In this document: piece by piece, positions 1 to 64,000 of the stretch | Layout of the letters: each line of letters opens with the position of its first letter | Position numbering within the stretch: the first letter of the stretch is position 1 | From: Methanocaldococcus villosus KIN24-T80 | Lineage (GTDB): Archaea; AGJL01; Methanococci; Methanococcales; Methanocaldococcaceae | Length of the DNA stretch: 64,000 nucleotides | Direction: 5' to 3' | Assembly (NCBI RefSeq): GCF_000371805.1 | Contig: NZ_AQUK01000001.1 | Coordinates: 1,128,268 to 1,192,267, forward strand | Program-made: the position numbers and the translations under genes | Notes under the pieces: generated by a model | Told to the model about the DNA's origin: nothing | What the model saw: the letters and a program-made list of their open reading frames with translations, nothing else | Database searches by the model: none

Positions 1-315
1 AGTGTCAAACTCTATTTTGATAACTTTAACATTCTTAATTCTTTCTCCATTTTTATATATAGGAACAATTATTTTTCCTTCCTCTTCTACACCTAAAACT
101 CTATAAGCTTTACTTGTAGGGACATACCCTCCTCTTGGTCCAGGTACTCCATCAACTAAATCTAAAGCTCTCAGGGCTTGCATTTGATTTCTTATAGTTC
201 CAGGATTTCTATTTAACCTCAAGGCTATTTCTGTTCCTTTTATAGGCCGATTTTTTTCTTTATAAAGATTTATTAATTCTTGCAATATCTCTTTTTGAAC
301 AACAGTTAATTCCAT
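1..315 (-). CDS. Winged-helix transcriptional regulator, partial (probably HTH plus CBS domains)
   Basis: The gene starts at the ATG whose complement is at 313-315 and runs off the left edge, so only about 105 N-terminal residues are visible. They begin MELTVVQKEILQELINL and continue into a helix-turn-helix with the segment IALRLNRNPGTIRNQMQALR, then a wing ending in a GGYVPT turn. This is the N-terminal winged helix of archaeal regulators that usually carry a pair of CBS domains; the CBS part would lie outside the window, so that half is inference from the family. TATA-like sequence lies at 335-375. It is transcribed away from the glutamate synthase operon downstream of it. Ligand and targets are unknown. 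Confidence 0.75.
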   Translation of the reverse strand, partial: MELTVVQKEILQELINLYKEKNRPIKGTEIALRLNRNPGTIRNQMQALRALDLVDGVPGPRGGYVPTSKAYRVLGVEEEGKIIVPIYKNGERIKNVKVIKIEFDT

Positions 316-380
316 AATCTCACAGTAACAACAATGATAATAAATTATATAAAATTATATTAATTTTAAATATATATTTT

Positions 381-1445
381 TTATTTTTTAATTCTCTTCA
401 TTTTTAATCTTGCTAATTTAACTATCTCTTCAACATTCACTTTATCATCATAACTTAAATAACCATTATGAGCAGCTCTTAAAAAAAATCCTTCTCCCCA
501 ATTATTTCTAATTATAACTGTTGAATAACCTTCTCCACTACCTATGTTACCTACAGATATATCTGAACAAACTCCTGTAAAATCTCCACAACACTTACAT
601 CCTTCTCTAACTGCAAACTCAAGTTCTTTTAGATTATAATCTTTATATTCTCCACTAACAAAGGTTATCCTTAACTTTCCAGTAAGAATATCCATTTTTT
701 TAATGTCCCATGGGTTAATACCTTCTTTTTCTAATAGATCTATCATTTTATTATAATCAAATATTTCAAAACAGAATAATGAAATTTTAAGCCTTATAGC
801 TCTTCTAAATGGTCCTAATAAATCATTATCAGAAGATAATATATTACATATTGCAGATATAACACATGGTGTTCCTACTATAGCTAATTTTTTTAATTTC
901 TCTTCCATAACAGCTTTTTTAAAAGCTTGTAAAACATTTCCTTTTCTTAAATATTTACTTCCTGCAGATTTTAACACATCTTCTTTACTCATAGCTAAAA
1001 AAGATTGTGGTTCTAAAGTCCATCTATCTTCTTTCATCACTATAGCTCCATCTATCAACTCTTCTTCAAAAGCATTAGCAAGAATAGCAGTAACTACTCC
1101 CCCATTTTGAGCATATTTTATTTCTGTTGATGCCTTAGCTTTTAGAATTTTTAGATATTTCCCTAAAGGATCATTTATGGCTAATTCTCTAATTCTTGGA
1201 CATGCGTCATAACAGGCACCACATGGCACATCATAATTAACAGTTTTACAAAACTCTGCTGATAAAGGATGTTCTTCTGTTTTTGCAGGGACTATCATAC
1301 AAGAACATTCATCACAAATAAATTTAACAGGGCTTTCTTCTTTAAAATATAAATTATTTACTGGACACACTGCAACACAGGCACCACATCCAGAACATCT
1401 ATTTTTATCCCAAACTTCAGCTTTTAAATCTTTATAACTCTTCAT
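381..1445 (-). CDS. FrhB-like coenzyme F420 dehydrogenase subunit with ferredoxin domain
   Basis: A 354-residue protein. Residues about 15-35 hold a ferredoxin motif (CSGCGACVAVCP); a second cysteine set follows (CDECSC, then CGACYDACP). The FrhB-type flavin/F420 domain follows (QNGGVVTAIL near residue 115; GTPC near 193; a C-terminal CKCCGDF...C cluster). FrhB homologues move electrons between F420 and iron-sulfur partners through FAD. It is the last gene of a tightly spaced minus-strand operon with all three glutamate synthase modules (13 bases after the preceding gene). The inferred role is to deliver electrons from reduced F420 to glutamate synthase; the substrate is not proven by sequence. 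Family call is firm, role is inferred. Confidence 0.85.
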   Translation of the reverse strand: MKSYKDLKAEVWDKNRCSGCGACVAVCPVNNLYFKEESPVKFICDECSCMIVPAKTEEHPLSAEFCKTVNYDVPCGACYDACPRIRELAINDPLGKYLKILKAKASTEIKYAQNGGVVTAILANAFEEELIDGAIVMKEDRWTLEPQSFLAMSKEDVLKSAGSKYLRKGNVLQAFKKAVMEEKLKKLAIVGTPCVISAICNILSSDNDLLGPFRRAIRLKISLFCFEIFDYNKMIDLLEKEGINPWDIKKMDILTGKLRITFVSGEYKDYNLKELEFAVREGCKCCGDFTGVCSDISVGNIGSGEGYSTVIIRNNWGEGFFLRAAHNGYLSYDDKVNVEEIVKLARLKMKRIKK

Positions 1446-1458
1446 TTTCTCCCTCTTT

Positions 1459-2232
1459 TTACATTAAATCAGGAGTGTATAATTTTCCAAAAGGTCTTTT
1501 TGATATTGGAGCAATTTTTGTCCATTTTGAATTTATAAGCATCTCTTTCACATCTTCAGAAAAATTGAAGTGTTTACAAAATTCTTCTATGTATGGTTCT
1601 ATTTCTTTTAGATCTTCTTCAGTAAATTCTTTTATATCTGCTGCTACACCTAACTGATCTTTTTCAACATCTCCTCTTATATATATAGCTCCCCCATGAA
1701 TTCCTGTTCCTATCATCCTTCCCTTTACCTTTCCTAAATCATTACCTTCCTTATCAATATTCAAAACTATAATCTTTCCTCCAGCCATATATTCTCCTAA
1801 AAAATCTTTAGCTCTACCCCCAATAACAAGAATGGGAACTTTATCTTTATATGCCTTCATGTGTATTCCACTTCTATATCCCACATCTCCTTTAACAAAT
1901 ACTTTCCCTCCTCTCATTGAATGGGCAGTAACATCTCCACTATCTCCATGTATTACTATTAAACCATCATCCATAGTATTTCCTGGAGCAAATTCACAGT
2001 TTCCATGAACAATAATTGTAGGCCCACTCATAAACATACCTAAATCTCCACCAGGAGTTCCATATATTTCAATAGTTAAATCTTTTTTTCTTAGAGAATT
2101 TCCTATAAATCTCTGTCCTAAAACATTTTTTAGAATGATCTTTTTAATATCGGGATTCTCTTTTATTATCTTTCTTATTTTTTCATTTAACTCCCTATAA
2201 TGCATTCCTTTAGCATCAATTTCAATCTCCAT
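1459..2232 (-). CDS. Glutamate synthase, C-terminal GXGXG (beta-helix) module
   Basis: A 257-residue protein matching the structural beta-helix domain at the C-terminus of bacterial GltB. It shows the repeated glycine pattern (GTPGGDLGMFMSG, GDSGDVTAHSMRGG, GDVGYRSGIHM, GGRAKDFLGEYMAGG) from about residue 55 to 190. In bacteria this domain is part of a roughly 1500-residue protein; here it is a separate gene, the archaeal arrangement. It has no catalytic residues of its own and packs against the other modules. It starts two bases after the stop of the FMN module gene, so the two are surely cotranscribed and made in equal amounts. Confidence 0.93.
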   Translation of the reverse strand: MEIEIDAKGMHYRELNEKIRKIIKENPDIKKIILKNVLGQRFIGNSLRKKDLTIEIYGTPGGDLGMFMSGPTIIVHGNCEFAPGNTMDDGLIVIHGDSGDVTAHSMRGGKVFVKGDVGYRSGIHMKAYKDKVPILVIGGRAKDFLGEYMAGGKIIVLNIDKEGNDLGKVKGRMIGTGIHGGAIYIRGDVEKDQLGVAADIKEFTEEDLKEIEPYIEEFCKHFNFSEDVKEMLINSKWTKIAPISKRPFGKLYTPDLM

Positions 2233-2234
2233 GT

Positions 2235-3746
2235 TTATTCACCAGCAGGTTTTACTCCTAGTACTCTAAGCTCCACTTCATTTAATCCAACTCCTCTCAA
2301 TCTATCTCTATTTCCTCTTAAACTTTCAATTGAATTAATTCCATTAGCCCCTAATAGCTCTTTTAATTCATGTGTCCATGCTTTTATTAAATTAGCTACT
2401 CTCCTAGCCCCTACCTCAGGATCTAGTCTTTTAACAAGCTCTGGTCTTTGTGTAGCTATACCCCATGCACAAAGACCTGTGTAACACCTTCCACAAACTC
2501 TACAACCAAGAGCAACCATAGCAGCAGTTCCTATATAGACAGCATCTGCTCCCAAAGCTATAGCTTTAAAAACATCTGCAGAGTTTCTTATTCCTCCACT
2601 AGCTATTATACTTATCTCATTTCTTAAACCCTCTTCTCTCAATCTTTCATCAACCTTAGCAATTGCCATCTCCAGAGGAATTCCAACATGATCTCTAAAT
2701 ACTTTTGGAGCCGCTCCTGTCCCTCCTCTATAGCCATCTATAACAACTGCATCCGCATCACTTGTAGCAATTCCAACAGCTATGGCAGGGGCATTATGAA
2801 CAGCAGCTATTTTAACAAAAACAGGTTTTTTCCATTCAGTAGCCTCTTTTAGTGATCTAACTAGTTGAGCTAAATCTTCTATGGAGTAGATATCATGGTG
2901 TGGTGCAGGAGAAATAGCATCAGTTCCTTCAGGAATCATCCTTGTTTTTGATATATTTTCTGTAACCTTTTCCCCTGGCAGATGTCCACCAATCCCAGGC
3001 TTAGCTCCTTGACCAATTTTTATTTCTATAGCTGCTCCTCTTTCAAGATAATCTGGGTTAACTCCAAATCTTCCACTAGCTACTTGGACAATAACATGAT
3101 CAGCATATGGGTAAAGTTCTTTTGGGAGTCCTCCTTCTCCAGAACCCATGTATGTTCCACATTCTTTAACAGCTTTAGCAAAGGCTAAATGGGCATTTAA
3201 AGATAAAGCTCCATAAGACATGTGAGCAATCATTATTGGAGTATCTAATTTAAGATTAGGGGCAATTTTTGTTTTTAATTTAACTTTCTTTATCTTTTCA
3301 TCAAATTCAAACTCTAACTGTTTTGGTTTTTTTCCAATATATGTTCTTAATTCCATAGGTTCTCTTAAAGGATCTATGGAAGGATTTGTAACTTGACAGG
3401 CATCTAAAACTAGATGATCAAAGTATCTTGGATGTTCTAATGCATTACCCATCCCACTGAGTAATATACATCCAGTTTTAGCTTGATTATAAATATCAGT
3501 CCTTGCCTCAATATCCCAAACTGGATGATTTCTCCACTCTGTAGCTTTTGTTATCCTAATTGCATCTCTTGGACACATAGTAATGCATCTATGGCAAGCT
3601 CCACATCTATTAGAATATGTAATTATCCTATCTCCTTCCCTTCTAAAAACTCCCCATGAGCATTCTATGGTACATCTCTCACACAACATACATCTATTAT
3701 GATCAACTTCTACCTTATATCTAGGTGGTACATATGAAGGAATCAT
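2235..3746 (-). CDS. Glutamate synthase, central FMN module with ferredoxin domain
   Basis: A 503-residue catalytic module that reduces 2-iminoglutarate, formed from 2-oxoglutarate and ammonia, to glutamate. An N-terminal double ferredoxin (CMLCERCTIEC, residues about 18-28, and CGACHRCITMCP, about 48-59) is followed by the FMN-binding barrel (MSYGALS, GSGEGG, KIGQGAKPGIGGHLPG, GGTGAAP, ASGGIR) and the cysteine cluster CRVCGRCYTGLC near residue 417 that holds a 3Fe-4S centre in this family. The extra N-terminal ferredoxin replaces the separate small subunit of bacterial enzymes as electron entry. It lies 10 bases after the amidotransferase gene in the operon. Confidence 0.95.
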   Translation of the reverse strand: MIPSYVPPRYKVEVDHNRCMLCERCTIECSWGVFRREGDRIITYSNRCGACHRCITMCPRDAIRITKATEWRNHPVWDIEARTDIYNQAKTGCILLSGMGNALEHPRYFDHLVLDACQVTNPSIDPLREPMELRTYIGKKPKQLEFEFDEKIKKVKLKTKIAPNLKLDTPIMIAHMSYGALSLNAHLAFAKAVKECGTYMGSGEGGLPKELYPYADHVIVQVASGRFGVNPDYLERGAAIEIKIGQGAKPGIGGHLPGEKVTENISKTRMIPEGTDAISPAPHHDIYSIEDLAQLVRSLKEATEWKKPVFVKIAAVHNAPAIAVGIATSDADAVVIDGYRGGTGAAPKVFRDHVGIPLEMAIAKVDERLREEGLRNEISIIASGGIRNSADVFKAIALGADAVYIGTAAMVALGCRVCGRCYTGLCAWGIATQRPELVKRLDPEVGARRVANLIKAWTHELKELLGANGINSIESLRGNRDRLRGVGLNEVELRVLGVKPAGE

Positions 3747-3756
3747 AATTATCCCT

Positions 3757-4845
3757 CTACTTATATGGTCTTACAATTATTGGCTCTCCTGCATCAGGCA
3801 TCCACACTCTATCTAAATCTGGGCAAATTCTTCTAATAGCAGATTCTTCTGATGAAACAAATACAATGTCATCCTTTTCAGCAGCTACTAAAGGTCTTAA
3901 TTTAATTCTATCTGTTAAACCAATCATAGTAGTGCTTTTCTCTATCTCTCCATTCATAAAAAATAGACCTTCAGGAGTTCCAACAGCTATTGCAAATGGC
4001 CCATTTAACAATGCTCCACCATATGTCATTCTTATAGCTTTATAAACCTCCCTTTCCTCTTCTGGAAGCTTATCAATTTCATTCCAAAACTTTGGAGCTA
4101 ATGCAAACAAACCATATTCTACAGGAATTTTGTGTTTTCTTAATAAAAGATCCAGAATATATGTAACAACTTCTGTATCTGTTAGTAATCTACATTTATA
4201 GCCATACATTTCAACAAATCTTCTATTTGTTCCATAGCTAGTTATCTCTCCATTATGAACTACACTCCAATTTAATAGGTTAAATGGATGAGCTCCTCCC
4301 CACCATGCTTTTGTGTTTGTTGGATATCTTGCATGGGCTAACCATAGATAACCATCATATTTATCAATTTTATAAAACTCTGCTACTTCATCTGGCCATC
4401 CTACAGCTTTAAATACTCCAAGATCTTTCCCACTGGAAATAACATAAGCTCCATCAATTTTATCATTTATCTCCATAACTATATTTACAATAATATCTTC
4501 TTCCATATGTTGATATTTCTCATCTACTTCATAGAAATATCTCCAAGGAATATGAACTTTCTCTATAACCCCATCTTCTGTAGGGATTTCTTCATCTTTA
4601 ACAATTGTACCACATTCATTTAAGACATTTTCAACAGCTATCTTTATTTTTTCAAATTTTGGAGTGTTGTCAATTAATACATGTAAGGCATAGCAATCTT
4701 TATACTTATTAGGGTAAATACCATACCCAACATATCCTGAACCTCTACCATTCCCTCTTTCTCTTAAACTGTTTAATGCTAATGCTATCTTTTCTCCATT
4801 AATCATTCTTTTTTTTCTACTCATAAAACCGATAATTCCACACAT
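3757..4845 (-). CDS. Glutamate synthase, glutamine amidotransferase (class II) module
   Basis: A 362-residue N-terminal-nucleophile amidohydrolase. After Met removal the catalytic Cys is residue 1 (MCGIIGFMS). Further class II features are the HARYPTN segment (about 171-177), HNGEITSYG (about 197-205) and LLTDTEVV. It hydrolyses glutamine and passes ammonia to the FMN module encoded next. First gene of the four-gene minus-strand operon, with ribosome binding sequence GGGAT four bases before the ATG and a TATA box behind argJ. It resembles the GATase-only GltB homologues of archaea rather than asparagine synthase or PurF, because no synthetase or phosphoribosyltransferase domain follows. Confidence 0.93.
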
Positions 4846-4886
4846 AACTATCCCATGAAAAAGAGTTTTATAATTTATAGAATTAG

Positions 4887-4903
4887 GTTATATTTAAAAT
4901 TTT
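4887..4903 (-). promoter_or_regulatory. Probable TATA promoter of the glutamate synthase operon
   Basis: Read on the minus strand this is AAATTTTAAATATAACC. The TATA core at about 4889-4898 would place initiation near 4868, giving a leader of about 20 bases before the ATG at 4845. It touches the argJ stop codon, so read-through from argJ is also possible. Confidence 0.4.
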
Positions 4904-6068
4904 AAGTTGTATATTCAGCATTTATCTTAACATACTCATAGCTTAAGTCACATCCATAAAATGTTTCATCAACATCTCCAACCTTTAGATCTACAATAAT
5001 TTTTATTTCCTTCCCTTTCATTATATTTTCAGCTTTTTTTAATATATCTCCACTATCTTCACCAATCCCATTTCTCATTAAATATATCTCTTCATTACCA
5101 TTACTTAAAATTAGATCAACATCCTTAAATTCAGCTCCACTATAACCTAATGCTGCTATTATCCTACCCCAGTTTGGATCTCCTCCAAAAAGAGCAGTTT
5201 TTACCAATAAAGAATTTATTATTGCTTTTCCAGCTTTTTTTGCATCTTCTCTACTTTTAGCATTTTTTATTGTTAATTCTAAGAACTTTGTAGCTCCTTC
5301 ACCATCTTTTACAATCATCTTAGCTAATTCCCTACAAACAAATAATAAAGCTTTATAAAAATCTTCTTTACAATTTTTATAATCTACTCCACTTTCACCA
5401 TTAGCTAAAATAAAGACAGTATCATTTGTTGAGGTATCTCCATCCACAGAAATGTTGTTAAAAGTTTTATCTACAATATCTTTCAATAATTTGTCTAAAT
5501 CTTCTTTATCAATTTTTATATCAGTTAGTATAAAGCACAACATAGTAGCCATGTTTGGATTAATCATTCCTGCCCCTTTAGCTATACCACATACTCTAAC
5601 ATCACCAATCTTAACAGCTACATATTTGGGAAATTTATCAGTAGTCATTATACCCTTAGCTGCATTTACAATAGAATTTCCATTCTCTAAAAGTTCTTTA
5701 ACTTTAATCATTCTCTCCTCTAACATGCCAAAATCTAATTTTCTTCCAATAACTCCTGTTGAAGCTATTAAAATATCTTCTTTATTCAAATTAAATAGTT
5801 CAGAAGCTTTTTCTATAATCCTATTGACAGTTTCAAAACCATCTTTTATTAAACATATTGCATTACCACTATTAGCTATTATAGCTTTAAATTCTTTCTT
5901 TTTTTCTAATAGATCTTTTGAATATATAACTGGGTAGGCTTTTACTTTATTTCTTGTAAAAACTCCTGAAGCTATAGCTTTTTTCTCTGATATAATTATA
6001 GAGAAACCATATCCATCTTTATACCCATTAGCTTTAAACCCTTTTGGTAGTTCTTTAATAACTTCCAT
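4902..6068 (-). CDS. argJ: Bifunctional ornithine acetyltransferase / N-acetylglutamate synthase
   Basis: A 388-residue ArgJ, which transfers acetyl from N-acetylornithine to glutamate in arginine biosynthesis and may also use acetyl-CoA. The autocleavage site is visible near residue 175 as KGAGMINPNMATMLCF; the Thr after Ala becomes the nucleophile of the beta chain. Other landmarks are VMASTGVIG-like sequence (IASTGVIGR, about 100), NSISVDGDTSTND (NISVDGDTSTNDT, about 210) and GGDPNWGRI near 297. The site GGATGTGAT lies just before the ATG. Divergent from the nuclease-like gene at 6142 and upstream of the glutamate synthase operon on the same strand, which groups two glutamate-linked functions. 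Confidence 0.96.
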   Translation of the reverse strand: MEVIKELPKGFKANGYKDGYGFSIIISEKKAIASGVFTRNKVKAYPVIYSKDLLEKKKEFKAIIANSGNAICLIKDGFETVNRIIEKASELFNLNKEDILIASTGVIGRKLDFGMLEERMIKVKELLENGNSIVNAAKGIMTTDKFPKYVAVKIGDVRVCGIAKGAGMINPNMATMLCFILTDIKIDKEDLDKLLKDIVDKTFNNISVDGDTSTNDTVFILANGESGVDYKNCKEDFYKALLFVCRELAKMIVKDGEGATKFLELTIKNAKSREDAKKAGKAIINSLLVKTALFGGDPNWGRIIAALGYSGAEFKDVDLILSNGNEEIYLMRNGIGEDSGDILKKAENIMKGKEIKIIVDLKVGDVDETFYGCDLSYEYVKINAEYTT

Positions 6069-6141
6069 TTTATCACATCCTGTATTTATAAAAGAGATTA
6101 TAAAATTTGTTATATTAAAACTTTAATCGTTTTGGGATAAT

Positions 6142-6468
6142 ATGAGAAGAGGCAAGAAAAAAGAAGGTATGGCAGTAAATTATTTGAAAAATAAAGGGTA
6201 TGAGATATTAGGTAGGAATGTTATTAAAAGATTAAATCAGCATAAGAAAGCTGAATATGATATTATAGCAAAAAGGGGTAGATATTGTTATGCTGTTGAG
6301 GTTAAAAGTGGAAAACAGGTTTTAACATCATCTGACATTGAAAAACTTCATAAAAAAGCCAATAAAATAAAAGCAAAAGGATTACTGATAACAGGTAGAT
6401 ATGTTAAATTAACAGATAAAGCTAAAAAAGAGTTAAAAAAGAGAAAAATAAGGTGGATAATTATTTAG
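6142..6468 (+). CDS. Small PD-(D/E)XK nuclease-fold protein
   Basis: A 108-residue basic protein. The arrangement AEYDIIAK (about 38-45) then AVEVKSGKQ (about 52-60) gives the Asp...Glu-x-Lys core of restriction-endonuclease-like folds, and a Glu lies near residue 8. It resembles UPF0102/YraN or Holliday-junction-resolvase-like single-domain proteins but matches neither completely. No partner methylase is nearby. The start follows GGGATAAT. Its 3' end overlaps the convergent Cgi121 gene by eight bases. Nuclease activity is inferred from the motif only. Confidence 0.7.
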   Translation: MRRGKKKEGMAVNYLKNKGYEILGRNVIKRLNQHKKAEYDIIAKRGRYCYAVEVKSGKQVLTSSDIEKLHKKANKIKAKGLLITGRYVKLTDKAKKELKKRKIRWIII

Positions 6469-6898
6469 ATCCTTTCAATTCTATTAATGCTATTTTTTCC
6501 AAAACTCTTTCAACTAAATTTCCAAACCCTCTAATTTTGAAAATATTTCTAATAATCTTTTCTTTCTTTTCATTCAAATCTAAGACACTATCATCAATTT
6601 CTCCACCAATAATATTATAAATTTTATTAAATATTTCTTCATCTTCACAAACTAAACAGACATTTCCATCCTTAGCCCCCATGATTTTTATTGCTTCACT
6701 TATTTGTCTCTGCCCAGAAGCCCTAACAAGAATTTCCATCCAAAAATCTTTTGTTATCATTTTTTTTGTTTTAGCTTGATTTATAGCATGTAAAATATGT
6801 TTTTTAGTAGCTATTTTATCAGCATCTAATATTTGAAACCCTTTTATATTAAAAATATCCTCTTTTATTTTAGCTCCCCTAATCCCTCTAATTATCAT
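6461..6898 (-). CDS. KEOPS complex subunit Cgi121
   Basis: A 145-residue protein matching the Cgi121/TPRKB family. Visible family features are the opening IRGIRGAKI, the central helix with HILHAINQAKTK, and the region ILVRASGQRQISEAIKIMG (about residues 62-80), which is the best conserved part. In the KEOPS complex (Kae1, Bud32, Pcc1, Cgi121), which makes t6A at position 37 of ANN-decoding tRNAs, Cgi121 binds Bud32 and the tRNA 3' end. GTGAT stands just before the ATG. The other KEOPS genes are not in the window. Confidence 0.88.
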   Translation of the reverse strand: MIIRGIRGAKIKEDIFNIKGFQILDADKIATKKHILHAINQAKTKKMITKDFWMEILVRASGQRQISEAIKIMGAKDGNVCLVCEDEEIFNKIYNIIGGEIDDSVLDLNEKKEKIIRNIFKIRGFGNLVERVLEKIALIELKGSK

Positions 6899-6907
6899 AG
6901 AATCACT

Positions 6908-7420
6908 TTAAATTTTTTTAGTAATTATTTTTAATGCCTCTATGAATGCATTTTTATCAGGAATAACAACAGCAACAGGAATATCAACAACTTTTTCTAT
7001 TGTTGAACTCACAATTGGGGCACAGATTATTCCTTTAACTCCATCCTTTTCTGCTCTAATTGCAGAAATTATACACTCTTCTAATGAGTTAGCAGGATAC
7101 TCCTTTATTAAATATTTCTTTCCATCAAGTTCAATCTCTTTTGTAGTTATCTTATTTAATGCTGGTCTTGCCGCTACTACAGCTATGACATCAATATCTT
7201 CTTTATCTTCAAATTGTCTTATTGTTTTTATTATTTTAACTAATGTAGAAACCCTGAAATCTTTCCCTTTAATAATTTTATAAAGAGTACTATAAGGAAT
7301 TTCTGAGATTTCTGCAAATTCCTTTAGAGTTAATCCTAATTCTAATAATATTCTTTTAAATTCTTTAACAAACTTTTCACTATCTTCAATCTTTAATAAT
7401 AATCTTTCAGAAGCTTTCAT
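6908..7420 (-). CDS. HTH-type transcriptional regulator
   Basis: About 170 residues starting MKASERLLLKIED. An ATG further upstream in the same frame (7450) is possible, but GTGAT lies four bases before the ATG at 7420, so this start is preferred. Residues about 15-65 form a Cro/CI-type helix-turn-helix (LGLTLKEFAEISEIPYSTLY, then KIIKGKDFRVSTLVKII). The remainder (about 75-170) is an alpha/beta domain with VAARPALNKI and PIVSSTIEKVVDIPVAVV segments, perhaps ligand binding. It follows ftsZ on the same strand with a 46-base gap, a pairing also remembered in M. jannaschii. Targets unknown. Confidence 0.78.
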   Translation of the reverse strand: MKASERLLLKIEDSEKFVKEFKRILLELGLTLKEFAEISEIPYSTLYKIIKGKDFRVSTLVKIIKTIRQFEDKEDIDVIAVVAARPALNKITTKEIELDGKKYLIKEYPANSLEECIISAIRAEKDGVKGIICAPIVSSTIEKVVDIPVAVVIPDKNAFIEALKIITKKI

Positions 7421-7466
7421 AAACATCACAAAAAAGAAGTTAAATTTCAAAATTTTAAAATTTTAT

Positions 7467-8561
7467 TTAAACTATAAAATCAATATTGCATCTTCTAATT
7501 TCTTTATTGCTGTTACTACTAACAGTTTTTGGAATTATTCTTTTACTTTTTTCTCTACTACCTTTTATATTTGGAGATTTAACACCTGTAATAATAGCCA
7601 TAACCCTTATACAACCCTCCATATCAGGCTCTATTCTTGCTCCCCAAATGACATTTGCATCAGGGTCTAACTCTCTTGTTAAACCTTCTCCAATATCATT
7701 TGCTTCTTTAATAGTTAGATCAGGCCCTCCTGTTATATGAATTAAAGCTCCTTTAGCACCTTTATAATCAACATCTAAAAGTGGACAACTTAATGTCTCT
7801 CTAACTACATTTTGTACTCTATCTCCTCTCTCTGAATTATCCACTTCTCCCACACCAATCATTGCTACTCCTCCGCCAGACATAACAGCCTTTACATCAG
7901 CAAAATCTATATTTATTAATGATGGAACTGCAATAGTTTCTGTTATTCCTTTAACAGCTTGTGCTATTATTTCATCAGCAACTTTAAAAGCATCATTTAT
8001 TGGTAGATTTGGGACAAGCTCTAAAAGTTTATTATTATCTATTATTATAACTGTGTCACAAACTTCTGATAACCTTTCTATACCTTCATCAGCCTTTCTT
8101 AATCTAGCTCTCTCTATCCTAAATGGATATGTTACAACCCCAACAACTATAGCCCCCTGCTCTTTAGCAATTTCTGCAACAACTGGAGCTGATCCAGTCC
8201 CTGTTCCTCCACCCATCCCTGCTGTTACAAAAACCAAATCTGCTCCTTTTAAAAGCTCCTCTATATGATTTTTTGCCATTTCAGCTGCTTTTCTTCCAAC
8301 TTCTGGATAACCCCCAGCACCTAAACCTCTTGTTAATGCAGAACCAATCAATATCTTCTTATGAGCATTTATTACTTCTAAATGCTGCTTATCTGTATTT
8401 ATAGCTATAGTTTCAGCTCCTTGGATACCTATTTCCATTAATCTATTTATTGTGTTATTTCCTGCTCCTCCACATCCAACAACAATAATTCTAGCTTCTC
8501 CAAAATCATCTCTCAATACTTTGGGATCACTTCTTGATAATGCATCTTTTACTAATCTCAT
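7467..8561 (-). CDS. ftsZ: Cell division GTPase FtsZ
   Basis: A 364-residue tubulin-fold GTPase that polymerises into the cytokinetic ring. The nucleotide site is clear: [15 protein letters not shown] near residue 28, the tubulin signature [10 protein letters not shown] near 117, and the T7 region [13 protein letters not shown] near 193. The C-terminal tail ends [16 protein letters not shown] and may carry the membrane-anchor contact. The start is taken at the ATG at 8561 because GTGAT lies four bases upstream; a GTG three codons earlier overlaps that site. Euryarchaea usually have two FtsZ paralogues; which one this is cannot be decided here. Confidence 0.96.
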
Positions 8562-8605
8562 AATTATCACTGAATAATCATTATTATAAATGTTTAATTT
8601 ATTTT

Positions 8606-9322
8606 TTACTTATATATAATAATTTTCCTTAACTGTTCTCCAGTAAACACAGGTCCATCTTTACATACACATAATCCATTATCTAAACAACAGTGTCCAC
8701 AAACTCCTATCCCACACTTCATATATCTTTCCATTGAAACTTGAACTGGTATGTTATGTTCATAAGCTATTTTAACAACTTTTTTTAACATTACTTCAGG
8801 TCCACAAGCTATTATGGAGTCAAAACTTTCTTCTTTTAAAACCTTTTCCATAAGATCTGTTGTATATCCTTTAAATCCTAAAGAACCATCATCTGTGCAA
8901 ATTAATAATTTACTATGCTTTTTAAATCTATCTATAAATAATAACTCATCTTTATTTCTTGCTCCTAAAATAGTTGTTATTTCAGCATTAAAAGCCTCAA
9001 CTGCTGTTACTATTGGAACTGCACCTACTCCTCCAGCAACTGCCAAAATTTTCTCCCCATACTGTTTAAAATAACTTCCATATGGACCCCTAACAGCTAT
9101 TTTATCTCCTATTTTTAACTTATGCATTTTATCTGTAAAAGGCCCTACTTTAGCTATTGTGAAGCTATTTTCTGAAGCAAAAGAAAAAGGCTTTTCATTA
9201 ACTTCAGGTAACCAAATCATAGCAAACTGTCCTGGTTTAAATTTGAAGCTCTTATCTAATACAAAAGTTTTTACTGTAGGAGTTTCATCTATTATATTTA
9301 TAATTTTACATACCTCATACAT
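8606..9322 (-). CDS. pyrK: Dihydroorotate dehydrogenase electron-transfer subunit PyrK
   Basis: A 238-residue ferredoxin-reductase-fold protein: a flavin-binding beta-barrel ([20 protein letters not shown], residues about 30-49; RGPYGSYF about 78-85), an NAD-binding half ([11 protein letters not shown] about 96-106; [11 protein letters not shown]), and a C-terminal 2Fe-2S site with the cysteines of [10 protein letters not shown] and a later CVC (about 201-218). It channels electrons from the PyrD active site to NAD in pyrimidine synthesis. pyrD is not in this window; pyrF lies at 62.5 kb. It overlaps the preceding methyltransferase gene by eight bases and is the last gene of the trpS operon. 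Confidence 0.9.
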
Positions 9323-10100
9323 CTTTTATCCCCTTTATTACATATCTCTCCCTATTACCCAACTTTATTTTATCAACTTCAACTTCATAATATTCATTCA
9401 TCTTCTCTATTATTATCTCCCTTCTCTTATCTGGTTTTTTTGGAAGCATTATTGACAATACCCCTTTATCTTTCAAAAAATTATAACTTTCTTCTATTAA
9501 TCTAAATGAAAATTTTTCTCCAAACCTTCCTCCACCTATTAATTCAACTTCCTTTGCCAAAGCTCCCCCAAATTTTCTTCCACTTGGTTTTGAATTTGAA
9601 GAGTAGTATGGAGGATAACTTATAATTAGATCAAATCTCTTATTTTTAATTTCATCTATTCCTTTTAAAATTTTACCTTTAGAATCTATTAACTCTATTT
9701 TTAAGTTATTTTTTAAGATATTTTTTCTAGCATATTCTAAAAACTCTTTATCAACTTCAGTAGCATAAACATTAGCATTATATAATTTTTTTATTAGCAT
9801 AGCAATTATAGCAGAATGTCCAGTTCCTATCTCTAATACCTCTGCCTCTTTAATTCCTAATCTCTCTAAAGTTTCAAATGATTTTTTAACAAATAAGTAT
9901 CTGCTCATTACTGGAGGTATTAATCCTTTCTCATGGAACTCAATATCTAAACCAAAAAGGACTTTAATTACTGTTCTGTTATATTCCATTAATGCTTTTT
10001 TATCTTTAAAATTAATTTTCAATTTTCCTTTATCTTCAAAAACATATTTTTTTAAATTCTCATTATACTTTAATGCCTCCTCTATTTTTAACCCCAACAT
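9315..10100 (-). CDS. Class I SAM methyltransferase, METTL16/RlmF-like
   Basis: A 261-residue protein with a Rossmann SAM-binding motif VLEIGTGHSAIIAMLIKK near residue 88 and acidic strand end NVYATEVDKEF. Motif IV is DLIISYPPYYS near 155, where the usual Asn of NPPF/NPPY is Tyr. The N-terminal segment (YNRTVIKVLFGLDIEF, then PPVMSRYLFV) and the long loop with GGALAKEVELIGGG resemble RlmF and METTL16, which make N6-methyladenosine in structured RNA. The RNA target is not known. It overlaps trpS by 13 bases and pyrK by eight, so all three are one transcript. Confidence 0.72.
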   Translation of the reverse strand: MLGLKIEEALKYNENLKKYVFEDKGKLKINFKDKKALMEYNRTVIKVLFGLDIEFHEKGLIPPVMSRYLFVKKSFETLERLGIKEAEVLEIGTGHSAIIAMLIKKLYNANVYATEVDKEFLEYARKNILKNNLKIELIDSKGKILKGIDEIKNKRFDLIISYPPYYSSNSKPSGRKFGGALAKEVELIGGGRFGEKFSFRLIEESYNFLKDKGVLSIMLPKKPDKRREIIIEKMNEYYEVEVDKIKLGNRERYVIKGIKDV

Positions 10101-11164
10101 TTTTCCACTATCTTTTTAGCTAACTCAATATCCCTCTTTTCTTTTAAATCATTTAAAAACTCAGTTATTAAGTTATAAGCCATTTTTTTACATTCTTTAC
10201 ACATTAGTTCTCCTGATTTACATTTCTCATATATATTTTTTAACTCCTCATCATCTAATATTAAGTGGTATAAAAAGAGCTCATAAACAATACATTCTTC
10301 AGGTCTCCCTCCAAATTTTCTTTGCTCTTCTAAACTTTCTCTACCTCCGGTCTTAGCAGAAAATATTTTCTTTTTTACAGTTTCATTATCATCAGATAAA
10401 AATATAGCTGTTTCAGGTTTTGAAGAACTCATTTTTCCTCCTAACAATCCTCTCATAAATCTATGATATGTAGCTGAAGGAGGAGTTATTTTGAATCTAT
10501 TTGCTATATCTCTTGTTAATCTTATATGAGGATCCTGATCTAAACCAACAGGAACAAGAGTGATTTTAGGTATTTTTTCAAAATTGTTATCAAACTGAGC
10601 TTGTAAAATATCAGCCACTTGAACTATTGGTGCAAAGAGATGACCAATATTTGTATCTCCTCCAAATCCATAGATAGATTTTAACTCATTCCAATTAGTT
10701 TTTTTAGCTAATATTAATGCTAAATCTTTAACTTTCCAATTTTTTGATTGTAAATAGATATTAACTCTCTCAACATCTAACCCTAAGGCTATATAGTTAG
10801 CAATATAATCAATAGCAATATCTTTAGCTTTTTCAAAACTTATGTTCCTTGCCCAATATGCCTCTAAATCAGCTATTGGAATGTAAATTTCATCAGTGTA
10901 TTTTTGATAAAATTTTAACATATCAACAACCATTTTATGTCCAAAATGCATCTTTCCAGAAGGCATCATACCAGAAACCACTGCAAAGTCATTTTTATTC
11001 TTTATAGCCTCTAACACCTTATCAAAATCCCTATGTCCTAAAATTATATTTCTCCTAAAAAAATGATGTAAATCTTTCATCTCATCTGTTATCTCCTTTA
11101 TACCAAACTGCTCCATAGTCTTTTTATAATCAATAATCTCTGGCACATCCCAGGGAGTTAGCAA
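10088..11164 (-). CDS. trpS: Tryptophanyl-tRNA synthetase
   Basis: A 358-residue class Ic aminoacyl-tRNA synthetase. The HIGH-type motif is SGKMHFGHKM (about residues 69-78) and the KMSKS motif is GGKMSSSKPETA (about 242-253); VPVGLDQDPHIRLTRDIA lies between them. It is of the archaeal/eukaryotic type by its N-terminal extension (LTPWDVPEIIDYKK). The start is a TTG with GGTGAT three bases before it; no ATG fits as well. First gene of the trpS / methyltransferase / pyrK transcript and divergent from the ornithine cyclodeaminase gene. Confidence 0.95.
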   Translation of the reverse strand: MLTPWDVPEIIDYKKTMEQFGIKEITDEMKDLHHFFRRNIILGHRDFDKVLEAIKNKNDFAVVSGMMPSGKMHFGHKMVVDMLKFYQKYTDEIYIPIADLEAYWARNISFEKAKDIAIDYIANYIALGLDVERVNIYLQSKNWKVKDLALILAKKTNWNELKSIYGFGGDTNIGHLFAPIVQVADILQAQFDNNFEKIPKITLVPVGLDQDPHIRLTRDIANRFKITPPSATYHRFMRGLLGGKMSSSKPETAIFLSDDNETVKKKIFSAKTGGRESLEEQRKFGGRPEECIVYELFLYHLILDDEELKNIYEKCKSGELMCKECKKMAYNLITEFLNDLKEKRDIELAKKIVEKCWG

Positions 11165-11239
11165 AGTATCACCTTTTTATAATTTAAAGGTTTATTATTA
11201 AAAGTTTAGAAGTTTGATATTTAATTTTTGGTGATTGAT

Positions 11240-12541
11240 ATGTTCATGAGAGAAATAGAACTTAGGGGGCATATTATTGATAGCCTCATTTTACCAAAAG
11301 TTTTAGATAAGATATTAGATATGGGTGGAGATTATAAGATATTGAGGTTTGAAATTGGTAAGAGAAAAACAGATCCTAGTTATGCTAAGATATTAGTTAT
11401 TGCTAAAGATGAAAATCATTTAGATAAAATTTTATGTGAGCTAAAAGATCTTGGTGCTGAAATATCTGAAATAGAAGAAGTAGAATTAAAACCTGCTGAA
11501 AGGGATATGGTTTTACCTGACAATTTTTATTCAACAACAAATCATAAAACTTTTATTAGATTTAAAGGAAAGTGGATTGAAGTAGAAAATCAAAAGATGG
11601 ATGGGGTTATTGTTGTATATCCTGAAGAAATGAGGGCAGAAGTAAAAACAATTAGACAGGTTAAAAAAGGAGATTTGATTGTTGTTGGGCATAAGGGGAT
11701 AAGAGTAATCCCCCCAGAAAAACCTAGAGAAGAGAGTTTATTTGAATTTATGAAATCTGAAGCTTCATCAGAAAAACCAAAAATAACTATAATAAAGAAG
11801 ATAGCCAAAGAAATGTATGAAATTAGAGAGAGATATAGAAAAAGTGGAAAAGGAGGAATAGTGGTTGTTGCTGGACCTGCTGTTATCCACACAGGGGCAA
11901 GAGATGCTTTAGCTAAGTTAATAAAAATGGGTTATGTTCAAGTACTTTTCTCTGGAAATGCATTAGCTACACATGATATAGAGTTTGATTTATTTGGAAC
12001 ATCATTAGGAGTTGATATAAGGACAGGAAAATCTGTTCCAGGAGGACATAGTCATCATTTAAGGGCTATAAATGAGATAATGAAGGCTGGTTCTATTAAA
12101 GAAGCTGTTGAAAAAGGTGTTGTAAAAAGTGGGATAATGTATGAGTGTGTTAAAAACAATGTTCCATATGTTTTAGCAGGCTCTATCAGGGATGATGGAC
12201 CTCTACCAGATGTTATAACAGATGTTGTTGAAGCCCAAAATAAAATGAGGGAGATGTTAAAAGGGAAAGAAATGGTTTTAATGCTTTCAACTATGTTACA
12301 TTCCATAGCTACAGGAAACCTTTTACCATCATGGGTAAAAACTGTTTGTGTTGATATCTCTCCAGCAGTTGTAACAAAATTAATGGATAGAGGTTCTTCT
12401 CAGGCTTTAGGAGTAGTGACAGATGTAGGGATATTTTTGATAAAGTTAGTTGAAGAGCTTGAAAAATTAGAGGGGGAATATGAGGGAGAAGGAGTTGTTA
12501 AGGAAAGGAATAGAGACAATATCAAAGTTAAGGAAAGGTAG
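11240..12541 (+). CDS. Archaeal ornithine cyclodeaminase (TIGR00300 / LOR-SDH family)
   Basis: A 433-residue protein matching the archaeal LOR/SDH-domain family (TIGR00300), members of which convert ornithine to proline and ammonia with NAD. The N-terminal third ([18 protein letters not shown]...) is the small LOR/SDH domain; from about residue 200 a dinucleotide-binding domain follows ([48 protein letters not shown]). It supplies proline where a classic proC route is absent; function is by family. The ATG at 11240 has GGTGAT four bases upstream; an ATG at 11246 is the alternative. The 3' end overlaps the next gene by 62 bases. Confidence 0.82.
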
Positions 12542-13085
12542 TGTAGAAAGAAAAGAAGTTATTATCACTTCTGGGCATATTGATGTAGAAAATTTTAAAA
12601 AAGCTATATATTATCTTTTGGAAGCTGATGAATTTCTTTATAAAAAAGCTCCAAAACATTATTTAAATGAAAATGAGGCAAAATTATTTTGTAAATTGTT
12701 AATAAAATGTAAAGAAAGTTTAGATAGAGTATTAAAAAACTTTGGATTTGAAATAGAGGAGAAGGAGGTAAATGAGAATGCATTATATATTGTTTATAGT
12801 AGAAAACTCTTCAAAAAGTTAAAAAATAAATACCCTAATTTGGCAGTTGTTTGTACTGAAAGCTTTTTAGATATTAATGACTTTAAAGGTCTTGTTCCAG
12901 AAAATGCTTTAAATGGATTAAAAAAGAAGGTTGAATTAGCTAAGAAGAATATAGAAAAACAAATAAAGAATCTTAAACCTAAGAAGATATATGTAGTTAT
13001 TGAAGATGAAAAAGATGAAAAATTATATTTGAAAGCTAAAGACCTTTATAATGCTGAGAGGATAGATGTTGATGATCTCTTATAA
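12480..13085 (+). CDS. DUF2100 family protein
   Basis: A 201-residue, lysine-rich protein that I recognise only as the methanogen-restricted family DUF2100. It contains [30 protein letters not shown] (positions about 29-58, broken helix pattern), [20 protein letters not shown] near 125 and a C-terminal helix [17 protein letters not shown]. No catalytic motif is seen. The site AGAGGGGGA lies just before the ATG, supporting this start even though it lies 62 bases inside the preceding gene; a later start would remove conserved-looking sequence. Cotranscribed with the cyclodeaminase and 2-phosphoglycerate kinase genes. Confidence 0.72.
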
Positions 13086-13097
13086 CTTGGTGGAATA

Positions 13098-14030
13098 ATG
13101 GAAGATATTATTGTTAAAGGAAAAAACTATAAAATGCCTTTCTCTAAAGGAATATTAGCAAGATCTTTAACTGCTGCTGGTTTAAAACCCAGTATAGCAT
13201 ATAAAATATCCTGGGATATATATGAGAATTTAAAAAAAGAGAATATTAAAGAGATTGAGAAATCAGAATTGAGAAGAAGGGTTTATTATTATTTAATTTC
13301 ACATAACTATGATGAAATAGCTGAAAGATATTTATTATGGAGAGTTTTTTTAGAAAAAAAACCATTAACTATTTTAATTGGTGGAGCTAGTGGTGTTGGA
13401 ACATCAACAATAGCATTTGAAATTGCATCAAGATTGGGAATATCTAGTGTTATTGGAACAGATTCAATAAGAGAAGTTATGAGAAAGATTATTTCAAAAG
13501 ATTTAGTACCTACACTTTATGAATCAAGTTACACTGCATGGAAGGTTTTAAGAGATTTTAATGAAGGCGATACAAAAAAATTGTATATTAGAGGATTTGA
13601 AAGACATGCTGAGTCCGTCCTTGTAGGAGTTGAGGGGGTTATAGATAGAGCCATGGTTGAAGGATTAAACTTAATAATAGAGGGAGTTCATTTAGTACCT
13701 TCACTTTTAAAGCCAAAATATTTAGATAATCCATATATTATTTTTATTATGCTTACAGTTGAAGATGAAGATATGCATAAAATGAGATTTTATGCAAGAA
13801 GTAAGATATCAGAAAGACCAAAAGAGAGATATTTAAAACACTTTAAAATAATTAGATTAATAAATGATTATTTAGTTGATAATGCTAAAAAAATGGGTAT
13901 TCCTGTTATTAATAATGTTAGCATAAGCAAAACTGTTGAATCTTGCCTTAATATTATAACTGATAGGCTTAGGGAAGTTATTAAATTTGAAGGGTTAAAT
14001 GAAGATGAGCTTATAGATGAAGTGTTTTAA
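13098..14030 (+). CDS. pgk2: 2-phosphoglycerate kinase
   Basis: A 310-residue kinase. Residues about 1-85 form an ATP-cone-like domain (PFSKGILARSLTAAGLKP), followed by a P-loop LIGGASGVGTSTIAFEIASR near residue 92 and an IIEGVHLVP segment near 205. The family makes 2,3-bisphosphoglycerate from 2-phosphoglycerate, the first step to cyclic 2,3-bisphosphoglycerate, a thermoprotectant and phosphate store of hyperthermophilic methanogens. The partner cyclic-2,3-bisphosphoglycerate synthetase is not in the window. GGTGGA precedes the ATG. Twelve bases separate it from the DUF2100 gene. Confidence 0.9.
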   Translation: MEDIIVKGKNYKMPFSKGILARSLTAAGLKPSIAYKISWDIYENLKKENIKEIEKSELRRRVYYYLISHNYDEIAERYLLWRVFLEKKPLTILIGGASGVGTSTIAFEIASRLGISSVIGTDSIREVMRKIISKDLVPTLYESSYTAWKVLRDFNEGDTKKLYIRGFERHAESVLVGVEGVIDRAMVEGLNLIIEGVHLVPSLLKPKYLDNPYIIFIMLTVEDEDMHKMRFYARSKISERPKERYLKHFKIIRLINDYLVDNAKKMGIPVINNVSISKTVESCLNIITDRLREVIKFEGLNEDELIDEVF

Positions 14031-14044
14031 GCTAAGGTGATAAA

Positions 14045-15550
14045 TTGCTATTTTTAAAGGCAAAGATATTAGATATTGATCTTGAAAATATTGTTTTAAT
14101 AAACTATGATGATTTAAAAAATTCTCAATACTTTTCACAAGATAGGGTTGTTATTGAATACAAAAATAAGGAAATAATAGCTTTTCTCTACTCTTCAAAA
14201 GATTTAATAAATAGTGGAGAAATTGGTTTACCAAAGAAGATAGCTGATGAATTAAAAGTTAAGGAAGGGGATATAGTTAATGTTTCTCATGCTGATAAAC
14301 CTATATCTATTCAATATATAAAAAAGAAAATGGATGGAAATAAATTAAAGAAAGAGGAGATATATACAATAATTGATGAAATTGTTGATAATAATCTCTC
14401 AAATATAGAAATATCTGCATTTATAACAGCATTATATATTAATGGAATGGATATTGAAGAGATTACATCAATGACCATTAGAATGGCTGAAACTGGAGAG
14501 ATGATAAAGTGGGAAGGGCAAGTTTATGATGTTCATTCTATAGGAGGAGTGCCTGGGAATAAGTATGCATTAATAACAGTTCCAATAATTGCTTATACTG
14601 GATTAAAAATACCAAAAACTTCATCAAGAGCTATAACTTCTGCAGCAGGAACAGCAGATATAGTTGAAGTTTTAACAAGAGTAAATTTAAAAGTTGAAGA
14701 AATAAAGAGGGTTGTAAAAGAAACTAATGGATGTTTGGTATGGGGAGGAGCTTTAGAACTAGCTCCTGCTGATGATATAACAATAACAGTTGAAAGGGCA
14801 CTCAATATTGATCCAAAACCTTTGCTTCTATCAAGTGTTTTATCAAAAAAATTAGCTATGGGGATTAATAAACTGTTAATAGACATTCCTTTAGGTGCTA
14901 AAGTAAAAAATATGGATGAAGCATCTAGCTTAGCAAGAAACTTTATAGAGTTAGGAGATAGGCTTAATATATATGTAGATTGTGCAATAACCTATGGAGA
15001 ACAGCCTATTGGTAGAGCTATAGGACCTGCTTTAGAGGCTAAAGAAGCTTTATTAGCATTAGAAGATTATAAAAAAGCTCCAAATAGTTTAGTAGAGAAG
15101 GCAATATCTCTATCAGGAATACTGTTAGAAATGGGAGGGATTGCTCCTAAAGGAGAAGGAAAAGATTTAGCTGAAGATATATTAGCCACAGGAAAAGCTC
15201 ATGATAAATTCATGGAAATTATTGTTGCCCAGGGAGGAGAAGAAAAAACATCGGATGAAATAGAAGTGGGAAAATATTATACTGACATATTATCACCAAT
15301 AGATGGATATGTGACTAAAATATCTAATGAAAAAATAACAAAAATTGCCAAAACTGCAGGAGCCCCAAATGATAAAAAAGCAGGAGTTTATTTAAATGTA
15401 AAAGTTGGTAATAAAGTTGAAAAAAATGATGTTTTATTTACAATTTATTCAGATTCTAAAGAGAGGTTAGAAAAAGCTGTTAAACTGTCAAGATTGCTCA
15501 TGCCTGTTAAAGTTGAAGGAATGTTACTAAAAAGAATTACAAGGTTCTGA
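14045..15550 (+). CDS. deoA: AMP phosphorylase
   Basis: A 501-residue member of the thymidine/pyrimidine phosphorylase superfamily in its archaeal AMP phosphorylase form. Residues 1-85 are the archaeal N-terminal domain (MLFLKAKILDID); the catalytic core includes VHSIGGVPGNKYALITVPI near 162 and SSRAITSAAGTADIVEVL near 193; a C-terminal barrel-sandwich domain includes GAPNDKKAGVYL. It splits AMP with phosphate to adenine and ribose-1,5-bisphosphate, feeding the type III RuBisCO pathway. The start is TTG with GGTGAT three bases upstream, and no ATG fits. Isomerase and RuBisCO genes are not in the window. Confidence 0.93.
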   Translation: MLFLKAKILDIDLENIVLINYDDLKNSQYFSQDRVVIEYKNKEIIAFLYSSKDLINSGEIGLPKKIADELKVKEGDIVNVSHADKPISIQYIKKKMDGNKLKKEEIYTIIDEIVDNNLSNIEISAFITALYINGMDIEEITSMTIRMAETGEMIKWEGQVYDVHSIGGVPGNKYALITVPIIAYTGLKIPKTSSRAITSAAGTADIVEVLTRVNLKVEEIKRVVKETNGCLVWGGALELAPADDITITVERALNIDPKPLLLSSVLSKKLAMGINKLLIDIPLGAKVKNMDEASSLARNFIELGDRLNIYVDCAITYGEQPIGRAIGPALEAKEALLALEDYKKAPNSLVEKAISLSGILLEMGGIAPKGEGKDLAEDILATGKAHDKFMEIIVAQGGEEKTSDEIEVGKYYTDILSPIDGYVTKISNEKITKIAKTAGAPNDKKAGVYLNVKVGNKVEKNDVLFTIYSDSKERLEKAVKLSRLLMPVKVEGMLLKRITRF

Positions 15551-15559
15551 GGGATAAAT

Positions 15560-16837
15560 ATGTTAATAGTTAAAAAAACTGAGCACTTAGAAGGGAAAGT
15601 TAATGCCCCTCCATCCAAATCTTATACACACAGAGCAGTTATAGGAGCTTCTTTAGCTGAAGGAGTTAGCAAAATAAAATATCCTCTTTGGGGAGAAGAC
15701 TGTTTGGCTTCAGTTAGAGGATGTGAAAGTTTAGGAGCCAAGGTAAAATTAGATAAAGATGTTTGGTTTATAGAAGGAGGAAATTTTAAGACTCCAGATG
15801 ATGTTATTAATGTAGGAAATAGTGGAACTACATTAAGAATATTAACCTCAATATCTTCATTAATACCAAAAGGTTATGCTATTTTAACAGGAGATAGTTC
15901 TATAAGAAAAAGACCTATGCAGCCTCTTTTAGATGCACTAAAGCAAATAAATATTAATGCTTTTTCTTCCAAACTTAATGGTACTGCTCCAATAATTGTT
16001 GAAAGTGGAAAAATAAATGGAAATGTTGTAAAGATAAGAGGGGATATTAGCTCACAGTTTATAACCTCTCTTCTAATGTTACTGCCTTTTAATAAAGAAG
16101 ACAGTGAGATAATATTAACAACTCCACTAAAATCAAAACCATATATTGATGTAACTATTGACATATTAGATAAATTTGGAATAAAAGTTGATGAGACAGA
16201 AAAAGGATTTTTAGTATATGGTAATCAGAGATATAGGCCTATTGATTACATTATAGAGGGTGATTATTCATCTTCTTCATATATAATAGCTGCAGGGATA
16301 TTAATAAATTCACATATTGAGATATATAATCTTTTTAAAGATTCTAAACAGGGGGATAAGGCAATAATAGAGATTGTTAAAGATATGGGGGCAGATATTA
16401 AAGTAAAAAAAGACTGTGTGATAGTAGAAGGAGAATATAATTTAAGGGGTATAGATGTTGATATAAAAGATATTCCTGATCTTCTACCTACAATAGCTGT
16501 TCTTGCATGTTTTGCAGAAGGAAAAACAGAGATATACAATGGAGAACATGTGAGATATAAAGAAACAGATAGAATAAAAGCATGTTATACAGAGTTAAAA
16601 AAGATGGGAGCTAATATAAAAGAGAAAGAAGATGGGTTAATTATTGAGGGAGTTAAAAAATTAAAAGGAGCTAGGCTTAACACATACAATGATCATAGAT
16701 TGGTTATGGCTTTTACAGTAGCTGGTTTAAAAGCTGAAGGAGAAAGTATAATTGAAGGAGAAGAGGCTGTGAAAGTGTCTTTCCCTAACTTTATAGAAGT
16801 GATGAAAAGTTTAGGAGCTAATATTGAAGTTTGTTAA
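15560..16837 (+). CDS. aroA: 3-phosphoshikimate 1-carboxyvinyltransferase (EPSP synthase)
   Basis: A 425-residue enzyme that joins phosphoenolpyruvate to shikimate-3-phosphate. Clear signatures are APPSKSYTHRAVIGASLAEG (residues about 16-35), NVGNSGTTLRILTSI near 81, LTGDSSIRKRPMQPLLDAL near 104, and the C-terminal RYKETDRIKACYTELKKMG and TYNDHRLVMAF segments. GGGATAA stands before the ATG. It follows AMP phosphorylase by nine bases. The 3' end overlaps comA, on the opposite strand, by 20 bases, so the two transcripts are convergent. Confidence 0.96.
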   Translation: MLIVKKTEHLEGKVNAPPSKSYTHRAVIGASLAEGVSKIKYPLWGEDCLASVRGCESLGAKVKLDKDVWFIEGGNFKTPDDVINVGNSGTTLRILTSISSLIPKGYAILTGDSSIRKRPMQPLLDALKQININAFSSKLNGTAPIIVESGKINGNVVKIRGDISSQFITSLLMLLPFNKEDSEIILTTPLKSKPYIDVTIDILDKFGIKVDETEKGFLVYGNQRYRPIDYIIEGDYSSSSYIIAAGILINSHIEIYNLFKDSKQGDKAIIEIVKDMGADIKVKKDCVIVEGEYNLRGIDVDIKDIPDLLPTIAVLACFAEGKTEIYNGEHVRYKETDRIKACYTELKKMGANIKEKEDGLIIEGVKKLKGARLNTYNDHRLVMAFTVAGLKAEGESIIEGEEAVKVSFPNFIEVMKSLGANIEVC

Positions 16838-17579
16838 ATGTATCTCCCCTTAACCCCCTTCTTAATGTTTCTAAACTAACAACATCTTCATAAGATATAT
16901 TAGCTAAATTGACAGATGGGCCATATCTTAATATAAAATAAACTTGCTGATTTTTATTTGGAGCCTCAAATATTAATTTATTTATATCAACATTTTCTTC
17001 TATAGCCTTTAATAAATCTTCTTTAACATTTCCTTTTTCATCATAAATCCCTATCCCTCTTCCACTTTCTCTTCCTTCTATAATAACATAATCAGCCCCA
17101 GCAGATAAATCAAATTTTATCATCTCTACTCTTTTATTAATATTTAATTCTTTATCTTTTTCTGGTAATTTTTTTCCTACTTCAGTTAAAACTTTTAATC
17201 CATAACTTCTAGCCTTTTTTATAGCTTCTTTCCTAAGATCTAAGCTTATATCTAATGATCCATCTGATATTTCTATAGCTGAGAATCCTAAATTTAAAGC
17301 TTCTTCAAAAAACTGATCTAATTTATTTTTCAATACTGCACACTCAAACAGTGTGCCTCCAGGATAGACATCTATGTTGTAGTCATTATAATAAGATATC
17401 TTCTCTTTAACTACATCTTTATTCATTATAGCAGATGTTCCCCAACCAAATTTTACAAAGTCAATATAATCCCCACAAACTTTTAAATAGCTTTCAATAA
17501 ACTTTGGAGGTAAACCTTTATCTAACATAACTGTTAGACCTCTTTCTATTTCATCTAATAAAAAATTAAATGCTTTCAA
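16818..17579 (-). CDS. comA: Phosphosulfolactate synthase (coenzyme M biosynthesis)
   Basis: A 253-residue TIM-barrel enzyme that adds sulfite to phosphoenolpyruvate, the first committed step of coenzyme M biosynthesis. Family features are MLDKGLPPKFIESYLKVCG, DFVKFGWGTSAIM near residue 37, VYPGGTLFECAVL near 71 and the metal/phosphate region VIIEGRESGRGIGIYD near 165. The start is TTG with GGTGAT three bases before it. Presence of this gene is a strong methanogen marker. It is divergent from priS, with about 80 bases between them that contain TATA-like sequence for both. Confidence 0.94.
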   Translation of the reverse strand: MKAFNFLLDEIERGLTVMLDKGLPPKFIESYLKVCGDYIDFVKFGWGTSAIMNKDVVKEKISYYNDYNIDVYPGGTLFECAVLKNKLDQFFEEALNLGFSAIEISDGSLDISLDLRKEAIKKARSYGLKVLTEVGKKLPEKDKELNINKRVEMIKFDLSAGADYVIIEGRESGRGIGIYDEKGNVKEDLLKAIEENVDINKLIFEAPNKNQQVYFILRYGPSVNLANISYEDVVSLETLRRGLRGDTFNKLQY

Positions 17580-17659
17580 TATATCACCTTTATACTTTAA
17601 GATAAATTAATGTCATGAGTTTATATTATTTGGTAAAATATATATAGGTTGTGATAATT

Positions 17660-18649
17660 ATGGAAGTTGTAAAGAGACTTTATAAAGAGTATTATAATTA
17701 TGTCATTAACAACAACCTCTTAGAAGTTCCAGAAAAGATAGAATATAGAGAGTTTGGTTATGGATATCTAAAAAAAGTAGATAATAGGAATCTTTCATTT
17801 AAAAATGAGAAAGAATACAAAATGTGGGTTTTGTCAAACACACCTTTTCATTTATATAAATCATTAGCATACTGCTACTATCCAAATAGACAAGGTGGTG
17901 CTAAACAGAAAGAGGTTTTTAGAAGGGAGTTAGCTTTTGATATTGATGTTCATAAGACAGAAAAGTGCAAACACGATAATGACTTTATATGTAAATACTG
18001 TTTAGAAAAGGCAAAAAAACAGGCTTTATATTTAATAGATGAATTTTTACTAACAGATTTTGGTTTAAAGGAAGATGATATTTTGATAGTTTTTAGTGGT
18101 AATAGGGGATTTCATATTTATATAAAACCAAAAGATTTGAAATTAAGAGATATTATTGAGCAATACTCAAAAGAAGAGAGAAGATTTTTATTAAGCTATG
18201 TATTAGGTGAGCATTTAAATCCTTCATATATTGGTTATGGTTGGAGAAGAAGATTATTTAAGTTATTAAAACCAAAAGATAAAAAATTATTATATAGGAA
18301 AAATTGGAAAGGGTTTTTTAATAAAGATGTTATTTTAAAGAATAGATTAGAGCTTGATGAAAAAGTTATGGAGGATGATATTAGATTATTAAGGGTAATC
18401 TATTCTCTACATGGGTATACAGGTTTTATTGTAAAGCCAGTAGCATATAAAGATTTGAAAAAATTTAATCCTCTAAAAGATGCTATATTTGGAAAATTTG
18501 AAGAAAAATGGTATAAAGTTGAGATAAATAGTGATAGGGAATTTTCTATAACTATAAATAATAGGAGATATACAAATAGATCTAAAAAAGTTTCAGGCAC
18601 TGCTCTTCTATTCCTATTTGGACATAATATTAAATTTGAATTACTCTAA
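17660..18649 (+). CDS. priS: DNA primase small (catalytic) subunit PriS
   Basis: A 329-residue archaeo-eukaryotic primase catalytic subunit. The metal-binding carboxylates are in ELAFDIDVHKT (about residue 96), the zinc-binding set in CKHDNDFICKYC near 106, and FSGNRGFHIY near 150 provides the conserved SGxRGxH motif. The ATG at 17660 has GTGAT four bases upstream; a GTG three codons earlier overlaps this site. It makes RNA or DNA primers with PriL, which is not in the window. Its 3' end overlaps the convergent DUF166 gene by 20 bases. Confidence 0.95.
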   Translation: MEVVKRLYKEYYNYVINNNLLEVPEKIEYREFGYGYLKKVDNRNLSFKNEKEYKMWVLSNTPFHLYKSLAYCYYPNRQGGAKQKEVFRRELAFDIDVHKTEKCKHDNDFICKYCLEKAKKQALYLIDEFLLTDFGLKEDDILIVFSGNRGFHIYIKPKDLKLRDIIEQYSKEERRFLLSYVLGEHLNPSYIGYGWRRRLFKLLKPKDKKLLYRKNWKGFFNKDVILKNRLELDEKVMEDDIRLLRVIYSLHGYTGFIVKPVAYKDLKKFNPLKDAIFGKFEEKWYKVEINSDREFSITINNRRYTNRSKKVSGTALLFLFGHNIKFELL

Positions 18650-19256
18650 TATTATCTATTAAGATCTTAGCAATCTCAGACTTTGGACAGAAGTTTTTAA
18701 AAACATTTGGTTTTCCTGCTACACAGAAATGCTGCACCCTTAGCCCAATATTCTTTAAATTTGGCTCTTTATTTAAAAACTCATATATGGCTTCTGTAGA
18801 TCCACATATAGATCTTCTGAAAATTTTTATATCAACAATCTTATTATCTTTCACATATAAATTGACTTTTGGTTTTCCAAAGTATTTTAAAAATTCTTTT
18901 AGTTGAGGATATTTATTTAACTTATCTTTCAAAACTTCTTCATCTATTTCACATAAAAATCTTGGAGAATAGACATTATCAAACTTTTCTACTTGTTTTT
19001 TAAATCCATCTCCTCTCCATATCCCTACAAATACAAACCCATCTTTTATATTCCTTATTAGCTCATAAGTTACATCTTGATTAGCATAGATGATGTAGAT
19101 ATCATGTTTTAAAGAGTTTAATAAATTTTCATCTATTATTATATTATCTAAATCTCCTACATATGAAATTTTTAAAAAATCGCAATTAAAAATTCTATTT
19201 ATGTTTTTATAAGCTCTATATCCATATTTTCCTTCAGATAAAATAGCTACTTTCAT
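18630..19256 (-). CDS. DUF166 family protein (COG1810), copy 1
   Basis: A 208-residue protein starting MKVAILSEGKYGYRAYKNI at 19256. The open frame continues upstream through the tRNA-Gln gene, but AAGTGG precedes this ATG and the tRNA excludes a longer start. It has an alpha/beta N-terminal half (GYRAYKNINRIF; FVGIWRGDG), then KVNLYVKDNKIVDIKIFRRSICGSTEAI and a C-terminal FCVAGKP plus NFCPKSEIAKI. This is the DUF166/COG1810 family, sometimes called thymidylate-synthase-like without good proof. A second member lies at 28364. Conserved cysteines suggest metal binding. Confidence 0.72.
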   Translation of the reverse strand: MKVAILSEGKYGYRAYKNINRIFNCDFLKISYVGDLDNIIIDENLLNSLKHDIYIIYANQDVTYELIRNIKDGFVFVGIWRGDGFKKQVEKFDNVYSPRFLCEIDEEVLKDKLNKYPQLKEFLKYFGKPKVNLYVKDNKIVDIKIFRRSICGSTEAIYEFLNKEPNLKNIGLRVQHFCVAGKPNVFKNFCPKSEIAKILIDNIRVIQI

Positions 19257-19295
19257 ATTGCCACTTAAGTAGTAAAATAATAATAGCCAAATAAA

Positions 19296-19371
19296 TGGCA
19301 GCCCGGCGCGGATTCGAACCGCGGTCCCGGGGTCCAAAGCCCCGGATGATAGGCCGCTACACCACCGGGCT
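19296..19371 (-). tRNA. tRNA-Gln (anticodon TTG)
   Basis: Cloverleaf read on the minus strand: acceptor AGCCCGG pairs with CCGGGCT; D arm GTGTAGCGGCC; anticodon stem CGGGG/CCCCG with loop CTTTGGA, so the anticodon is TTG; T arm GCGGTTCGAATCCGC. Discriminator G and an encoded CCA complete the 76 bases. No intron. Stems are all G/C, which stands out in the AT-rich background. TATA-like sequence lies near 19402-19423. Confidence 0.97.
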
Positions 19372-19401
19372 ACAAAAGCAATAAGCAAAAGCAATTAATA
19401 A

Positions 19402-19450
19402 AGTTATAAAACTAATATATAAACTTTTCGGAGTAAAATTTAAATATCAA
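19402..19450. promoter_or_regulatory. Divergent tRNA promoter region
   Basis: The 102 bases between the two divergent tRNAs hold TATA-like sequences for both. For tRNA-Gln the minus strand reads AGTTTATATATTAG (about 19410-19424). For tRNA-Thr the plus strand reads AAAATTTAAATATC at about 19435-19449, roughly 30 bases before the tRNA. Confidence 0.5.
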
Positions 19451-19473
19451 AAAATAAAATTTTTATAGTGCGT

Positions 19474-19551
19474 GCCTCGGTAGCTCAGCCTGGTCAGAGC
19501 GCCTGCTTGGTAAGCAGGAGGTCGCGGGTTCAAACCCCGCCCGAGGCTCCA
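19474..19551 (+). tRNA. tRNA-Thr (anticodon GGT)
   Basis: Acceptor GCCTCGG pairs with CCGAGGC; D arm GCTCAGCCTGGTCAGAGC; anticodon stem CCTGC/GCAGG with loop TTGGTAA, giving anticodon GGT; T arm GCGGGTTCAAACCCCGC. Discriminator T and an encoded CCA. No intron. A T-rich stretch at 19555-19580 is the likely terminator. Confidence 0.97.
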
Positions 19552-19554
19552 CTG

Positions 19555-19580
19555 TTTATTTTTCTCCTTTTTATTTTTGA
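19555..19580 (+). terminator. Probable T-tract terminator after tRNA-Thr
   Basis: Three thymine runs (TTTATTTTTC, CCTTTTTATTTTTG) follow the tRNA within about 25 bases; archaeal transcription ends in such tracts without a hairpin. Confidence 0.5.
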
Positions 19581-19596
19581 TTGATATATTAGTTAA

Positions 19597-20374
<778 letters not shown>

Positions 20375-20381
20375 TGAAACC

Positions 20382-21932
20382 ATGTTAGAGCCTATAGCAT
20401 ATGATATAGGTAGGCTATGTAAGTTTAAAGATTCTTTTACCCCAAATCTTATTGATATAGATATAAAAATAGATGATCCAAAAATGCCATTTGATTGCCC
20501 ATTAGAATTAAAAGATAAGTTTAAAAAATCTTTTTTTGGAGAGATTGATTACAATGGGGAAAGAATAACTTATCAAGTTTTAAATTATGGAAAATATGTT
20601 GATGAAATTGAATTAATGGATGTTGATTTATATATAATAGCTGATAGAAGAATAATAGAGAGAAAAGAATTGCAAATAATAAAAGATATTAGGGGTAAGA
20701 TATCTCCAAATTCAGGAATTTATGTGCCTGCTACATTACCTTGGGAAATTCCTCTATTAGCTTATATGGGAGTTGATTTTTTTGATGACAGCTTAGCTCA
20801 GTTTTATGCTTCAATGGGTTATAGATTAACAAAAAATAGGGCTATAAAGGAAGATAGTAATAATTTGTTAGAAAAAAATAAAGAAGTCTATAAAGAAATC
20901 TTATCTGAAGTTAGATTAGCTATAAAGAATGGATATTTAAGGAATTTAGTTGAAGAAACTTCAATTTCCCATCCATACCTTTGGGCTAATTATTTGAGAT
21001 ATAAACCTGATAATAGGAATATCCCATTAGTTAAAGACAATAAAATAATCATAACAGCAAATATAAAAGTTCCTGAGGTTGAAAAATATTTGGAAAGATT
21101 AAATTATGAACCATATTCAAATGTTATTGTTTTATTACCTTGCTCTGCTAAAAAACCTTATTCAAAATCTAAATCACATAGAAGGTTTATAGAAGCTATT
21201 AAAAGATCTAAAGCTGTAGTTGATGAGATAATAATAACCTCCCCATTCTTTCTTGTTCCAAGAGCCTTAGAGAATTTAGTTAATTATGACATCCCTGTTA
21301 CAGGGAAGTGGAGTTATGAGGAAATAGAGGGGATAAATAAATACTTAAAAAATTTTATAAATACTGTTGAAGAAAAATTTAATGAATATATCATTATAGC
21401 TTTTCTTCCAGAGCATTATTTAGAGATATTAGATATAGATTGTATAAAAATAGAGAGTAATAAATTAAATGAACTTACTGAAACTCTTAAAAAATATAAA
21501 GATATGACAAAAGATTTATCATATAAGGGAAGAAAAATACATTATTTAAAAGAACTCTGTAAATTCCAATTTGGATATAACTTTTTACCTGATGAAATAA
21601 GAGTAAATAATAGGGGGCAAATATTTTATAAAAATATACAACTATGTTCTATAGGTAGAAATAGCCTTTTAGTTTTAACATTACATGGTGGAAAGAGGTT
21701 ATGGGAGATTTTGGGAAGGAGGAGTAATTATGTTGAAGTTTCTTATAACATAAAACCTGGATCTCTTTTCCCTCCAGGATTTGTAGATTGTAATGAAAAT
21801 ATTGGATATAGGGATGAGGTGGTTTTAATAAAAGATGATGAGTTTGTAGGTGTAGGTAGAGCTTTAATGAGTGGAGCTGAAATGAAAAAGGCTAAGCATG
21901 GTGCTTTGGTTAATATAAGAAAGGTGGTTTAA
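20382..21932 (+). CDS. arcS: Archaeosine synthase ArcS
   Basis: A 516-residue protein of the TGT-related archaeosine synthase family, which converts preQ0 at position 15 of tRNA to archaeosine or its lysine adduct. The N-terminal 240 residues are TGT-like without the classical catalytic site. The hallmark LLPCSAKKPYSKSKSHRRF lies near residue 250, and a C-terminal PUA domain (FPPGFVDCNENIGYRDEVVL, then GVGRALMSGAEM) covers about 440-516. The insertion enzyme arcTGT is not in this window. Its stop codon overlaps the start of the next gene by one base. Confidence 0.9.
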   Translation: MLEPIAYDIGRLCKFKDSFTPNLIDIDIKIDDPKMPFDCPLELKDKFKKSFFGEIDYNGERITYQVLNYGKYVDEIELMDVDLYIIADRRIIERKELQIIKDIRGKISPNSGIYVPATLPWEIPLLAYMGVDFFDDSLAQFYASMGYRLTKNRAIKEDSNNLLEKNKEVYKEILSEVRLAIKNGYLRNLVEETSISHPYLWANYLRYKPDNRNIPLVKDNKIIITANIKVPEVEKYLERLNYEPYSNVIVLLPCSAKKPYSKSKSHRRFIEAIKRSKAVVDEIIITSPFFLVPRALENLVNYDIPVTGKWSYEEIEGINKYLKNFINTVEEKFNEYIIIAFLPEHYLEILDIDCIKIESNKLNELTETLKKYKDMTKDLSYKGRKIHYLKELCKFQFGYNFLPDEIRVNNRGQIFYKNIQLCSIGRNSLLVLTLHGGKRLWEILGRRSNYVEVSYNIKPGSLFPPGFVDCNENIGYRDEVVLIKDDEFVGVGRALMSGAEMKKAKHGALVNIRKVV

Positions 21933-22315
21933 TGGAGATAGCTAATGTTATAGAGAAGCTTAATGAAATAAAAGATGATGAATTGAAAGATCTTCTAAAG
22001 GAATATATAAAAATAAAAGATGAAATAAGTTATTTAAATGATGTTTTGGAAGATGTTGAAATGCTTATAGAGAGTATAGAGCATATTAAGAGAGATACAA
22101 CAGCTATAAAAGCCATAATTCCAAAGTTAAGTAAATATACAAATATTCCAATGTTTAATGATTTAATTAAAATGATAGATTATGTTGATAGTGTTGAAAC
22201 TTCTGAGATAGAAGCATTAAGATGGAAAATAAATAAAGATATAGAGGAGTTAGAAGAGAAATTAAGTATGTTAGAAAAAGAAATTAATATAAGACTTAGA
22301 GAGAAATTTCTCTGA
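21932..22315 (+). CDS. Hypothetical helical protein
   Basis: A 127-residue, highly charged protein with no family I recognise. It is nearly all helix, with a heptad-like stretch at about residues 28-55 (KDEISYLNDVLEDVEMLIES) and a C-terminal coiled coil (KINKDIEELEEKLSMLEKEI, about 98-117). AAGGTGG precedes the ATG, which overlaps the arcS stop, so it is translationally coupled to arcS. The 3' end overlaps the convergent HD gene by 20 bases. A structural or regulatory partner of a nearby enzyme is possible but unproven. Confidence 0.65.
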   Translation: MEIANVIEKLNEIKDDELKDLLKEYIKIKDEISYLNDVLEDVEMLIESIEHIKRDTTAIKAIIPKLSKYTNIPMFNDLIKMIDYVDSVETSEIEALRWKINKDIEELEEKLSMLEKEINIRLREKFL

Positions 22316-23063
22316 AAACTGGTTTTTCTTTCATAACTTTTGCATACACAGATATATATTGTTTAATACCACTCCATTTTATTTTTTCCCCAAGAACTTC
22401 TTGTATTTGGAAAATTCCTGCTTCATTTGATAAGATAACTTCTATTTTTATTGGTTTTTCTTTTCCTTCTTTTATAATAACTTTCTCAACAGAGGCTGAG
22501 GAAATAGAGTGGATATCATAACATCCCTTATTAATAGGCACTCTTGATCTACCCTTTGTCATATCCGTTCCATCAGCTACAGCTACTACTCCTGCCTCTA
22601 AAGTTAAACTCATTATAGTCTCACTGTGGGAGTAGATTATATGTAAAATCTCAGTTAACATTTGATAAACTTTCTCTTCACTGTAATATTTCATTAAAAT
22701 CTCTTCAATAATGTCCTTAGCTAAATATGATGAATGTAGGTGATGCACATCTCTATGTATAGCATTACCTATATCATGTAAATAAGCCCCTAAAAGGGTT
22801 ATAACCACAGAATCCTCAAAACTTCCTTTACAATCCTCCATAAAACTGGGTTTTATTCCTCTCTTGTATAATATTTTTAGCATCTTTATGGCATTATTTG
22901 CTACAATTTTAGCATGTGTTTTTCCATGATCATTATACCCTAGTCTACCAACAGCCATAATATTTGACATTTTTAAGAAAGTATTAACTTTCTTATTAGA
23001 TAATAAATCATTATAAACTTTCTTAGCAACCCCATTTAAATTCTCTAACTCATTATATACCAT
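22296..23063 (-). CDS. HD-domain phosphohydrolase
   Basis: About 255 residues. HD signatures are YNDHGKTHAKIVANNAI (about residue 45), LGAYLHDIGNAIHRDVHHLH (about 92-111) and VVAVADGTDMTKGRS near 167, giving the H...HD...D metal ligand set. HD proteins hydrolyse phosphoester or phosphoanhydride bonds, often of nucleotides; the substrate here is unknown. Two ATGs are close: one at 23069 overlaps the hemB stop as ATGA, while the one at 23063 stands eight bases after AAAGG and is preferred. Last gene of the operon that begins with the OBG GTPase. Confidence 0.8.
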   Translation of the reverse strand: MVYNELENLNGVAKKVYNDLLSNKKVNTFLKMSNIMAVGRLGYNDHGKTHAKIVANNAIKMLKILYKRGIKPSFMEDCKGSFEDSVVITLLGAYLHDIGNAIHRDVHHLHSSYLAKDIIEEILMKYYSEEKVYQMLTEILHIIYSHSETIMSLTLEAGVVAVADGTDMTKGRSRVPINKGCYDIHSISSASVEKVIIKEGKEKPIKIEVILSNEAGIFQIQEVLGEKIKWSGIKQYISVYAKVMKEKPVFREISL

Positions 23064-23065
23064 AT

Positions 23066-24028
23066 TCATAACCTTTCTGCCATTTCTTTAGCCCAATAGG
23101 TTATAATAAAATCTGCTCCAGCCCTTTTAATACTTAAAAGTATCTCATAAATAACTTCTTCTCTATTTATATATCCTAACTTTGCTGCAGCTTCTACCAT
23201 AGCATACTCTCCACTAACAGAATATCCTCCAATAGGTACATAAAATTTCTCAGAAGCCATTTTTATTATATCTAAATAAGCTAAAGCTGGTTTAATTAAT
23301 ATAAGATCTGCACCTTCTTTAATATCTAACTCAATTTCTTTCATAGCTTCTTTAGCATTTCCAATATCCATTTGATAACTCTTCCTATCTCCAAACTTTG
23401 GTTTGCTATCTGCTGCATCTCTAAAAGGTCCATAAAAAGAAGATGCATATTTAGCTGAATAACTCATTATTAATGTATCTTCAAAACCTTCTCTCTCTAA
23501 TGCTTCTCTTATAGCCCTAACTCTACCATCCATCATATCTGAAGGAGCTATAATATCTGCTCCTGCTTCAGCGTATGAAAGAGCTATTCTTGTCAATATA
23601 TCCAATGTTTCATCATTTAAAACCTTACCATCCTTAACTATTCCACAGTGTCCATGTGATGTATATTCACACAAACAGCAGTCTGCAATAACTAATAACT
23701 CATCTCCTAACTCTTTTTTTATCCCCCTAATTGTCCTCTGAATCACCCCATCTTTTTTGAATGCTGAACTTCCTATAGGATCTTTATATTTTGGTATGCC
23801 AAAGAGTATTACAGCTGGAATTTTTAAATCAGCTATTTCTATAGCTTCTTCAATAGCTTTTTCTATACTAAACCTATACTGGTTTGGCATGGAAGTAATT
23901 TCTTTTTTATCTTTTATATTCTCATCAACAAAAATTGGCATTATTAAATCATCTTTACTTAATTTACTCTCCCTAACAAGATCCCTTATTTTTTTATTTT
24001 TTCTTAATCTTCTTGGTCTTATAAGCAT
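23066..24028 (-). CDS. hemB: Delta-aminolevulinic acid dehydratase (porphobilinogen synthase)
   Basis: A 320-residue TIM-barrel enzyme that condenses two 5-aminolevulinates for tetrapyrroles (F430, cobamides, heme-like cofactors). The zinc-binding cysteines are in [14 protein letters not shown] near residue 122. The catalytic lysines are in [18 protein letters not shown] near 193 and in [12 protein letters not shown] near 246. The start follows GTTGGAT and overlaps the preceding hypothetical gene by ten bases. Confidence 0.96.
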
Positions 24029-24441
24029 AATCCAACAACCTCAATAAATTTTGGTTTTTTCATATTTTTATCATAGTAAATAGTTACACCAACCATAATA
24101 TTATTTTTCTTTCCAATAGCATAATCACATTCACAACCAATAATCTTAAAACTCTCTTTCATTTTTTCAAATCCAAAAGGAGTGATATCTTTCTCCTTCA
24201 TAAAATTTTCATTAATTTTGTCTACAAATTCATCAATCTCCTCAGGATTTTCTATAATATCATAACCTTCATTTTTTAATTTTTTAATTATATAATCCTT
24301 CAAGTTTTCATAATTGTCTATTTCCTCATCTTTACAAACACTTTTTACTATCAACAACTTGTCATTTTCAAATATTGGTTTAGATCCTCTAAAAGCTTTG
24401 AATGCATGCATAAGCTTTCCAATATTTGCCTTCCAAATCAA
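24019..24441 (-). CDS. Conserved hypothetical protein
   Basis: A 140-residue protein with no recognised domain. It starts at a TTG that is three bases from GGTGAT; the nearby ATG at 24446 hits a stop at once, so TTG is favoured. It has an N-terminal [19 protein letters not shown] helix, a charged middle and a C-terminal part with [21 protein letters not shown] and [10 protein letters not shown] that reads as beta strands. Cysteines at the end could bind metal. It sits between malate dehydrogenase and hemB in an operon, overlapping hemB by ten bases. Confidence 0.6.
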
Positions 24442-24450
24442 ATCATCACC

Positions 24451-25389
24451 TTACAAATCTTTTACTTCTTCACAGTATTTTTTAATAATTTCAGCAGATC
24501 TTTTAAAAGCTTCATACTCTTCTTTACTCATCTCTATATCTACAATTTCTTCTATTCCATTTTTTCCTATTTTAACAGGAACTCCAATACATAAATCTTT
24601 TAATCCAAATTCACCATCTAAATATGTTGAAAGTGTTAACAACCTCTTCTCATTATTTGCTATACACCTAACAACATTAACAATAGCTGAAGCAGGACCA
24701 AACTCAGAACCTCCTTTTAATCTAATAATCTTATCCCCTTTAGTTTTGACATCCTCTATTATTTTCTCTAATGGTAAATTTTTAAATTCTTTAAATTTAT
24801 CTATTGGTATTCCTCCTATTGAAGTAGCACTAATTAGAGGAACCATTGTTTCTCCATGCTCTCCAATAATTCTTGTTCTAACCTCATCTATATGGACTTT
24901 AAAGAACTTAGCAATAGCTACTTTAAATCTCAATGAATCTAAATGGGTTCCTAATCCAAATACATGTTCTCTTATAAAGTTAGATGATACATATGCCTTA
25001 TATGTCATAACATCTACAGGATTTGTAATGATAAAGAGCATTGTGTCACATATTTCAGATATCTTCCTAGCATATTTTCCTACAATTTTAGCATTTATTT
25101 TAGCTAAATCTAATCTACTCATTCCATCCTCTCTTGGAGCTCCTGCAGTTATTATTACAATATCTGAACCATCTAAGATTGATAGATTGTTATCATCAGA
25201 AACATAGATATTAGCATCACTCCTCGCCCCTGCTAAGGCATCGTATATATCAGCTTTTAATCCATTCAATTTATTTAATGATTTTTCTCTACCAATCAAT
25301 ACAAGATCTTTCATATATGGTTCTTTAGCTAATAGCATAGCTGTAGTTCCACCAACTCTCCCAGAAGCTCCAATAATAGATATTTTCAA
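24451..25389 (-). CDS. mdh: L-malate dehydrogenase (lactate/malate dehydrogenase family)
   Basis: A 312-residue NAD(P)-dependent dehydrogenase. The Rossmann motif GASGRVGGTTAMLL opens the protein; the substrate loop includes APREDGMSRLDLAKIN near 85; the Asp-His pair appears as DSLRFKVAIA near 151 and RIIGEHGETMVPLIS near 172. The loop arginine pattern fits malate rather than lactate. It oxidises malate to oxaloacetate in the partial citric acid cycle. The TTG start is three bases from GGTGAG and lies only four bases after the OBG gene. Confidence 0.9.
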   Translation of the reverse strand: MKISIIGASGRVGGTTAMLLAKEPYMKDLVLIGREKSLNKLNGLKADIYDALAGARSDANIYVSDDNNLSILDGSDIVIITAGAPREDGMSRLDLAKINAKIVGKYARKISEICDTMLFIITNPVDVMTYKAYVSSNFIREHVFGLGTHLDSLRFKVAIAKFFKVHIDEVRTRIIGEHGETMVPLISATSIGGIPIDKFKEFKNLPLEKIIEDVKTKGDKIIRLKGGSEFGPASAIVNVVRCIANNEKRLLTLSTYLDGEFGLKDLCIGVPVKIGKNGIEEIVDIEMSKEEYEAFKRSAEIIKKYCEEVKDL

Positions 25390-25393
25390 GATC

Positions 25394-26575
25394 TCACCTT
25401 GCAGAAACTATTTTAATAATATCATTATCTTTCAGCTCATAATCAGCACCAACTCTAATCTTCCTCCTAGCATCTATAGCATAAATAAACCCTTCTCCTA
25501 AATCAGTATGTATTTTATAAGCTAGATCTCTAGCTGTTGAACCTTTTTTCATTAGATAAGCATCAGGTAATACATTACCTTGCTTATCAGAGAATCTATT
25601 TTCATCTTCAACAGGATAGACAACTATCATATTTAATAAATCAAAATAAGCTCTATTTAATACTTCTCTAACTCCTGTAGAGCCATATTTCTCTAAAAAA
25701 TTTTTTATATATTCAAAAGCCTTTCTCATTTCATTTGTTAATTTACTTTCATCTAATATAATAAAATCCTCTTTTCCCTCTCTAAATATTCTCTTTATCA
25801 ATCCTGCTTTTTCAGCCCTCTTTAAAGCTAATTCTATTTCAGCTGATGTTGGAACAATTATATATTCTTTAAACTCCTTTTTCATTCTTTCTATATTTTT
25901 CTTAGCTTCGGGAAGATCTGCCTTATTTGCAGCTATTATAATTGGTTTTGAGATCAATCTTAGTCTTTTTGCTAATAATAATAGATCTTCATCTTTCCAC
26001 TTTATAGGACTTTCATCAAAATCTCTTATAGCCTCTTTTATATCCTCTTCTTTTATATTTAACCCACTCAATTGCTCTTTTAAGACTTTAACAATATTCT
26101 TCTCCTGTTGAGCCCTTCTTGATAATCTATCCCAATTTCTTGTTAATATTTTATATATCCACATGTCAATTTCATTTAACAAAAATTTAACATCTTCAAT
26201 AGGGTCTCCTTCTCCTATATTTCCTTCTTTATCAGTTCTTCCTGATGCATCAACAACTAGAATTAATGCATCAGCCTTCCTAAGATCATCTAAAAACTTA
26301 TTTCCCATACCTCTACCTTCATAAGCTTTTGGAACTAAACCAGCAACATCAATAACCTCAACAGGGATATATCTTATCCCATCAATACACTTAGAGTTCC
26401 TAGGATTACACTTTACTCCAAGTTCTTTACAAGGACATTCTTTAGTTAGATAAGCTACTCCCTTATTTGGTTCAATAGTGGTAAAGGGATAATTTCCAAT
26501 TTCTGCATCTTTTTCAGTTAAAGCTGTGAACATTGTAGATTTTCCTACATTTGGTTTTCCCACTAAACCTATCAT
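25394..26575 (-). CDS. OBG/YchF-type GTPase with TGS domain
   Basis: About 393 residues. The GTPase motifs are [11 protein letters not shown] (G1, about residues 6-16), DVAGL (G3, about 77), and [10 protein letters not shown] (G4, near 215). A C-terminal TGS domain ([20 protein letters not shown] near 345) marks the OBG/YchF/DRG superfamily. These GTPases act at the ribosome. An insert with [17 protein letters not shown] near 48 may be a zinc site, typical of the archaeal group. The ATG at 26575 lies six bases after GGTGA and is preferred to an ATG six bases upstream. First gene of a minus-strand operon ending with the HD gene. Confidence 0.88.
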
Positions 26576-26634
26576 GCTCATTCACCTTAAAGATTATTAA
26601 TCACTTTTTATATAAAATCTTAAATGGTGAGATT

Positions 26635-27207
26635 ATGAAACTCTTTGAAAAACCAGGAAAAGAAAATACAGATGAAACTCTGAAGATATCTGTAGAAAGA
26701 GCAAAGAGAGGAGATATAAAAAGTATAGTTGTAGCTTCATCTAGGGGAGACACTGCTAAAAAACTTTTAGATCTTTTAGAGAAAGAAGGTTTAAAATTGA
26801 ATGTTGTTGTTGTAACCTACCATCAAGGTTTTCATGGGGAAGATATAATTTCTATGCCAAAAGATGTTGAAGAAGAATTGATAAAGAGAGGGGCAAAAGT
26901 TTTTAGAGGGACTCATGCTCTAAGTGGTGTTGAAAGGGGAATATCAAATAAGCTTGGAGGTTACGGGCCTGTTCAAGTGATAGCTGAAACATTAAGAACA
27001 TTTGGTCAGGGAGTGAAAGTTTGTTATGAGATAACAGTTATGGCCTGTGATGCGGGGTTAATAAAATCTAAGGAAGAAGTTATTGCAATTGGGGGAACAA
27101 GTAGGGGAGCTGATACTGCAATGGTAATAAAGCCAGCAAATATGAACAATTTCTTTGATATAGAAGCAAGAGAAATTCTATGTATGCCAAGAGTAAAGAA
27201 ATTATAA
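26635..27207 (+). CDS. Pyruvate kinase C-terminal-domain-like protein (PK_C, COG1751)
   Basis: A 190-residue protein starting [18 protein letters not shown] three bases after GGTGAGATT; an open frame extends upstream but lacks a site and runs into the divergent OBG gene. It matches the family that contains only the alpha/beta C-terminal domain of pyruvate kinase: [17 protein letters not shown] near 37, [13 protein letters not shown] near 64 and a C-terminal [17 protein letters not shown]. Catalytic residues of pyruvate kinase are absent; the role is unknown, perhaps metabolite binding. The terminator of a minus-strand RNA overlaps its stop codon. Confidence 0.8.
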
Positions 27208-27211
27208 AAAA

Positions 27212-27283
27212 GTGTCCCCCAGGTTTAACACCCCTTATCATCCTATAGCAGAGCTAAGTCAAAGGGGCTAACCCACCTGGGGT
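27212..27283 (-). ncRNA. Probable H/ACA guide RNA (pseudouridylation)
   Basis: Read on the minus strand, the 72-base GC-rich segment folds as an archaeal H/ACA RNA. The lower stem CCCCAGGU/ACCUGGGG (275-282 with 217-224) is followed by an internal loop with GGGUUAG on the 5' side and UGUUAA on the 3' side. The upper stem CCCCUU/AAGGGG is topped by a kink-turn-like element (UUGA opposite GAUGA) and a small UAGC/GCUA hairpin. The box ACA is at 27213-27215, one base after the lower stem and 15 bases from the upper stem, as the H/ACA geometry requires. T6 at 27206-27211 would end the transcript. A TATA at 27304-27316 fits a start near 27283. Reading the loop as a guide pocket gives a target of the form ACA-U-N-CUAAC. 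Confidence 0.8.
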
Positions 27284-27303
27284 ATGTTATATATTTTATA
27301 AAA

Positions 27304-27316
27304 CTTTTATAAAATA
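27304..27316 (-). promoter_or_regulatory. TATA box for the H/ACA-like RNA
   Basis: The minus strand reads TATTTTATAAAAG, centred about 27 bases before the start of the lower stem at 27282-27283. The same AT-rich stretch also lies in front of the plus-strand kinase gene, so it may be shared. Confidence 0.5.
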
Positions 27317-27319
27317 TTG

Positions 27320-28351
27320 ATGGTTATGATAAATAAAGCCTCTTATCCTGAGAGTGTATTGGAAGATAGGTTTGAATTGTTAGATTATATTAAAGAACAT
27401 GATAAAAGGAAGATCATATTAGTTGGTGGTGTAGATACAGGAAAAACTACCTTAGCTACCTTTTTAATCAAGAATTTGAAATATAACTTAATAGATGCAG
27501 ATGTTGGGCAAAAATCTATATTGCCACCAGCAACTGTAAGTTTAGGAAATTATAAAGAAGGTTTCTTATGCTTATCTGAAATAAAAGAGGAAAAAAGTTA
27601 TTTTATTGGCTCTACAAATCCTACACAATTTATTGGTGAAATGCTTACAGGAGTTAAGAAATTAGCAGATTATGCAAAAGAATATTTTATTATTGATACC
27701 ACAGGATTAATAAATGGTGCAGGGGAATATTTAAAAAAGATGAAGATTGAGCTTGTTGAGCCAGATCTTATAGTAGCACTACAGAAAAGTAATGAGCTTA
27801 GTCACATATTAAAACCATTTATAGACAAGGTAGATATTTTTTATATAAAACCCTACATAGGTAAAAAATATAGCAGGGAAGAAAGGAAAGATATAAGGGA
27901 AAATAAATGGAAAACATATTTTAATAATGCTAAAGAGATTGAGATTAACTTTGAAGATTATATTATTTCTGGTTCAAAAGCTTTTCAAGGGGAGAGGATA
28001 ACTGATGATGAGAAACTATTATTAGAGAATATTTATAAATGGGAAATTTTATATGGTTCAAAATGTGAAGGCAAATTTTTTATTGTTAAAAAGGATGTTA
28101 AAGTAGTTAAAAGAAGTGTTGATAAAAACTTAATATTTTATATGGAACCTGAGAGATTTAATAATCTGGTAGTAGGTTTAATAGACAATGAAGGATTTTG
28201 TTCAGGCCTTGCTATTATAAAAGAAATTGATTTTAAAAATGAGAGCCTAAAGTTGATAACTCCATCTTCATTAAAAAATGTTAGAGAGATAAGATTGGGG
28301 AGAGTTAAATTAGAAAATGGAGAGAGATTAATAGATAAAGATTATATATAG
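27320..28351 (+). CDS. Clp1-like polynucleotide 5'-hydroxyl kinase
   Basis: About 343 residues of the Clp1/NOL9/Grc3 kinase family. The P-loop is LVGGVDTGKTTLATFLIKN near residue 33, followed by LIDADVGQKSILPPATVSLG near 56 and DTTGLINGAGEYLK near 125, the standard Clp1 order. Archaeal Clp1 phosphorylates RNA and DNA 5'-hydroxyl ends and may act in RNA processing. Candidate starts are a TTG at 27317 and ATGs at 27320 and 27326; none has a strong ribosome site, so a leaderless transcript from the TATA at 27286-27300 is plausible. Downstream a DUF166 gene and tyrS follow. Confidence 0.82.
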   Translation: MVMINKASYPESVLEDRFELLDYIKEHDKRKIILVGGVDTGKTTLATFLIKNLKYNLIDADVGQKSILPPATVSLGNYKEGFLCLSEIKEEKSYFIGSTNPTQFIGEMLTGVKKLADYAKEYFIIDTTGLINGAGEYLKKMKIELVEPDLIVALQKSNELSHILKPFIDKVDIFYIKPYIGKKYSREERKDIRENKWKTYFNNAKEIEINFEDYIISGSKAFQGERITDDEKLLLENIYKWEILYGSKCEGKFFIVKKDVKVVKRSVDKNLIFYMEPERFNNLVVGLIDNEGFCSGLAIIKEIDFKNESLKLITPSSLKNVREIRLGRVKLENGERLIDKDYI

Positions 28352-28363
28352 AGAGGGTTTATT

Positions 28364-29086
28364 ATGAAAGCTCTTTTTTTATATCATGAGGGAAATGTGA
28401 TAATGGAGAGATTTTATAAGAATCTGATAAATGAGAATTTCTGTAATGTTTGTGAAGAATGTGATAACTGTAGGGGAGATTGGAGTTATAAGGATGATGT
28501 AGAGGCAATTGTAATAAGACAGCCAGAAGAAGAGTTTATAGAAGATCCTGAAGATTATATTCCTCAATTACCAAAAGCTGATGTATGTATAGTCCAGTTA
28601 CATGAAGATCTATTATATGAGTTACCTTACATTTTAAAAGATCTTGGTTATAGATATTTCATAATTCCATCTGAAAGGCCTAATGATTTATCTTTAGCTA
28701 TGAGGAAAAAGTTAAAAGAAATATGCTCTAAATTTAATATTTCTTTTTATAATCCAAAACCTTTCTGTTCTTTAAAAGAACCAAAAGAATTTATAGAATA
28801 TTTCAGGATTGGTTATCCAAAATTTAAGATTACTATCGATGGAAATAAGATAAAGGATATAAAGGTGTTAATATCTTCCCCATGTGGGGAAAGTTATTAT
28901 ATTGCTAAGAGATTATTAGGTAAGGATATAAATGAGATTAAAGAAGAGATTGCTAATGCACATCATAACTACCCATGCTTGGCTAGTATGGAAATAGATA
29001 AAGAGTTAAATGATACTATACTACATAAAGCTGGATATATTGCATTAGAGAGTATTATGAAGGAGATAAAATGTTTGAAAGAATAA
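28364..29086 (+). CDS. DUF166 family protein (COG1810), copy 2
   Basis: A 240-residue paralogue of the protein at 18630-19256. Cysteines form [12 protein letters not shown] near residue 24 and further ones occur in [16 protein letters not shown] near 169 and [13 protein letters not shown] near 194, giving the impression of an iron-sulfur or zinc protein. The N-terminal cysteine set is absent from copy 1. It lies 12 bases after the Clp1-like kinase and overlaps tyrS by 16 bases, so it is part of that transcript. Function is unknown; an RNA-linked role is suggested only by the neighbours. Confidence 0.7.
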
Positions 29087-29988
29087 AAAGAAACACAGTT
29101 GAAATTATTACTGAAGAGGAGTTGAAGAAAGTATTAGAGAAAGATGAGAAAAAAGCATATATTGGTTTTGAACCTAGTGGGAAAATTCATTTGGGGCACT
29201 ATTTACAAATAAGAAAGATGCAGGATTTAAAAGAGGCAGGTTTCGATATTATTATTCTTTTAGCTGATCTTCATGCATATCTAAATGAAAAAGGAGATTT
29301 AGAAGACATAAGAAAGATTGGAGAATACAATAAAAAGGTTTTTAAAGCAATGGGTTTAGATGCTGAGTATATATATGGTAGTGAGTTCCAGTTAGAGAAA
29401 GATTACACATTAGATGTCTATAAATTAGCTTTAAAGACTACATTAAAAAGGGCAAGAAGAAGTATGGAAATGATTGCAAGAGAAGAAGAAAATCCTAAAG
29501 TTGCTGAAGTAATATATCCAATAATGCAAGTTAATGATATTAAATATTTAGATGTAGATGTAGCTGTTGGAGGTTTAGAGCAGAGAAAAATACATATGTT
29601 AGCAAGAGAGTTATTAGAAAAAAAGCCAATATGTATTCATAATCCTGTTCTAACAGGTTTAGATGGAATAGGAAAAATGAGTTCTTCTAAGGGTAATTAT
29701 ATAGCTGTTGATGATGAACCAGAGGTCATAAAAGAGAAGGTAAAGAAAGCCTACTGTCCAATTGGTGTTGTAGAAAATAACCCAATATTGGAAATAGCAA
29801 AATATTTCTTAAATTATCCATTGATAATTAAAAGGCCAGAAAAGTTTGGTGGAGATATTGAGGTAGGAAGTTATGTTGAGTTAGAAGAAAAGTTTAAAAA
29901 TAAAGAGATCCATCCATTAGATTTAAAAAATACTGTTGCTAATGAGCTTATATCATTATTAGAACCAATAAGAAAAAGATTAAAATGA
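29071..29988 (+). CDS. tyrS: Tyrosyl-tRNA synthetase
   Basis: A 305-residue class Ic synthetase of the short archaeal type that lacks the bacterial C-terminal S4-like domain. HIGH-type motif [13 protein letters not shown] (about residues 34-46), the tyrosine pocket region [20 protein letters not shown] near 148, and [14 protein letters not shown] near 202. AAGGAG precedes the ATG. Last gene of the Clp1 / DUF166 / tyrS transcript; its end overlaps the convergent TatD-like gene by nine bases. Confidence 0.96.
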
Positions 29989-30732
29989 AAATATTGACTG
30001 AGCATTTTTATATGAAACTTTCTCTATTATCTCTTTTTCTATATTATTTATTTTTAACTTTAATACAGTTCTTGGGACTGCTAAAACATCAGAAGGATTT
30101 GAAGATAGATCACTATTTAGTACAATTCTATCTGAAAAATCTTTATACTCTTTTATTATCTCAACTGCCTCCATTGGAGTAAGCTTACCTGGCTGAACTG
30201 TCAAGCCTGCATAATAATTGTTATCTAATACTATATTTATAATATCTTTATTACAATGATCTACTATAACAGGGACTTTTAAATCAATAGAGGATAAGAT
30301 ATCTATAATCTCTTTAGTCACTTCCCTCTTATCTCTTCTTGGAGTATGGATAATAGCAGGTTTTTCTATATCATTAGCTAACAATAACTGTTTTTCAAAA
30401 GCTTCTTTTTCTTCTTTTGTAGCTTTTTCTAATCCAATTTCTCCTATAGCTATTGCTTTGTCAAGATAACTTTTTAATCTCTCTAAAGCTTCATCAATAT
30501 TTTTAGTTAAAGCTCTGGGATGCATTCCAAGGGCACAATAAACCATCAATCCTGCCTTTTTAGCTCTTTCAATTTCATTAATTACCTTTTCTATATGGGT
30601 TATAAAGACCTCAACAGTTCTCATTGGAAATGGGTCATGGGCTAAGGTTATAGCTTTATCTAATGTCATAGCTAGAAGTTCAAGATCTTCATAACCTCTA
30701 GTGTCAAGATGGGTATGGGTGTCAATGATCAT
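29980..30732 (-). CDS. TatD-related metal-dependent hydrolase
   Basis: About 250 residues with the TatD/amidohydrolase opening [18 protein letters not shown], a central [14 protein letters not shown] near 88, [20 protein letters not shown] near 114, and later TPRRDK and VDHCNKDII. Metal ligands of the TatD barrel (HTH, Glu, His, Asp) are therefore present. The family has DNase, RNase or D-aminoacyl-tRNA deacylase members; the archaeal subfamily is not assigned a substrate. GGGATGA precedes the ATG at 30732, preferred to one six bases upstream. It is followed upstream on the same strand by an isomerase-like barrel gene. Confidence 0.82.
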
Positions 30733-30743
30733 ACTCATCCCAT

Positions 30744-31490
30744 TTATGATAGGATACTTTTAACAGAGTTTAAAGAGGAATCAATATATTCAATATCTCT
30801 ATATTTATGCTCTAATATAAATATTGCTTTTAACTTTTTTAAATCTTTTTTATATTTTTCAAAATCTATCTTTCCAAATCCTATAGGTAGGTGATCATCA
30901 TTAATCCCAAGATTGTCATGAATATGAACATGAACTATTTTCTCTTTATAATTTAAAAACTCTTCTATAGCATTATTTAAATGAGCATGACCCATATCTA
31001 AGCAAATACCTACCTCATTTAAATTATTTATTATCTCTTTTTCAGGCCTTTTGAACATTTTTCTATCTAAGTTTGGCATATTTTCAATAGCTATTTTAAC
31101 TCCATATTCATTTTGTAACTTATTTAACTCACCTATACTTTTTATTATAGCTTTTAAACTCTTTTCATAATCATCTTTACAGAACACTTCTCCAGGATGG
31201 ATAACAATTACACCTATTTTATCTGCTATAATTTTTAATATCTCCTCTATATATTCAATACTCGCCTTTCTTATTTTTTCTCTATGGCATGATATATTTA
31301 AATCTTCCATTGGTGCATGAAGTGTGTATTTTAATTTATAATTATCTAAAACATCTTTATTTTCTAAAGCATTAATTTTTCCATCACAAACAAGTTCAGC
31401 AATTTTTGTCTTTTTCTCTATGAATTCCAATGTCTTTTGTAGATCTGCTCCATTGTCTATAAACAGGCTGTTAGATATACCAATTTTCAA
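30744..31490 (-). CDS. Sugar phosphate isomerase/epimerase-like TIM barrel, copy 1
   Basis: A 248-residue xylose-isomerase/AP-endonuclease 2 type barrel. Conserved features are [19 protein letters not shown] near residue 56, [13 protein letters not shown] near 96, [12 protein letters not shown] near 133, [16 protein letters not shown] near 159 and the metal site [18 protein letters not shown] near 184. The start is TTG, six bases after GGTGA. It is divergent from a clear paralogue at 31676; both carry the HP, EN, D-GHA and HIH metal ligands. The substrate is unknown. Transcribed with the TatD-like gene. Confidence 0.82.
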
Positions 31491-31589
31491 TATTATTCAC
31501 CTTTTATGAATTTTATTTAAATATTAGTATAATAAATATCACATTTCATGAAATCATCAATCATTATTTAGTAAAAATTTAAGTATAAA

Positions 31590-31625
31590 AACCTTTCTAT
31601 TTATAAATTTAAATCTTTCATATAG
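31590..31625. promoter_or_regulatory. AT-rich divergent promoter region of the barrel paralogues
   Basis: The 185-base gap 31491-31675 holds several TATA-like sites. CTATTTATAAATTTAAATC at about 31599-31617 is the best candidate for the plus-strand gene; on the minus strand, AAATAAAATTCATAAAAGG near 31501-31522 lies close to the copy 1 start. No other feature is seen here. Confidence 0.35.
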
Positions 31626-31675
31626 CAAATATTTAAAATAAGAAGAGAGACTAAATAATTTTTATAGGTGGGATT

Positions 31676-32473
31676 ATGAAGATAGCAGTGTCATCATTAG
31701 TTTTTTTGCCAGAAAGTTTAGAATCAGTATTAGAAAAAATAGAAAGTTTTGAAGCATGGGAAATAGTCTGTGAAGGAACCCATTATTTAAATTCTAAGAA
31801 CATAAAATATCTGTTAGAAATTAAAGATAGTTATGACATCTCTCTACTAGTTCATGCTCCATTCTCTGACCTAAATCCTGCATCTATGAATGCAAAGGTT
31901 AGAGAGCTAACTGTTGAATGTGTAAGAGATGCTATAGAAGGAGCTTTTGAACTTGATGCAGAATTAGTTGTTGTTCATCCCGGATATGTTCCTGAACTTT
32001 GGAAGGAGTATAAAGATGAGATATTAGATAACAATTTCTCAACACTATTAAAAATTGTTGAAATTGCTGAAGATTATAATATAAAAATTGGTTTAGAAAA
32101 TATGCCCAATTTTACAGGAGTTTTGGGAAAAACTCCAGGAGAAATGTTAGGGATAATAAAAGATATAGATTCTAAAGTTTTAGGAATTACTTTTGATGTA
32201 GGCCATGCTAATACAGTTTCTGATCCTATAAAACTCTTAGAGGATTTTGCTAAACTAAATATTATCCATATTCATGCTCATGACAATAATGGATACAGTG
32301 ATGATCATCTAAAGATTGGTGAAGGAAATATTGATTATTTCTCAGTGATAAAGAAGTTGCATGAGATGAGATATGATGGATATATAACAATAGAAAATAA
32401 AAATTTGAGAGATGCCATGAAAAGTAAGGAGATATTGGAAGAATATATTTCAATGGTTAATAAGATTCAATAG
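31676..32473 (+). CDS. Sugar phosphate isomerase/epimerase-like TIM barrel, copy 2
   Basis: A 265-residue barrel homologous to the divergent gene at 30744. Matching segments are VHAPFSDLNPASMNAKVREL near residue 60, VVVHPGYVPELW near 101, LENMPNFTGVLG near 142, TFDVGHANTVSDP near 171 and the metal site HIHAHDNNGYSDDHLKIG near 197. GGTGGG precedes the ATG by four bases. It is the first gene of a plus-strand run with a radical SAM enzyme, DUF2124 and aTrm56, eight bases before the radical SAM gene. The substrate is unknown. Confidence 0.82.
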   Translation: MKIAVSSLVFLPESLESVLEKIESFEAWEIVCEGTHYLNSKNIKYLLEIKDSYDISLLVHAPFSDLNPASMNAKVRELTVECVRDAIEGAFELDAELVVVHPGYVPELWKEYKDEILDNNFSTLLKIVEIAEDYNIKIGLENMPNFTGVLGKTPGEMLGIIKDIDSKVLGITFDVGHANTVSDPIKLLEDFAKLNIIHIHAHDNNGYSDDHLKIGEGNIDYFSVIKKLHEMRYDGYITIENKNLRDAMKSKEILEEYISMVNKIQ

Positions 32474-32481
32474 GGATTTCT

Positions 32482-33831
32482 ATGGCTATTACATTACTTA
32501 GTTTATTAGTATCAAACCCTATATCCAAAAAAGTTATTAAAAAATTGATTGAAAAAGATGGAAATGTTACAAAAATAGAGAAGTTATTAGAGGCTTATGC
32601 ATATGGTTATGAGGTTGATGATGAATTTAATATTATTTATAAAATAATTAAAACTGGTTTAAAAGCATTTGGAGAAAATGAAGAAGAATTAAAAGAAAGG
32701 TTAAAAGATGCTTATTGGCGTAGAGGTTTTGTTAGTGTTTTAAGGGGTTTGGTAGATTTTGGTATTAGAAAACCTTTTGTCCCTGGAGCTCCTTTTCTTG
32801 TTGTTTGGGATTTAACATATGCTTGTAATTTAAGATGCAAACACTGCTATTCTACTGCAGGAAAACCATGGAAAGATGAGTTAAACACAGAAGAAGCTAT
32901 TAGAGTTATTGACATATTAGCTGATGCTGGGGTCACAGCATTAGCATTTAGTGGAGGGGAACCATTAATTAGAAAAGATTTCTTCACTCTAACTAAATAT
33001 GCAGCAGAAAAAGGATTATTTGTTGCAGTAGCTACAAATGGAACAATGATAACAAAAGATGTGGCAAGAAAAATGAAAGAGTGCGGTGTGGGGTATGTGC
33101 AAATAAGTCTTGATGGTAGGAAAGAAACACATGAAAAGTTTAGAGGAATTAATGGAATTTATGAAAAAGTTATTGAAGGGATATTGAATGCAAAAGAGGC
33201 TGGTTTAATAACTTGTATATCTACAACAGCAACAAAATTGAATGTGCATGATATTCCTGCAATTATGGATATTGCTGAGGAACTGGGAGTAGAATGGTTT
33301 ATGCTTTATAATTTTATTCCTGTTGGTAGAGGAAGTTTTGAAATTGATTTATCTGCTGAGGAAAAGGAGGAGCTTTTAAAAGAATTGTGGAATAGATTAA
33401 AAAGTAGTAATGTAAATTTTATGTCAACAGCCCCATATTATGCAAGAATAGCAATCCAAAATAATAGTAATATAATCCCTACTCACTTTTATAACCCAAA
33501 ACTTGAAGGTAAATTAAAAACTCTTGCTGATTTTATAGGAGGGTGTGGGTGTGGTAGATTTTACTTAGCAATTAAAGCTAATGGTGATATAGAACCATGT
33601 GTTTTCTTTCCTTTAAAACTTGCAAATATTAAAGATTTTAGAAGTTGTGAAGACTTTTTAAAATTTTGGAGGGAAAATAAGGTTTTAAATGATTTAAGAA
33701 ATAGAGACAATATTGAAATTTGTGGTAAATGTAAATATAGATATGTGTGTGGAGGCTGTAGGGCTAGAGCTTATGCATATTATAAAGATTATATGAAACC
33801 AGATATAGGCTGTATCTTGGTGAAAAAATGA
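32482..33831 (+). CDS. Radical SAM / SPASM-domain enzyme
   Basis: A 449-residue radical SAM enzyme. The first cluster motif is C115-x3-C119-x2-C122 in TYACNLRCKHCYS. GGEP is in FSGGEPLIRKDFF near 157. C-terminal SPASM cysteines are in GGCGCGRFYLAIKANGDIEP near 353 and CGKCKYRYVCGGCRARAYA near 418, ending with a further Cys in PDIGC. A family of this build includes PQQ- and heme-pathway enzymes and peptide modifiers; the N-terminal 100 helical residues are not typical of AhbC/AhbD. No small precursor peptide was found beside it. Substrate unknown. The DUF2124 start overlaps its stop. Confidence 0.85.
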   Translation: MAITLLSLLVSNPISKKVIKKLIEKDGNVTKIEKLLEAYAYGYEVDDEFNIIYKIIKTGLKAFGENEEELKERLKDAYWRRGFVSVLRGLVDFGIRKPFVPGAPFLVVWDLTYACNLRCKHCYSTAGKPWKDELNTEEAIRVIDILADAGVTALAFSGGEPLIRKDFFTLTKYAAEKGLFVAVATNGTMITKDVARKMKECGVGYVQISLDGRKETHEKFRGINGIYEKVIEGILNAKEAGLITCISTTATKLNVHDIPAIMDIAEELGVEWFMLYNFIPVGRGSFEIDLSAEEKEELLKELWNRLKSSNVNFMSTAPYYARIAIQNNSNIIPTHFYNPKLEGKLKTLADFIGGCGCGRFYLAIKANGDIEPCVFFPLKLANIKDFRSCEDFLKFWRENKVLNDLRNRDNIEICGKCKYRYVCGGCRARAYAYYKDYMKPDIGCILVKK

Positions 33832-34265
33832 AAGGTATTTCCCAATTATTAAGAGATTTTAGAAGAGTTGTTGAGGAAAATAATATAATGTCAATTGCAT
33901 ATGCTGGAATTCCAGGATTTTGTCAGCCTTTTGCTGAATTATTTGCTTATGTTATTAAAAATAAGGAAAATTACTTTATACCTTATACTGATTTAAATAA
34001 TGTTAAAATTTTGACTTTAAAAGAAAATATAGGTATGCAAATGGAAGATTTTGGAAAGATTGATTATGTTGATGCATTGGTAATATTTGGAGGATTGGCT
34101 ATGCCAAAATTTAATGTTTCTGAAGAAGAGGTGAGAGAATTAATATTAAAATTATCTCCAAAGATTACAATTGGGGTAGGGTTTATGGACATATTTAAAA
34201 AGGTAAATTGGAAAATAAAGTTTGATTATCTATTTAATATACATATAACATATGAGTTGGATTAA
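33828..34265 (+). CDS. DUF2124 family protein
   Basis: A 145-residue protein that I recognise as DUF2124, a methanogen family of unknown function. It reads as a small Rossmann-like alpha/beta fold: [20 protein letters not shown] near residue 22, [20 protein letters not shown] near 83 and [14 protein letters not shown] near 112. It overlaps the radical SAM gene by four bases (ATGA), so the two proteins are coupled, and the aTrm56 gene follows after one base. No catalytic motif seen. Confidence 0.68.
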
Positions 34266-34266
34266 T

Positions 34267-34800
34267 ATGCATGTTGAAGTATTGAGATTGGGACATAGAG
34301 GAGAGAGGGATAAGAGGATTTCTACACATGTTGCTTTAACAGCAAGGGCGTTAGGGGCTGAAAAGATAGTTTTTACTGTTGAAGATGATCATGTTAGAGA
34401 GAGTGTAGAGAAGGTTGTAAAAACATGGGGAGGTAATTTTAAATTTACAGTTATTAAAAATTGGAGAAACTATATAAAAGAATTTAAAAAGAAAGGAGGT
34501 ATTGTTGTGCATTTGACAATGTATGGAGCAAATGTTAATGAAATTATGCCTGAAATAAAAAAGCTAAATAGAGATATTTTAATAATTGTAGGAGCTGAAA
34601 AAGTTCCAAGAGATGTTTATGAGCTAGCTGATTATAACATATCTATCGGTAACCAGCCACATTCAGAAGTAGCAGCTTTAGCTATTTTTTTAGATAGATT
34701 ATTTGAAGGAAAAACTCTTTATAGGGAATTTGACAATGCTAAAATGAAAATAATTCCTTCCTTAAAAGAAAAAATTGTTTTAAAAGAAAATAAACATTAA
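34267..34800 (+). CDS. tRNA (cytidine(56)-2'-O)-methyltransferase aTrm56
   Basis: A 177-residue SPOUT-type methyltransferase that modifies C56 in the T loop of archaeal tRNA. The family opening [20 protein letters not shown] is present, then [37 protein letters not shown], and the SAM knot region [20 protein letters not shown] and [20 protein letters not shown]. An ATG at 34252 is in frame, but family members begin at the position equivalent to 34267, so that start is used. Confidence 0.9.
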
Positions 34801-34809
34801 AGGGAAATT

Positions 34810-36192
34810 ATGTTGGTAGAAGTATTAAAAATGAAAAAAACTCCATTAGAAGTTTATAACAACATTAAAGGAGAAAACAGTTTTTTATTAGAATCTGCTG
34901 AAGTTAATAAAGAAAATAGATATACAATATTAGGAACAGCTGAAGGAAAGATAACATTTGAAAAAGGACGTTTAAAAGTTGAAAGCTTTTCTGAATTATC
35001 TGATTATGCCAAAGATTTAGAAGGGAAATATAATTGTCCTCTAGAAGCTTTAAGAGAGGTTAGAAATGAGTTAAGAGAACACATTGAGTTGCCAAAAGTT
35101 TTAAAGTTTAAAGGAGGTTTAGTGGGATATTTGGGATATGATATTGTTAGATATTGGATAGATTTAAAAGGAAATACTGTAAATGATTTAAAATTCCCAG
35201 ATGTTGAATTTTTTATTGTAAAAAATTTTATAGCATTTGACTTAAAAGAGGAGAAAATTTATTTAATAGCTGAAGACTTAGAGAAACTTAATGAGCTTAA
35301 AAAAATTTTAGAAGAAGAAAGAGAGGTTAAAGAAAATACTCCAAATATTAAGTTAAACATTGAATCAAATATGAGTAAAGATGAATTTATTTCAGCTGTT
35401 GAAAGGGCTAAGGAATACATATTTGCAGGGGACATATTTCAAGTGGTGCTATCTAGGAGAATTAAGGTAAATATTGATGGTTTAGATACCTTCTTAATTT
35501 ATAAAAAAGTTAGGGAAATAAACCCTTCTCCTTATATGTACTATCTTGATTTTGGAGAGAGAAAAATTATAGGCTCATCTCCAGAGATATTGGTTAAGAC
35601 TAATGAGAATAGGGAGGTTATTACAAGACCTATAGCAGGAACTATTAGAAGGGGAAAAGATGAGAAAGAAGATAAAGAGTTAGAGAGAATATTGTTAAAT
35701 GATGAAAAGGAAAGAGCTGAACATGTTATGCTTGTAGATTTAGCAAGAAATGATATTGGGAAAATCTCCAAATATGGGTCAGTTAAAGTAACAGAGTTCA
35801 TGAAAATTGAAAAATACTCTCATGTTCAGCATATAGTTAGTAATGTTATAGGGAAGCTTAAAGATAAGTATGATTCATTTTTAGCCGTTAAGGCTACATT
35901 TCCTGCAGGAACTTTAAGTGGAGCTCCTAAGGTTAGAGCTATGGAAATTATAGATGAGCTTGAAAAGTCTTACAGAGGGCCATATGGTGGAGGTGTGGGT
36001 TATTTCAGTTGGGATGATGTAATGGATATGGCTATAACAATAAGGACATATGTTGTAAAAAAAGATAATGCCTATATTCAAGTGGGAGCAGGTATAGTGG
36101 CTGATTCAATTCCAGAAAAAGAATGGGAAGAGACAGAGAGAAAGGGTATGGCTAATATTAAGGCATTAGAGAGTTTTTCCTTAAAAATGTAA
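34810..36192 (+). CDS. trpE: Anthranilate synthase component I
   Basis: A 460-residue chorismate-binding enzyme. The LLES element near residue 26 is the tryptophan feedback site that separates TrpE from PabB-like enzymes. Core motifs are [19 protein letters not shown] near 200, SPEILVKT near 257, PIAGTIRRG near 275, [14 protein letters not shown] near 304 and [20 protein letters not shown] near 364. It makes anthranilate from chorismate with ammonia supplied by TrpG, which is not next to it and lies outside the window. GGGAA precedes the ATG. The upstream aTrm56 gene ends ten bases away. Confidence 0.92.
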
Positions 36193-36205
36193 TTTTGGTG
36201 ATGTA

Positions 36206-37555
36206 ATGATATCAATTATTTTAGCTGGTGGTAAAGGGACAAGATTATGGCCTTTAAGTAGGGAGTATTTCTCTAAGCAATTTTTGGATTTTGGTTTTGG
36301 AAAAAGTCTTTTTCAAATGACAGTTGAAAGATGTTTAGAATTTAGTGGATTAAATGATATTTTTGTAGTTACTAATGAAAAATATAAATTCATTGTATTG
36401 AACCAATTAGAAGAGCTTGGATACAATTTCAAAGAAGAAAATATTCTTTTAGAACCAGAGAGTAAAAATACCCTACCTGCTATATACTATGCTATAAAAG
36501 ATTTAAATAATGATGAAATAGTTGGTGTATTCCCATCTGATCATATTATCAAAGGTGATCTGAAAGAGTATATAGAGAAAGCTAAAAAAATAGCTAATAA
36601 CTATATTGTTATTTTTGGAGTTAAACCAAACAAACCACATACAGGATATGGTTATATAAAACCTGGAGAAAAATTAGAAGTGGGTTATAAAGTTGATGAA
36701 TTTAAGGAAAAACCCAATATAGAAAAAGCTAAAGAATATTTAAAAAAAGGATATTTATGGAATAGTGGTATGTTTTTATTTAAAAAAGATGTATTTGTTG
36801 AAGAAGTTAAAAACCACTGTAAAGAAGTTTATGAAGCTTTTTTATTAGATGATATAAAAGAGGCATACAAAACTGTCCCTGATATATCAATAGATTATGG
36901 GGTTATTGAAAAATCAAAAAAGGTTGCTGTCATACCATTAGAAATTAAATGGAATGATCTTGGTAGTTTTGATGCCTTATATGATGAGTTTTCTAAAGAC
37001 AAGAATGGAAATGTAATTTTAGGGGATAATATTATTTTAGACAGTAAAAATAATCTATCTATAAATAAAAAATTAATAGCTTTAATTGACATAAATGACT
37101 TAATTGTTGTAGATACAAGAGATGCTTTATTAATTTGTAAAAAAGGTTCTTCACAAAAAGTTAAAGAAGTTGTTAAAAAACTCAAAGAGATTAATGATGA
37201 AAGAGCTATAATTCATAAGAAGGTATTTAGGCCATGGGGGTATTATAAGGTTTTAGAAGAGGGTGAAAGATTTAAAATTAAAAGAATTACAGTCCTTCCT
37301 GGTAAAAGGTTAAGTTACCAAATGCACTACCATAGAAGTGAGCATTGGATTGTTGTTAAAGGAACAGCCAAAGTTGTTATAGAAGGAAAAGAATATCTAA
37401 TTAGGGCAGGAGAGAGTATATTTGTAAAAAGTGGTTTAAAGCATAGATTAGAGAATCCAGGAAAGATACCATTGGAGGTTATAGAGATACAAGTGGGAGA
37501 ATATTTAGAGGAAGATGATATTGTTAGATTTGATGATGATTATAATAGATTATAA
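36206..37555 (+). CDS. manC: Mannose-1-phosphate guanylyltransferase / mannose-6-phosphate isomerase
   Basis: A 449-residue bifunctional protein. The N-terminal nucleotidyltransferase (about 1-280) has LAGGKGTRLWPLSREYFSKQ, FPSDHIIKGD near 109 and EFKEKPNIEKAKEYL; the C-terminal cupin (about 330-449) has VFRPWGYYKVLEEGERFKIK and HYHRSEHWIVVKG metal ligands. It supplies GDP-mannose for the glycan cluster that follows. TTTTGGTGATGT precedes the ATG. There is a 157-base gap to the next gene; the sugar cluster begins here functionally. Confidence 0.92.
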   Translation: MISIILAGGKGTRLWPLSREYFSKQFLDFGFGKSLFQMTVERCLEFSGLNDIFVVTNEKYKFIVLNQLEELGYNFKEENILLEPESKNTLPAIYYAIKDLNNDEIVGVFPSDHIIKGDLKEYIEKAKKIANNYIVIFGVKPNKPHTGYGYIKPGEKLEVGYKVDEFKEKPNIEKAKEYLKKGYLWNSGMFLFKKDVFVEEVKNHCKEVYEAFLLDDIKEAYKTVPDISIDYGVIEKSKKVAVIPLEIKWNDLGSFDALYDEFSKDKNGNVILGDNIILDSKNNLSINKKLIALIDINDLIVVDTRDALLICKKGSSQKVKEVVKKLKEINDERAIIHKKVFRPWGYYKVLEEGERFKIKRITVLPGKRLSYQMHYHRSEHWIVVKGTAKVVIEGKEYLIRAGESIFVKSGLKHRLENPGKIPLEVIEIQVGEYLEEDDIVRFDDDYNRL

Positions 37556-37712
37556 TAATAAACTAGTTTTTTAGAATAATATAATAGCAAGTTTTTTATA
37601 TTTTGAGAACTTATATCTAGTTAGAAGAAAAAGTAAAAGAAAGATTAAGAGTATTAGGATATTTGGATTAAAATTCATTTTTGGGTTTTTTATTCTTTAA
37701 ATTTGGGATAGT

Positions 37713-38438
37713 ATGGAGCTATCTATAATAATGCCTTGTTATAAAGGAGAGAAGTTCATAGAGAATTCTATTAGAACTACTGAAAAAATAGTTTCTGAAT
37801 TTTGTAAAGATTTTGAAATTATTGTAGTTGTGGATGGATTTGTAGATAACAGTTATAGAATAGCCAAAAACTTAGAAAAGGAGTTTAAAAATTTAAAGGT
37901 TGTTGGTTATGAAAAGAATAGAGGAAAGGGTTTTGCTATAAGATATGGGTTGAAGTTTGCAGAGGGGGAGTATATAGCTTTCTTAGACAGTGATTTAGAT
38001 ATATGCCCCAGTTCTTTGAAATATTATTTTGAAACCATGAAAAAAGAAAATGTGGATATGGTTATTGGAAATAGGAGGGATAAGAATAGTGTATGGGAAT
38101 ATCCAAAACTAAGGAAATTTTTAAGTTATTGCTTTAATATTTATGTTAACATTATATTTCCTGAATTGAGGCTTAATGATACACAAACAGGAATTAAAAT
38201 GTTTAAAAGGGAAGTGATAAAAGATATATTTTCAAATTTACCAAATTTTAATAGTATTGATGGATATACCTTTGACATAGCTATTTTAGTATTAGCCAGA
38301 AAAAAAGGGTATAAAATTAAAGAGATGCCATGCATAGTTAAAAAAGAAGATGCTCAAAACATCAGTGGAGTTAATTTATTAAAAGTAATTTATAAAATGG
38401 GTAAAGATGTTATTCAATTAAAGAGAATTTTGGGGTAA
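37713..38438 (+). CDS. Glycosyltransferase family 2 (DPM1-like)
   Basis: A 241-residue GT-A fold enzyme. Opening SIIMPCYKGEKFIENSIRTT, YEKNRGKGFAIRYGLKFAEG near 70, the DxD motif in FLDSDLDICPSSL near 92, and the acceptor-side NDTQTGIKMFKREVI near 154 are those of dolichol-phosphate-sugar synthases. It probably loads a sugar onto a lipid carrier or the growing glycan. No C-terminal membrane domain is present. One base separates it from the next glycosyltransferase, so they are cotranscribed. Confidence 0.86.
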   Translation: MELSIIMPCYKGEKFIENSIRTTEKIVSEFCKDFEIIVVVDGFVDNSYRIAKNLEKEFKNLKVVGYEKNRGKGFAIRYGLKFAEGEYIAFLDSDLDICPSSLKYYFETMKKENVDMVIGNRRDKNSVWEYPKLRKFLSYCFNIYVNIIFPELRLNDTQTGIKMFKREVIKDIFSNLPNFNSIDGYTFDIAILVLARKKGYKIKEMPCIVKKEDAQNISGVNLLKVIYKMGKDVIQLKRILG

Positions 38439-38439
38439 T

Positions 38440-39543
38440 ATGAAAATATTAATGATGTCTTGGAAATGCATAAAACATCCTTGGAAAGGAGGGGCTGAAT
38501 TTGCTACCTATGAAATTCTAAAAAGATTGTCTGAGAAGGGTTATGAGTGTGTTTGGTTTGCTCCAAAATTTAAAGGTTGTTTGAAAGAGGAAGAAATTGA
38601 AGGAATTAAAATTATAAGAGATTTTAATATTTATACAATATATTTTAATGCTTGGAGAAAATATGTAGAGGAATTTAAAGGAAAATTTGATGTTGTAATA
38701 GACCAAGTTAATGGAATTCCTTTTTTTACCCCTCTTTATGTTAAGGAGCCCGTCATTATGTATATACACCATGTTGGTGATGTTTGTTGGGACTATGAAA
38801 TGCCTTTTCCATTGAGTAAAATTGGCAAATATTCTGAAAAGATGGTTTTAAGATTATACAAAAATATCCCTACAGTTTGTGTCTCTCCATCTACTAAAAA
38901 AGATTTGGAAGATTTAGGGTTTAAGAATATTAATGTTGTTTATAATGGATGTAATGTTAAGCCCTTGGATAAATTAGATTTTAGTATTAAAGAAGAAAAT
39001 AGTTTATGCTTTGTTGGGAGAGTTACTGCTATGAAGAGGTTAGAACATGCTATAAAAGTTGTTAGCTTAGTTAAAGAGGAAATTAATGATGTAAAGTTTT
39101 ATGTTGTAGGCAGGGCTAAAAAAGAAAAATATTTATGTAAGTTAAAAAATTTAGCTAATATGTTGGATTTAAAAAATAATGTAATATTTTTAGGGTATCT
39201 TCCTTTTAAAGAAAGAAATGAAATTCTAAGGAAAAGTTTGATACAGATTGTAACTTCTGTTAAAGAAGGATGGGGGTTAAATGTTATTGAAGGTAATGCA
39301 TTAGGGGTTCCTGCTGTAGGTTATAGAGTTAATGGCTTGGTAGATTCTATTAAAGATGGCTATAATGGGTTTTTAGTTAAAGATGGAAATGTAAAGGAAA
39401 TGGCTGAGAAAGTTATTAATATATTAGATGATAAAAATTTATTAAAGAAGTTAAGTAAAAACTCTATAGAGTGGGCTAAGCAGTTTAGTTGGGATAAGAG
39501 TGCTGAGGAGTTTGAAGGAGTGATTAAGAATGTCGTTGAGTAA
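38440..39543 (+). CDS. Glycosyltransferase family 4 (GT-B)
   Basis: A 367-residue two-domain glycosyltransferase. The N-terminal domain starts MKILMMSWKCIKHPWKGGAE, and the C-terminal domain has LCFVGRVTAMKRLEHAIKVV near 188, VIFLGYLPFKERNEIL near 247 and the retaining-type E-x7-E element in VKEGWGLNVIEGNALGVPAV near 271. It would transfer a nucleotide-activated sugar in the glycan pathway; donor and acceptor are unknown. The next gene starts 14 bases before this one stops. Confidence 0.88.
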   Translation: MKILMMSWKCIKHPWKGGAEFATYEILKRLSEKGYECVWFAPKFKGCLKEEEIEGIKIIRDFNIYTIYFNAWRKYVEEFKGKFDVVIDQVNGIPFFTPLYVKEPVIMYIHHVGDVCWDYEMPFPLSKIGKYSEKMVLRLYKNIPTVCVSPSTKKDLEDLGFKNINVVYNGCNVKPLDKLDFSIKEENSLCFVGRVTAMKRLEHAIKVVSLVKEEINDVKFYVVGRAKKEKYLCKLKNLANMLDLKNNVIFLGYLPFKERNEILRKSLIQIVTSVKEGWGLNVIEGNALGVPAVGYRVNGLVDSIKDGYNGFLVKDGNVKEMAEKVINILDDKNLLKKLSKNSIEWAKQFSWDKSAEEFEGVIKNVVE

Positions 39544-40393
39544 GGAAGAATGTCCTTTGGTTTCAGTGGTAATCCCTACTTACAATTCAGAAAAAACTAT
39601 TGGCATATGTTTAGAATCTATAAAAAATCAAACTTATAAAAATATTGAAATAATTGTTGTTGATAAATTTTCTGACGATAATACTGTTAAAATTGCTAAA
39701 AAATATACTGATAAAGTCTTTGTTATTAATGCAAAAGAAAGAAGTGAACAATTAAATTTTGGGGTAAAGATGGCTAAAGGTAAGTACATTTACAGAGTTG
39801 ACTCGGATTTCGTCTTAGAACCAACAGTTATTGAGGAGGCTGTAAAAAAGTGTGAAGAAGAGGGATATGATGCCGTTTGTATTCATAATACTTCTGATCC
39901 TACTATAAGCTTTTGGGCTAAAGTTAGAAAACTTGAGAGGGACTGCTATGAAGATGATAAATTGAATGTGGCGGCTAGATTTATTAGAAAAGATGCATTT
40001 GAAAATGTTGGAGGGTTTGATGAAAATTTAGTTGCAGCAGAAGATTATGACTTACATAATAGACTACTGAGGGCTGGATATAAAATAGGTAGAATTAAAT
40101 CAAAAGAAATACATATAGGAGAACCAAAAAGTCTGTGGGAAATTATAAAGAAACATTATTATTACGGTAAAACATTACCAAAGTTTGTGGAGAAAAATAA
40201 GGGTAGAGGTATAAAGCAACTGAGTCCGATAAGACCAGCATATTTAAAGCATTGGAAAAAATTTGTTAAGCATCCTGTTTTAACTTTAGGGTTTATAATT
40301 TATCAGATCTCTAGGTATGGTGCAGCAGGGATTGGATATATTGTTGGAAAGATGAAATTTATATTTTTCAACAGAGCAAATAATGTTGATTAG
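39530..40393 (+). CDS. Glycosyltransferase family 2
   Basis: A 287-residue GT-A enzyme. Motifs are VVIPTYNSEKTIGICLESIK near residue 13, VVDKFSDDNTVKIAKKY near 42, the DxD in YRVDSDFVLEPTVIEEAV near 89 and AAEDYDLHNRLLRAGYKIGR near 164. The C-terminal 80 residues (YYYGKTLPKF; RPAYLKHWKKFVKH; ISRYGAAGIGYIVGKM) are amphipathic and may bind the membrane. Cotranscribed with the two preceding transferases and the deacetylase gene after it. Confidence 0.86.
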   Translation: MSLSKEECPLVSVVIPTYNSEKTIGICLESIKNQTYKNIEIIVVDKFSDDNTVKIAKKYTDKVFVINAKERSEQLNFGVKMAKGKYIYRVDSDFVLEPTVIEEAVKKCEEEGYDAVCIHNTSDPTISFWAKVRKLERDCYEDDKLNVAARFIRKDAFENVGGFDENLVAAEDYDLHNRLLRAGYKIGRIKSKEIHIGEPKSLWEIIKKHYYYGKTLPKFVEKNKGRGIKQLSPIRPAYLKHWKKFVKHPVLTLGFIIYQISRYGAAGIGYIVGKMKFIFFNRANNVD

Positions 40394-40405
40394 GTGAAGA
40401 AAATT

Positions 40406-41221
40406 ATGAAGTTCATTATAACCATCGATGATGCCGAAAAGGAAACTATGAATATTTTGCTAAGAGAAAATATAGATATTCCAGTAGTCATCGGTGTACC
40501 TGTAGGATTACTAGGAAAGAGCTTAGGAGATAGAAACATTGCTTCGATCGATTTAATTAGGGATTTGATTATGAATAACTCAACAATTGAGCTGGCATCT
40601 CACGGATATTATCATATTCCACCGCCGAGCTGTCGCACAAAGCTATTTCTACTCAAAAAGTTTCTAAAAAACATGATTTTATCTTTAGACAAGAAAGAGT
40701 ATCTAATTAGATCTCTTTGTTTCGCTAGAAGTGAAATAGGCAAAAACACTAATGAAGGTAGTACTACAGAATACTTACAAAAGTTTAATCCTATAGATGA
40801 AATAGTTACATCCAAAAAGTTGCTTGAGGAATTATTTGGTACACGAATTATAACCTATATTTATCCCGGTGGAAACTACACAGAGGAACTTATCTCTCTC
40901 GTCAGTAAGTACTATAATTTCGCAAGAACAACTGACGAAGGATGGAATGTTATAGGTGATCTGTACAAAGAACCAAATAAATTTCTACTTAAAAGTATTT
41001 CCATAAGTCGATATACCAACTTTCTTAAACTCGAAAAAAGATATGAAAAGATGAAAAATGAAGAACGAGCGGAGGAAATAATTGTTATTGAAACTTATCA
41101 TGATTTTACGTATAAGATGCCGAGAAGATTGTATCAAATCAATTTCAATGTTTTTAAGCAACACTATAATAAGCTCAGAAATATAGGTGAACTAACAACA
41201 TTTAGAACCTTAAAGAAGTGA
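40406..41221 (+). CDS. Polysaccharide deacetylase (NodB-like) family protein
   Basis: A 271-residue protein beginning MKFIITIDDAEKETMNILL; GGTGA lies seven bases before this ATG, so the GTG at 40394 is not used. The NodB metal triad can be read as Asp in TIDDAE (about 7-8) and SHGYYH (about 64-69); YPGGNY near 158 and ETYHDF near 230 fit the later NodB motifs. It would remove an acetyl group from an N-acetylated sugar of the glycan. Codon use differs from the neighbours (CGA, CGC, TCG, CCG are frequent). Confidence 0.68.
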   Translation: MKFIITIDDAEKETMNILLRENIDIPVVIGVPVGLLGKSLGDRNIASIDLIRDLIMNNSTIELASHGYYHIPPPSCRTKLFLLKKFLKNMILSLDKKEYLIRSLCFARSEIGKNTNEGSTTEYLQKFNPIDEIVTSKKLLEELFGTRIITYIYPGGNYTEELISLVSKYYNFARTTDEGWNVIGDLYKEPNKFLLKSISISRYTNFLKLEKRYEKMKNEERAEEIIVIETYHDFTYKMPRRLYQINFNVFKQHYNKLRNIGELTTFRTLKK

Positions 41222-41955
41222 GGATTATGTGGGAATGTTACGCAAAGAAGGTTCCATATTTTCTCGACTTGTCGATTCCAGATATGCTGAAAAATCTACT
41301 AAAGGAGTTAAATAAGAGAAGAACATATTCTCTAATCGATTTGGGATGTGGAGATGGAAGATTTCTTTATGCCTTGTATAAGCAAGGATTATTGAAGAAT
41401 GCTACCCGAGTTGTTGGGGTTGATATTTCTGAAGAAAGGATAAGAAGATTAAAGAAACTTTGTCCATTCGCTGAAGGTATTGTTGCAGATGTAACCGATC
41501 TAAGTCAAATACCAGATAACTCGTTCGATGTAGCAATATCTAATCAAGTGATAGAACACGTTCCCGATGATTCCAAAATGCTCAAAGAAATTAGAAAAAT
41601 CCTTAAGCCAAATGGATTGTTATATATTTCAACTGTAATTAAGAAATGGTATGGTTTTTGGATTTATTGGAAAAATGGGTTTAAGTTAGATCCAACTCAC
41701 GTAAGAGAGTATATGTCTGAAGAAGAATTTTTAAACCTTTTAGAGAATAACGGTTTTATGGTGAAGGAATTTAAAACGAGTCCAATAAGATATCCTATCA
41801 TGGACTTAATTTTAAGAGGTTTAATAAAACTCAATATTATTAAACCAGATCCTGCCTTCTATCAAAAGTATAAACTAATTTCAAAATTGAAAAAATTAAA
41901 GTTGAAAGTGATTGGCTATAAAAGTATTGAGGTTGTTGCTGAGGTGAAGAAATAA
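41218..41955 (+). CDS. Class I SAM-dependent methyltransferase
   Basis: A 245-residue protein of the Methyltransf_11 type. SAM motif I is SLIDLGCGDGRFLYALYKQG near residue 38, motif II VVGVDISEERIRRL near 66, and SNQVIEHVPDDSKMLKEIRK near 106 is the active-site region. It probably O-methylates a sugar or lipid of the glycan, by context. It starts on the last codons of the deacetylase gene (four-base overlap), shares that gene's foreign codon use, and ends in the start codon of the next gene. Confidence 0.84.
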   Translation: MRIMWECYAKKVPYFLDLSIPDMLKNLLKELNKRRTYSLIDLGCGDGRFLYALYKQGLLKNATRVVGVDISEERIRRLKKLCPFAEGIVADVTDLSQIPDNSFDVAISNQVIEHVPDDSKMLKEIRKILKPNGLLYISTVIKKWYGFWIYWKNGFKLDPTHVREYMSEEEFLNLLENNGFMVKEFKTSPIRYPIMDLILRGLIKLNIIKPDPAFYQKYKLISKLKKLKLKVIGYKSIEVVAEVKK

Positions 41956-43079
41956 TGTATAAGTTTTACAGTGATGTAGATAAAGCCTTATCGCTTGTGC
42001 CAAAAGATTTTATTTATGGTAAAAAGATCCTTATAATTGGTAATTATGGAGATGGAAATTTAGGAGATGAAGCAATGCTTAAAGTTTTGTACAATTATTT
42101 AATTAGTAATGGAGTAAATTTAATATATGTAATAACAAAAAATCCAGCTTTTTATCAGAGATATATAAAAAATTCGAGGTTTCAACCAGTATTAGCTACT
42201 AATCTATTAGCTGTCTTAAAAGCTTTTTTAGTTTGTGATACAATAATAATAGGAGGGGGATCTATATATTCTAGATACAGTGGGTTGGGTGTTTATATAG
42301 CAAGTTTACTATCAATATTTATAAGGTTACTTCTCAACAAAAAAATATTGATACTTGGCATAGGATTTTCTAGTTCTACTCCTTTATTATTGAAGTTTAT
42401 ATGTAAATACTTGTTTAAAATTTGTAACTTCATTTATGTAAGGGATAGTATATCGTTTAAAAATATAAGAAATTTAGGAATCAAAAAGAAAATAATTGTT
42501 TCTAAGGATTTAGTTTTTTCATCTTTTATTCAACCTTTTGATAAAAAGTTAGGAAAAAAAATATTGGAGAAAGAAGGTATAAAGATTGATAAAGGAAAAA
42601 GACTAGTAGGGTTAGCACTAAATTTTTCAGGTAAAAAAGAAAAAGATGAGAAAATAATAGCTATTTTTAAAGAAATCATACCTTGGTTGATAGACAAATA
42701 TAATGCAGAAATTCTATTTTTTACTTTTTGTCCAGCATTTGTTAGTAAGATTTCTGACACATTCTTATTTAAAAAAATATATGGGGAATTAGGTAATAAA
42801 TATAAAAAGAAGTGTCATATCTTGAGTTACTATTTACCTGAAGAGGTTATGTCGATATTTATGAATTTGGATTTAGTAATCGGTAGTAGATTTCATTCTA
42901 TGGTATTTGCGTACAAAGTAGGAACTCCTTTTGTTGGGATAAGCTATGAAGAGAAGTGTTCAGCTTTTTTATCAGAGATTAGAAAACCACTCATAAATAT
43001 CGAAAGTTTAGACGCTAAAACTTTAAAAGGTGAAATTAGTAGAATACTCGGGGGATTAAAATATGAAAGGACTAAATAA
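41955..43079 (+). CDS. Polysaccharide pyruvyltransferase family protein
   Basis: A 374-residue protein of the WcaK/CsaB family (PF04230). The hallmark opening is KILIIGNYGDGNLGDEAML near residue 24, followed by TIIIGGGSIYSRYSG near 97 and the C-terminal IGSRFHSMVFAYKVGTPFVG near 311. Members transfer pyruvate ketals from phosphoenolpyruvate to exopolysaccharide or S-layer-associated polymers. It follows the methyltransferase with a one-base overlap and overlaps the next gene by 17 bases. Confidence 0.86.
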   Translation: MYKFYSDVDKALSLVPKDFIYGKKILIIGNYGDGNLGDEAMLKVLYNYLISNGVNLIYVITKNPAFYQRYIKNSRFQPVLATNLLAVLKAFLVCDTIIIGGGSIYSRYSGLGVYIASLLSIFIRLLLNKKILILGIGFSSSTPLLLKFICKYLFKICNFIYVRDSISFKNIRNLGIKKKIIVSKDLVFSSFIQPFDKKLGKKILEKEGIKIDKGKRLVGLALNFSGKKEKDEKIIAIFKEIIPWLIDKYNAEILFFTFCPAFVSKISDTFLFKKIYGELGNKYKKKCHILSYYLPEEVMSIFMNLDLVIGSRFHSMVFAYKVGTPFVGISYEEKCSAFLSEIRKPLINIESLDAKTLKGEISRILGGLKYERTK

Positions 43080-46000
43080 TATTTTAAGGATGTGCGTTAC
43101 TCTTTTTAAAAAAAAGGAGTTAAAGGAGTTTTTAGTAGTTTTTTTAGTTTTCATGATACTATTTTTGGTGCCTACTTTTAAACTTTTCATTAAAGATGGT
43201 TACATAATTTTGTCGGAACATTTAGAGGCTATATCCTACGAAAAATTTGAGTCAATCTTTAAATATAGTTGGGATTATCAAATAGGAATTTTTCCATTTG
43301 CGGAATTTCCAAAGTATTATCTATATAGTTTGTTAGTATTTATTGGAAAATCTATTCATTTAAACTTTAAATACTTTGAAATTCTTTTGCTAGGCCTACA
43401 GTTTCCTCTTGGATTTATTTCAGCATATATATTAAATAGATATATCGTTAGAAAAATATTAAACATTCAGATAAACTCGTTAGAAATTTTAATGCTTATT
43501 GTAGCGTCTCTTATATATGTAATAAACCCTTGGGTAGCATCGTATCAACACAACATAAGTTTAAAATTTCAACATGCGCTACTACCATTAATATTTTTAT
43601 ATTTTCTTAAAACTATCCAAGAAGAGAAAAATACAATTAAAAATTCTATAATTGGAGCATTTCTACTTAGTTTGGTAGCAAGTTATAGATATACAATAGT
43701 AATATTACCTTTGTTTATTCTAACAATTTGTGTTTATCTAATTCTAAATAAAAAGTCAATAAAAAAGCTATTTATTAAAATTTCAGCCTATACATTTTTT
43801 GCATATATGACGATGTTAGGAAAGGTTATTACGCCTGTATTACATGCCTTGTATACTCAAAAGGTTAAATGGGCGGAAGAATTCACTGCTTCTTATTTAC
43901 ACTTATTTCCATTAATTAATGTTTTCTCACTAAAAATGGAAACGTATCTTTCAATTTTTTTAGTTTATTGTGACAATTACATATATCTTTTTTTACCAGT
44001 AACTATCGTATCATTTTTATATCTGCTTATATGGAGAAAAAAAATAACCAAACAAAATTGGATATATTTTTTACCAATAATAATCTTTATAACTTATATT
44101 CCATTGTGTGTAAAAGAAATTAGTTTATTCTCACTAGATTTTATATGGAAAATACCTTTTTCTGACGATATTCTACGTCTTTTAAGATCTGGTAGGATAA
44201 ATGCTATGCCAATATTGCTGGCATTATCTATATCTACGCTACTTACATTATTCTCTTTCAGTAAAACATTATTGTTAATAAGAAATAAAAAATTACAAAA
44301 AGTACTTTTGTATTCTCTTACATTAATGATAATAATCTTCTCTTCGATATCTGCATGGCCTATTTTCACGGGAAATATGAATAACTATTGGGAACCTGCA
44401 AAAATACCAAAAGATTATTACATTGCAAATAAAATCCTAAGTAATTTTTCAGAAGACGAAAATTATGCCCTATGGATGCCTCCTTTTTCTTGTAGTAAAC
44501 CTATATGGTCTAATGTTTCTGACACCCCTGCAGGGATTTTTGACTGGAGAAATTCAGAATTACCTGTATACTCATATAGAGAGATGTATTTCTTTGACTA
44601 TTATAATCCCTTACATTCTTTTCCTTTTGTACGCGCTTTAGATGGATACAAGGGATTAGATTGGGATAAAATTTTTTATCCTCTTAATATAAGATTTATA
44701 GTTGTCCACTATGATTTAGATAATCCTTACGTTAGCAATATTAACCATATTATCAAAAATAAATTACTGAAGATAAATCAAGAGCTTAACAAGATCTATG
44801 AAGGAAACTATTTAGCAGTATATAAGGTATTCGACGAGAAGGTTTCTAAAGTAAGGATTACAACCCCTATTTTGTTAGATGATAGCCTCAAGATTTATGG
44901 ATCAATTGTCAATGTATTAGATTTTAAAACATTAAATATATCTTCAATGGTCTTTTATAATCCCTTTCACAGTACCTTAAATATTTCTAAAGTTAATTCT
45001 ATAGTAGTTAATAGTAATCTTCTAAAAGCAATATTTTCATATTATACTCCTAGTATAATAAAAATTCAAACTGATAAGAGATTAGAAGATCCCTCTAAAA
45101 ATTGGATATTTAGTCCAAATCCACGTTATAAGTTTCAAACATATATTAAAAAGAGTAGTATATATGAGTGGAGTTGGCAATCTGATTACGGCTATGGCTT
45201 AGTGTTTACATGGGCTAAAAATACAAAATTGACTATATCGTTCAAAGCCGATAAACCAGATAAGTATAAACTCTTCATAAGATATTTTAAAAACCAAAAA
45301 GGTGGTAAAATAGCAGTTTATTTGGATGGAAAACCAATTACAATTAAAACAAAAGATCAATTAAACAAGTTCGTTTGGGAAGATCTTGGAACGCTTTATC
45401 TTGAAAAAGGAGAGCATAAAATAGTTCTTGAAAACATTGAAGGTTTCAATGCCGTAAATCTATTTGCTTTGATTCCAGAGAAAGAATACTACAAAGCTAA
45501 AAAGGAAGTAGAAAAATTACTTCAAAACAAAACTATTATCTATGTATTTGAAGGAGAGAGTGATCTTTATTATTCTAATGCCAAAATAATCAAAGACTAT
45601 AATACAAGCAACGGAGAAGAGTTATTATTTAACAAAAATGGAAAAGCCTGGCAAGATGTAGAAATAGTGAAGAATGGAACTTATAGAATAGCTTTAAGGG
45701 GGGAAGGAATATTTAAAGTAAAAATAGGAACTAAAGAATTTATATCAAAACCAAATAACAATTTCATATACACACCACCATTTAACCTTACAGAAGGAAA
45801 ATACAAGTTAGAAATAATTCCACTAAAAGAAAAATCAAAGTTAGATGTTATTTGGTTATATTCAAGCAATAAAACACTAAAAGATCTCTTCGAAGTCAAA
45901 GAAAAACCAGCTAAAATAATCTCATACGAAAAAATCAACCCAACTCTCTGGAAAGTTAAAGTAAACGCTACAAAACCGTTTATGCTCTCATTTGCTGAGG

Positions 46001-46290
46001 CATACGATCCACTATGGGAAGCAAGAGTTTACAAAGATGGTAAATTAGTGGAAAAAGTTAAATCTATCCCATTATATTCAGTTATAAATGGATTCTGGAT
46101 AAATGAAACTGGAAACTTAGATATAGTAATAAGGTATACCCCTCAAGATTGGTTTGATATTGGTTTAGCAATTTCAGGAATAACATTCTTCTGTTGCTTA
46201 GCTTACCTCTTCTATGACTGGAGAAGAGAAGATAAATGGGCTAAGAACTTAGAGGGTAAAATTAAAAATCTCATAAAATTTAGGAGGTAA
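43063..46290 (+). CDS. Giant membrane protein, GT-C-like glycosyltransferase with C-terminal extracellular domains
   Basis: A 1075-residue protein. Residues about 20-440 contain many membrane helices (FLVVFLVFMILFLVPTFKLF, VASLIYVINPWVASYQ). RLLRSGRINAMPILLALSI near 378 matches the FRD..KF-type position of AftD-like GT-C proteins. A long hydrophilic part follows (about 450-1020), including a beta-rich module YKLFIRYFKNQKGGKIAVYL near 745 resembling a carbohydrate-binding domain, and a final membrane helix near 1035 (IGLAISGITFFCCLAYLFYD). GGGGGATTAAAAT precedes the start. It looks like an integral glycan-transferring or polymer-handling enzyme, possibly adding the last sugars outside the cell. 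The specific activity is not known. Confidence 0.6.
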   Translation: MKGLNNILRMCVTLFKKKELKEFLVVFLVFMILFLVPTFKLFIKDGYIILSEHLEAISYEKFESIFKYSWDYQIGIFPFAEFPKYYLYSLLVFIGKSIHLNFKYFEILLLGLQFPLGFISAYILNRYIVRKILNIQINSLEILMLIVASLIYVINPWVASYQHNISLKFQHALLPLIFLYFLKTIQEEKNTIKNSIIGAFLLSLVASYRYTIVILPLFILTICVYLILNKKSIKKLFIKISAYTFFAYMTMLGKVITPVLHALYTQKVKWAEEFTASYLHLFPLINVFSLKMETYLSIFLVYCDNYIYLFLPVTIVSFLYLLIWRKKITKQNWIYFLPIIIFITYIPLCVKEISLFSLDFIWKIPFSDDILRLLRSGRINAMPILLALSISTLLTLFSFSKTLLLIRNKKLQKVLLYSLTLMIIIFSSISAWPIFTGNMNNYWEPAKIPKDYYIANKILSNFSEDENYALWMPPFSCSKPIWSNVSDTPAGIFDWRNSELPVYSYREMYFFDYYNPLHSFPFVRALDGYKGLDWDKIFYPLNIRFIVVHYDLDNPYVSNINHIIKNKLLKINQELNKIYEGNYLAVYKVFDEKVSKVRITTPILLDDSLKIYGSIVNVLDFKTLNISSMVFYNPFHSTLNISKVNSIVVNSNLLKAIFSYYTPSIIKIQTDKRLEDPSKNWIFSPNPRYKFQTYIKKSSIYEWSWQSDYGYGLVFTWAKNTKLTISFKADKPDKYKLFIRYFKNQKGGKIAVYLDGKPITIKTKDQLNKFVWEDLGTLYLEKGEHKIVLENIEGFNAVNLFALIPEKEYYKAKKEVEKLLQNKTIIYVFEGESDLYYSNAKIIKDYNTSNGEELLFNKNGKAWQDVEIVKNGTYRIALRGEGIFKVKIGTKEFISKPNNNFIYTPPFNLTEGKYKLEIIPLKEKSKLDVIWLYSSNKTLKDLFEVKEKPAKIISYEKINPTLWKVKVNATKPFMLSFAEAYDPLWEARVYKDGKLVEKVKSIPLYSVINGFWINETGNLDIVIRYTPQDWFDIGLAISGITFFCCLAYLFYDWRREDKWAKNLEGKIKNLIKFRR

Positions 46291-46293
46291 GTT

Positions 46294-47505
46294 ATGCTCT
46301 TAGAATCTTTAATACTAACATTTTTCAACTTTTCCTCAGGATTTTTTAATTACCTCTACCAACTGTTCATGGGGAAACTCTTAACTCCAGAAGAGTATGG
46401 AGTAGTTGCTTCTCTACTTTCTATATTTCTCATCTTAGGAATATTTCCAAGAGTAATAAACTCATCCCTAACTCCTCAAATTTCAAAATTAAAGGCAAAG
46501 AATAGATTAAATGAAATAAATTATATCTTCCTCCACTATACCAAAAGATTCCTAATATTAGGAGTAATAATAACCATCATTTTTCTAATACTATCTCCAC
46601 TAATCTCAAACTTCCTACACATTAAAAATATTTACACCATAATAATCCTTCTAAACCTCCCATTTATCTTTATCAACCCAATAAATTTGGCAATCTTACA
46701 AGGCTTGCAAAGATTTACCAAATTGGGATTTACAAATACTTTAACATCCTTAGCAAAGTTCTTATTTGGAATTTTATTGGTTTACCTAACTTTTGGAGTT
46801 TTTGGGGCTTTAATAGCTATTTTACTCTCAAGCATTATTTCCTACTTAGTATCTCTCTACTTCATAAGGGACATCCTTAAATTAAAACCAAAAGAGTACT
46901 TCATAAAAAACTTCTACAAAACATCTAAGTTAATATTCCTCATAATATTTTCCTACACAACAATAACCACAGTAGATGTTATCTTAGCCAAACATTATTT
47001 ATCAAAGTACTTAGCAGGGATCTACTCCTCAGTGTCTACATTAGGAAAGATCATCTTCTTTCTCCCAGGAGGAATACAAGCCATAATCCTATCTAAGGCA
47101 ATAGAGTACAAAGAAAAAAACCTAAATCATTTAAATTTATTAAAAAAATCAATAATATTTCTAATCCTATTAACCTTGCCTATCTTAACTTCATACATCT
47201 TCTTTCCAGAGTTGGTAATTAAAGTTTTATTCTCAAAAAAATACTTATTGGCTAAACTGTACATAGGGAAGTATGGTTTGGCTATGCTTTTATTCTCAAT
47301 CTCAGGTTTAATTATGAATTATCTAATCTCTCTAAATGTAAATAGAATTGCTTATCCATTAATTCTTGTATTGATCTTTGAGATCTTAGCCTTTATTATA
47401 TTTCCAAAAACAATTGATAATTTTATAAATATTCTAATTTTAACTTCGTTACTTTCAATTGTAGTGCAAGTTCCTTATATAATAAAAGGAGGGAAAATTA
47501 AATGA
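46294..47505 (+). CDS. Flippase, polysaccharide biosynthesis protein (Wzx/MATE fold)
   Basis: A 403-residue integral membrane protein with about 12 predicted helices and the MOP/Wzx opening LLESLILTFFNFSSGFFNYL, then YQLFMGKLLTPEEYGVVASL and INPINLAILQGLQRFTKLG. Such proteins flip lipid-linked oligosaccharides across the membrane. AGGAGGT precedes the ATG. It lies between the two giant membrane proteins, three bases after the first and overlapping the second by four, which makes a lipid-linked export pathway likely. Confidence 0.86.
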   Translation: MLLESLILTFFNFSSGFFNYLYQLFMGKLLTPEEYGVVASLLSIFLILGIFPRVINSSLTPQISKLKAKNRLNEINYIFLHYTKRFLILGVIITIIFLILSPLISNFLHIKNIYTIIILLNLPFIFINPINLAILQGLQRFTKLGFTNTLTSLAKFLFGILLVYLTFGVFGALIAILLSSIISYLVSLYFIRDILKLKPKEYFIKNFYKTSKLIFLIIFSYTTITTVDVILAKHYLSKYLAGIYSSVSTLGKIIFFLPGGIQAIILSKAIEYKEKNLNHLNLLKKSIIFLILLTLPILTSYIFFPELVIKVLFSKKYLLAKLYIGKYGLAMLLFSISGLIMNYLISLNVNRIAYPLILVLIFEILAFIIFPKTIDNFINILILTSLLSIVVQVPYIIKGGKIK

Positions 47506-49475
47506 GAAATACAATAATTTATCTAATTTTGTCAATAATAATAGTCTCTCCATTTCTTTTTGGTAAATACATATTTACCTTAGACAGCATTCCCACTCCA
47601 AACAATGAAGATTTCACAGCCTTATTTTATGGCTTTTCAGTCCCAGTTTATGGAGGTTCACTACCAATAAAAATTCTCAAACTTTTTATCCCAACAGATA
47701 TTTTCCAAAAACTTCTAATATTCTTAATTCTTTTCCTTAGTGGTTGTTCCATGAACAAATTAATGGAAACTTTCACAGACTCAAAAATAGCTCAGTTATA
47801 TGCTGGTTTATTATATATGATAAATCCCTACACCTACATAAGAATAGTTGTTGGTCACTGGCTAATACTATTTGCTTATGCCATCTTACCATTGGCAATA
47901 AAATACTTTATAGAACTATTAAACAAAAAAAAGTTAAAAAGCATTATAAAGTTTTCATTAATAACAACTTTAGTAGCTTTCAATGCCCATACACTTTTTA
48001 TAGCATTTCTAATCTTTTTAATAGTTTTAGCATTTTATATATATAAAAACAAATCTTTAGAAATTCTAAAACCAATTATCCTTTCATCAATAATATTTTT
48101 AATACTAAATACTTATTGGCTAATCCCTACAATAACTGCTGAAAAACAAAGTATTGTTGTCAACATATCAAAAGCTGATCTCTATGTTTTTGCTCCTCAC
48201 ATAGAATCCTTCTCAGCCCTATTCACCTTAGCAAGCATGCATGGATTTTGGAGACCTGCATATATTTATGCAAAAGATTTCTTACCATTTTGGCCAATAT
48301 TATTTATCTTCATCCTATTCTTAGCAGTGCATGGATTTACCTCATATTGTAACAATAAAAAACTTGGAATTTATGTTAAAGCTTTTACATTAATTTGGTT
48401 TATAGGTTTAATATTGGCCTCTGGAATATTAAGCCCATTTTCAGAAATATTTGAATTTTTATTTAACCACATACTTCTATTTAAAGGAATGAGAGATACA
48501 CACAAGTTCGTGACAATGTTATGCCTATCTTATTCATTTCTAGGTGCTTTAGGTTTAGCAGAAATAGAAAAAAGCTTAAAAAATAAAAAACCAATAATAA
48601 AAAATGCTTTAATTTTAGCAATTTTACTTATTCCTCTAATCTATTCTTTTACATTCTTCAACGGATTTGCTCATCAAATAAAGCCAACAGATTTTCCAAA
48701 AGATTGGTATGAAGTTAATGAATTTTTAAACAAGGATAAAGATGACTTTAGAGTATTGTTCTTCCCTTGGCATCTCTACATGGACTTTCATTGGGTTCCT
48801 AATAAAGATAAGCGTATAGCCAACCCAGCTCCATATTTTTTCGATAAGGAAGTTATCTCCGCTAAAAACATCGAAGTTCCTGGGATATATAGGCAAGTAT
48901 ATACACCTTACCAAGTGTATATTGATAATCTATTATCTAAAAAAGATAAAATAAAAAACTTTGGACATTTGGTGACTCCATTAGGAATTAAATATATATT
49001 ATTAACTAAAGAGGCAGATTATAAAAATTACTTCTTCCTCTTCAACCAAAGTGATTTAAAATTAATAATGGAAACCAAAAACTTCTATGTATTCAAAAAT
49101 GAGGCATTTAAAGGTTTAATTTATTCTGTAAACTCATCAAATTGGAATTTAACAAATGAAAAAATAGATGAGAGGGATTATAAAAAACTAAATTATACAA
49201 AAGTTAGCCCAGTTGAGTATATAATTAAAGACAAACCACTAAGATATATAATATTTACAGAAGAGTATTCAAAAGATTGGAAATTTAATGGGAAAGAACC
49301 TTTAAAGGCTTATGGTGTTGTTAATGCCTATAAATATGATGATGAAAAAGAAATGAAAATAGTTTATGAAAGATTTTATAAAATATGCTTACCATCTTAT
49401 ATAATTTCATTACTTGCCTTTATTTTGTGTATGGGCTATTTAGTTAAAGATAAGGTGTTAAATCATGGAAGATAA
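47502..49475 (+). CDS. Large membrane protein, GT-C-like, paralogue of the 1075-residue protein
   Basis: A 657-residue protein with about 11-12 helices in residues 5-400 (YAILPLAIKYFIELL; TYWLIPTITAEKQSIVVN) followed by an extracellular domain of about 230 residues (FPKDWYEVNEFLNKDKDDF near 400). LFKGMRDTHKFVTMLCLSYS near 330 is the FRDxxKF element shared with AftD/YfhO-like enzymes. The domain after it begins like the corresponding part of the 1075-residue protein (IPKDYYIANKILSNFSEDE), supporting homology. It ends with a helix (ICLPSYIISLLAFILCMGYL). Probably a transferase that uses a lipid-linked sugar; no activity is proven. Confidence 0.6.
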   Translation: MRNTIIYLILSIIIVSPFLFGKYIFTLDSIPTPNNEDFTALFYGFSVPVYGGSLPIKILKLFIPTDIFQKLLIFLILFLSGCSMNKLMETFTDSKIAQLYAGLLYMINPYTYIRIVVGHWLILFAYAILPLAIKYFIELLNKKKLKSIIKFSLITTLVAFNAHTLFIAFLIFLIVLAFYIYKNKSLEILKPIILSSIIFLILNTYWLIPTITAEKQSIVVNISKADLYVFAPHIESFSALFTLASMHGFWRPAYIYAKDFLPFWPILFIFILFLAVHGFTSYCNNKKLGIYVKAFTLIWFIGLILASGILSPFSEIFEFLFNHILLFKGMRDTHKFVTMLCLSYSFLGALGLAEIEKSLKNKKPIIKNALILAILLIPLIYSFTFFNGFAHQIKPTDFPKDWYEVNEFLNKDKDDFRVLFFPWHLYMDFHWVPNKDKRIANPAPYFFDKEVISAKNIEVPGIYRQVYTPYQVYIDNLLSKKDKIKNFGHLVTPLGIKYILLTKEADYKNYFFLFNQSDLKLIMETKNFYVFKNEAFKGLIYSVNSSNWNLTNEKIDERDYKKLNYTKVSPVEYIIKDKPLRYIIFTEEYSKDWKFNGKEPLKAYGVVNAYKYDDEKEMKIVYERFYKICLPSYIISLLAFILCMGYLVKDKVLNHGR

Positions 49476-50040
49476 AATCTCAGAATATAGGGAAATAGTT
49501 TTACAAACTTTTTTAATGCTATTTATTATTTATGTCTTTATTCTTATATATAAACATTACAACCCCTACGCCCTACCAGGGGTAGAAAAGAGATTTTTGT
49601 ATCTTTTGATAATATTGGGGGTTATAGTGATTATATCCTATATCCAAAAATTAAACAAATTATTGAACTTCATAATAAATACATTAAACAAAATCTTTAA
49701 ACCCATAATTTCACTATCTGTGGGGCAAAAATTTGTTTTATTGGCTATAATTTTTTTAATAATCTCTGCAATTGATCTTATATTAAGAGGAGAACATATA
49801 GCAAATGTAGATGCCATAATAGCATACTATTTTTTAGTTATAGGAGTTTTAAATTTACTTTTTGAGTATTGGAATGAATCTTTTCAAAAATTAAGAATAA
49901 TTGTTAGTTTAATTTTGCTAAGTGTATTAATATATTACACTCCAGAAGTTACCAAAATATACCCTAAAGCTTATTATCTTCCCATTATTATTCTTATCCT
50001 ATTTTTAGTCTATCAGTTTTTAAGAAAATTTTATATATAA
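49465..50040 (+). CDS. Hypothetical membrane protein
   Basis: A 191-residue protein with six likely membrane helices (VLQTFLMLFIIYVFILIY, FLYLLIILGVIVIISYI, FVLLAIIFLIISAIDLIL, IAYYFLVIGVLNLLFEYW, LRIIVSLILLSVLIYY, YLPIIILILFLVYQFL). No recognised family. It overlaps the preceding gene by 11 bases and is the last gene of the glycan transcript before the secreted protein. Perhaps a small accessory subunit or an exosortase-like enzyme fragment, but the Cys-His-Arg of archaeosortases is absent. Confidence 0.65.
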   Translation: MEDKISEYREIVLQTFLMLFIIYVFILIYKHYNPYALPGVEKRFLYLLIILGVIVIISYIQKLNKLLNFIINTLNKIFKPIISLSVGQKFVLLAIIFLIISAIDLILRGEHIANVDAIIAYYFLVIGVLNLLFEYWNESFQKLRIIVSLILLSVLIYYTPEVTKIYPKAYYLPIIILILFLVYQFLRKFYI

Positions 50041-50089
50041 CAATGAAATTAAAATATACATAAAATATTGAAATTAATGGGTGTAAGTT

Positions 50090-51481
50090 ATGATAAAAAT
50101 TAAGAATAAAACTATAGTAAGTTTTTTTATAACAGCAATCCTAGCATCAATGTTAGTTCTTACCCAAACTGCTGCAGTTTCAGTTAGCTTAGTTCCTTCA
50201 ACACAAGAATGTGATGTTGGAGATGTAGTTAATATAGATGCTACTGTAACAATACTCAGTAGTAAAGGGGAATGGGCAAATATAAAAAATATAACCCTCA
50301 AAGTTGAAAAGGATGGAAAAGTTGACACTGTTCCAATTCCATTAACATTAGAACCTGGAAAAACTGTATTATCCAATAAATCCCTATCAAATACAAATAG
50401 TGAAGTAATTGAAGTTAAATTACTAAACACCACTGCAGTTTATGGTTATGGGTATGGTTATAGTTATGTAAATGATAGTAGTTATGGATATCTAAATTGG
50501 CATTATGGTTATGGATATGGTTATGGCTATAGTGGATATGGTTATAATGTTTTAAACTCTCCATCAAATGCTATAATAAAATATAATATAAAATGGAAAC
50601 CTAATGAAGCTGGGACTTACAAGTTTACATTAATTGTTTCTTTGAAAAGTGGGGAAATGTTTGCCTCAAGTTGTGAAGTTACAGTTAAAGGTATAGAAGA
50701 AACAACCACTGGTGGTGGAGGAAAAAGAACAACAACTGGTGAAGAAACTAGTGAAGAGAGAGTAAAAAGCTTATTAGAATCAAAACCAGAAAAATACATT
50801 GTTAAAGAAATAAAAGTTGAACCTGGTAAAAAAGTTGAAATAAGTATAGATAAAGAGATATCAAGTTTAGCAGGATTAGAAAAACTGATTATTGAGCTAA
50901 ATAAAGAAATGAACTTACAAGTTATAGTAGCTATTGTCAAATCATTACCTTCAAAAGTTACAGCTCCTCCATCAGGAACTCCTTACTCAATATTTGAAAT
51001 TGTATTTGTTGACAAAGACACTGGAGAACTTGTAGAACCAAAAGGAGAAGTTGAGTTTAAAGTTCCAAAATCATGGTTAAAAGAGAAAGGATTTGGAAAA
51101 GATGAAGTTGTATTAGAGAGATGGGATGATATTGAAGACAAATGGGAAGACTTACCAACTGAACTAGTAAGTGAGACTGGAGATGGTTACAAATATAAAG
51201 CTAAATTAGAGAGATTCTGTATCTTATCAGTAGTTGCTAAAGCTGCTACAACAACAGAAAAAGAAATAAAAGAGGAGAATAAAACTACAACAACAAAAGA
51301 AATAAAAGAAGAAACAGAAAATAAAACAGAAATAAAAGAGGAGAATAAAACTACAAGTGTTGAAAAACAACCTTCCACAGAAAAACCAGCTAAAGGAGCT
51401 AATAATATGTTAATAATAGCAGTAATATTAGCAATTATAATATTAGTAGCTGCCTATCTAATATTCATGAAAAAACAGTAA
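50090..51481 (+). CDS. Secreted, anchored PGF-pre-PGF-type surface protein with Tyr-Gly repeats
   Basis: A 463-residue exported protein. A signal peptide (SFFITAILASMLVLTQTAAV, about 11-30) leads a beta-sandwich (about 35-115), a Tyr-Gly-rich segment at about 118-157, a second beta segment, and a PGF-pre-PGF-like domain near 270-390 (SLPSKVTAPPSGTPYSIFEI; PKSWLKEKGFGKDEVVLERW). A Lys/Glu/Thr stalk with repeats and a C-terminal anchor helix (NMLIIAVILAIIILVAAYLI) end it. Several N-x-S/T sequons (NIT, NKS, NTT, NDS, three NKT) suit glycosylation by the cluster just upstream. GGGTGTAAGTT precedes the ATG. Surface role inferred. Confidence 0.72.
   Translation: MIKIKNKTIVSFFITAILASMLVLTQTAAVSVSLVPSTQECDVGDVVNIDATVTILSSKGEWANIKNITLKVEKDGKVDTVPIPLTLEPGKTVLSNKSLSNTNSEVIEVKLLNTTAVYGYGYGYSYVNDSSYGYLNWHYGYGYGYGYSGYGYNVLNSPSNAIIKYNIKWKPNEAGTYKFTLIVSLKSGEMFASSCEVTVKGIEETTTGGGGKRTTTGEETSEERVKSLLESKPEKYIVKEIKVEPGKKVEISIDKEISSLAGLEKLIIELNKEMNLQVIVAIVKSLPSKVTAPPSGTPYSIFEIVFVDKDTGELVEPKGEVEFKVPKSWLKEKGFGKDEVVLERWDDIEDKWEDLPTELVSETGDGYKYKAKLERFCILSVVAKAATTTEKEIKEENKTTTTKEIKEETENKTEIKEENKTTSVEKQPSTEKPAKGANNMLIIAVILAIIILVAAYLIFMKKQ
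50443..50553 (+). repeat. Tyr-Gly low-complexity repeat within the surface protein
   Basis: Irregular runs of GGTTATGG-type codons encode YGYGYGYS, SSYGYL, YGYGYGYGYSGYGY and similar blocks over about 37 residues. The repeat is coding and in frame. Confidence 0.85.
51263..51356 (+). repeat. Direct repeat in the stalk of the surface protein
   Basis: An exact 28-base copy occurs at 51263-51290 and 51329-51356, 66 bases apart in the same frame. Each encodes EIKEENKTT with an NKT sequon; the spacer holds a diverged third copy (EIKEETENKT). Confidence 0.85.
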
Positions 51482-51503
51482 AAAATTTTTTATAATATTT
51501 TTT
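51482..51503 (+). terminator. T-tract terminator between convergent genes
   Basis: Thymine runs (TTTTTT, ATATTTTTTG) follow the surface protein stop codon directly and overlap the last codons of the convergent glycosyltransferase gene. Confidence 0.45.
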
Positions 51504-52173
51504 GACAAATCAACTTAATTAATATTTTTATTCCAGTTAAAACATTTGTCCCTTTTTTTATTGAATAATCAGTATATATTGTTTTTATTGGCACTTCTTT
51601 TACCTTTAATTTTAACTGTTTAGCTATAATTATAAACTCTGAAGAAACTTCATATCTATCACTTTTTAACTCTTTTATAATCTTTTTAGCTGCATCATAT
51701 GTAAAACCCCTCAATCCAGACTGACTATCTGAGACATAATATCCTCCCATCAAAAAAGTTAATAGATTTAAAATAAAATTTCCAATTCTCTTAATAATTG
51801 GCATATTTTTTATTTCATTCTTATCTAATAACCTACTACCAATGACAAAATCATTCTCTTTTAAAGCTTCAATTATTTTTTTAATATCTTTAACATCATG
51901 CTGTCCATCAGCATCAAAGGTTATTATATACTTTGGTTTATATAATAAAGCACACTTTATTCCTGTCCCTAATGCCCCTCCTAAACCTCTATTAATCAAA
52001 TGCCTACAAACAATAACACCTTCTCTCTTTGCAAGCTCATAAGTGTTGTCTTCAGAACCATCATCAACAACAATAATATTTTTGTATCCTTCATTTTTTA
52101 AAGCTTTTAATGTTTTAGTTATCATCTTTTCCTCATTGTATGCTGGGACTACAATAAAAACATTATTTTCCAT
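51490..52173 (-). CDS. Glycosyltransferase family 2 (dolichyl-phosphate sugar synthase-like)
   Basis: A 227-residue GT-A enzyme. FIVVPAYNEEKMITKTLKAL near residue 6, VVDDGSEDNTYELAKREGVI near 35, FDADGQHDVKDIKKIIEAL near 85 (the DxD motif as DAD) and SDSQSGLRGFTYDAAKKII near 150 are those of DPM/DPG-type synthases. It lies in a minus-strand operon with small membrane proteins and UPF0216 and is transcribed towards the surface protein gene. The ATG at 52173 follows GGTGGAG; a GTG at 52182 overlaps that site and is not used. It overlaps the MrpF-like gene by 11 bases. Confidence 0.86.
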   Translation of the reverse strand: MENNVFIVVPAYNEEKMITKTLKALKNEGYKNIIVVDDGSEDNTYELAKREGVIVCRHLINRGLGGALGTGIKCALLYKPKYIITFDADGQHDVKDIKKIIEALKENDFVIGSRLLDKNEIKNMPIIKRIGNFILNLLTFLMGGYYVSDSQSGLRGFTYDAAKKIIKELKSDRYEVSSEFIIIAKQLKLKVKEVPIKTIYTDYSIKKGTNVLTGIKILIKLICQKIL

Positions 52174-52426
52174 TATCTCCACCTATGATTTTAGCAAAAG
52201 CTAATGCCCCAACAATCCCAGAAATAAAAAGAGATAAAGCTATAGTATCAGCAAAAGCTATATTGTACTGTTCAGAGATAACTACTATCATTGTTCCTAT
52301 AACAACAGTTATAATAGATTCCCCAATTAAAACATTTGCTGTACCTTTTTTAAATGCTAATCTTAATCCAGCTAAAGCAGAGAAGGTTAATGATATAATA
52401 GCAAATAGCCAAATAAAGTAGTTCAT
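52163..52426 (-). CDS. Small membrane protein, MrpF/EhbB-like
   Basis: An 87-residue protein with three likely helices: FIWLFAIISLTFSALAGLRL, SIITVVIGTMIVVIS and TIALSLFISGIVGALAFAKI. The pattern, with the basic stretch FKKGTANVLIGE between helices one and two, resembles MrpF subunits of antiporters and the matching small subunit of energy-converting hydrogenases. No other subunit is in the window apart from the tiny upstream gene, so this assignment is tentative. It starts on the stop codon of that 55-residue gene (ATGA) and overlaps the glycosyltransferase gene after it. Confidence 0.5.
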   Translation of the reverse strand: MNYFIWLFAIISLTFSALAGLRLAFKKGTANVLIGESIITVVIGTMIVVISEQYNIAFADTIALSLFISGIVGALAFAKIIGGDNGK

Positions 52427-52590
52427 AGTATCACCCTCTTAACAACTAAAAAAATAAATATTAAAGCTCCTAAAAAGATGGAAAACCATACCCATATATT
52501 TACAATAAAAAATATTTTAAATATCTTCTCCCTATTTTTCTTATTATAAAATATTTTCTTTATTGGGTCTTTACCATAATATTTTTTCAT
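52423..52590 (-). CDS. Small single-helix membrane protein (55 residues)
   Basis: An open frame of 55 codons, MKKYYGKDPIKKIF..., with a strongly basic N-terminus and one membrane helix (FFIVNIWVWFSIFLGALIFI) at about residues 27-46. The stop overlaps the next ATG as ATGA, and the start lies four bases after the UPF0216 stop, immediately behind GAGAGG. The tight fit between two genes and the Lys-rich-then-hydrophobic layout make it a real gene rather than chance. No family recognised; perhaps a small subunit of the complex containing the MrpF-like protein. Confidence 0.65.
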   Translation of the reverse strand: MKKYYGKDPIKKIFYNKKNREKIFKIFFIVNIWVWFSIFLGALIFIFLVVKRVIL

Positions 52591-52594
52591 CCTC

Positions 52595-52984
52595 TCAATC
52601 CAAAGGTAATTTAAATATTAGCTGAGTTGCTGTAGGTAATTCTCTCCTAACAATTCTTAATTCTGGCTTATAGATATAAAGAATATTTTCTTCAGAGAAT
52701 ATATTTATCTCTTTTCCTAAGATCTTTGCTACAACTTTAACCTCCTCTTTACCTTTCACAACAATAGCATTTATTGATGGATCTACTTCTAAAACTATAG
52801 GCAGCTTTAAATCTTCACTAGCTATCTCTTTTAATAACTCTAACTCTCTCCTTTTTATTCTATGCCTTTTCCCATTAACTAATATATATGGCCTATCTTC
52901 ATTTAATAACTCTTTTAAACTTTTTTTCTTAAATCTAGGATTTAAGTCTTTAATAACTGATTTTATAATCTTCTCCACTTCCAT
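52595..52984 (-). CDS. UPF0216 family protein
   Basis: A 129-residue protein starting MEVEKIIKSVIKDLNPRFKK; GGTGA lies four bases before this ATG, so the longer frame up to 53017 is not used. It has LLNEDRPYILVNGKRHRIKR near residue 28, RELELLKEIASEDLKLPIVL near 49 and the C-terminal RRELPTATQLIFKLP. I recognise this as UPF0216, which is conserved in archaea and has no known function. It heads an operon with two small membrane proteins and a glycosyltransferase. Confidence 0.8.
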   Translation of the reverse strand: MEVEKIIKSVIKDLNPRFKKKSLKELLNEDRPYILVNGKRHRIKRRELELLKEIASEDLKLPIVLEVDPSINAIVVKGKEEVKVVAKILGKEINIFSEENILYIYKPELRIVRRELPTATQLIFKLPLD

Positions 52985-53013
52985 ATATTCACCAATTAAC
53001 TTATAAAATTTCG

Positions 53014-53028
53014 ACAATTATATATAGG
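53014..53028. promoter_or_regulatory. Shared TATA box of the divergent UPF0216 and thiolase genes
   Basis: ACAATTATATATAGG is nearly self-complementary. On the plus strand it lies about 35-45 bases before the thiolase ATG at 53061; on the minus strand about 30-40 before the UPF0216 ATG at 52984. Confidence 0.45.
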
Positions 53029-53042
53029 TTTTATCATCATAA

Positions 53043-54227
<1,185 letters not shown>

Positions 54228-54231
54228 AAAT

Positions 54232-54402
54232 ATGTGTAGCTGTAATTTATATTTTAAAAATGAGTTAGTTATGGAGGATGTGATTTTTGTAAAGAAAGAG
54301 AATAATAAAATTATAGCCTATGACTTATTTGGTGAAAAAAAAGAGTTTGAAGGGGACATAAAGATTGTTGATTTAAATAATAATAAAATATACATAGAGT
54401 GA
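54232..54402 (+). CDS. CooT-like small protein
   Basis: A 56-residue protein beginning MCSCNLYFKNELVMEDVIFV after GGTGAAAAT; an upstream frame reading into thiolase is spurious. The N-terminal Met-Cys and the layout (LVMEDV, AYDLFGEKKEFEGDIKIVDL) match the CooT / predicted RNA-binding family (PF10133), a small beta-barrel that in bacterial CooT binds nickel through Cys2. Here it sits between thiolase (four-base gap) and DUF35 (five-base gap), an odd place for a nickel chaperone, so its role is open. Confidence 0.66.
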   Translation: MCSCNLYFKNELVMEDVIFVKKENNKIIAYDLFGEKKEFEGDIKIVDLNNNKIYIE

Positions 54403-54407
54403 TAACT

Positions 54408-54800
54408 ATGGTTGTTAGAAGTTGGAGACATATAAAGGAGAGATATAATTTAATAGGAGTTAAATGTTTAAATTGTAACACAGTATATTTCCCAACAAGA
54501 GAGTTATGTCCAAAATGTAGAAGGAAAACAAAGTTTGAAGAAATAAAGCTTAGTGGAAGAGGAAAGGTTTATAGCTATTCTATTATACACACAGCTCCAA
54601 AAGAGTTTGAAAAGGAGGCTCCTTATATAATTGCTATAGTTGAATTAGAAGAGGGGGTAAAGGTAACTGGGCAAATTGTTGACTGTCCTTTAGATAAAAT
54701 TAAAATTGGCTTACCAGTAGAAACTGTTTTTAGAAAAATAAAAGAAGAAGGTGAAGATGGGGTTATAGTTTATGGATATAAATTTAGACCCATAGAATAA
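54408..54800 (+). CDS. DUF35 OB-fold / zinc-ribbon protein
   Basis: A 130-residue protein. The rubredoxin-like zinc site uses C-x2-C (VKCLNCNTVYFP near 20) and C-x2-C (LCPKCRRKTKFEEI near 35), followed by an OB fold (SGRGKVYSYSIIHTAP near 55; PYIIAIVELEEGVKVTGQIV). In archaea the DUF35 protein bridges thiolase and HMG-CoA synthase and lets acetoacetyl-CoA pass between them. The ATG at 54408 has GTGAT four bases upstream; a GTG three codons earlier is not used. Confidence 0.92.
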   Translation: MVVRSWRHIKERYNLIGVKCLNCNTVYFPTRELCPKCRRKTKFEEIKLSGRGKVYSYSIIHTAPKEFEKEAPYIIAIVELEEGVKVTGQIVDCPLDKIKIGLPVETVFRKIKEEGEDGVIVYGYKFRPIE

Positions 54801-54810
54801 AGTGATAAAT

Positions 54811-55968
54811 ATGCAGAATTTTGAACTTTTAGAGAAGTCTTATGAATTGGCAAAAAATATTAGAGATCCTTATGTTAGAGGTAATTTACTAAAAGATATA
54901 GCTGAAGGTTACTGTGAATTAAATGAATTTAAAAAAGCTTTAGAAATAGTTAATGAAATTGATGAGGAGTCAATAAGATTAGAAGCTTTGAACAGCTTAG
55001 CAATAAAATTAGCTAAGGATAGGGAAGCTTGTAAAGAATTATTAAAAAGATCTTTTAAATTGGCTAAGAAGTATGGTAAGATGGAAGAATATATTATAAC
55101 TTTAGCTAAAATAGCTAATACCTTAGCAGAAGTTCATGAGTCATATAAAAATGTGATAAGTGAAGCACTAAAAAATACTTCATTATTAAAGATAGATGAA
55201 AAAGCTAAAGTTTTATCTGATATTTTAGGAATTATAAAAGATTTAGATGAAAGTAGAGAGGTTGTTAAAGAAGTTTTAAAAATAGTTGAAAAGTTAGATG
55301 AAAAGGAAAGAGATGGAGTTTTATCTACAGTAATATTGGATCTTTTAAAAATTGGGAATATAGAGAAAGCTATTGAACTTTCCAAGAGAATAAAGGATCA
55401 TTTTTGGAAAACAGAGGCTTATATTTATATTGCATATTATCTTTATAAATCAAAAAAACAATATAAAAACTATATAAATATGGCTGTTGAATCAGCAATG
55501 AATATAAAAGATGAGTTTTGGAGAGACACTGCATTGACAAAAATAGCTATATGTTTAGTAAAAACAGGGGATTATGATCAAGCAATAGAAATATCAAAAG
55601 CTATAAAAAGTGATAAAGCATTAAAAAGTGTAGTTTGTGGTATGTCAAAAAATGAGATGTTTAATAATGCATTAGAATTAGCTAAAGAAATAAAATCAAA
55701 CTTTTGGAAAGCATTAGCACTTTCTTGTATTGTTAGAGATTTAGGGATGTTAGGGAAATCTTATGATGAAGTATTAAATAAAGTTTTAAAGATTGCTGAT
55801 ATGATTGATAATCCTGTCCATAAGTCTATAGTGTTATATAACATAAGTTGCAAAATTGCTAAAATTGGTGATGAGAAAAAAGCTTTAGAAATAGTTGAAA
55901 AAATAGAAGATACATTTTGGAAAGCTAAAGCTTTAAGAGATATAGCTATTATAGGTGGGAAACAATGA
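54811..55968 (+). CDS. Helical repeat protein (TPR-like)
   Basis: A 385-residue protein made of helix pairs. A motif with F/Y-W/V-(K/R)-x-x-A-L/Y...IA recurs ([80 protein letters not shown]), each followed by a helix with ...ALEIVNEI or ...AIEISKAI. Such alpha-solenoids bind other proteins. GTGAT lies four bases before the ATG at 54811. It follows DUF35 and its stop overlaps the aspS start, so it may be a scaffold for the lipid or translation proteins beside it. No enzyme motif. Confidence 0.75.
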
Positions 55969-57251
55969 GAACTCATTATTCTTCTGAATTGTCAGCTAAT
56001 ATGGATGGGGAAATTGTTAAAGTGGCAGGATGGGTTCATTCTATAAGAGCTTTAGGAAAATTGATATTTGTTATCCTTAGAGATAGAGAAGGGTTTATTC
56101 AGATTGTTGTGCCAAAACAGAAAGTTGGAGAAGATTTGTTTAAGAAGATAAAGAGTTTGGGAGTAGAGGATGTTATATCTGTTAAGGGTAAAGTTGTTGC
56201 AAATGAAAAAGCTCCTAACGGTTTCGAAATCCTACCTTTAGAAGTGGATGTGTTAAACACAGCTAAACGACCTCTTCCATTAGATCCTGCAGAAAAAGTT
56301 CCTGCAGAGTTAGATACAAGATTAGAAAATAGGTTTTTAGATTTGAGAAAGCCTAAAATTCAAGCTATATTTAAAATTAGGCATGAAATGTTAAAATCTG
56401 TAAGAAATACATTCTATGAAGAGGGTTTTATAGAAGTTCATACACCAAAACTTGTAGCTTCATGTACAGAAGGAGGTACTGAACTTTTTCCAATATCTTA
56501 TTTTGAAAAAGAAGCTTTTCTAAGCCAAAGTCCTCAGTTGTATAAACAGATGTTAATGGCTACAGGATTAGATAGGGTTTTTGAAATAGCTCCTATATTT
56601 AGAGCAGAAGAGCATAATACAAGAAGACATTTAAATGAGGCAATTTCTATAGATGTTGAAATGGCATTTGCAGATGATGTAGAAGCTATTAAAATGTTAG
56701 AGAAAGTGGTACATAATGCTATAAAAGATGTTTTAAAAAATAGAGAAAAGGAGTTAGAGTTGCTTGGAGTGGAGTTAGAATTACCAAAGAAATTTGATAA
56801 GATAACCTATGATGAAGCTATAGAAATTGCTAAGAAAAAAGGAGTAGAAATAGATTGGGGAGAGGATCTAAGTAGAGAAGCTGAAAAGGCCATTGGAGAA
56901 GAAATGGGTGGATTTTATTTTATAGTTGATTGGCCATCAGATATTAGGCCATTTTATACAATGCCTAAAGATGATAGATATTGTAAAGCTTTTGATTTGA
57001 TGTATAAAGATCTTGAATTAGCTTCAGGAGCTCAAAGAATACATCTTTATGATCTCTTAGTAGAGAATATTAAGAAAAAAGGTTTAAACCCTGATGCATT
57101 TACTTATTATTTAGAGGCATTTAAATATGGGATGCCCCCACATGCAGGTTGGGGGTTAGGGGCGGAGAGATTTACTATGGTTCTGACAGGGAGAGAGAAC
57201 ATAAGAGAGTGTGCCCTCTTTCCAAGAGATAGGCATAGACTAACACCTTAA
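55965..57251 (+). CDS. aspS: Aspartyl-tRNA synthetase (probably non-discriminating, Asp/Asn)
   Basis: A 428-residue archaeal-type class IIb synthetase with an N-terminal OB-fold anticodon domain ([20 protein letters not shown] near 17), then [20 protein letters not shown] near 120, motif 2 in [20 protein letters not shown] near 204 and motif 3 in [20 protein letters not shown] near 398. The residue usually Trp in discriminating archaeal enzymes is His (GWVH), and Pro occupies the usual Lys position in [10 protein letters not shown], the signature I recall for enzymes charging tRNA-Asn as well. That fits methanogens without AsnRS that use the GatCAB route. It overlaps the TPR-like gene by four bases. 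Confidence 0.9.
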
Positions 57252-58253
57252 TTTTGATTTATAACTTTCAATAGCTCTCTTCTTTAAAATCTCTTTAAGT
57301 TTATCTAAGTTAATTCCTTTATCAGCTGATATCTCTATCACTTCATAATTTTTTAACATATCCCTAATTTTATTTAATCTCTCTTTATCAATAAGATCTA
57401 TCTTATTAATAGCTAAAATTATAGGTAATTTAAATAATTCAGAAATCTCTTTTAATAAACTGATTTGCTCATCTAAGCTATACCCACAATACTCTGAAGC
57501 ATCTATAACAAAGAGTATTATATCAGCTAAATAGTTTAATGCCAATATTGCCTGAAGCTCAATATCATTTCTCTCATATAGTGGTCTATCTAAAAGACCT
57601 GGGGTATCAAGCATTTGAATATTGTCCATATAACCTACATTTATTCCCTTTGTAGTAAATGGATAATTATTAATCTCAACATCTGCTCCAGTTAAAGCCT
57701 TTAATATTGTAGACTTTCCAACATTTGGATAACCTGCTATAGCTATAGTTGGTAAATCTTTAAAAGTTGGTAAATCCTTTAATTTCTCCCTTGCAACAGC
57801 AATAAATGCCATTTCAGGGTGGATCTGTTTTAGTATAGATTTTACTCTACCAACAAATTCTTTTCTAAATTTAGCAGCCTGTTGTGGAGTCCTTGATCTT
57901 CTAATCTTTTTTGCATATTCATTTGTAAGCTTCTTAACCAAATCTGAAGCCCATTTAAATGCTCCAAGAGATTTTTTAAACTCATCTATCCCCACAAGAA
58001 TTTCCACCATCTCTTGATAAAATTTTGGTAGTTTTCTAACTGCAGGGGCTTTATCAATAACTTTCTGTAAATTGTCAGCTACAACAGAACCAATAGTCCT
58101 AACTTTATGCTCTTCTACCATTTTACTTTTTATTAAAGATGGTAATGGTTTTTGTCTCATTTCATTAGCAACTTTTTCTCCTCTTCTTAGAGCTTTTTCC
58201 ATAAGCTCATCAGGCATAAGTATAGTAGGAATTTTTTTAAAAGGGTTTTCCAT
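57240..58253 (-). CDS. NOG1-family GTPase
   Basis: A 337-residue GTPase of the Nog1/Obg-like family. An N-terminal helical domain of 160 residues ([40 protein letters not shown]) precedes the G domain: [18 protein letters not shown] (G1, near 172), [12 protein letters not shown] (G2), [20 protein letters not shown] (G3), [10 protein letters not shown] (G4) and ISADKG (G5). Nog1 acts in large ribosomal subunit maturation. It is convergent with aspS (12-base overlap) and divergent from the TPP enzyme gene. Confidence 0.9.
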
Positions 58254-58275
58254 AGTATCACTTTGAGGTGAGTTT

Positions 58276-59712
58276 ATGAAATTTTTAGAAGCTATTGTAG
58301 ATTTCTTAGAAAGGAATATAAAAACCCTTTTCTACTACCCAGGAGAGCAAGTTTTACCACTATGTGAAGAAGTAGAAAATAGTAAGATAAACAATATTTT
58401 AGCTGGAGATGAGAGGGGAGCAGGGTTTATGGCTGAGGGATATGCAAGGATAACAAATTATATTGGAGTTGCAATATCTTCAACACCTGGCGCAGGAAAT
58501 TTAGTAACCCCTGCATTGAATGCTTATAAAGATAATTCCTCAATCTTATTAATAACAGGTAGAAATTATAAGAAATACAGAGGGGAAAATTATTTTCAAG
58601 AAATAGATATGAATTTTTTAAATATTTATAAAGGTTATTTTGATCCAAAATATGAAGATTTTGTGAAAGCATTTTATGAATGTTTATATAGTAGAAGACC
58701 TATACATATAAATATATCCCTGGACTGTTATGATAAAGAAGTGGAAGTTAGAGATTATATAAAATATAAATATAATTATAATTTTAATATAGATATAGAG
58801 AGTAGGAAACCTCTATTATTAATTGGTCAAGGAATATATGGTTTAATGCCATATAAAGATATTATAAAAATAAATAAAATCTTAAAATCTGTTCAAATTC
58901 CTATATCTACAACTTTTCCTGCTAGAGGGGTGATATCTGAGAATTCTGATAATTGTATAGGCTTAGTAGGGAGGAGAGGAGATATAAAATCTTTATTAGA
59001 AGCTGATAAAATTATAAATATTGGATCTTCACTGTCTTATAACACATATGTAGAGAGTGTAAGAAATGAACTTTTAAAAAAGACTATAAATATAAATTTT
59101 TATCCAAATGATATTAAAGAAGTAAAAGAGCTATTTAATAACATCAGCTTAGATAATTTATGGTTTGAAAAAGAATTATACTTTACTCCAAAAGGAGATT
59201 ACTCTAAGAAAATTTATACTCTAATATCTTCACTACCTGATGATGCAATTATTGTTAATGATGCAGGAAAGCACACTGTTTTCACATGTTTATTAAAAAA
59301 ATGTTATCTTCCAAAGAGCTTAATAGCCTCTCATTCATTTGGATGTATGGGATTTTCACTACCAACAGCTATTGGGGTTAAGTTAGCCTGTCTTGATTAT
59401 GGAATAGATAGAGAGGTTGTATCTATAAATGGTGATGGTAGCTTTATAATGAATCTACAGGAGTTAAAAGTTATTTCTGAAAATAATTTAAAAATTCTTA
59501 TTGTTATCTTTGAAAATCATAAATTGGGAAGATTTAAAACAATAAATAATCCAAACTTTGTTAAAATTGCTGAAAGCTTTAATATTGATGCTTATAAAAC
59601 TGAAAATTATGAAGAAATAGAAGATGTTGTAAAAGGATATTTGAGAGGAAATAAACCCTTATTACTATCAATAAAAACAGAAGATGAGGATTTACCAACA
59701 CCAAATAGGTGA
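58276..59712 (+). CDS. Thiamine-pyrophosphate enzyme, acetolactate synthase-like
   Basis: A 478-residue TPP-dependent enzyme, shorter than acetolactate synthase (about 560-600 residues). The catalytic Glu is in LAGDERGAGFMAEGYARIT near residue 45; STPGAGNLVTPALNAYKDNS follows; the middle domain is present in short form; the TPP/Mg motif is INGDGSFIMNLQELKVISE near 393, with SFGCMGFSLPTAIGVKLA before it. Substrate is not identified; sulfopyruvate decarboxylase, phosphonopyruvate-type and benzoylformate-type decarboxylases are possible by fold. AGGTGA precedes the ATG. The zinc-finger gene follows after four bases. Confidence 0.78.
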   Translation: MKFLEAIVDFLERNIKTLFYYPGEQVLPLCEEVENSKINNILAGDERGAGFMAEGYARITNYIGVAISSTPGAGNLVTPALNAYKDNSSILLITGRNYKKYRGENYFQEIDMNFLNIYKGYFDPKYEDFVKAFYECLYSRRPIHINISLDCYDKEVEVRDYIKYKYNYNFNIDIESRKPLLLIGQGIYGLMPYKDIIKINKILKSVQIPISTTFPARGVISENSDNCIGLVGRRGDIKSLLEADKIINIGSSLSYNTYVESVRNELLKKTININFYPNDIKEVKELFNNISLDNLWFEKELYFTPKGDYSKKIYTLISSLPDDAIIVNDAGKHTVFTCLLKKCYLPKSLIASHSFGCMGFSLPTAIGVKLACLDYGIDREVVSINGDGSFIMNLQELKVISENNLKILIVIFENHKLGRFKTINNPNFVKIAESFNIDAYKTENYEEIEDVVKGYLRGNKPLLLSIKTEDEDLPTPNR

Positions 59713-59716
59713 GAGG

Positions 59717-60571
59717 ATGATAGAGTTATTTAACATTTTATCAAAAGATATACATATTAATATAACTAAATTAAGTGATGAAACATTTAATCAAAATTGG
59801 AAAGTTCCTGAAGGATTTATATCAATAATTGGACTTGAAAATGCAAAGTTACCTGTTTATTATTATGGGATTACAAATAATTATGAAAAATATTATGATA
59901 TAAAAAAAGTAGAAACTCCTAAAGGAAAGCAGATTTTTGTTAGATTGTATTATCAGTTTGATAGAAGAGATATTATTGAAAAAGAAAAATATGTTGTAGC
60001 TAATGCCTTTACTGGATTGTTATTGTTGATAAAGATAGATAAAGAAGAATTTATTGAAAATGCCACAAAATTATTAAAACATGTTTATAAGAAAGATGAG
60101 TTTGTTAAAGATACCTTAGATAGCATAAACCTATTTGATGATTTAGATGAAACAATTAGGTTTGTGGCTAATAGAGATTATAATTGGCTTATAGGTAGAA
60201 TAAAATATAATATGGGATTATTGAAAAGCTCTGGGCAGGGGTATTATTTATTGCCAGTAAAAACAAACATGCAAATAACTGAAGGATTAAATGTAAATGA
60301 TAATAAGCTTATCATTGATCTTGAAAATGCTAATTTGTTTAAACACTATATAATATATGTAGATACTGTTAATAATAAGATATTCTTTAATAGAAATAGA
60401 TTGTGTAATAAAAAACCTATATTAGAAGAGATAATGAGTAAAATTGATGAAAATACATGTCCATGGTGTGGAGCTAAATTAAGAGTAGTTAAAACAAAAA
60501 AAGGGGAATTTTTGGGATGTAGCAATTATCCAAAGTGTTTATATAGAAGATTTCCTAATAAAGATGAATAA
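59717..60571 (+). CDS. Uncharacterised protein with C-terminal topoisomerase-type zinc finger
   Basis: A 284-residue protein starting MIELFNILSKDIHINITKLS; GGTGAGAGG lies directly before this ATG. Residues about 1-235 are a novel-looking domain (FISIIGLENAKLPVYYYGIT; KQIFVRLYYQFDRRDIIEKE; FVANRDYNWLIGRIKYNMGL). The last 40 residues form a type I topoisomerase C4 zinc finger: CPWCGAKLRVVKTKKGEFLG with C-SNYPKC after it. Such fingers bind single-stranded nucleic acid. Its tight linkage to the TPP enzyme is unexplained. No catalytic residue set is seen. Confidence 0.68.
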   Translation: MIELFNILSKDIHINITKLSDETFNQNWKVPEGFISIIGLENAKLPVYYYGITNNYEKYYDIKKVETPKGKQIFVRLYYQFDRRDIIEKEKYVVANAFTGLLLLIKIDKEEFIENATKLLKHVYKKDEFVKDTLDSINLFDDLDETIRFVANRDYNWLIGRIKYNMGLLKSSGQGYYLLPVKTNMQITEGLNVNDNKLIIDLENANLFKHYIIYVDTVNNKIFFNRNRLCNKKPILEEIMSKIDENTCPWCGAKLRVVKTKKGEFLGCSNYPKCLYRRFPNKDE

Positions 60572-60589
60572 TTCTTTTTTATTCATTTT
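60572..60589 (+). terminator. T-tract terminator after the zinc-finger gene
   Basis: TTCTTTTTTATTCATTTT follows the stop codon of the zinc-finger gene directly. Confidence 0.45.
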
Positions 60590-60605
60590 AATAAATTCCA
60601 AAAAC

Positions 60606-60620
60606 TTAATATATTTTTTT
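60606..60620 (+). promoter_or_regulatory. Probable TATA box of the chemoreceptor-like gene
   Basis: TTAATATATTTTTTT lies 50-60 bases before the start and would put initiation near 60637, after the terminator of the previous transcript. Confidence 0.4.
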
Positions 60621-60668
60621 AAAGTAAATATTTCTAATGGGGGTATATAATTTTAAATGGGTGGTATT

Positions 60669-62498
60669 TTGCTAAAAAATATTCCCATAAAGTATAAGCT
60701 TTTAGGCATTGTTTTAGCATTGGTTATAATTAATCTCATTACAGGAGGTTTAGTACTATGTGTAATTGATTGTATGAAAAAAGATGCTGAGATAATGAAT
60801 ATTGCCAGTATGGAAAGAAGTTTAATTAAAGATATGAGTAAATACACAACCATGATAAGTTATGGTGAAGATGTTAAGAATGTTTTAAAAGAAAAATCTG
60901 ACATGTTTGAAAAAAATCTCAATACTTTATTATATGGTGATAAAGAGAGAGGAATTCCAGAAGCTTCTGGTGAATTTAAAGATCAGCTTTTAAAGGTTAA
61001 AAAGTTATGGAAAGAATATAAGGAGAATATTAATGTTGTATTAGAAAGCTCTCCTGGAGATCCAAATTTCTTAGAAGCAGTTAATTACATTCGCAATAAT
61101 TCCAAAGTTTTGTTTAATGAGCAAAATAAAGCTGTTATGATATATCAAAAGAATAGTGAAGAGAAAATAGAACTTGTTAAAACTATAGTTATTATTATGA
61201 TGGTAATAGCTATAATTATTGGAGCACTATCTTACTATGTAGTGAAAGTAGCAATAATAGCCCCAATAATGGATTTAAAAAGAATGTTGATGGAGGTTGT
61301 TAATGGAAATTATGATGTTAAACCAAAGATAAAGTTTGGTAATGATGAGTTAGGAGATTTAGAAAAATGCTTTTTACATATGATTAATAAGATTAAAGAG
61401 TTAATAGAAACTATAGACAGTGATAGAAAAGCTATTAGAAAGACATTTAAGGAGCTTAGAGAAGCTATGGATAGGTTAGCAAAAGGAGATTTAACTGTTA
61501 GATTAGAGGTAAAAGATAAAAGAAGTAAAGCTCAGGAGGCATTTAATAGGGCTGTTGAAAGCATGCAAAATCTTATTAAATCATTAAGACAGGAAATAAT
61601 TAATCTAAATAAAGAGATAAACGCATTAAGAGAAGAGACTCAGAGAGCTAAAGAAACTGCTGAACAGGTTGCAGATGCAGCTAACCAAGTAGCTGTTGCA
61701 GCGACAGATCAATCTAATAAGTTGCAAGATTTAACACAGGAGGTTGAAGAAACAGCTAAGATGGCTGAAGATACACTTAAAGCTGCTGAGGAAGGAGTAG
61801 AAGCGATGGCTGTAGTTGATGAGAAAGCTAATGAAGGGGTTAAGAACGTTGAAAATGCTATTGAGGCTATGCAGAGAATAGCGAATATTATTGATGAGCT
61901 TGGAAAGGCTTTAGAGGAGCTTGGTAAGAAGAGTGAGAAGATAAATGAAATAACAGCTTTAATTAAAGATATCGCTGAACAAACAGGATTATTAGCATTA
62001 AACGCATCTATTGAAGCTGCAAGGGCTGGAGAGGCAGGAAGAGGTTTCGCAGTTGTCGCTAGTGAGATAAAAGGATTAGCTGAAGAGATAGGAAAGTCTG
62101 TTGATGATATAAATAAAACTGTAGAAGAGATAAGATCAGCTATCGAGAAAACTATTGATCTTGGTTTAACTGGAAAAGAGGCTGTTGATAGAGGAGTTAT
62201 TGTTATAGATGAAGTTAATAATGCATTCTTAAAGATAAAAGAGGCTATCGATAAAGCTAATGAAACTATAGTTAGAATTCAAGAGAGTGCTAAGAATTCA
62301 AAAGAGAACGTTGAAACAGCTTTAAGGCATATTCAAGACATCGCTTCCATATCAGAAGAGTTTGCTGCAACTGCTGAAGAGTTAACAGCTTCAGCAGAAG
62401 AGATGAGCAGAATTGTTGAAGAAATTTCAAAAGCTACTGAAGAGATATCAGAGATATCATCAAGAGTTTCTAAAGAAGCTGAAAAGTTTATTATTTAA
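60669..62498 (+). CDS. Methyl-accepting chemotaxis protein
   Basis: A chemoreceptor of about 609 residues. Counting from the upstream ATG at 60657, TM1 is at about 14-34 ([20 protein letters not shown]), an extracytoplasmic four-helix-type domain at 35-175, and TM2 at about 178-198 ([20 protein letters not shown]). A first HAMP follows ([20 protein letters not shown]), then a second HAMP-like unit ([17 protein letters not shown]), and a coiled-coil signalling domain with tip [20 protein letters not shown] and [18 protein letters not shown]. The TTG at 60669 has GGGTGG four bases upstream; the ATG at 60657 is less well placed. No Che or archaellum genes are in the window. Confidence 0.9.
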
Positions 62499-62525
62499 AA
62501 CTTTAATTTTTCTATTTGTGATAAA

Positions 62526-63158
62526 ATGAAGCTAATGCTAGCATTGGATGTAGAAGATAAGGAGACAGCTATAAGAATTTTAGATAATGTTATTGATTAC
62601 ATAGATGCTATTAAAGTGGGATATCCTTTAGTTTTACCATATGGGATAAAGATATTGAAGGAAATAAAGAGGTACAATAAAGAGATTATATGTGATTTTA
62701 AACTGGCTGATATTCCAGCTACAAATGAAAAAATAGCAAAAATTTCCCTTAAATATGCTGATGGAATAATAGCTCATGGATTTGTTGGAGAAGATAGCTT
62801 AAAAGCTGTTATTGAAATAGCTAAAAATATGGGAAAAAAGACTGCTGTTGTAGTTGAAATGAGTCATCCTGGAGCTGTTAGATACATGCAACCAATTGCT
62901 GAAGATTTGGCATTATTGGCTAAAAATCTTAAAGCTGATTATATAGTAGCCCCATCTACAAGACCAAAAAGATTAAAGAAGTTGAAAGAGATCTCATCTC
63001 TTCCTGTTATGACTCCTGGCATTATAACCCAAGGGGGAAAAATAGAAGAAATAAAAGATATATTAGATGAGAAAGATTATATTATTGTTGGAAGAGCTAT
63101 ATATCAAGCTAACAATCCAAAAGAATCTGCAAAACAGATTAAAGATTTAATTGGTTAA
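62526..63158 (+). CDS. pyrF: Orotidine 5'-phosphate decarboxylase
   Basis: A 210-residue TIM-barrel enzyme for the last step of UMP synthesis. LALDVEDKETAIRILDNVI opens it; the catalytic Asp-Lys-x-x-Asp is in CDFKLADIPATNEKI near residue 58; VEMSHPGAVRYMQPIAEDLA follows; VAPSTRPKRLKKL and TPGIITQGG near 162 and VGRAIYQANNPKESAKQI close the phosphate site. GTGATAAA precedes the ATG. It ends 20 bases inside the convergent oxidoreductase gene. Confidence 0.95.
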   Translation: MKLMLALDVEDKETAIRILDNVIDYIDAIKVGYPLVLPYGIKILKEIKRYNKEIICDFKLADIPATNEKIAKISLKYADGIIAHGFVGEDSLKAVIEIAKNMGKKTAVVVEMSHPGAVRYMQPIAEDLALLAKNLKADYIVAPSTRPKRLKKLKEISSLPVMTPGIITQGGKIEEIKDILDEKDYIIVGRAIYQANNPKESAKQIKDLIG

Positions 63159-64000
63159 TATGATTAACAACCTTCAAAACCCCAATAGCTATTCCCTCAA
63201 CTTCCATATCTCCTCCTTTTGCTCCATCACCAACTAGATATAATCTATCATTTATAATATTCCCCACATCATGTCCATTTTTAGCATGATTTACTGGAAA
63301 ATCATCCCTATAACTCTGTATATGTAATATCTTATAATCTATATTTTTAAACAATTTATCTATATCCTCTAAACCTAAATCAATCTCTTTTTTAACATTG
63401 TTTGAAATCTGAGCTTGATGAGTCATTATTAAATGATATCCTTCAGGAGCTAAGCTTTTATCTACATTAGTAACCTGATTTAACCCATTTATTCTTTCAC
63501 ATTCTGGTGTAAATAGGACACCATTATGTTTAATTATCCCTTTTTTTGAAGCAATACTTATCTTTATCCCCTTAGATGGCTCTATTTTTTTATCTAAAAA
63601 TTTTATATTACACATCTTCTGAGTTTCTTTTGGAGATATATTACTAATAACTATGTCAAACTCCCTATCATCAATATATGCCTTATCTTCCACCTCTATT
63701 TTTTTAACTTCATACTCTTTTATAATATTCCCCCCATTTCTTTCAATTATTTTAACCAGCTCATCTATAACAGCTTTACACCCACCTATGGGAACTCCAG
63801 GACCTTTAAATTTATAATAGTTATTAGCAATGTTTATAATTTCTTTCATTGTAACTTCATAAACATCTAAGCTTAAAGCCCATCCAGTAAATGCCTTTCC
63901 TATCATTAATGCCAAATCAACATCTTCCAAAAATTCTCCAAAAGGTTGGTTATAATCAACTATACCTAATTTTAGATTTGTAGCTTTTTTTAAGGCTTTT
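63139..64000 (-). CDS. FAD-dependent oxidoreductase, partial (phytoene-desaturase/amine-oxidase type)
   Basis: The frame is open to the right edge, so only the C-terminal 286 residues are visible; the FAD-binding N-terminus lies outside. Features are GPGVPIGGCKAVIDELVKII, a substrate-domain segment DIVISNISPKETQKM, and the C-terminal FAD element LYLVGDGAKGGDMEVEGIAI. This is the build of phytoene-desaturase-like and prenyl-reductase-like oxidoreductases. The substrate is not known. It is convergent with pyrF, overlapping by 20 bases. Confidence 0.8.
   Translation of the reverse strand, partial: KALKKATNLKLGIVDYNQPFGEFLEDVDLALMIGKAFTGWALSLDVYEVTMKEIINIANNYYKFKGPGVPIGGCKAVIDELVKIIERNGGNIIKEYEVKKIEVEDKAYIDDREFDIVISNISPKETQKMCNIKFLDKKIEPSKGIKISIASKKGIIKHNGVLFTPECERINGLNQVTNVDKSLAPEGYHLIMTHQAQISNNVKKEIDLGLEDIDKLFKNIDYKILHIQSYRDDFPVNHAKNGHDVGNIINDRLYLVGDGAKGGDMEVEGIAIGVLKVVNHINQLNL

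Follow-up and report, generated by a model that had tools for sequence, protein, structure and literature searches.

A probable stand-alone H/ACA guide RNA gene homologous to HgcG/Pab40 hairpin III in Methanocaldococcus villosus

The minus strand of a 64,000-nucleotide stretch, referred to here as the window, of the genome of Methanocaldococcus villosus KIN24-T80, a thermophilic methanogen, very probably encodes a single-hairpin archaeal H/ACA guide RNA of about 75 nt, a detached hairpin III of HgcG/Pab40, that serves the pseudouridylation of U2022 in 23S rRNA (E. coli position 1915). The initial annotation of the locus as an H/ACA guide RNA is strongly supported by homology, covariation, invariant guide strands, a unique rRNA target and the genes for Cbf5, L7Ae, Nop10 and Gar1. 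E. coli U1915, in helix 69 of the 23S rRNA, is a known pseudouridine site, and the loop of this helix touches the A-site tRNA and makes an intersubunit bridge. A probable guide can now be annotated for this near-universal ribosomal pseudouridine across an archaeal order, at a locus on which Rfam scans of the window are silent. The features of the locus, in window coordinates, are as follows.

27306..27313, minus strand: TATA-like box TTTATAAA of the guide RNA gene (same spacing, match of at least 6/8, in 11/12 genomes)
27209..27285, minus strand: probable H/ACA guide RNA, HgcG/Pab40 hairpin III homolog (covariance model match, homologs, covariation)
27275..27283, minus strand: lower stem, 5' strand ACCCCAGGU; the outermost A stands opposite G, unpaired
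27269..27274, minus strand: 5' guide strand GGGUUA, pairing partner UAACCC of 23S helix 69 (invariant in 14 genomes; target scan)
27262..27268, minus strand: upper (GA) stem, 5' strand GCCCCUU
27259..27261, minus strand: K-turn, 5' strand UGA (GA invariant)
27237..27242, minus strand: K-turn, 3' strand GAUGAU (GAUGA invariant), predicted L7Ae site
27230..27236, minus strand: upper (GA) stem, 3' strand AAGGGGU, its basal G-U pair closing the pocket (G-U in 13/13 distinct sequences)
27225..27229, minus strand: 3' guide strand GUUAA, the first four bases pairing with UAAC immediately 5' of the target U (invariant in 14 genomes; target scan)
27216..27224, minus strand: lower stem, 3' strand ACCUGGGGG
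27213..27215, minus strand: box ACA, 14 nt from the pocket-closing base pair (invariant in 14 genomes)
27206..27211, minus strand: T6 run, possible terminator, not conserved among homologs; it shares 27206-27207 with the convergent gene's stop codon

The minus-strand fold originally described at 27212-27283, with lower stem, pocket, upper stem and K-turn, is confirmed, its extent being 27285-27209. Within it the strands of the lower stem are CCCCAGGU/ACCUGGGG, and the parts follow one another as ACCCCAGGU-GGGUUA-GCCCCUU-UGA-(apical)-GAUGAU-AAGGGGU-GUUAA-ACCUGGGGG-ACA-CUUUUUU. The minimum-energy structure consists of two stems and an internal pocket (-31.3 kcal/mol, z = -2.35, with 5 of 200 shuffles equally stable); this z-score is weak by itself, and it is conservation that proves the element to be real. 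The lower stem has 8 bp and one A-G mismatch, in line with the 7-9 bp rule for H/ACA RNAs, and encloses with the upper stem a pocket of 6/5 nt, the stems covarying between genomes. The K-turn, UGA/GAUGAU, retains invariant GA bases, and the GA stem counts 10 when the basal G-U pair is closed. Box ACA stands 14 nt from the pocket-closing pair, within the expected 14-16 nt, and the bipartite complementarity around a uridine of a stable RNA reaches 10/10 Watson-Crick pairs with 23S helix 69. The element is a canonical H/ACA guide RNA of the archaeal type. Its G+C content of 53% stands out against 29.5% for the window, although the claim that it is the only GC-rich segment other than tRNA does not hold: besides the two tRNAs, further 70-mers of at least 50% G+C occur at 2705-2780, 8134-8249, 11844-11913, 57111-57228 and 61993-62092, and the three of these five that were checked (8134-8249, 57111-57228 and 61993-62092) lie inside long ORFs.

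A DNA search recovered homologs with 75-83% identity: 11 of the 13 remaining Methanocaldococcus genomes have one, as do two genomes from a second genus of Methanococcales. In the resulting first alignment of 14 sequences, the guides GGGUUAGC and GGUGUUAA, the GA bases of the K-turn and box ACA are all invariant; the stems differ in sequence but keep their pairing. Stem positions are paired in 96.5% of cells and double-sided changes affect 12 of the 20 pairs, a result equalled by none of 500 shuffles and abolished when the stem partners are shifted along the alignment. For 34 distinct sequences the figures are 95.2% paired and a covariation of 0.543, against 0.206 when shuffled, in an alignment that favours structure through being fitted to the model and that takes in a few paralogous hairpins. 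A covariance model built from the 14 sequences, that of the window among them, matched the window with 92.9 bits (E 3.7e-23); of the 36 genomes searched in the order, the Methanococcales, 35 yielded a match. For the incomplete genome G003 the top match was to a second H/ACA RNA, related but with different guides, and hairpin III itself was not found there by the covariance model search. The phylum-wide search with this model covered the same 36 genomes; Pyrococcus, Archaeoglobus and Haloferax were compared through Rfam and published papers. A pattern scan of genome contigs returned 19 records, a minority from Methanococcales and the remainder mostly from bacteria, which are taken as chance matches. 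With Rfam, no H/ACA match was found in the window at either gathering or permissive thresholds.

A second H/ACA-like hairpin was also observed at positions 201-275 of locus L079 (G007:C1:986081-986155), in the genome that we take to be M. jannaschii, with relatives at L080-L084 and, in most of them, the guides GGCCCAC (5') and UAGGAUA (3'). A search with model R1 did not find it in the M. villosus genome, and no convincing target for it was identified in its own LSU or SSU rRNA.

The choice of target depends on the register of the pocket. The basal pair of the upper stem is G-U in 13/13 distinct sequences of the first alignment and, with this pair closed, the GA stem of 10, the pocket of 6/5 and box ACA at 14 nt correspond to the published productive class, with a lower stem of 9 including one mismatch; PMC4652768 describes productive archaeal H/ACA RNAs as having a GA stem of about 10 pairs. 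In this register only one stretch of the organism's own LSU rRNA, GGGGUAAC-U-A-UAACCC at U2022, can form 4+6 Watson-Crick pairs without interruption. The runner-up LSU site forms 8 pairs (4 Watson-Crick) and the best SSU match 9 (6 Watson-Crick), and none of 1000 Markov rRNAs reached 10 Watson-Crick pairs. The Methanococcales LSUs scanned preserve the helix 69 site in full, while one LSU from outside the order pairs through 8 Watson-Crick and 2 G-U pairs; two LSU entries rank higher-pairing sites first, at positions that are flanking DNA outside the rRNA gene. When the pocket register is left free, further matches with 10 Watson-Crick pairs appear in 16S rRNA, so the uniqueness of the target depends on the fixed G-U pair and the length of the GA stem, and the assignment is based on the fixed register together with the published homologs. 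The helix 69 sequence is colinear with that of E. coli; numbering from the start annotated for one 2908-nt E. coli 23S gene makes the target U number 1918, which is taken as the conventional 1915 from the helix 69 sequence and the literature. This site is equivalent to H. marismortui 1956 and E. coli 1915 (PMC2584109). According to Toffano-Nioche et al. 2015 (PMC4652768), L2016 is the target of Pab40.3, Ph40.3 and Pf7.3, modification of L1970 can be guided by Af4.3, and the equivalent site L2015 is a predicted target of a related motif in M. jannaschii.

It is conceivable, but rather unlikely, that the same hairpin guides the equivalents of both E. coli 1915 and 1917 in helix 69 by switching the register of its pocket, like its Haloferax homolog. 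The target loop UAACUAUAAC contains both uridines, and hairpin 2 of H. volcanii is reported for L1956 and L1958 (PMC4652768); however, Pab40 and Afu-4 acted in vitro on the 1915 equivalent only (PMC2584109), and by inspection the U1917 register would here disrupt the 5' guide duplex at its first base. Much less credible is a guide for ACA-U-N-CUAAC, the target initially derived by opening the basal G-U pair of the upper stem, which puts it off by one base pair. Steric constraints would permit such opening, and Af4.3 was once proposed to take a comparable open form (PMC4652768), but the pattern occurs neither in the organism's LSU and SSU rRNA nor in the tRNA gene sequences that were fetched, the two best-matching rRNA sites in this register form only 8 pairs, and the GA stem would count 9, outside the productive class (PMC4652768). 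The earlier figure of 15 bases between box ACA and the upper stem likewise applies with the pair open; with the invariant pair closed the distance is 14.

The H/ACA proteins are all encoded in the genome: Cbf5 (538 bits), L7Ae (163 bits), Nop10 (80.9 bits) and Gar1, the last barely above its cut-off (29.5 bits with neighbours, against 29.3). The guide RNA would be transcribed from its own TATA promoter and bound by L7Ae at the K-turn and by Cbf5-Nop10-Gar1 at box ACA and the stems. The pocket could then capture GGGG-UAAC-U-A-UAACCC, allowing Cbf5 to pseudouridylate U2022 (E. coli 1915), which lies in the loop of helix 69.

A promoter and a terminator of its own had both been proposed for the RNA. 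Two TATA-like boxes are in fact present nearby, and it is the one at 27313-27306 that has the conserved spacing: in 11 of 12 genomes, but in 0 of 2000 shuffle sets, a TATA-like 8-mer matching in at least 6 of 8 positions begins within a shared five-base interval ahead of the stem, a test that overstates independence, several of the 12 genomes being closely related. This fixed distance supports a putative promoter belonging to the guide RNA. The T6 run does follow box ACA, but was absent from the homologs examined, and a conserved terminator was consequently dropped. At one relative's locus (L061, G010:C1:680625-680701), hairpin III begins right at the end of the upstream ORF, so the two may be cotranscribed in that species.

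The genes flanking the RNA in M. villosus encode a PK_C-domain protein and a CLP1-type P-loop kinase; the RNA converges on one of these genes and diverges from the other, and neither of them is ham1. In most relatives, by contrast, the RNA lies a few dozen bases upstream of ham1 and in the same direction; the remaining Methanocaldococcus genomes that carry hairpin III, like both second-genus genomes from the DNA search, have ham1 close to the RNA. The RNA 5'-kinase gene noted earlier as a neighbour is a genuine CLP1-type kinase gene, but it adjoins the RNA in no other genome among the loci examined; hence the kinase is not regarded as part of the system, and a functional link between the two was abandoned. 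The usual position ahead of a codirectional ham1 would suit a cis-acting leader or terminator hairpin of the adjacent gene rather than a guide acting in trans. This is nevertheless highly improbable, given the orientation and the lack of ham1 here, guides that are invariant and match rRNA, and the fusion of the hairpin to two further H/ACA hairpins in Methanococcaceae. That it is a GC-rich hairpin formed by chance, as its only moderately unusual folding energy (z = -2.35) might allow, is refuted by conservation and covariation across the archaeal order.

The guide RNA is found in two kinds of gene organisation. In Methanococcaceae, two further H/ACA hairpins precede hairpin III and also covary. 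A dedicated model of hairpins I-II located these in 35 of the 36 genomes; in the Methanococcaceae genomes having both, only 0-6 nt separate their end from hairpin III, except in G028, where the matches to I-II and III overlap (locus L086) and hairpin II is apparently missing. In Methanocaldococcus, hairpins I-II lie between 27 and 1098 kb from hairpin III on the same contig, or on another contig; in M. villosus they occupy C1:1071068-1071211 and hairpin III C1:1155476-1155552, 84 kb apart. These M. villosus hairpins I-II form a separate two-hairpin H/ACA gene outside the window (approximately 1069-1212 of locus L181), with a folding energy of -72.3 kcal/mol over 160 nt and a T run following. 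Rearranged HgcG loci, with hairpin I directly followed by hairpin III and hairpin II apparently lost, were observed in G015 (L073/L085) and G028 (L086), the former also carrying a copy with hairpins I-II-III elsewhere.

The three hairpins are joined in Pf7 of Pyrococcus (PMC2584109) and in the Rfam HgcG consensus, and hairpin III lies near ham1 in joined and split genomes alike, so that fission in Methanocaldococcus is the simplest reading. HgcG/Pab40 has probably undergone such a fission, hairpins I-II splitting off as a gene of their own and hairpin III keeping its place ahead of ham1, from which it moved again, to a new site, in this species. If this is true, H/ACA hairpins behave as independent, portable modules, their target and fold being kept while gene order changes. 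The contrast between hairpin III as a separate gene in Methanocaldococcus and the fused I-II-III of Methanococcaceae is what is new here, a modest twist, and provides a natural test of whether hairpin linkage is needed. No account of the split was found in the openly accessible literature searched, and it may already be known.

Among known guides, the RNA belongs to an established family, of which a published M. jannaschii copy exists. The relatives score up to 63.5 bits (E 3e-15) against RF00064, HgcG (Pab40), below the gathering score of 77 bits, which nothing in the window reaches. The 276-nt RF00064 model calls for three hairpins, which bars an RNA with only one from full membership; in this genome the three hairpins are not united in one RNA, and homology is claimed to hairpin III alone. 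RF00064 misses or under-scores Methanococcales members, partly through its expectation of three linked hairpins, and splitting it by hairpin would recover them. The relatives align on the third and last hairpin of RF00064 with identical guide letters, and the guides of hairpin III and its helix 69 target are both found here. Hairpin III of Pab40/Pf7 (Pab40.3, Pf7.3) shares its fold and guide strands (GGGUUAGC and GGUGUUA in the Rfam consensus) with the M. villosus RNA, as well as its target, Pyrococcus L2016 being E. coli 1915. In Pyrococcus, though, three hairpins are carried in one RNA, whereas hairpin III stands alone here, 84 kb from hairpins I-II. Calling the RNA unannotated is thus correct as regards the Rfam cut-off, but the family and the M. 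jannaschii copy had been published: a motif like Pab40.3 is predicted for L2015, the equivalent of the present site (PMC4652768, Supplementary Fig. S11). From its target and guides we infer that this motif is the same locus as the hairpin III ortholog at C1:216278-216354 of G007. That ortholog lies upstream of ham1, as in most relatives, while the M. villosus gene lies between the PK_C gene and the CLP1-type kinase gene. Hairpin 3 of Archaeoglobus Afu-4 (Af4.3) and Haloferax HP2 share the helix 69 target position by published report, but they sit in multi-hairpin RNAs, and the Haloferax hairpin is reported to guide two sites.

Follow-up and report, generated by a model that had tools for sequence, protein, structure and literature searches.

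Vma21, AtpI and similar proteins are small membrane assembly factors that act on the membrane sector of rotary ATPases. For the archaeal A1AO ATP synthase, the closest described counterpart to the protein studied here is AhaG. In the available portion of PMC4350412, AhaG of the M. mazei A1AO operon is a small hydrophobic protein of 6.3 kDa whose tryptic peptides include exactly two above 900 Da, of which one is very hydrophobic; it was not recovered with the A1AO complex, its participation was questioned, and homologues were described as absent in several archaea. In print, the question of whether the archaeal ATP synthase truly includes AhaG has been left open. The accessible part of PMC3087415 lists ahaG beside ahaD for Methanothermobacter, and the accessible parts of PMC10656485, PMC3149612, PMC1414084 and PMC6131620 hold nothing further on AhaG. 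The genes of the energy-converting hydrogenase Ehb, which also bear on this locus, are split in Methanococci and otherwise make up a conserved cluster (PMC9635834, available in part).

The window, a stretch of 64,000 nucleotides from Methanocaldococcus villosus KIN24-T80, carries the four genes of Table 1, one of which encodes a protein of 55 residues. We propose that this protein most likely represents a known, little-studied family and is encoded at a relocated site, and that it is an AhaG relative that serves the A1AO ATP synthase as an accessory or assembly factor (probability about 0.7). Its placement in the AhaG family is well supported and, on the sequence comparisons described below, highly probable; its function we infer. 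The earlier note on this DNA had read the four genes as encoding a small membrane complex, a reading that overall is partly supported: the small, overlooked membrane protein is real, conserved and codirectional with the UPF0216 and MrpF-like genes.

Table 1. Genes of the cluster, with positions in the window.
Feature	Position	Strand	Size or basis
UPF0216 / DUF61 ORF	52595-52984	minus	129 aa from ATG; Pfam PF01886
55-aa AhaG-family ORF (probable)	52423-52590	minus	conservation, dN/dS, AlphaFold model, homologues at aha genes, profile match
MrpF-like ORF, ehbB by profile	52163-52426	minus	profile A2, hhalign, NCBIfam NF009254
GT2 dolichol/polyprenyl-phosphate-type glycosyltransferase ORF	51490-52182	minus	Pfam PF00535

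The 55-aa gene had been described as fitting exactly between its neighbours with a stop/start overlap. This description stands on the downstream side, where the 55-aa stop and the start of the MrpF-like ORF have ATGA in common, and fails on the upstream side, where a 4-nt gap (GAGG) separates the UPF0216 stop from the 55-aa start. Conservation of the frame between species, proposed earlier as a check, is borne out in 34 of 36 Methanococcales genomes at E 3.2e-21 or better; the two genomes without the frame are 86% (G003) and 54% (G035) complete. Across 30 sequences, codon variation by position is 0.28/0.18/0.50 and the median dN/dS is 0.17 (highest 0.82; 238 unsaturated pairs of 435), a pattern indicating that purifying selection acts on the frame. 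Because the frame is so widely conserved, varies most at third positions and has this low median dN/dS, we take it to be a real gene.

Its product matches no Pfam or NCBIfam family at E<=1, and four relatives of it give no credible family in the same collections, one of them reaching unrelated models at 0.42. The 55-aa profile has no match at E<=1 in a PDB sequence search, the plasmid collection yields none at E<=1e-5, and among the matches listed from openly licensed PMC papers we recognised none on this protein. The AlphaFold model (pLDDT 85) consists of a short helix at residues 9-15 and a long helix at 17-54, the latter predicted to span the membrane behind a basic N-terminus. Y4, G6, D8, P9, W33, W35, G41, I44 and F45 are among the residues that do not vary between 15 Methanococcales sequences. 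An N-in topology is suggested by the excess of K/R before the membrane span over K/R after it in 39/39 family sequences, and the N-terminus is probably in the cytosol. A length of about 50-65 aa, one span and the positive side first are AhaG traits that the 55-aa protein shares.

The association of this family with A1AO genes is seen within the Methanococcales and more broadly outside them. Examined over 10 kb, five Methanococcaceae loci (L103, L104, L107, L109 and L112) have the order ahaA-ahaB-ahaD-DUF22-UPF0216-55aa-ehbB, for which Pfam supplies DUF22 and ahaD and, in L104, the ATP synthase A/B genes. Of the Methanococcales genomes with matches listed for both places, 7/31 have ahaD no more than 2 kb upstream of the 55-aa gene, and the two are within 2 kb on one contig in none of 12 Methanocaldococcaceae, whose draft genomes have them on different contigs. 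The window's own genome has ahaD and DUF22 at a distance of about 358 kb from the 55-aa gene. When profile A1, which contains Methanococcales sequences only, is searched against 149 genomes from a second phylum, 76 give a match at E<=0.1, the lowest value being 6.5e-8. The stronger of these matches mostly cover profile positions 10-53 and lie in ORFs of 50-80 aa. Eighteen match-bearing stretches of at most 10 kb were hand-picked from the 76; ahaA/B/D are present in 16 and were not seen in L136 or in L147, a 5-kb contig.

With the joint profile A5, searched against 394 genomes, 25 matches outside the Methanococcales reach E<=1e-5, a cut-off set after viewing the list, in which most weaker places resemble noise. 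Twenty of the 25 share the strand of ahaD and begin no more than 2 kb downstream of it, three are on the opposite strand at up to 2.6 kb from ahaD, one (G225) directly follows ahaC (PF01992, E 8.9e-64), and one (G209) stands beside UPF0216 only. Encoding in or beside the A1AO genes across genomes, another AhaG trait, is therefore seen in 24/25 outside the Methanococcales as well as in the seven genomes within, among the matches listed. Six of the 25 are A5 rows first found with A1 (G037, G139, G247, G209, G254 and G252); the other 19 are not rows, although many are closely related to rows, and all of them are at aha genes. Weaker A5 places were examined in two genomes: that of G428 (E 1.4e-5) likewise comes after ahaC and ahaI, and that of G242 (E 9e-5; L167 4055-4201, minus strand) is not at recognised aha genes, its flanking ORFs resembling what we take to be Dph2 and Nep1. 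In f7, a family of Thermococcaceae type, one of 61 genomes matches at E<=0.01, with a value of 0.0078 and inside a 140-aa frame. Because f7 seems to lack the family, A1AO enzymes can do without it.

Identification with AhaG itself comes from the genomes of f28, a family that we take to be Methanosarcinaceae. A single-span protein of 55-65 aa directly follows ahaD at 9/9 loci examined there, and a profile search finds a small post-ahaD protein in 69 of 80 genomes with a profile that contains f28 rows. Single f28 proteins match A5 weakly (E 0.0033 to 5.8, and no match for L168). At the level of profiles, A5 and A6, the latter representing post-ahaD proteins of Methanosarcinaceae/Archaeoglobaceae type, align over 56 columns, nearly full length, with a score of 33.6 at 76.5%, which points to homology with the small post-ahaD protein of Methanosarcina-type genomes, as expected of an AhaG relative. 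Of 100 controls in which columns were shuffled with the hydrophobic pattern preserved, none reaches 33.6 (best 13.8), and comparisons with one profile reversed score 6.9 and 9.6. Against the post-ahaD set, the Methanococcales rows alone give 31.5% and the second-phylum rows 78.4%.

All seven loci from Methanosarcina-sized genomes have a small protein after ahaD. Only that of L233 (54 aa, 6.15 kDa) agrees in peptide number with the published account of M. mazei AhaG: just two of its tryptic peptides exceed 900 Da, and one of the two is very hydrophobic. The other six proteins, of 6.16-6.60 kDa, have three or four such peptides. We presumptively equate the post-ahaD protein with AhaG by its position after ahaD and by protein size. 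The small size of AhaG may explain why it was not recovered from the M. mazei complex. The window's gene differs from AhaG in lying far from ahaD, with UPF0216 and ehbB, and its product differs in a more basic N-terminus that carries KKYYGxDP. In a survey of 40 post-ahaD regions hand-chosen for spread, an AhaG-like protein is present in eight (L181-L184, L189, L190, L202 and L203), and one follows ahaD in 13 of 20 further loci chosen partly for having matches; for several of these proteins A5 gave an E-value above 0.1 or no match, and it was their pattern that identified them.

Two observations touch on how such genes are labelled. In G139 (L134), a DUF22-like gene comes after ahaD (6499-6900) and an AhaG-like gene stands further on (5084-5254). 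Because this genome, perhaps a similar one, has a DUF22-like gene in that place, the published Methanothermobacter ahaG label may sit on the wrong gene. In some families where UPF0216 follows ahaD, a longer protein with several hydrophobic stretches comes after UPF0216, at once or slightly further on (L206 382-708, L219 441-731 and L218 967-1347, all three numbered on the reverse complement). The start of this protein resembles the 55-aa family to a varying degree (E 5.1 for L206, no match for L219, 0.013 for L218), and the protein is possibly an extended relative of it.

The upstream neighbour is a clear member of UPF0216/DUF61. It matches PF01886 with E 4.6e-32 (111.2 bits against a gathering cut-off of 27), and the best structural match to its model (pLDDT 83.8) is 5vfk, the solved DUF61 protein SSO0941 (Foldseek E 1e-4, Z 13.8); a PDB sequence search with it gives no match at E<=1. 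A likeness to the N-terminal part of MutS (Z about 5.5) falls far under that to 5vfk and was given no meaning. The clue to a role is linkage to ahaD: UPF0216 is encoded no more than 2 kb downstream of ahaD in 33/89 non-Methanococcales genomes from 12 families, among the matches listed for both places, and the order ahaD-DUF22-UPF0216-small protein is repeated in L177. Among the matches listed from openly licensed PMC papers, we recognised none that links UPF0216 or DUF22 with ATP synthase. DUF22 (PF01629) was itself observed directly after ahaD in the window's genome (G000:C1, about 822 kb, L178) and at other loci, which makes it another protein tied to the ATP synthase.

Profile comparison and genome context identify the downstream neighbour as the Ehb subunit EhbB. 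Profile A2, of Methanococcales MrpF-like proteins, was searched against 247 genomes and matches 46 of them at E<=0.01, of which 35 are Methanococcales and 11 are not. In 6/6 regions examined from these 11 the match sits directly after the gene for EhbA, which is MrpE-like. The remainder of the ehb cluster then follows in L091 and L092, two of the six loci, listed fully or partly. Compared by hhalign, the MrpF-like and post-EhbA proteins agree at 98.7% with E 1.6e-16 and 34% identity over 80 columns. NCBIfam NF009254 matches the window's protein at 46.1 bits, below its 72-bit cut-off, and also matches the L091 protein; a PDB sequence search with the MrpF-like profile returns only two MrpF chains (E 0.24 and 0.31). 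Subunit letters for Ehb follow gene order and are presumptive. In contrast to a post-EhbA gene, the window's ehbB is encoded apart from EhbA (G000:C1:25073) and from EhbN (52% identity, G000:C1:1014361), both outside the window. The idea that the 55-aa protein replaces EhbA was ruled out: EhbA is encoded elsewhere in 34/36 genomes, and the profiles fail to match.

With these identities in hand, the alternatives can be weighed against one another. Because ehbB lies within 600 bp downstream of the 55-aa gene on the same strand in 32/34 Methanococcales genomes, overlapping it in the window, and because it is ehbB that the gene keeps in the three genomes without UPF0216 (G021, G025 and G026), the 55-aa protein could be an additional Ehb subunit, or an assembly factor for Ehb, that is specific to this lineage and acts with EhbB. 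We consider this role improbable. Six non-Methanococcales EhbA-EhbB loci (L096 incomplete), searched for ORFs of at least 25 aa, contain no 55-aa homologue (lowest E 1.4), whereas in other archaea the family is found at aha genes; the remaining two genomes (G002 and G011) have ehbB elsewhere, and EhbA, as a possible target of replacement, is retained as stated above. A second possibility is that UPF0216 has the 55-aa protein as its membrane anchor or partner in some process that does not involve ATP synthase, and that the linkage of the 55-aa family to aha genes reflects hitch-hiking by UPF0216. The two genes are indeed close companions, with UPF0216 within 300 bp upstream on the same strand in 31 of the 34 genomes and the pair standing together away from ahaD in G209. 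The family nevertheless follows ahaD or ahaC with no UPF0216 between them in L161 (where DUF22 intervenes), L163, L164, L165, L166 and the Methanosarcinaceae-type loci, and we give this explanation little credence.

The single membrane complex of all four products, as first suggested for this cluster, is the hardest to sustain, and we regard it as very improbable. The genes are codirectional and tightly packed, and all four occur together in 12/30 loci (flanks of at most 1.5 kb). Gene order in relatives, however, holds for UPF0216 and the MrpF-like gene and breaks down at the glycosyltransferase (GT2; PF00535, E 1.3e-28), for which those 12 loci are the full count; it was not seen in 8/9 Methanococcaceae stretches of about 10 kb, L106 being the one that has it. 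It adjoins ehbB in the Methanocaldococcaceae examined and also in three stretches without the 55-aa gene (L097, L099 and L101). In G002 and G011 the parts have separated, the 55-aa gene keeping UPF0216 and ehbB lying elsewhere with the glycosyltransferase. The cluster is two adjoining modules, UPF0216 with the 55-aa gene and the MrpF-like gene with the glycosyltransferase, and the glycosyltransferase is outside the conserved set and the AhaG module. That the MrpF-like gene is ehbB, together with the company that the 55-aa family keeps with A1AO genes outside the Methanococcales, further argues against one complex.

We therefore return to AhaG and the A1AO ATP synthase, with which the 55-aa family likely works. 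Two forms of this role may be distinguished. An assembly or stability factor is our tentative choice, at a little short of even odds, and a permanent subunit seems unlikely; the former is favoured over a core subunit because the family is absent from one A1AO group and because AhaG was not recovered with the complex in the available portion of PMC4350412. We propose that the AO membrane sector (a/c-ring), or the junction of AO with A1, is assembled or kept stable with help from the 55-aa protein, which would act in a chaperone-like manner or as a sub-stoichiometric accessory factor. Such a protein would resemble Vma21 and AtpI in being a small membrane protein; no sequence relation is claimed. 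UPF0216, and the DUF22 protein encoded beside ahaD, probably assist this enzyme too. The UPF0216-ahaG pair of Methanocaldococcus is found away from ahaD and before ehbB, with which it is probably co-transcribed, and both the pair and ehbB would serve ion-driven energy conservation.

A broader and more speculative proposal, which we hold to be possible but on balance doubtful, is that AhaG, DUF22 and UPF0216 make up a dedicated A1AO biogenesis set, with AhaG a conserved and largely unannotated assembly factor or membrane subunit in many euryarchaeal methanogens and in some Archaeoglobus-like archaea. If so, AhaG would have escaped notice in Methanocaldococcus because its gene is no longer beside the aha genes. 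With the family seen across the Methanococcales, in a second methanogen phylum and in other archaea, the AhaG question becomes testable in Methanococcus, which is genetically tractable, and UPF0216 and DUF22 become candidates for the same pathway.

Two other genes of the window deserve mention. On the plus strand at 50090-51481, a 463-aa protein has tyrosine-glycine repeats of the GYGYGYSY type, a threonine/glutamate-rich stretch and a hydrophobic C-terminus; it has no Pfam match over cut-off and is probably secreted or anchored. At 54232-54402, also on the plus strand, is a 56-aa gene of the CooT family (PF10133, E 4.2e-18), by name an accessory protein of carbon monoxide dehydrogenase; it is closely flanked by a thiolase gene at 53061-54227 and by a gene for a ChsH2-type OB-fold protein at 54399-54800.
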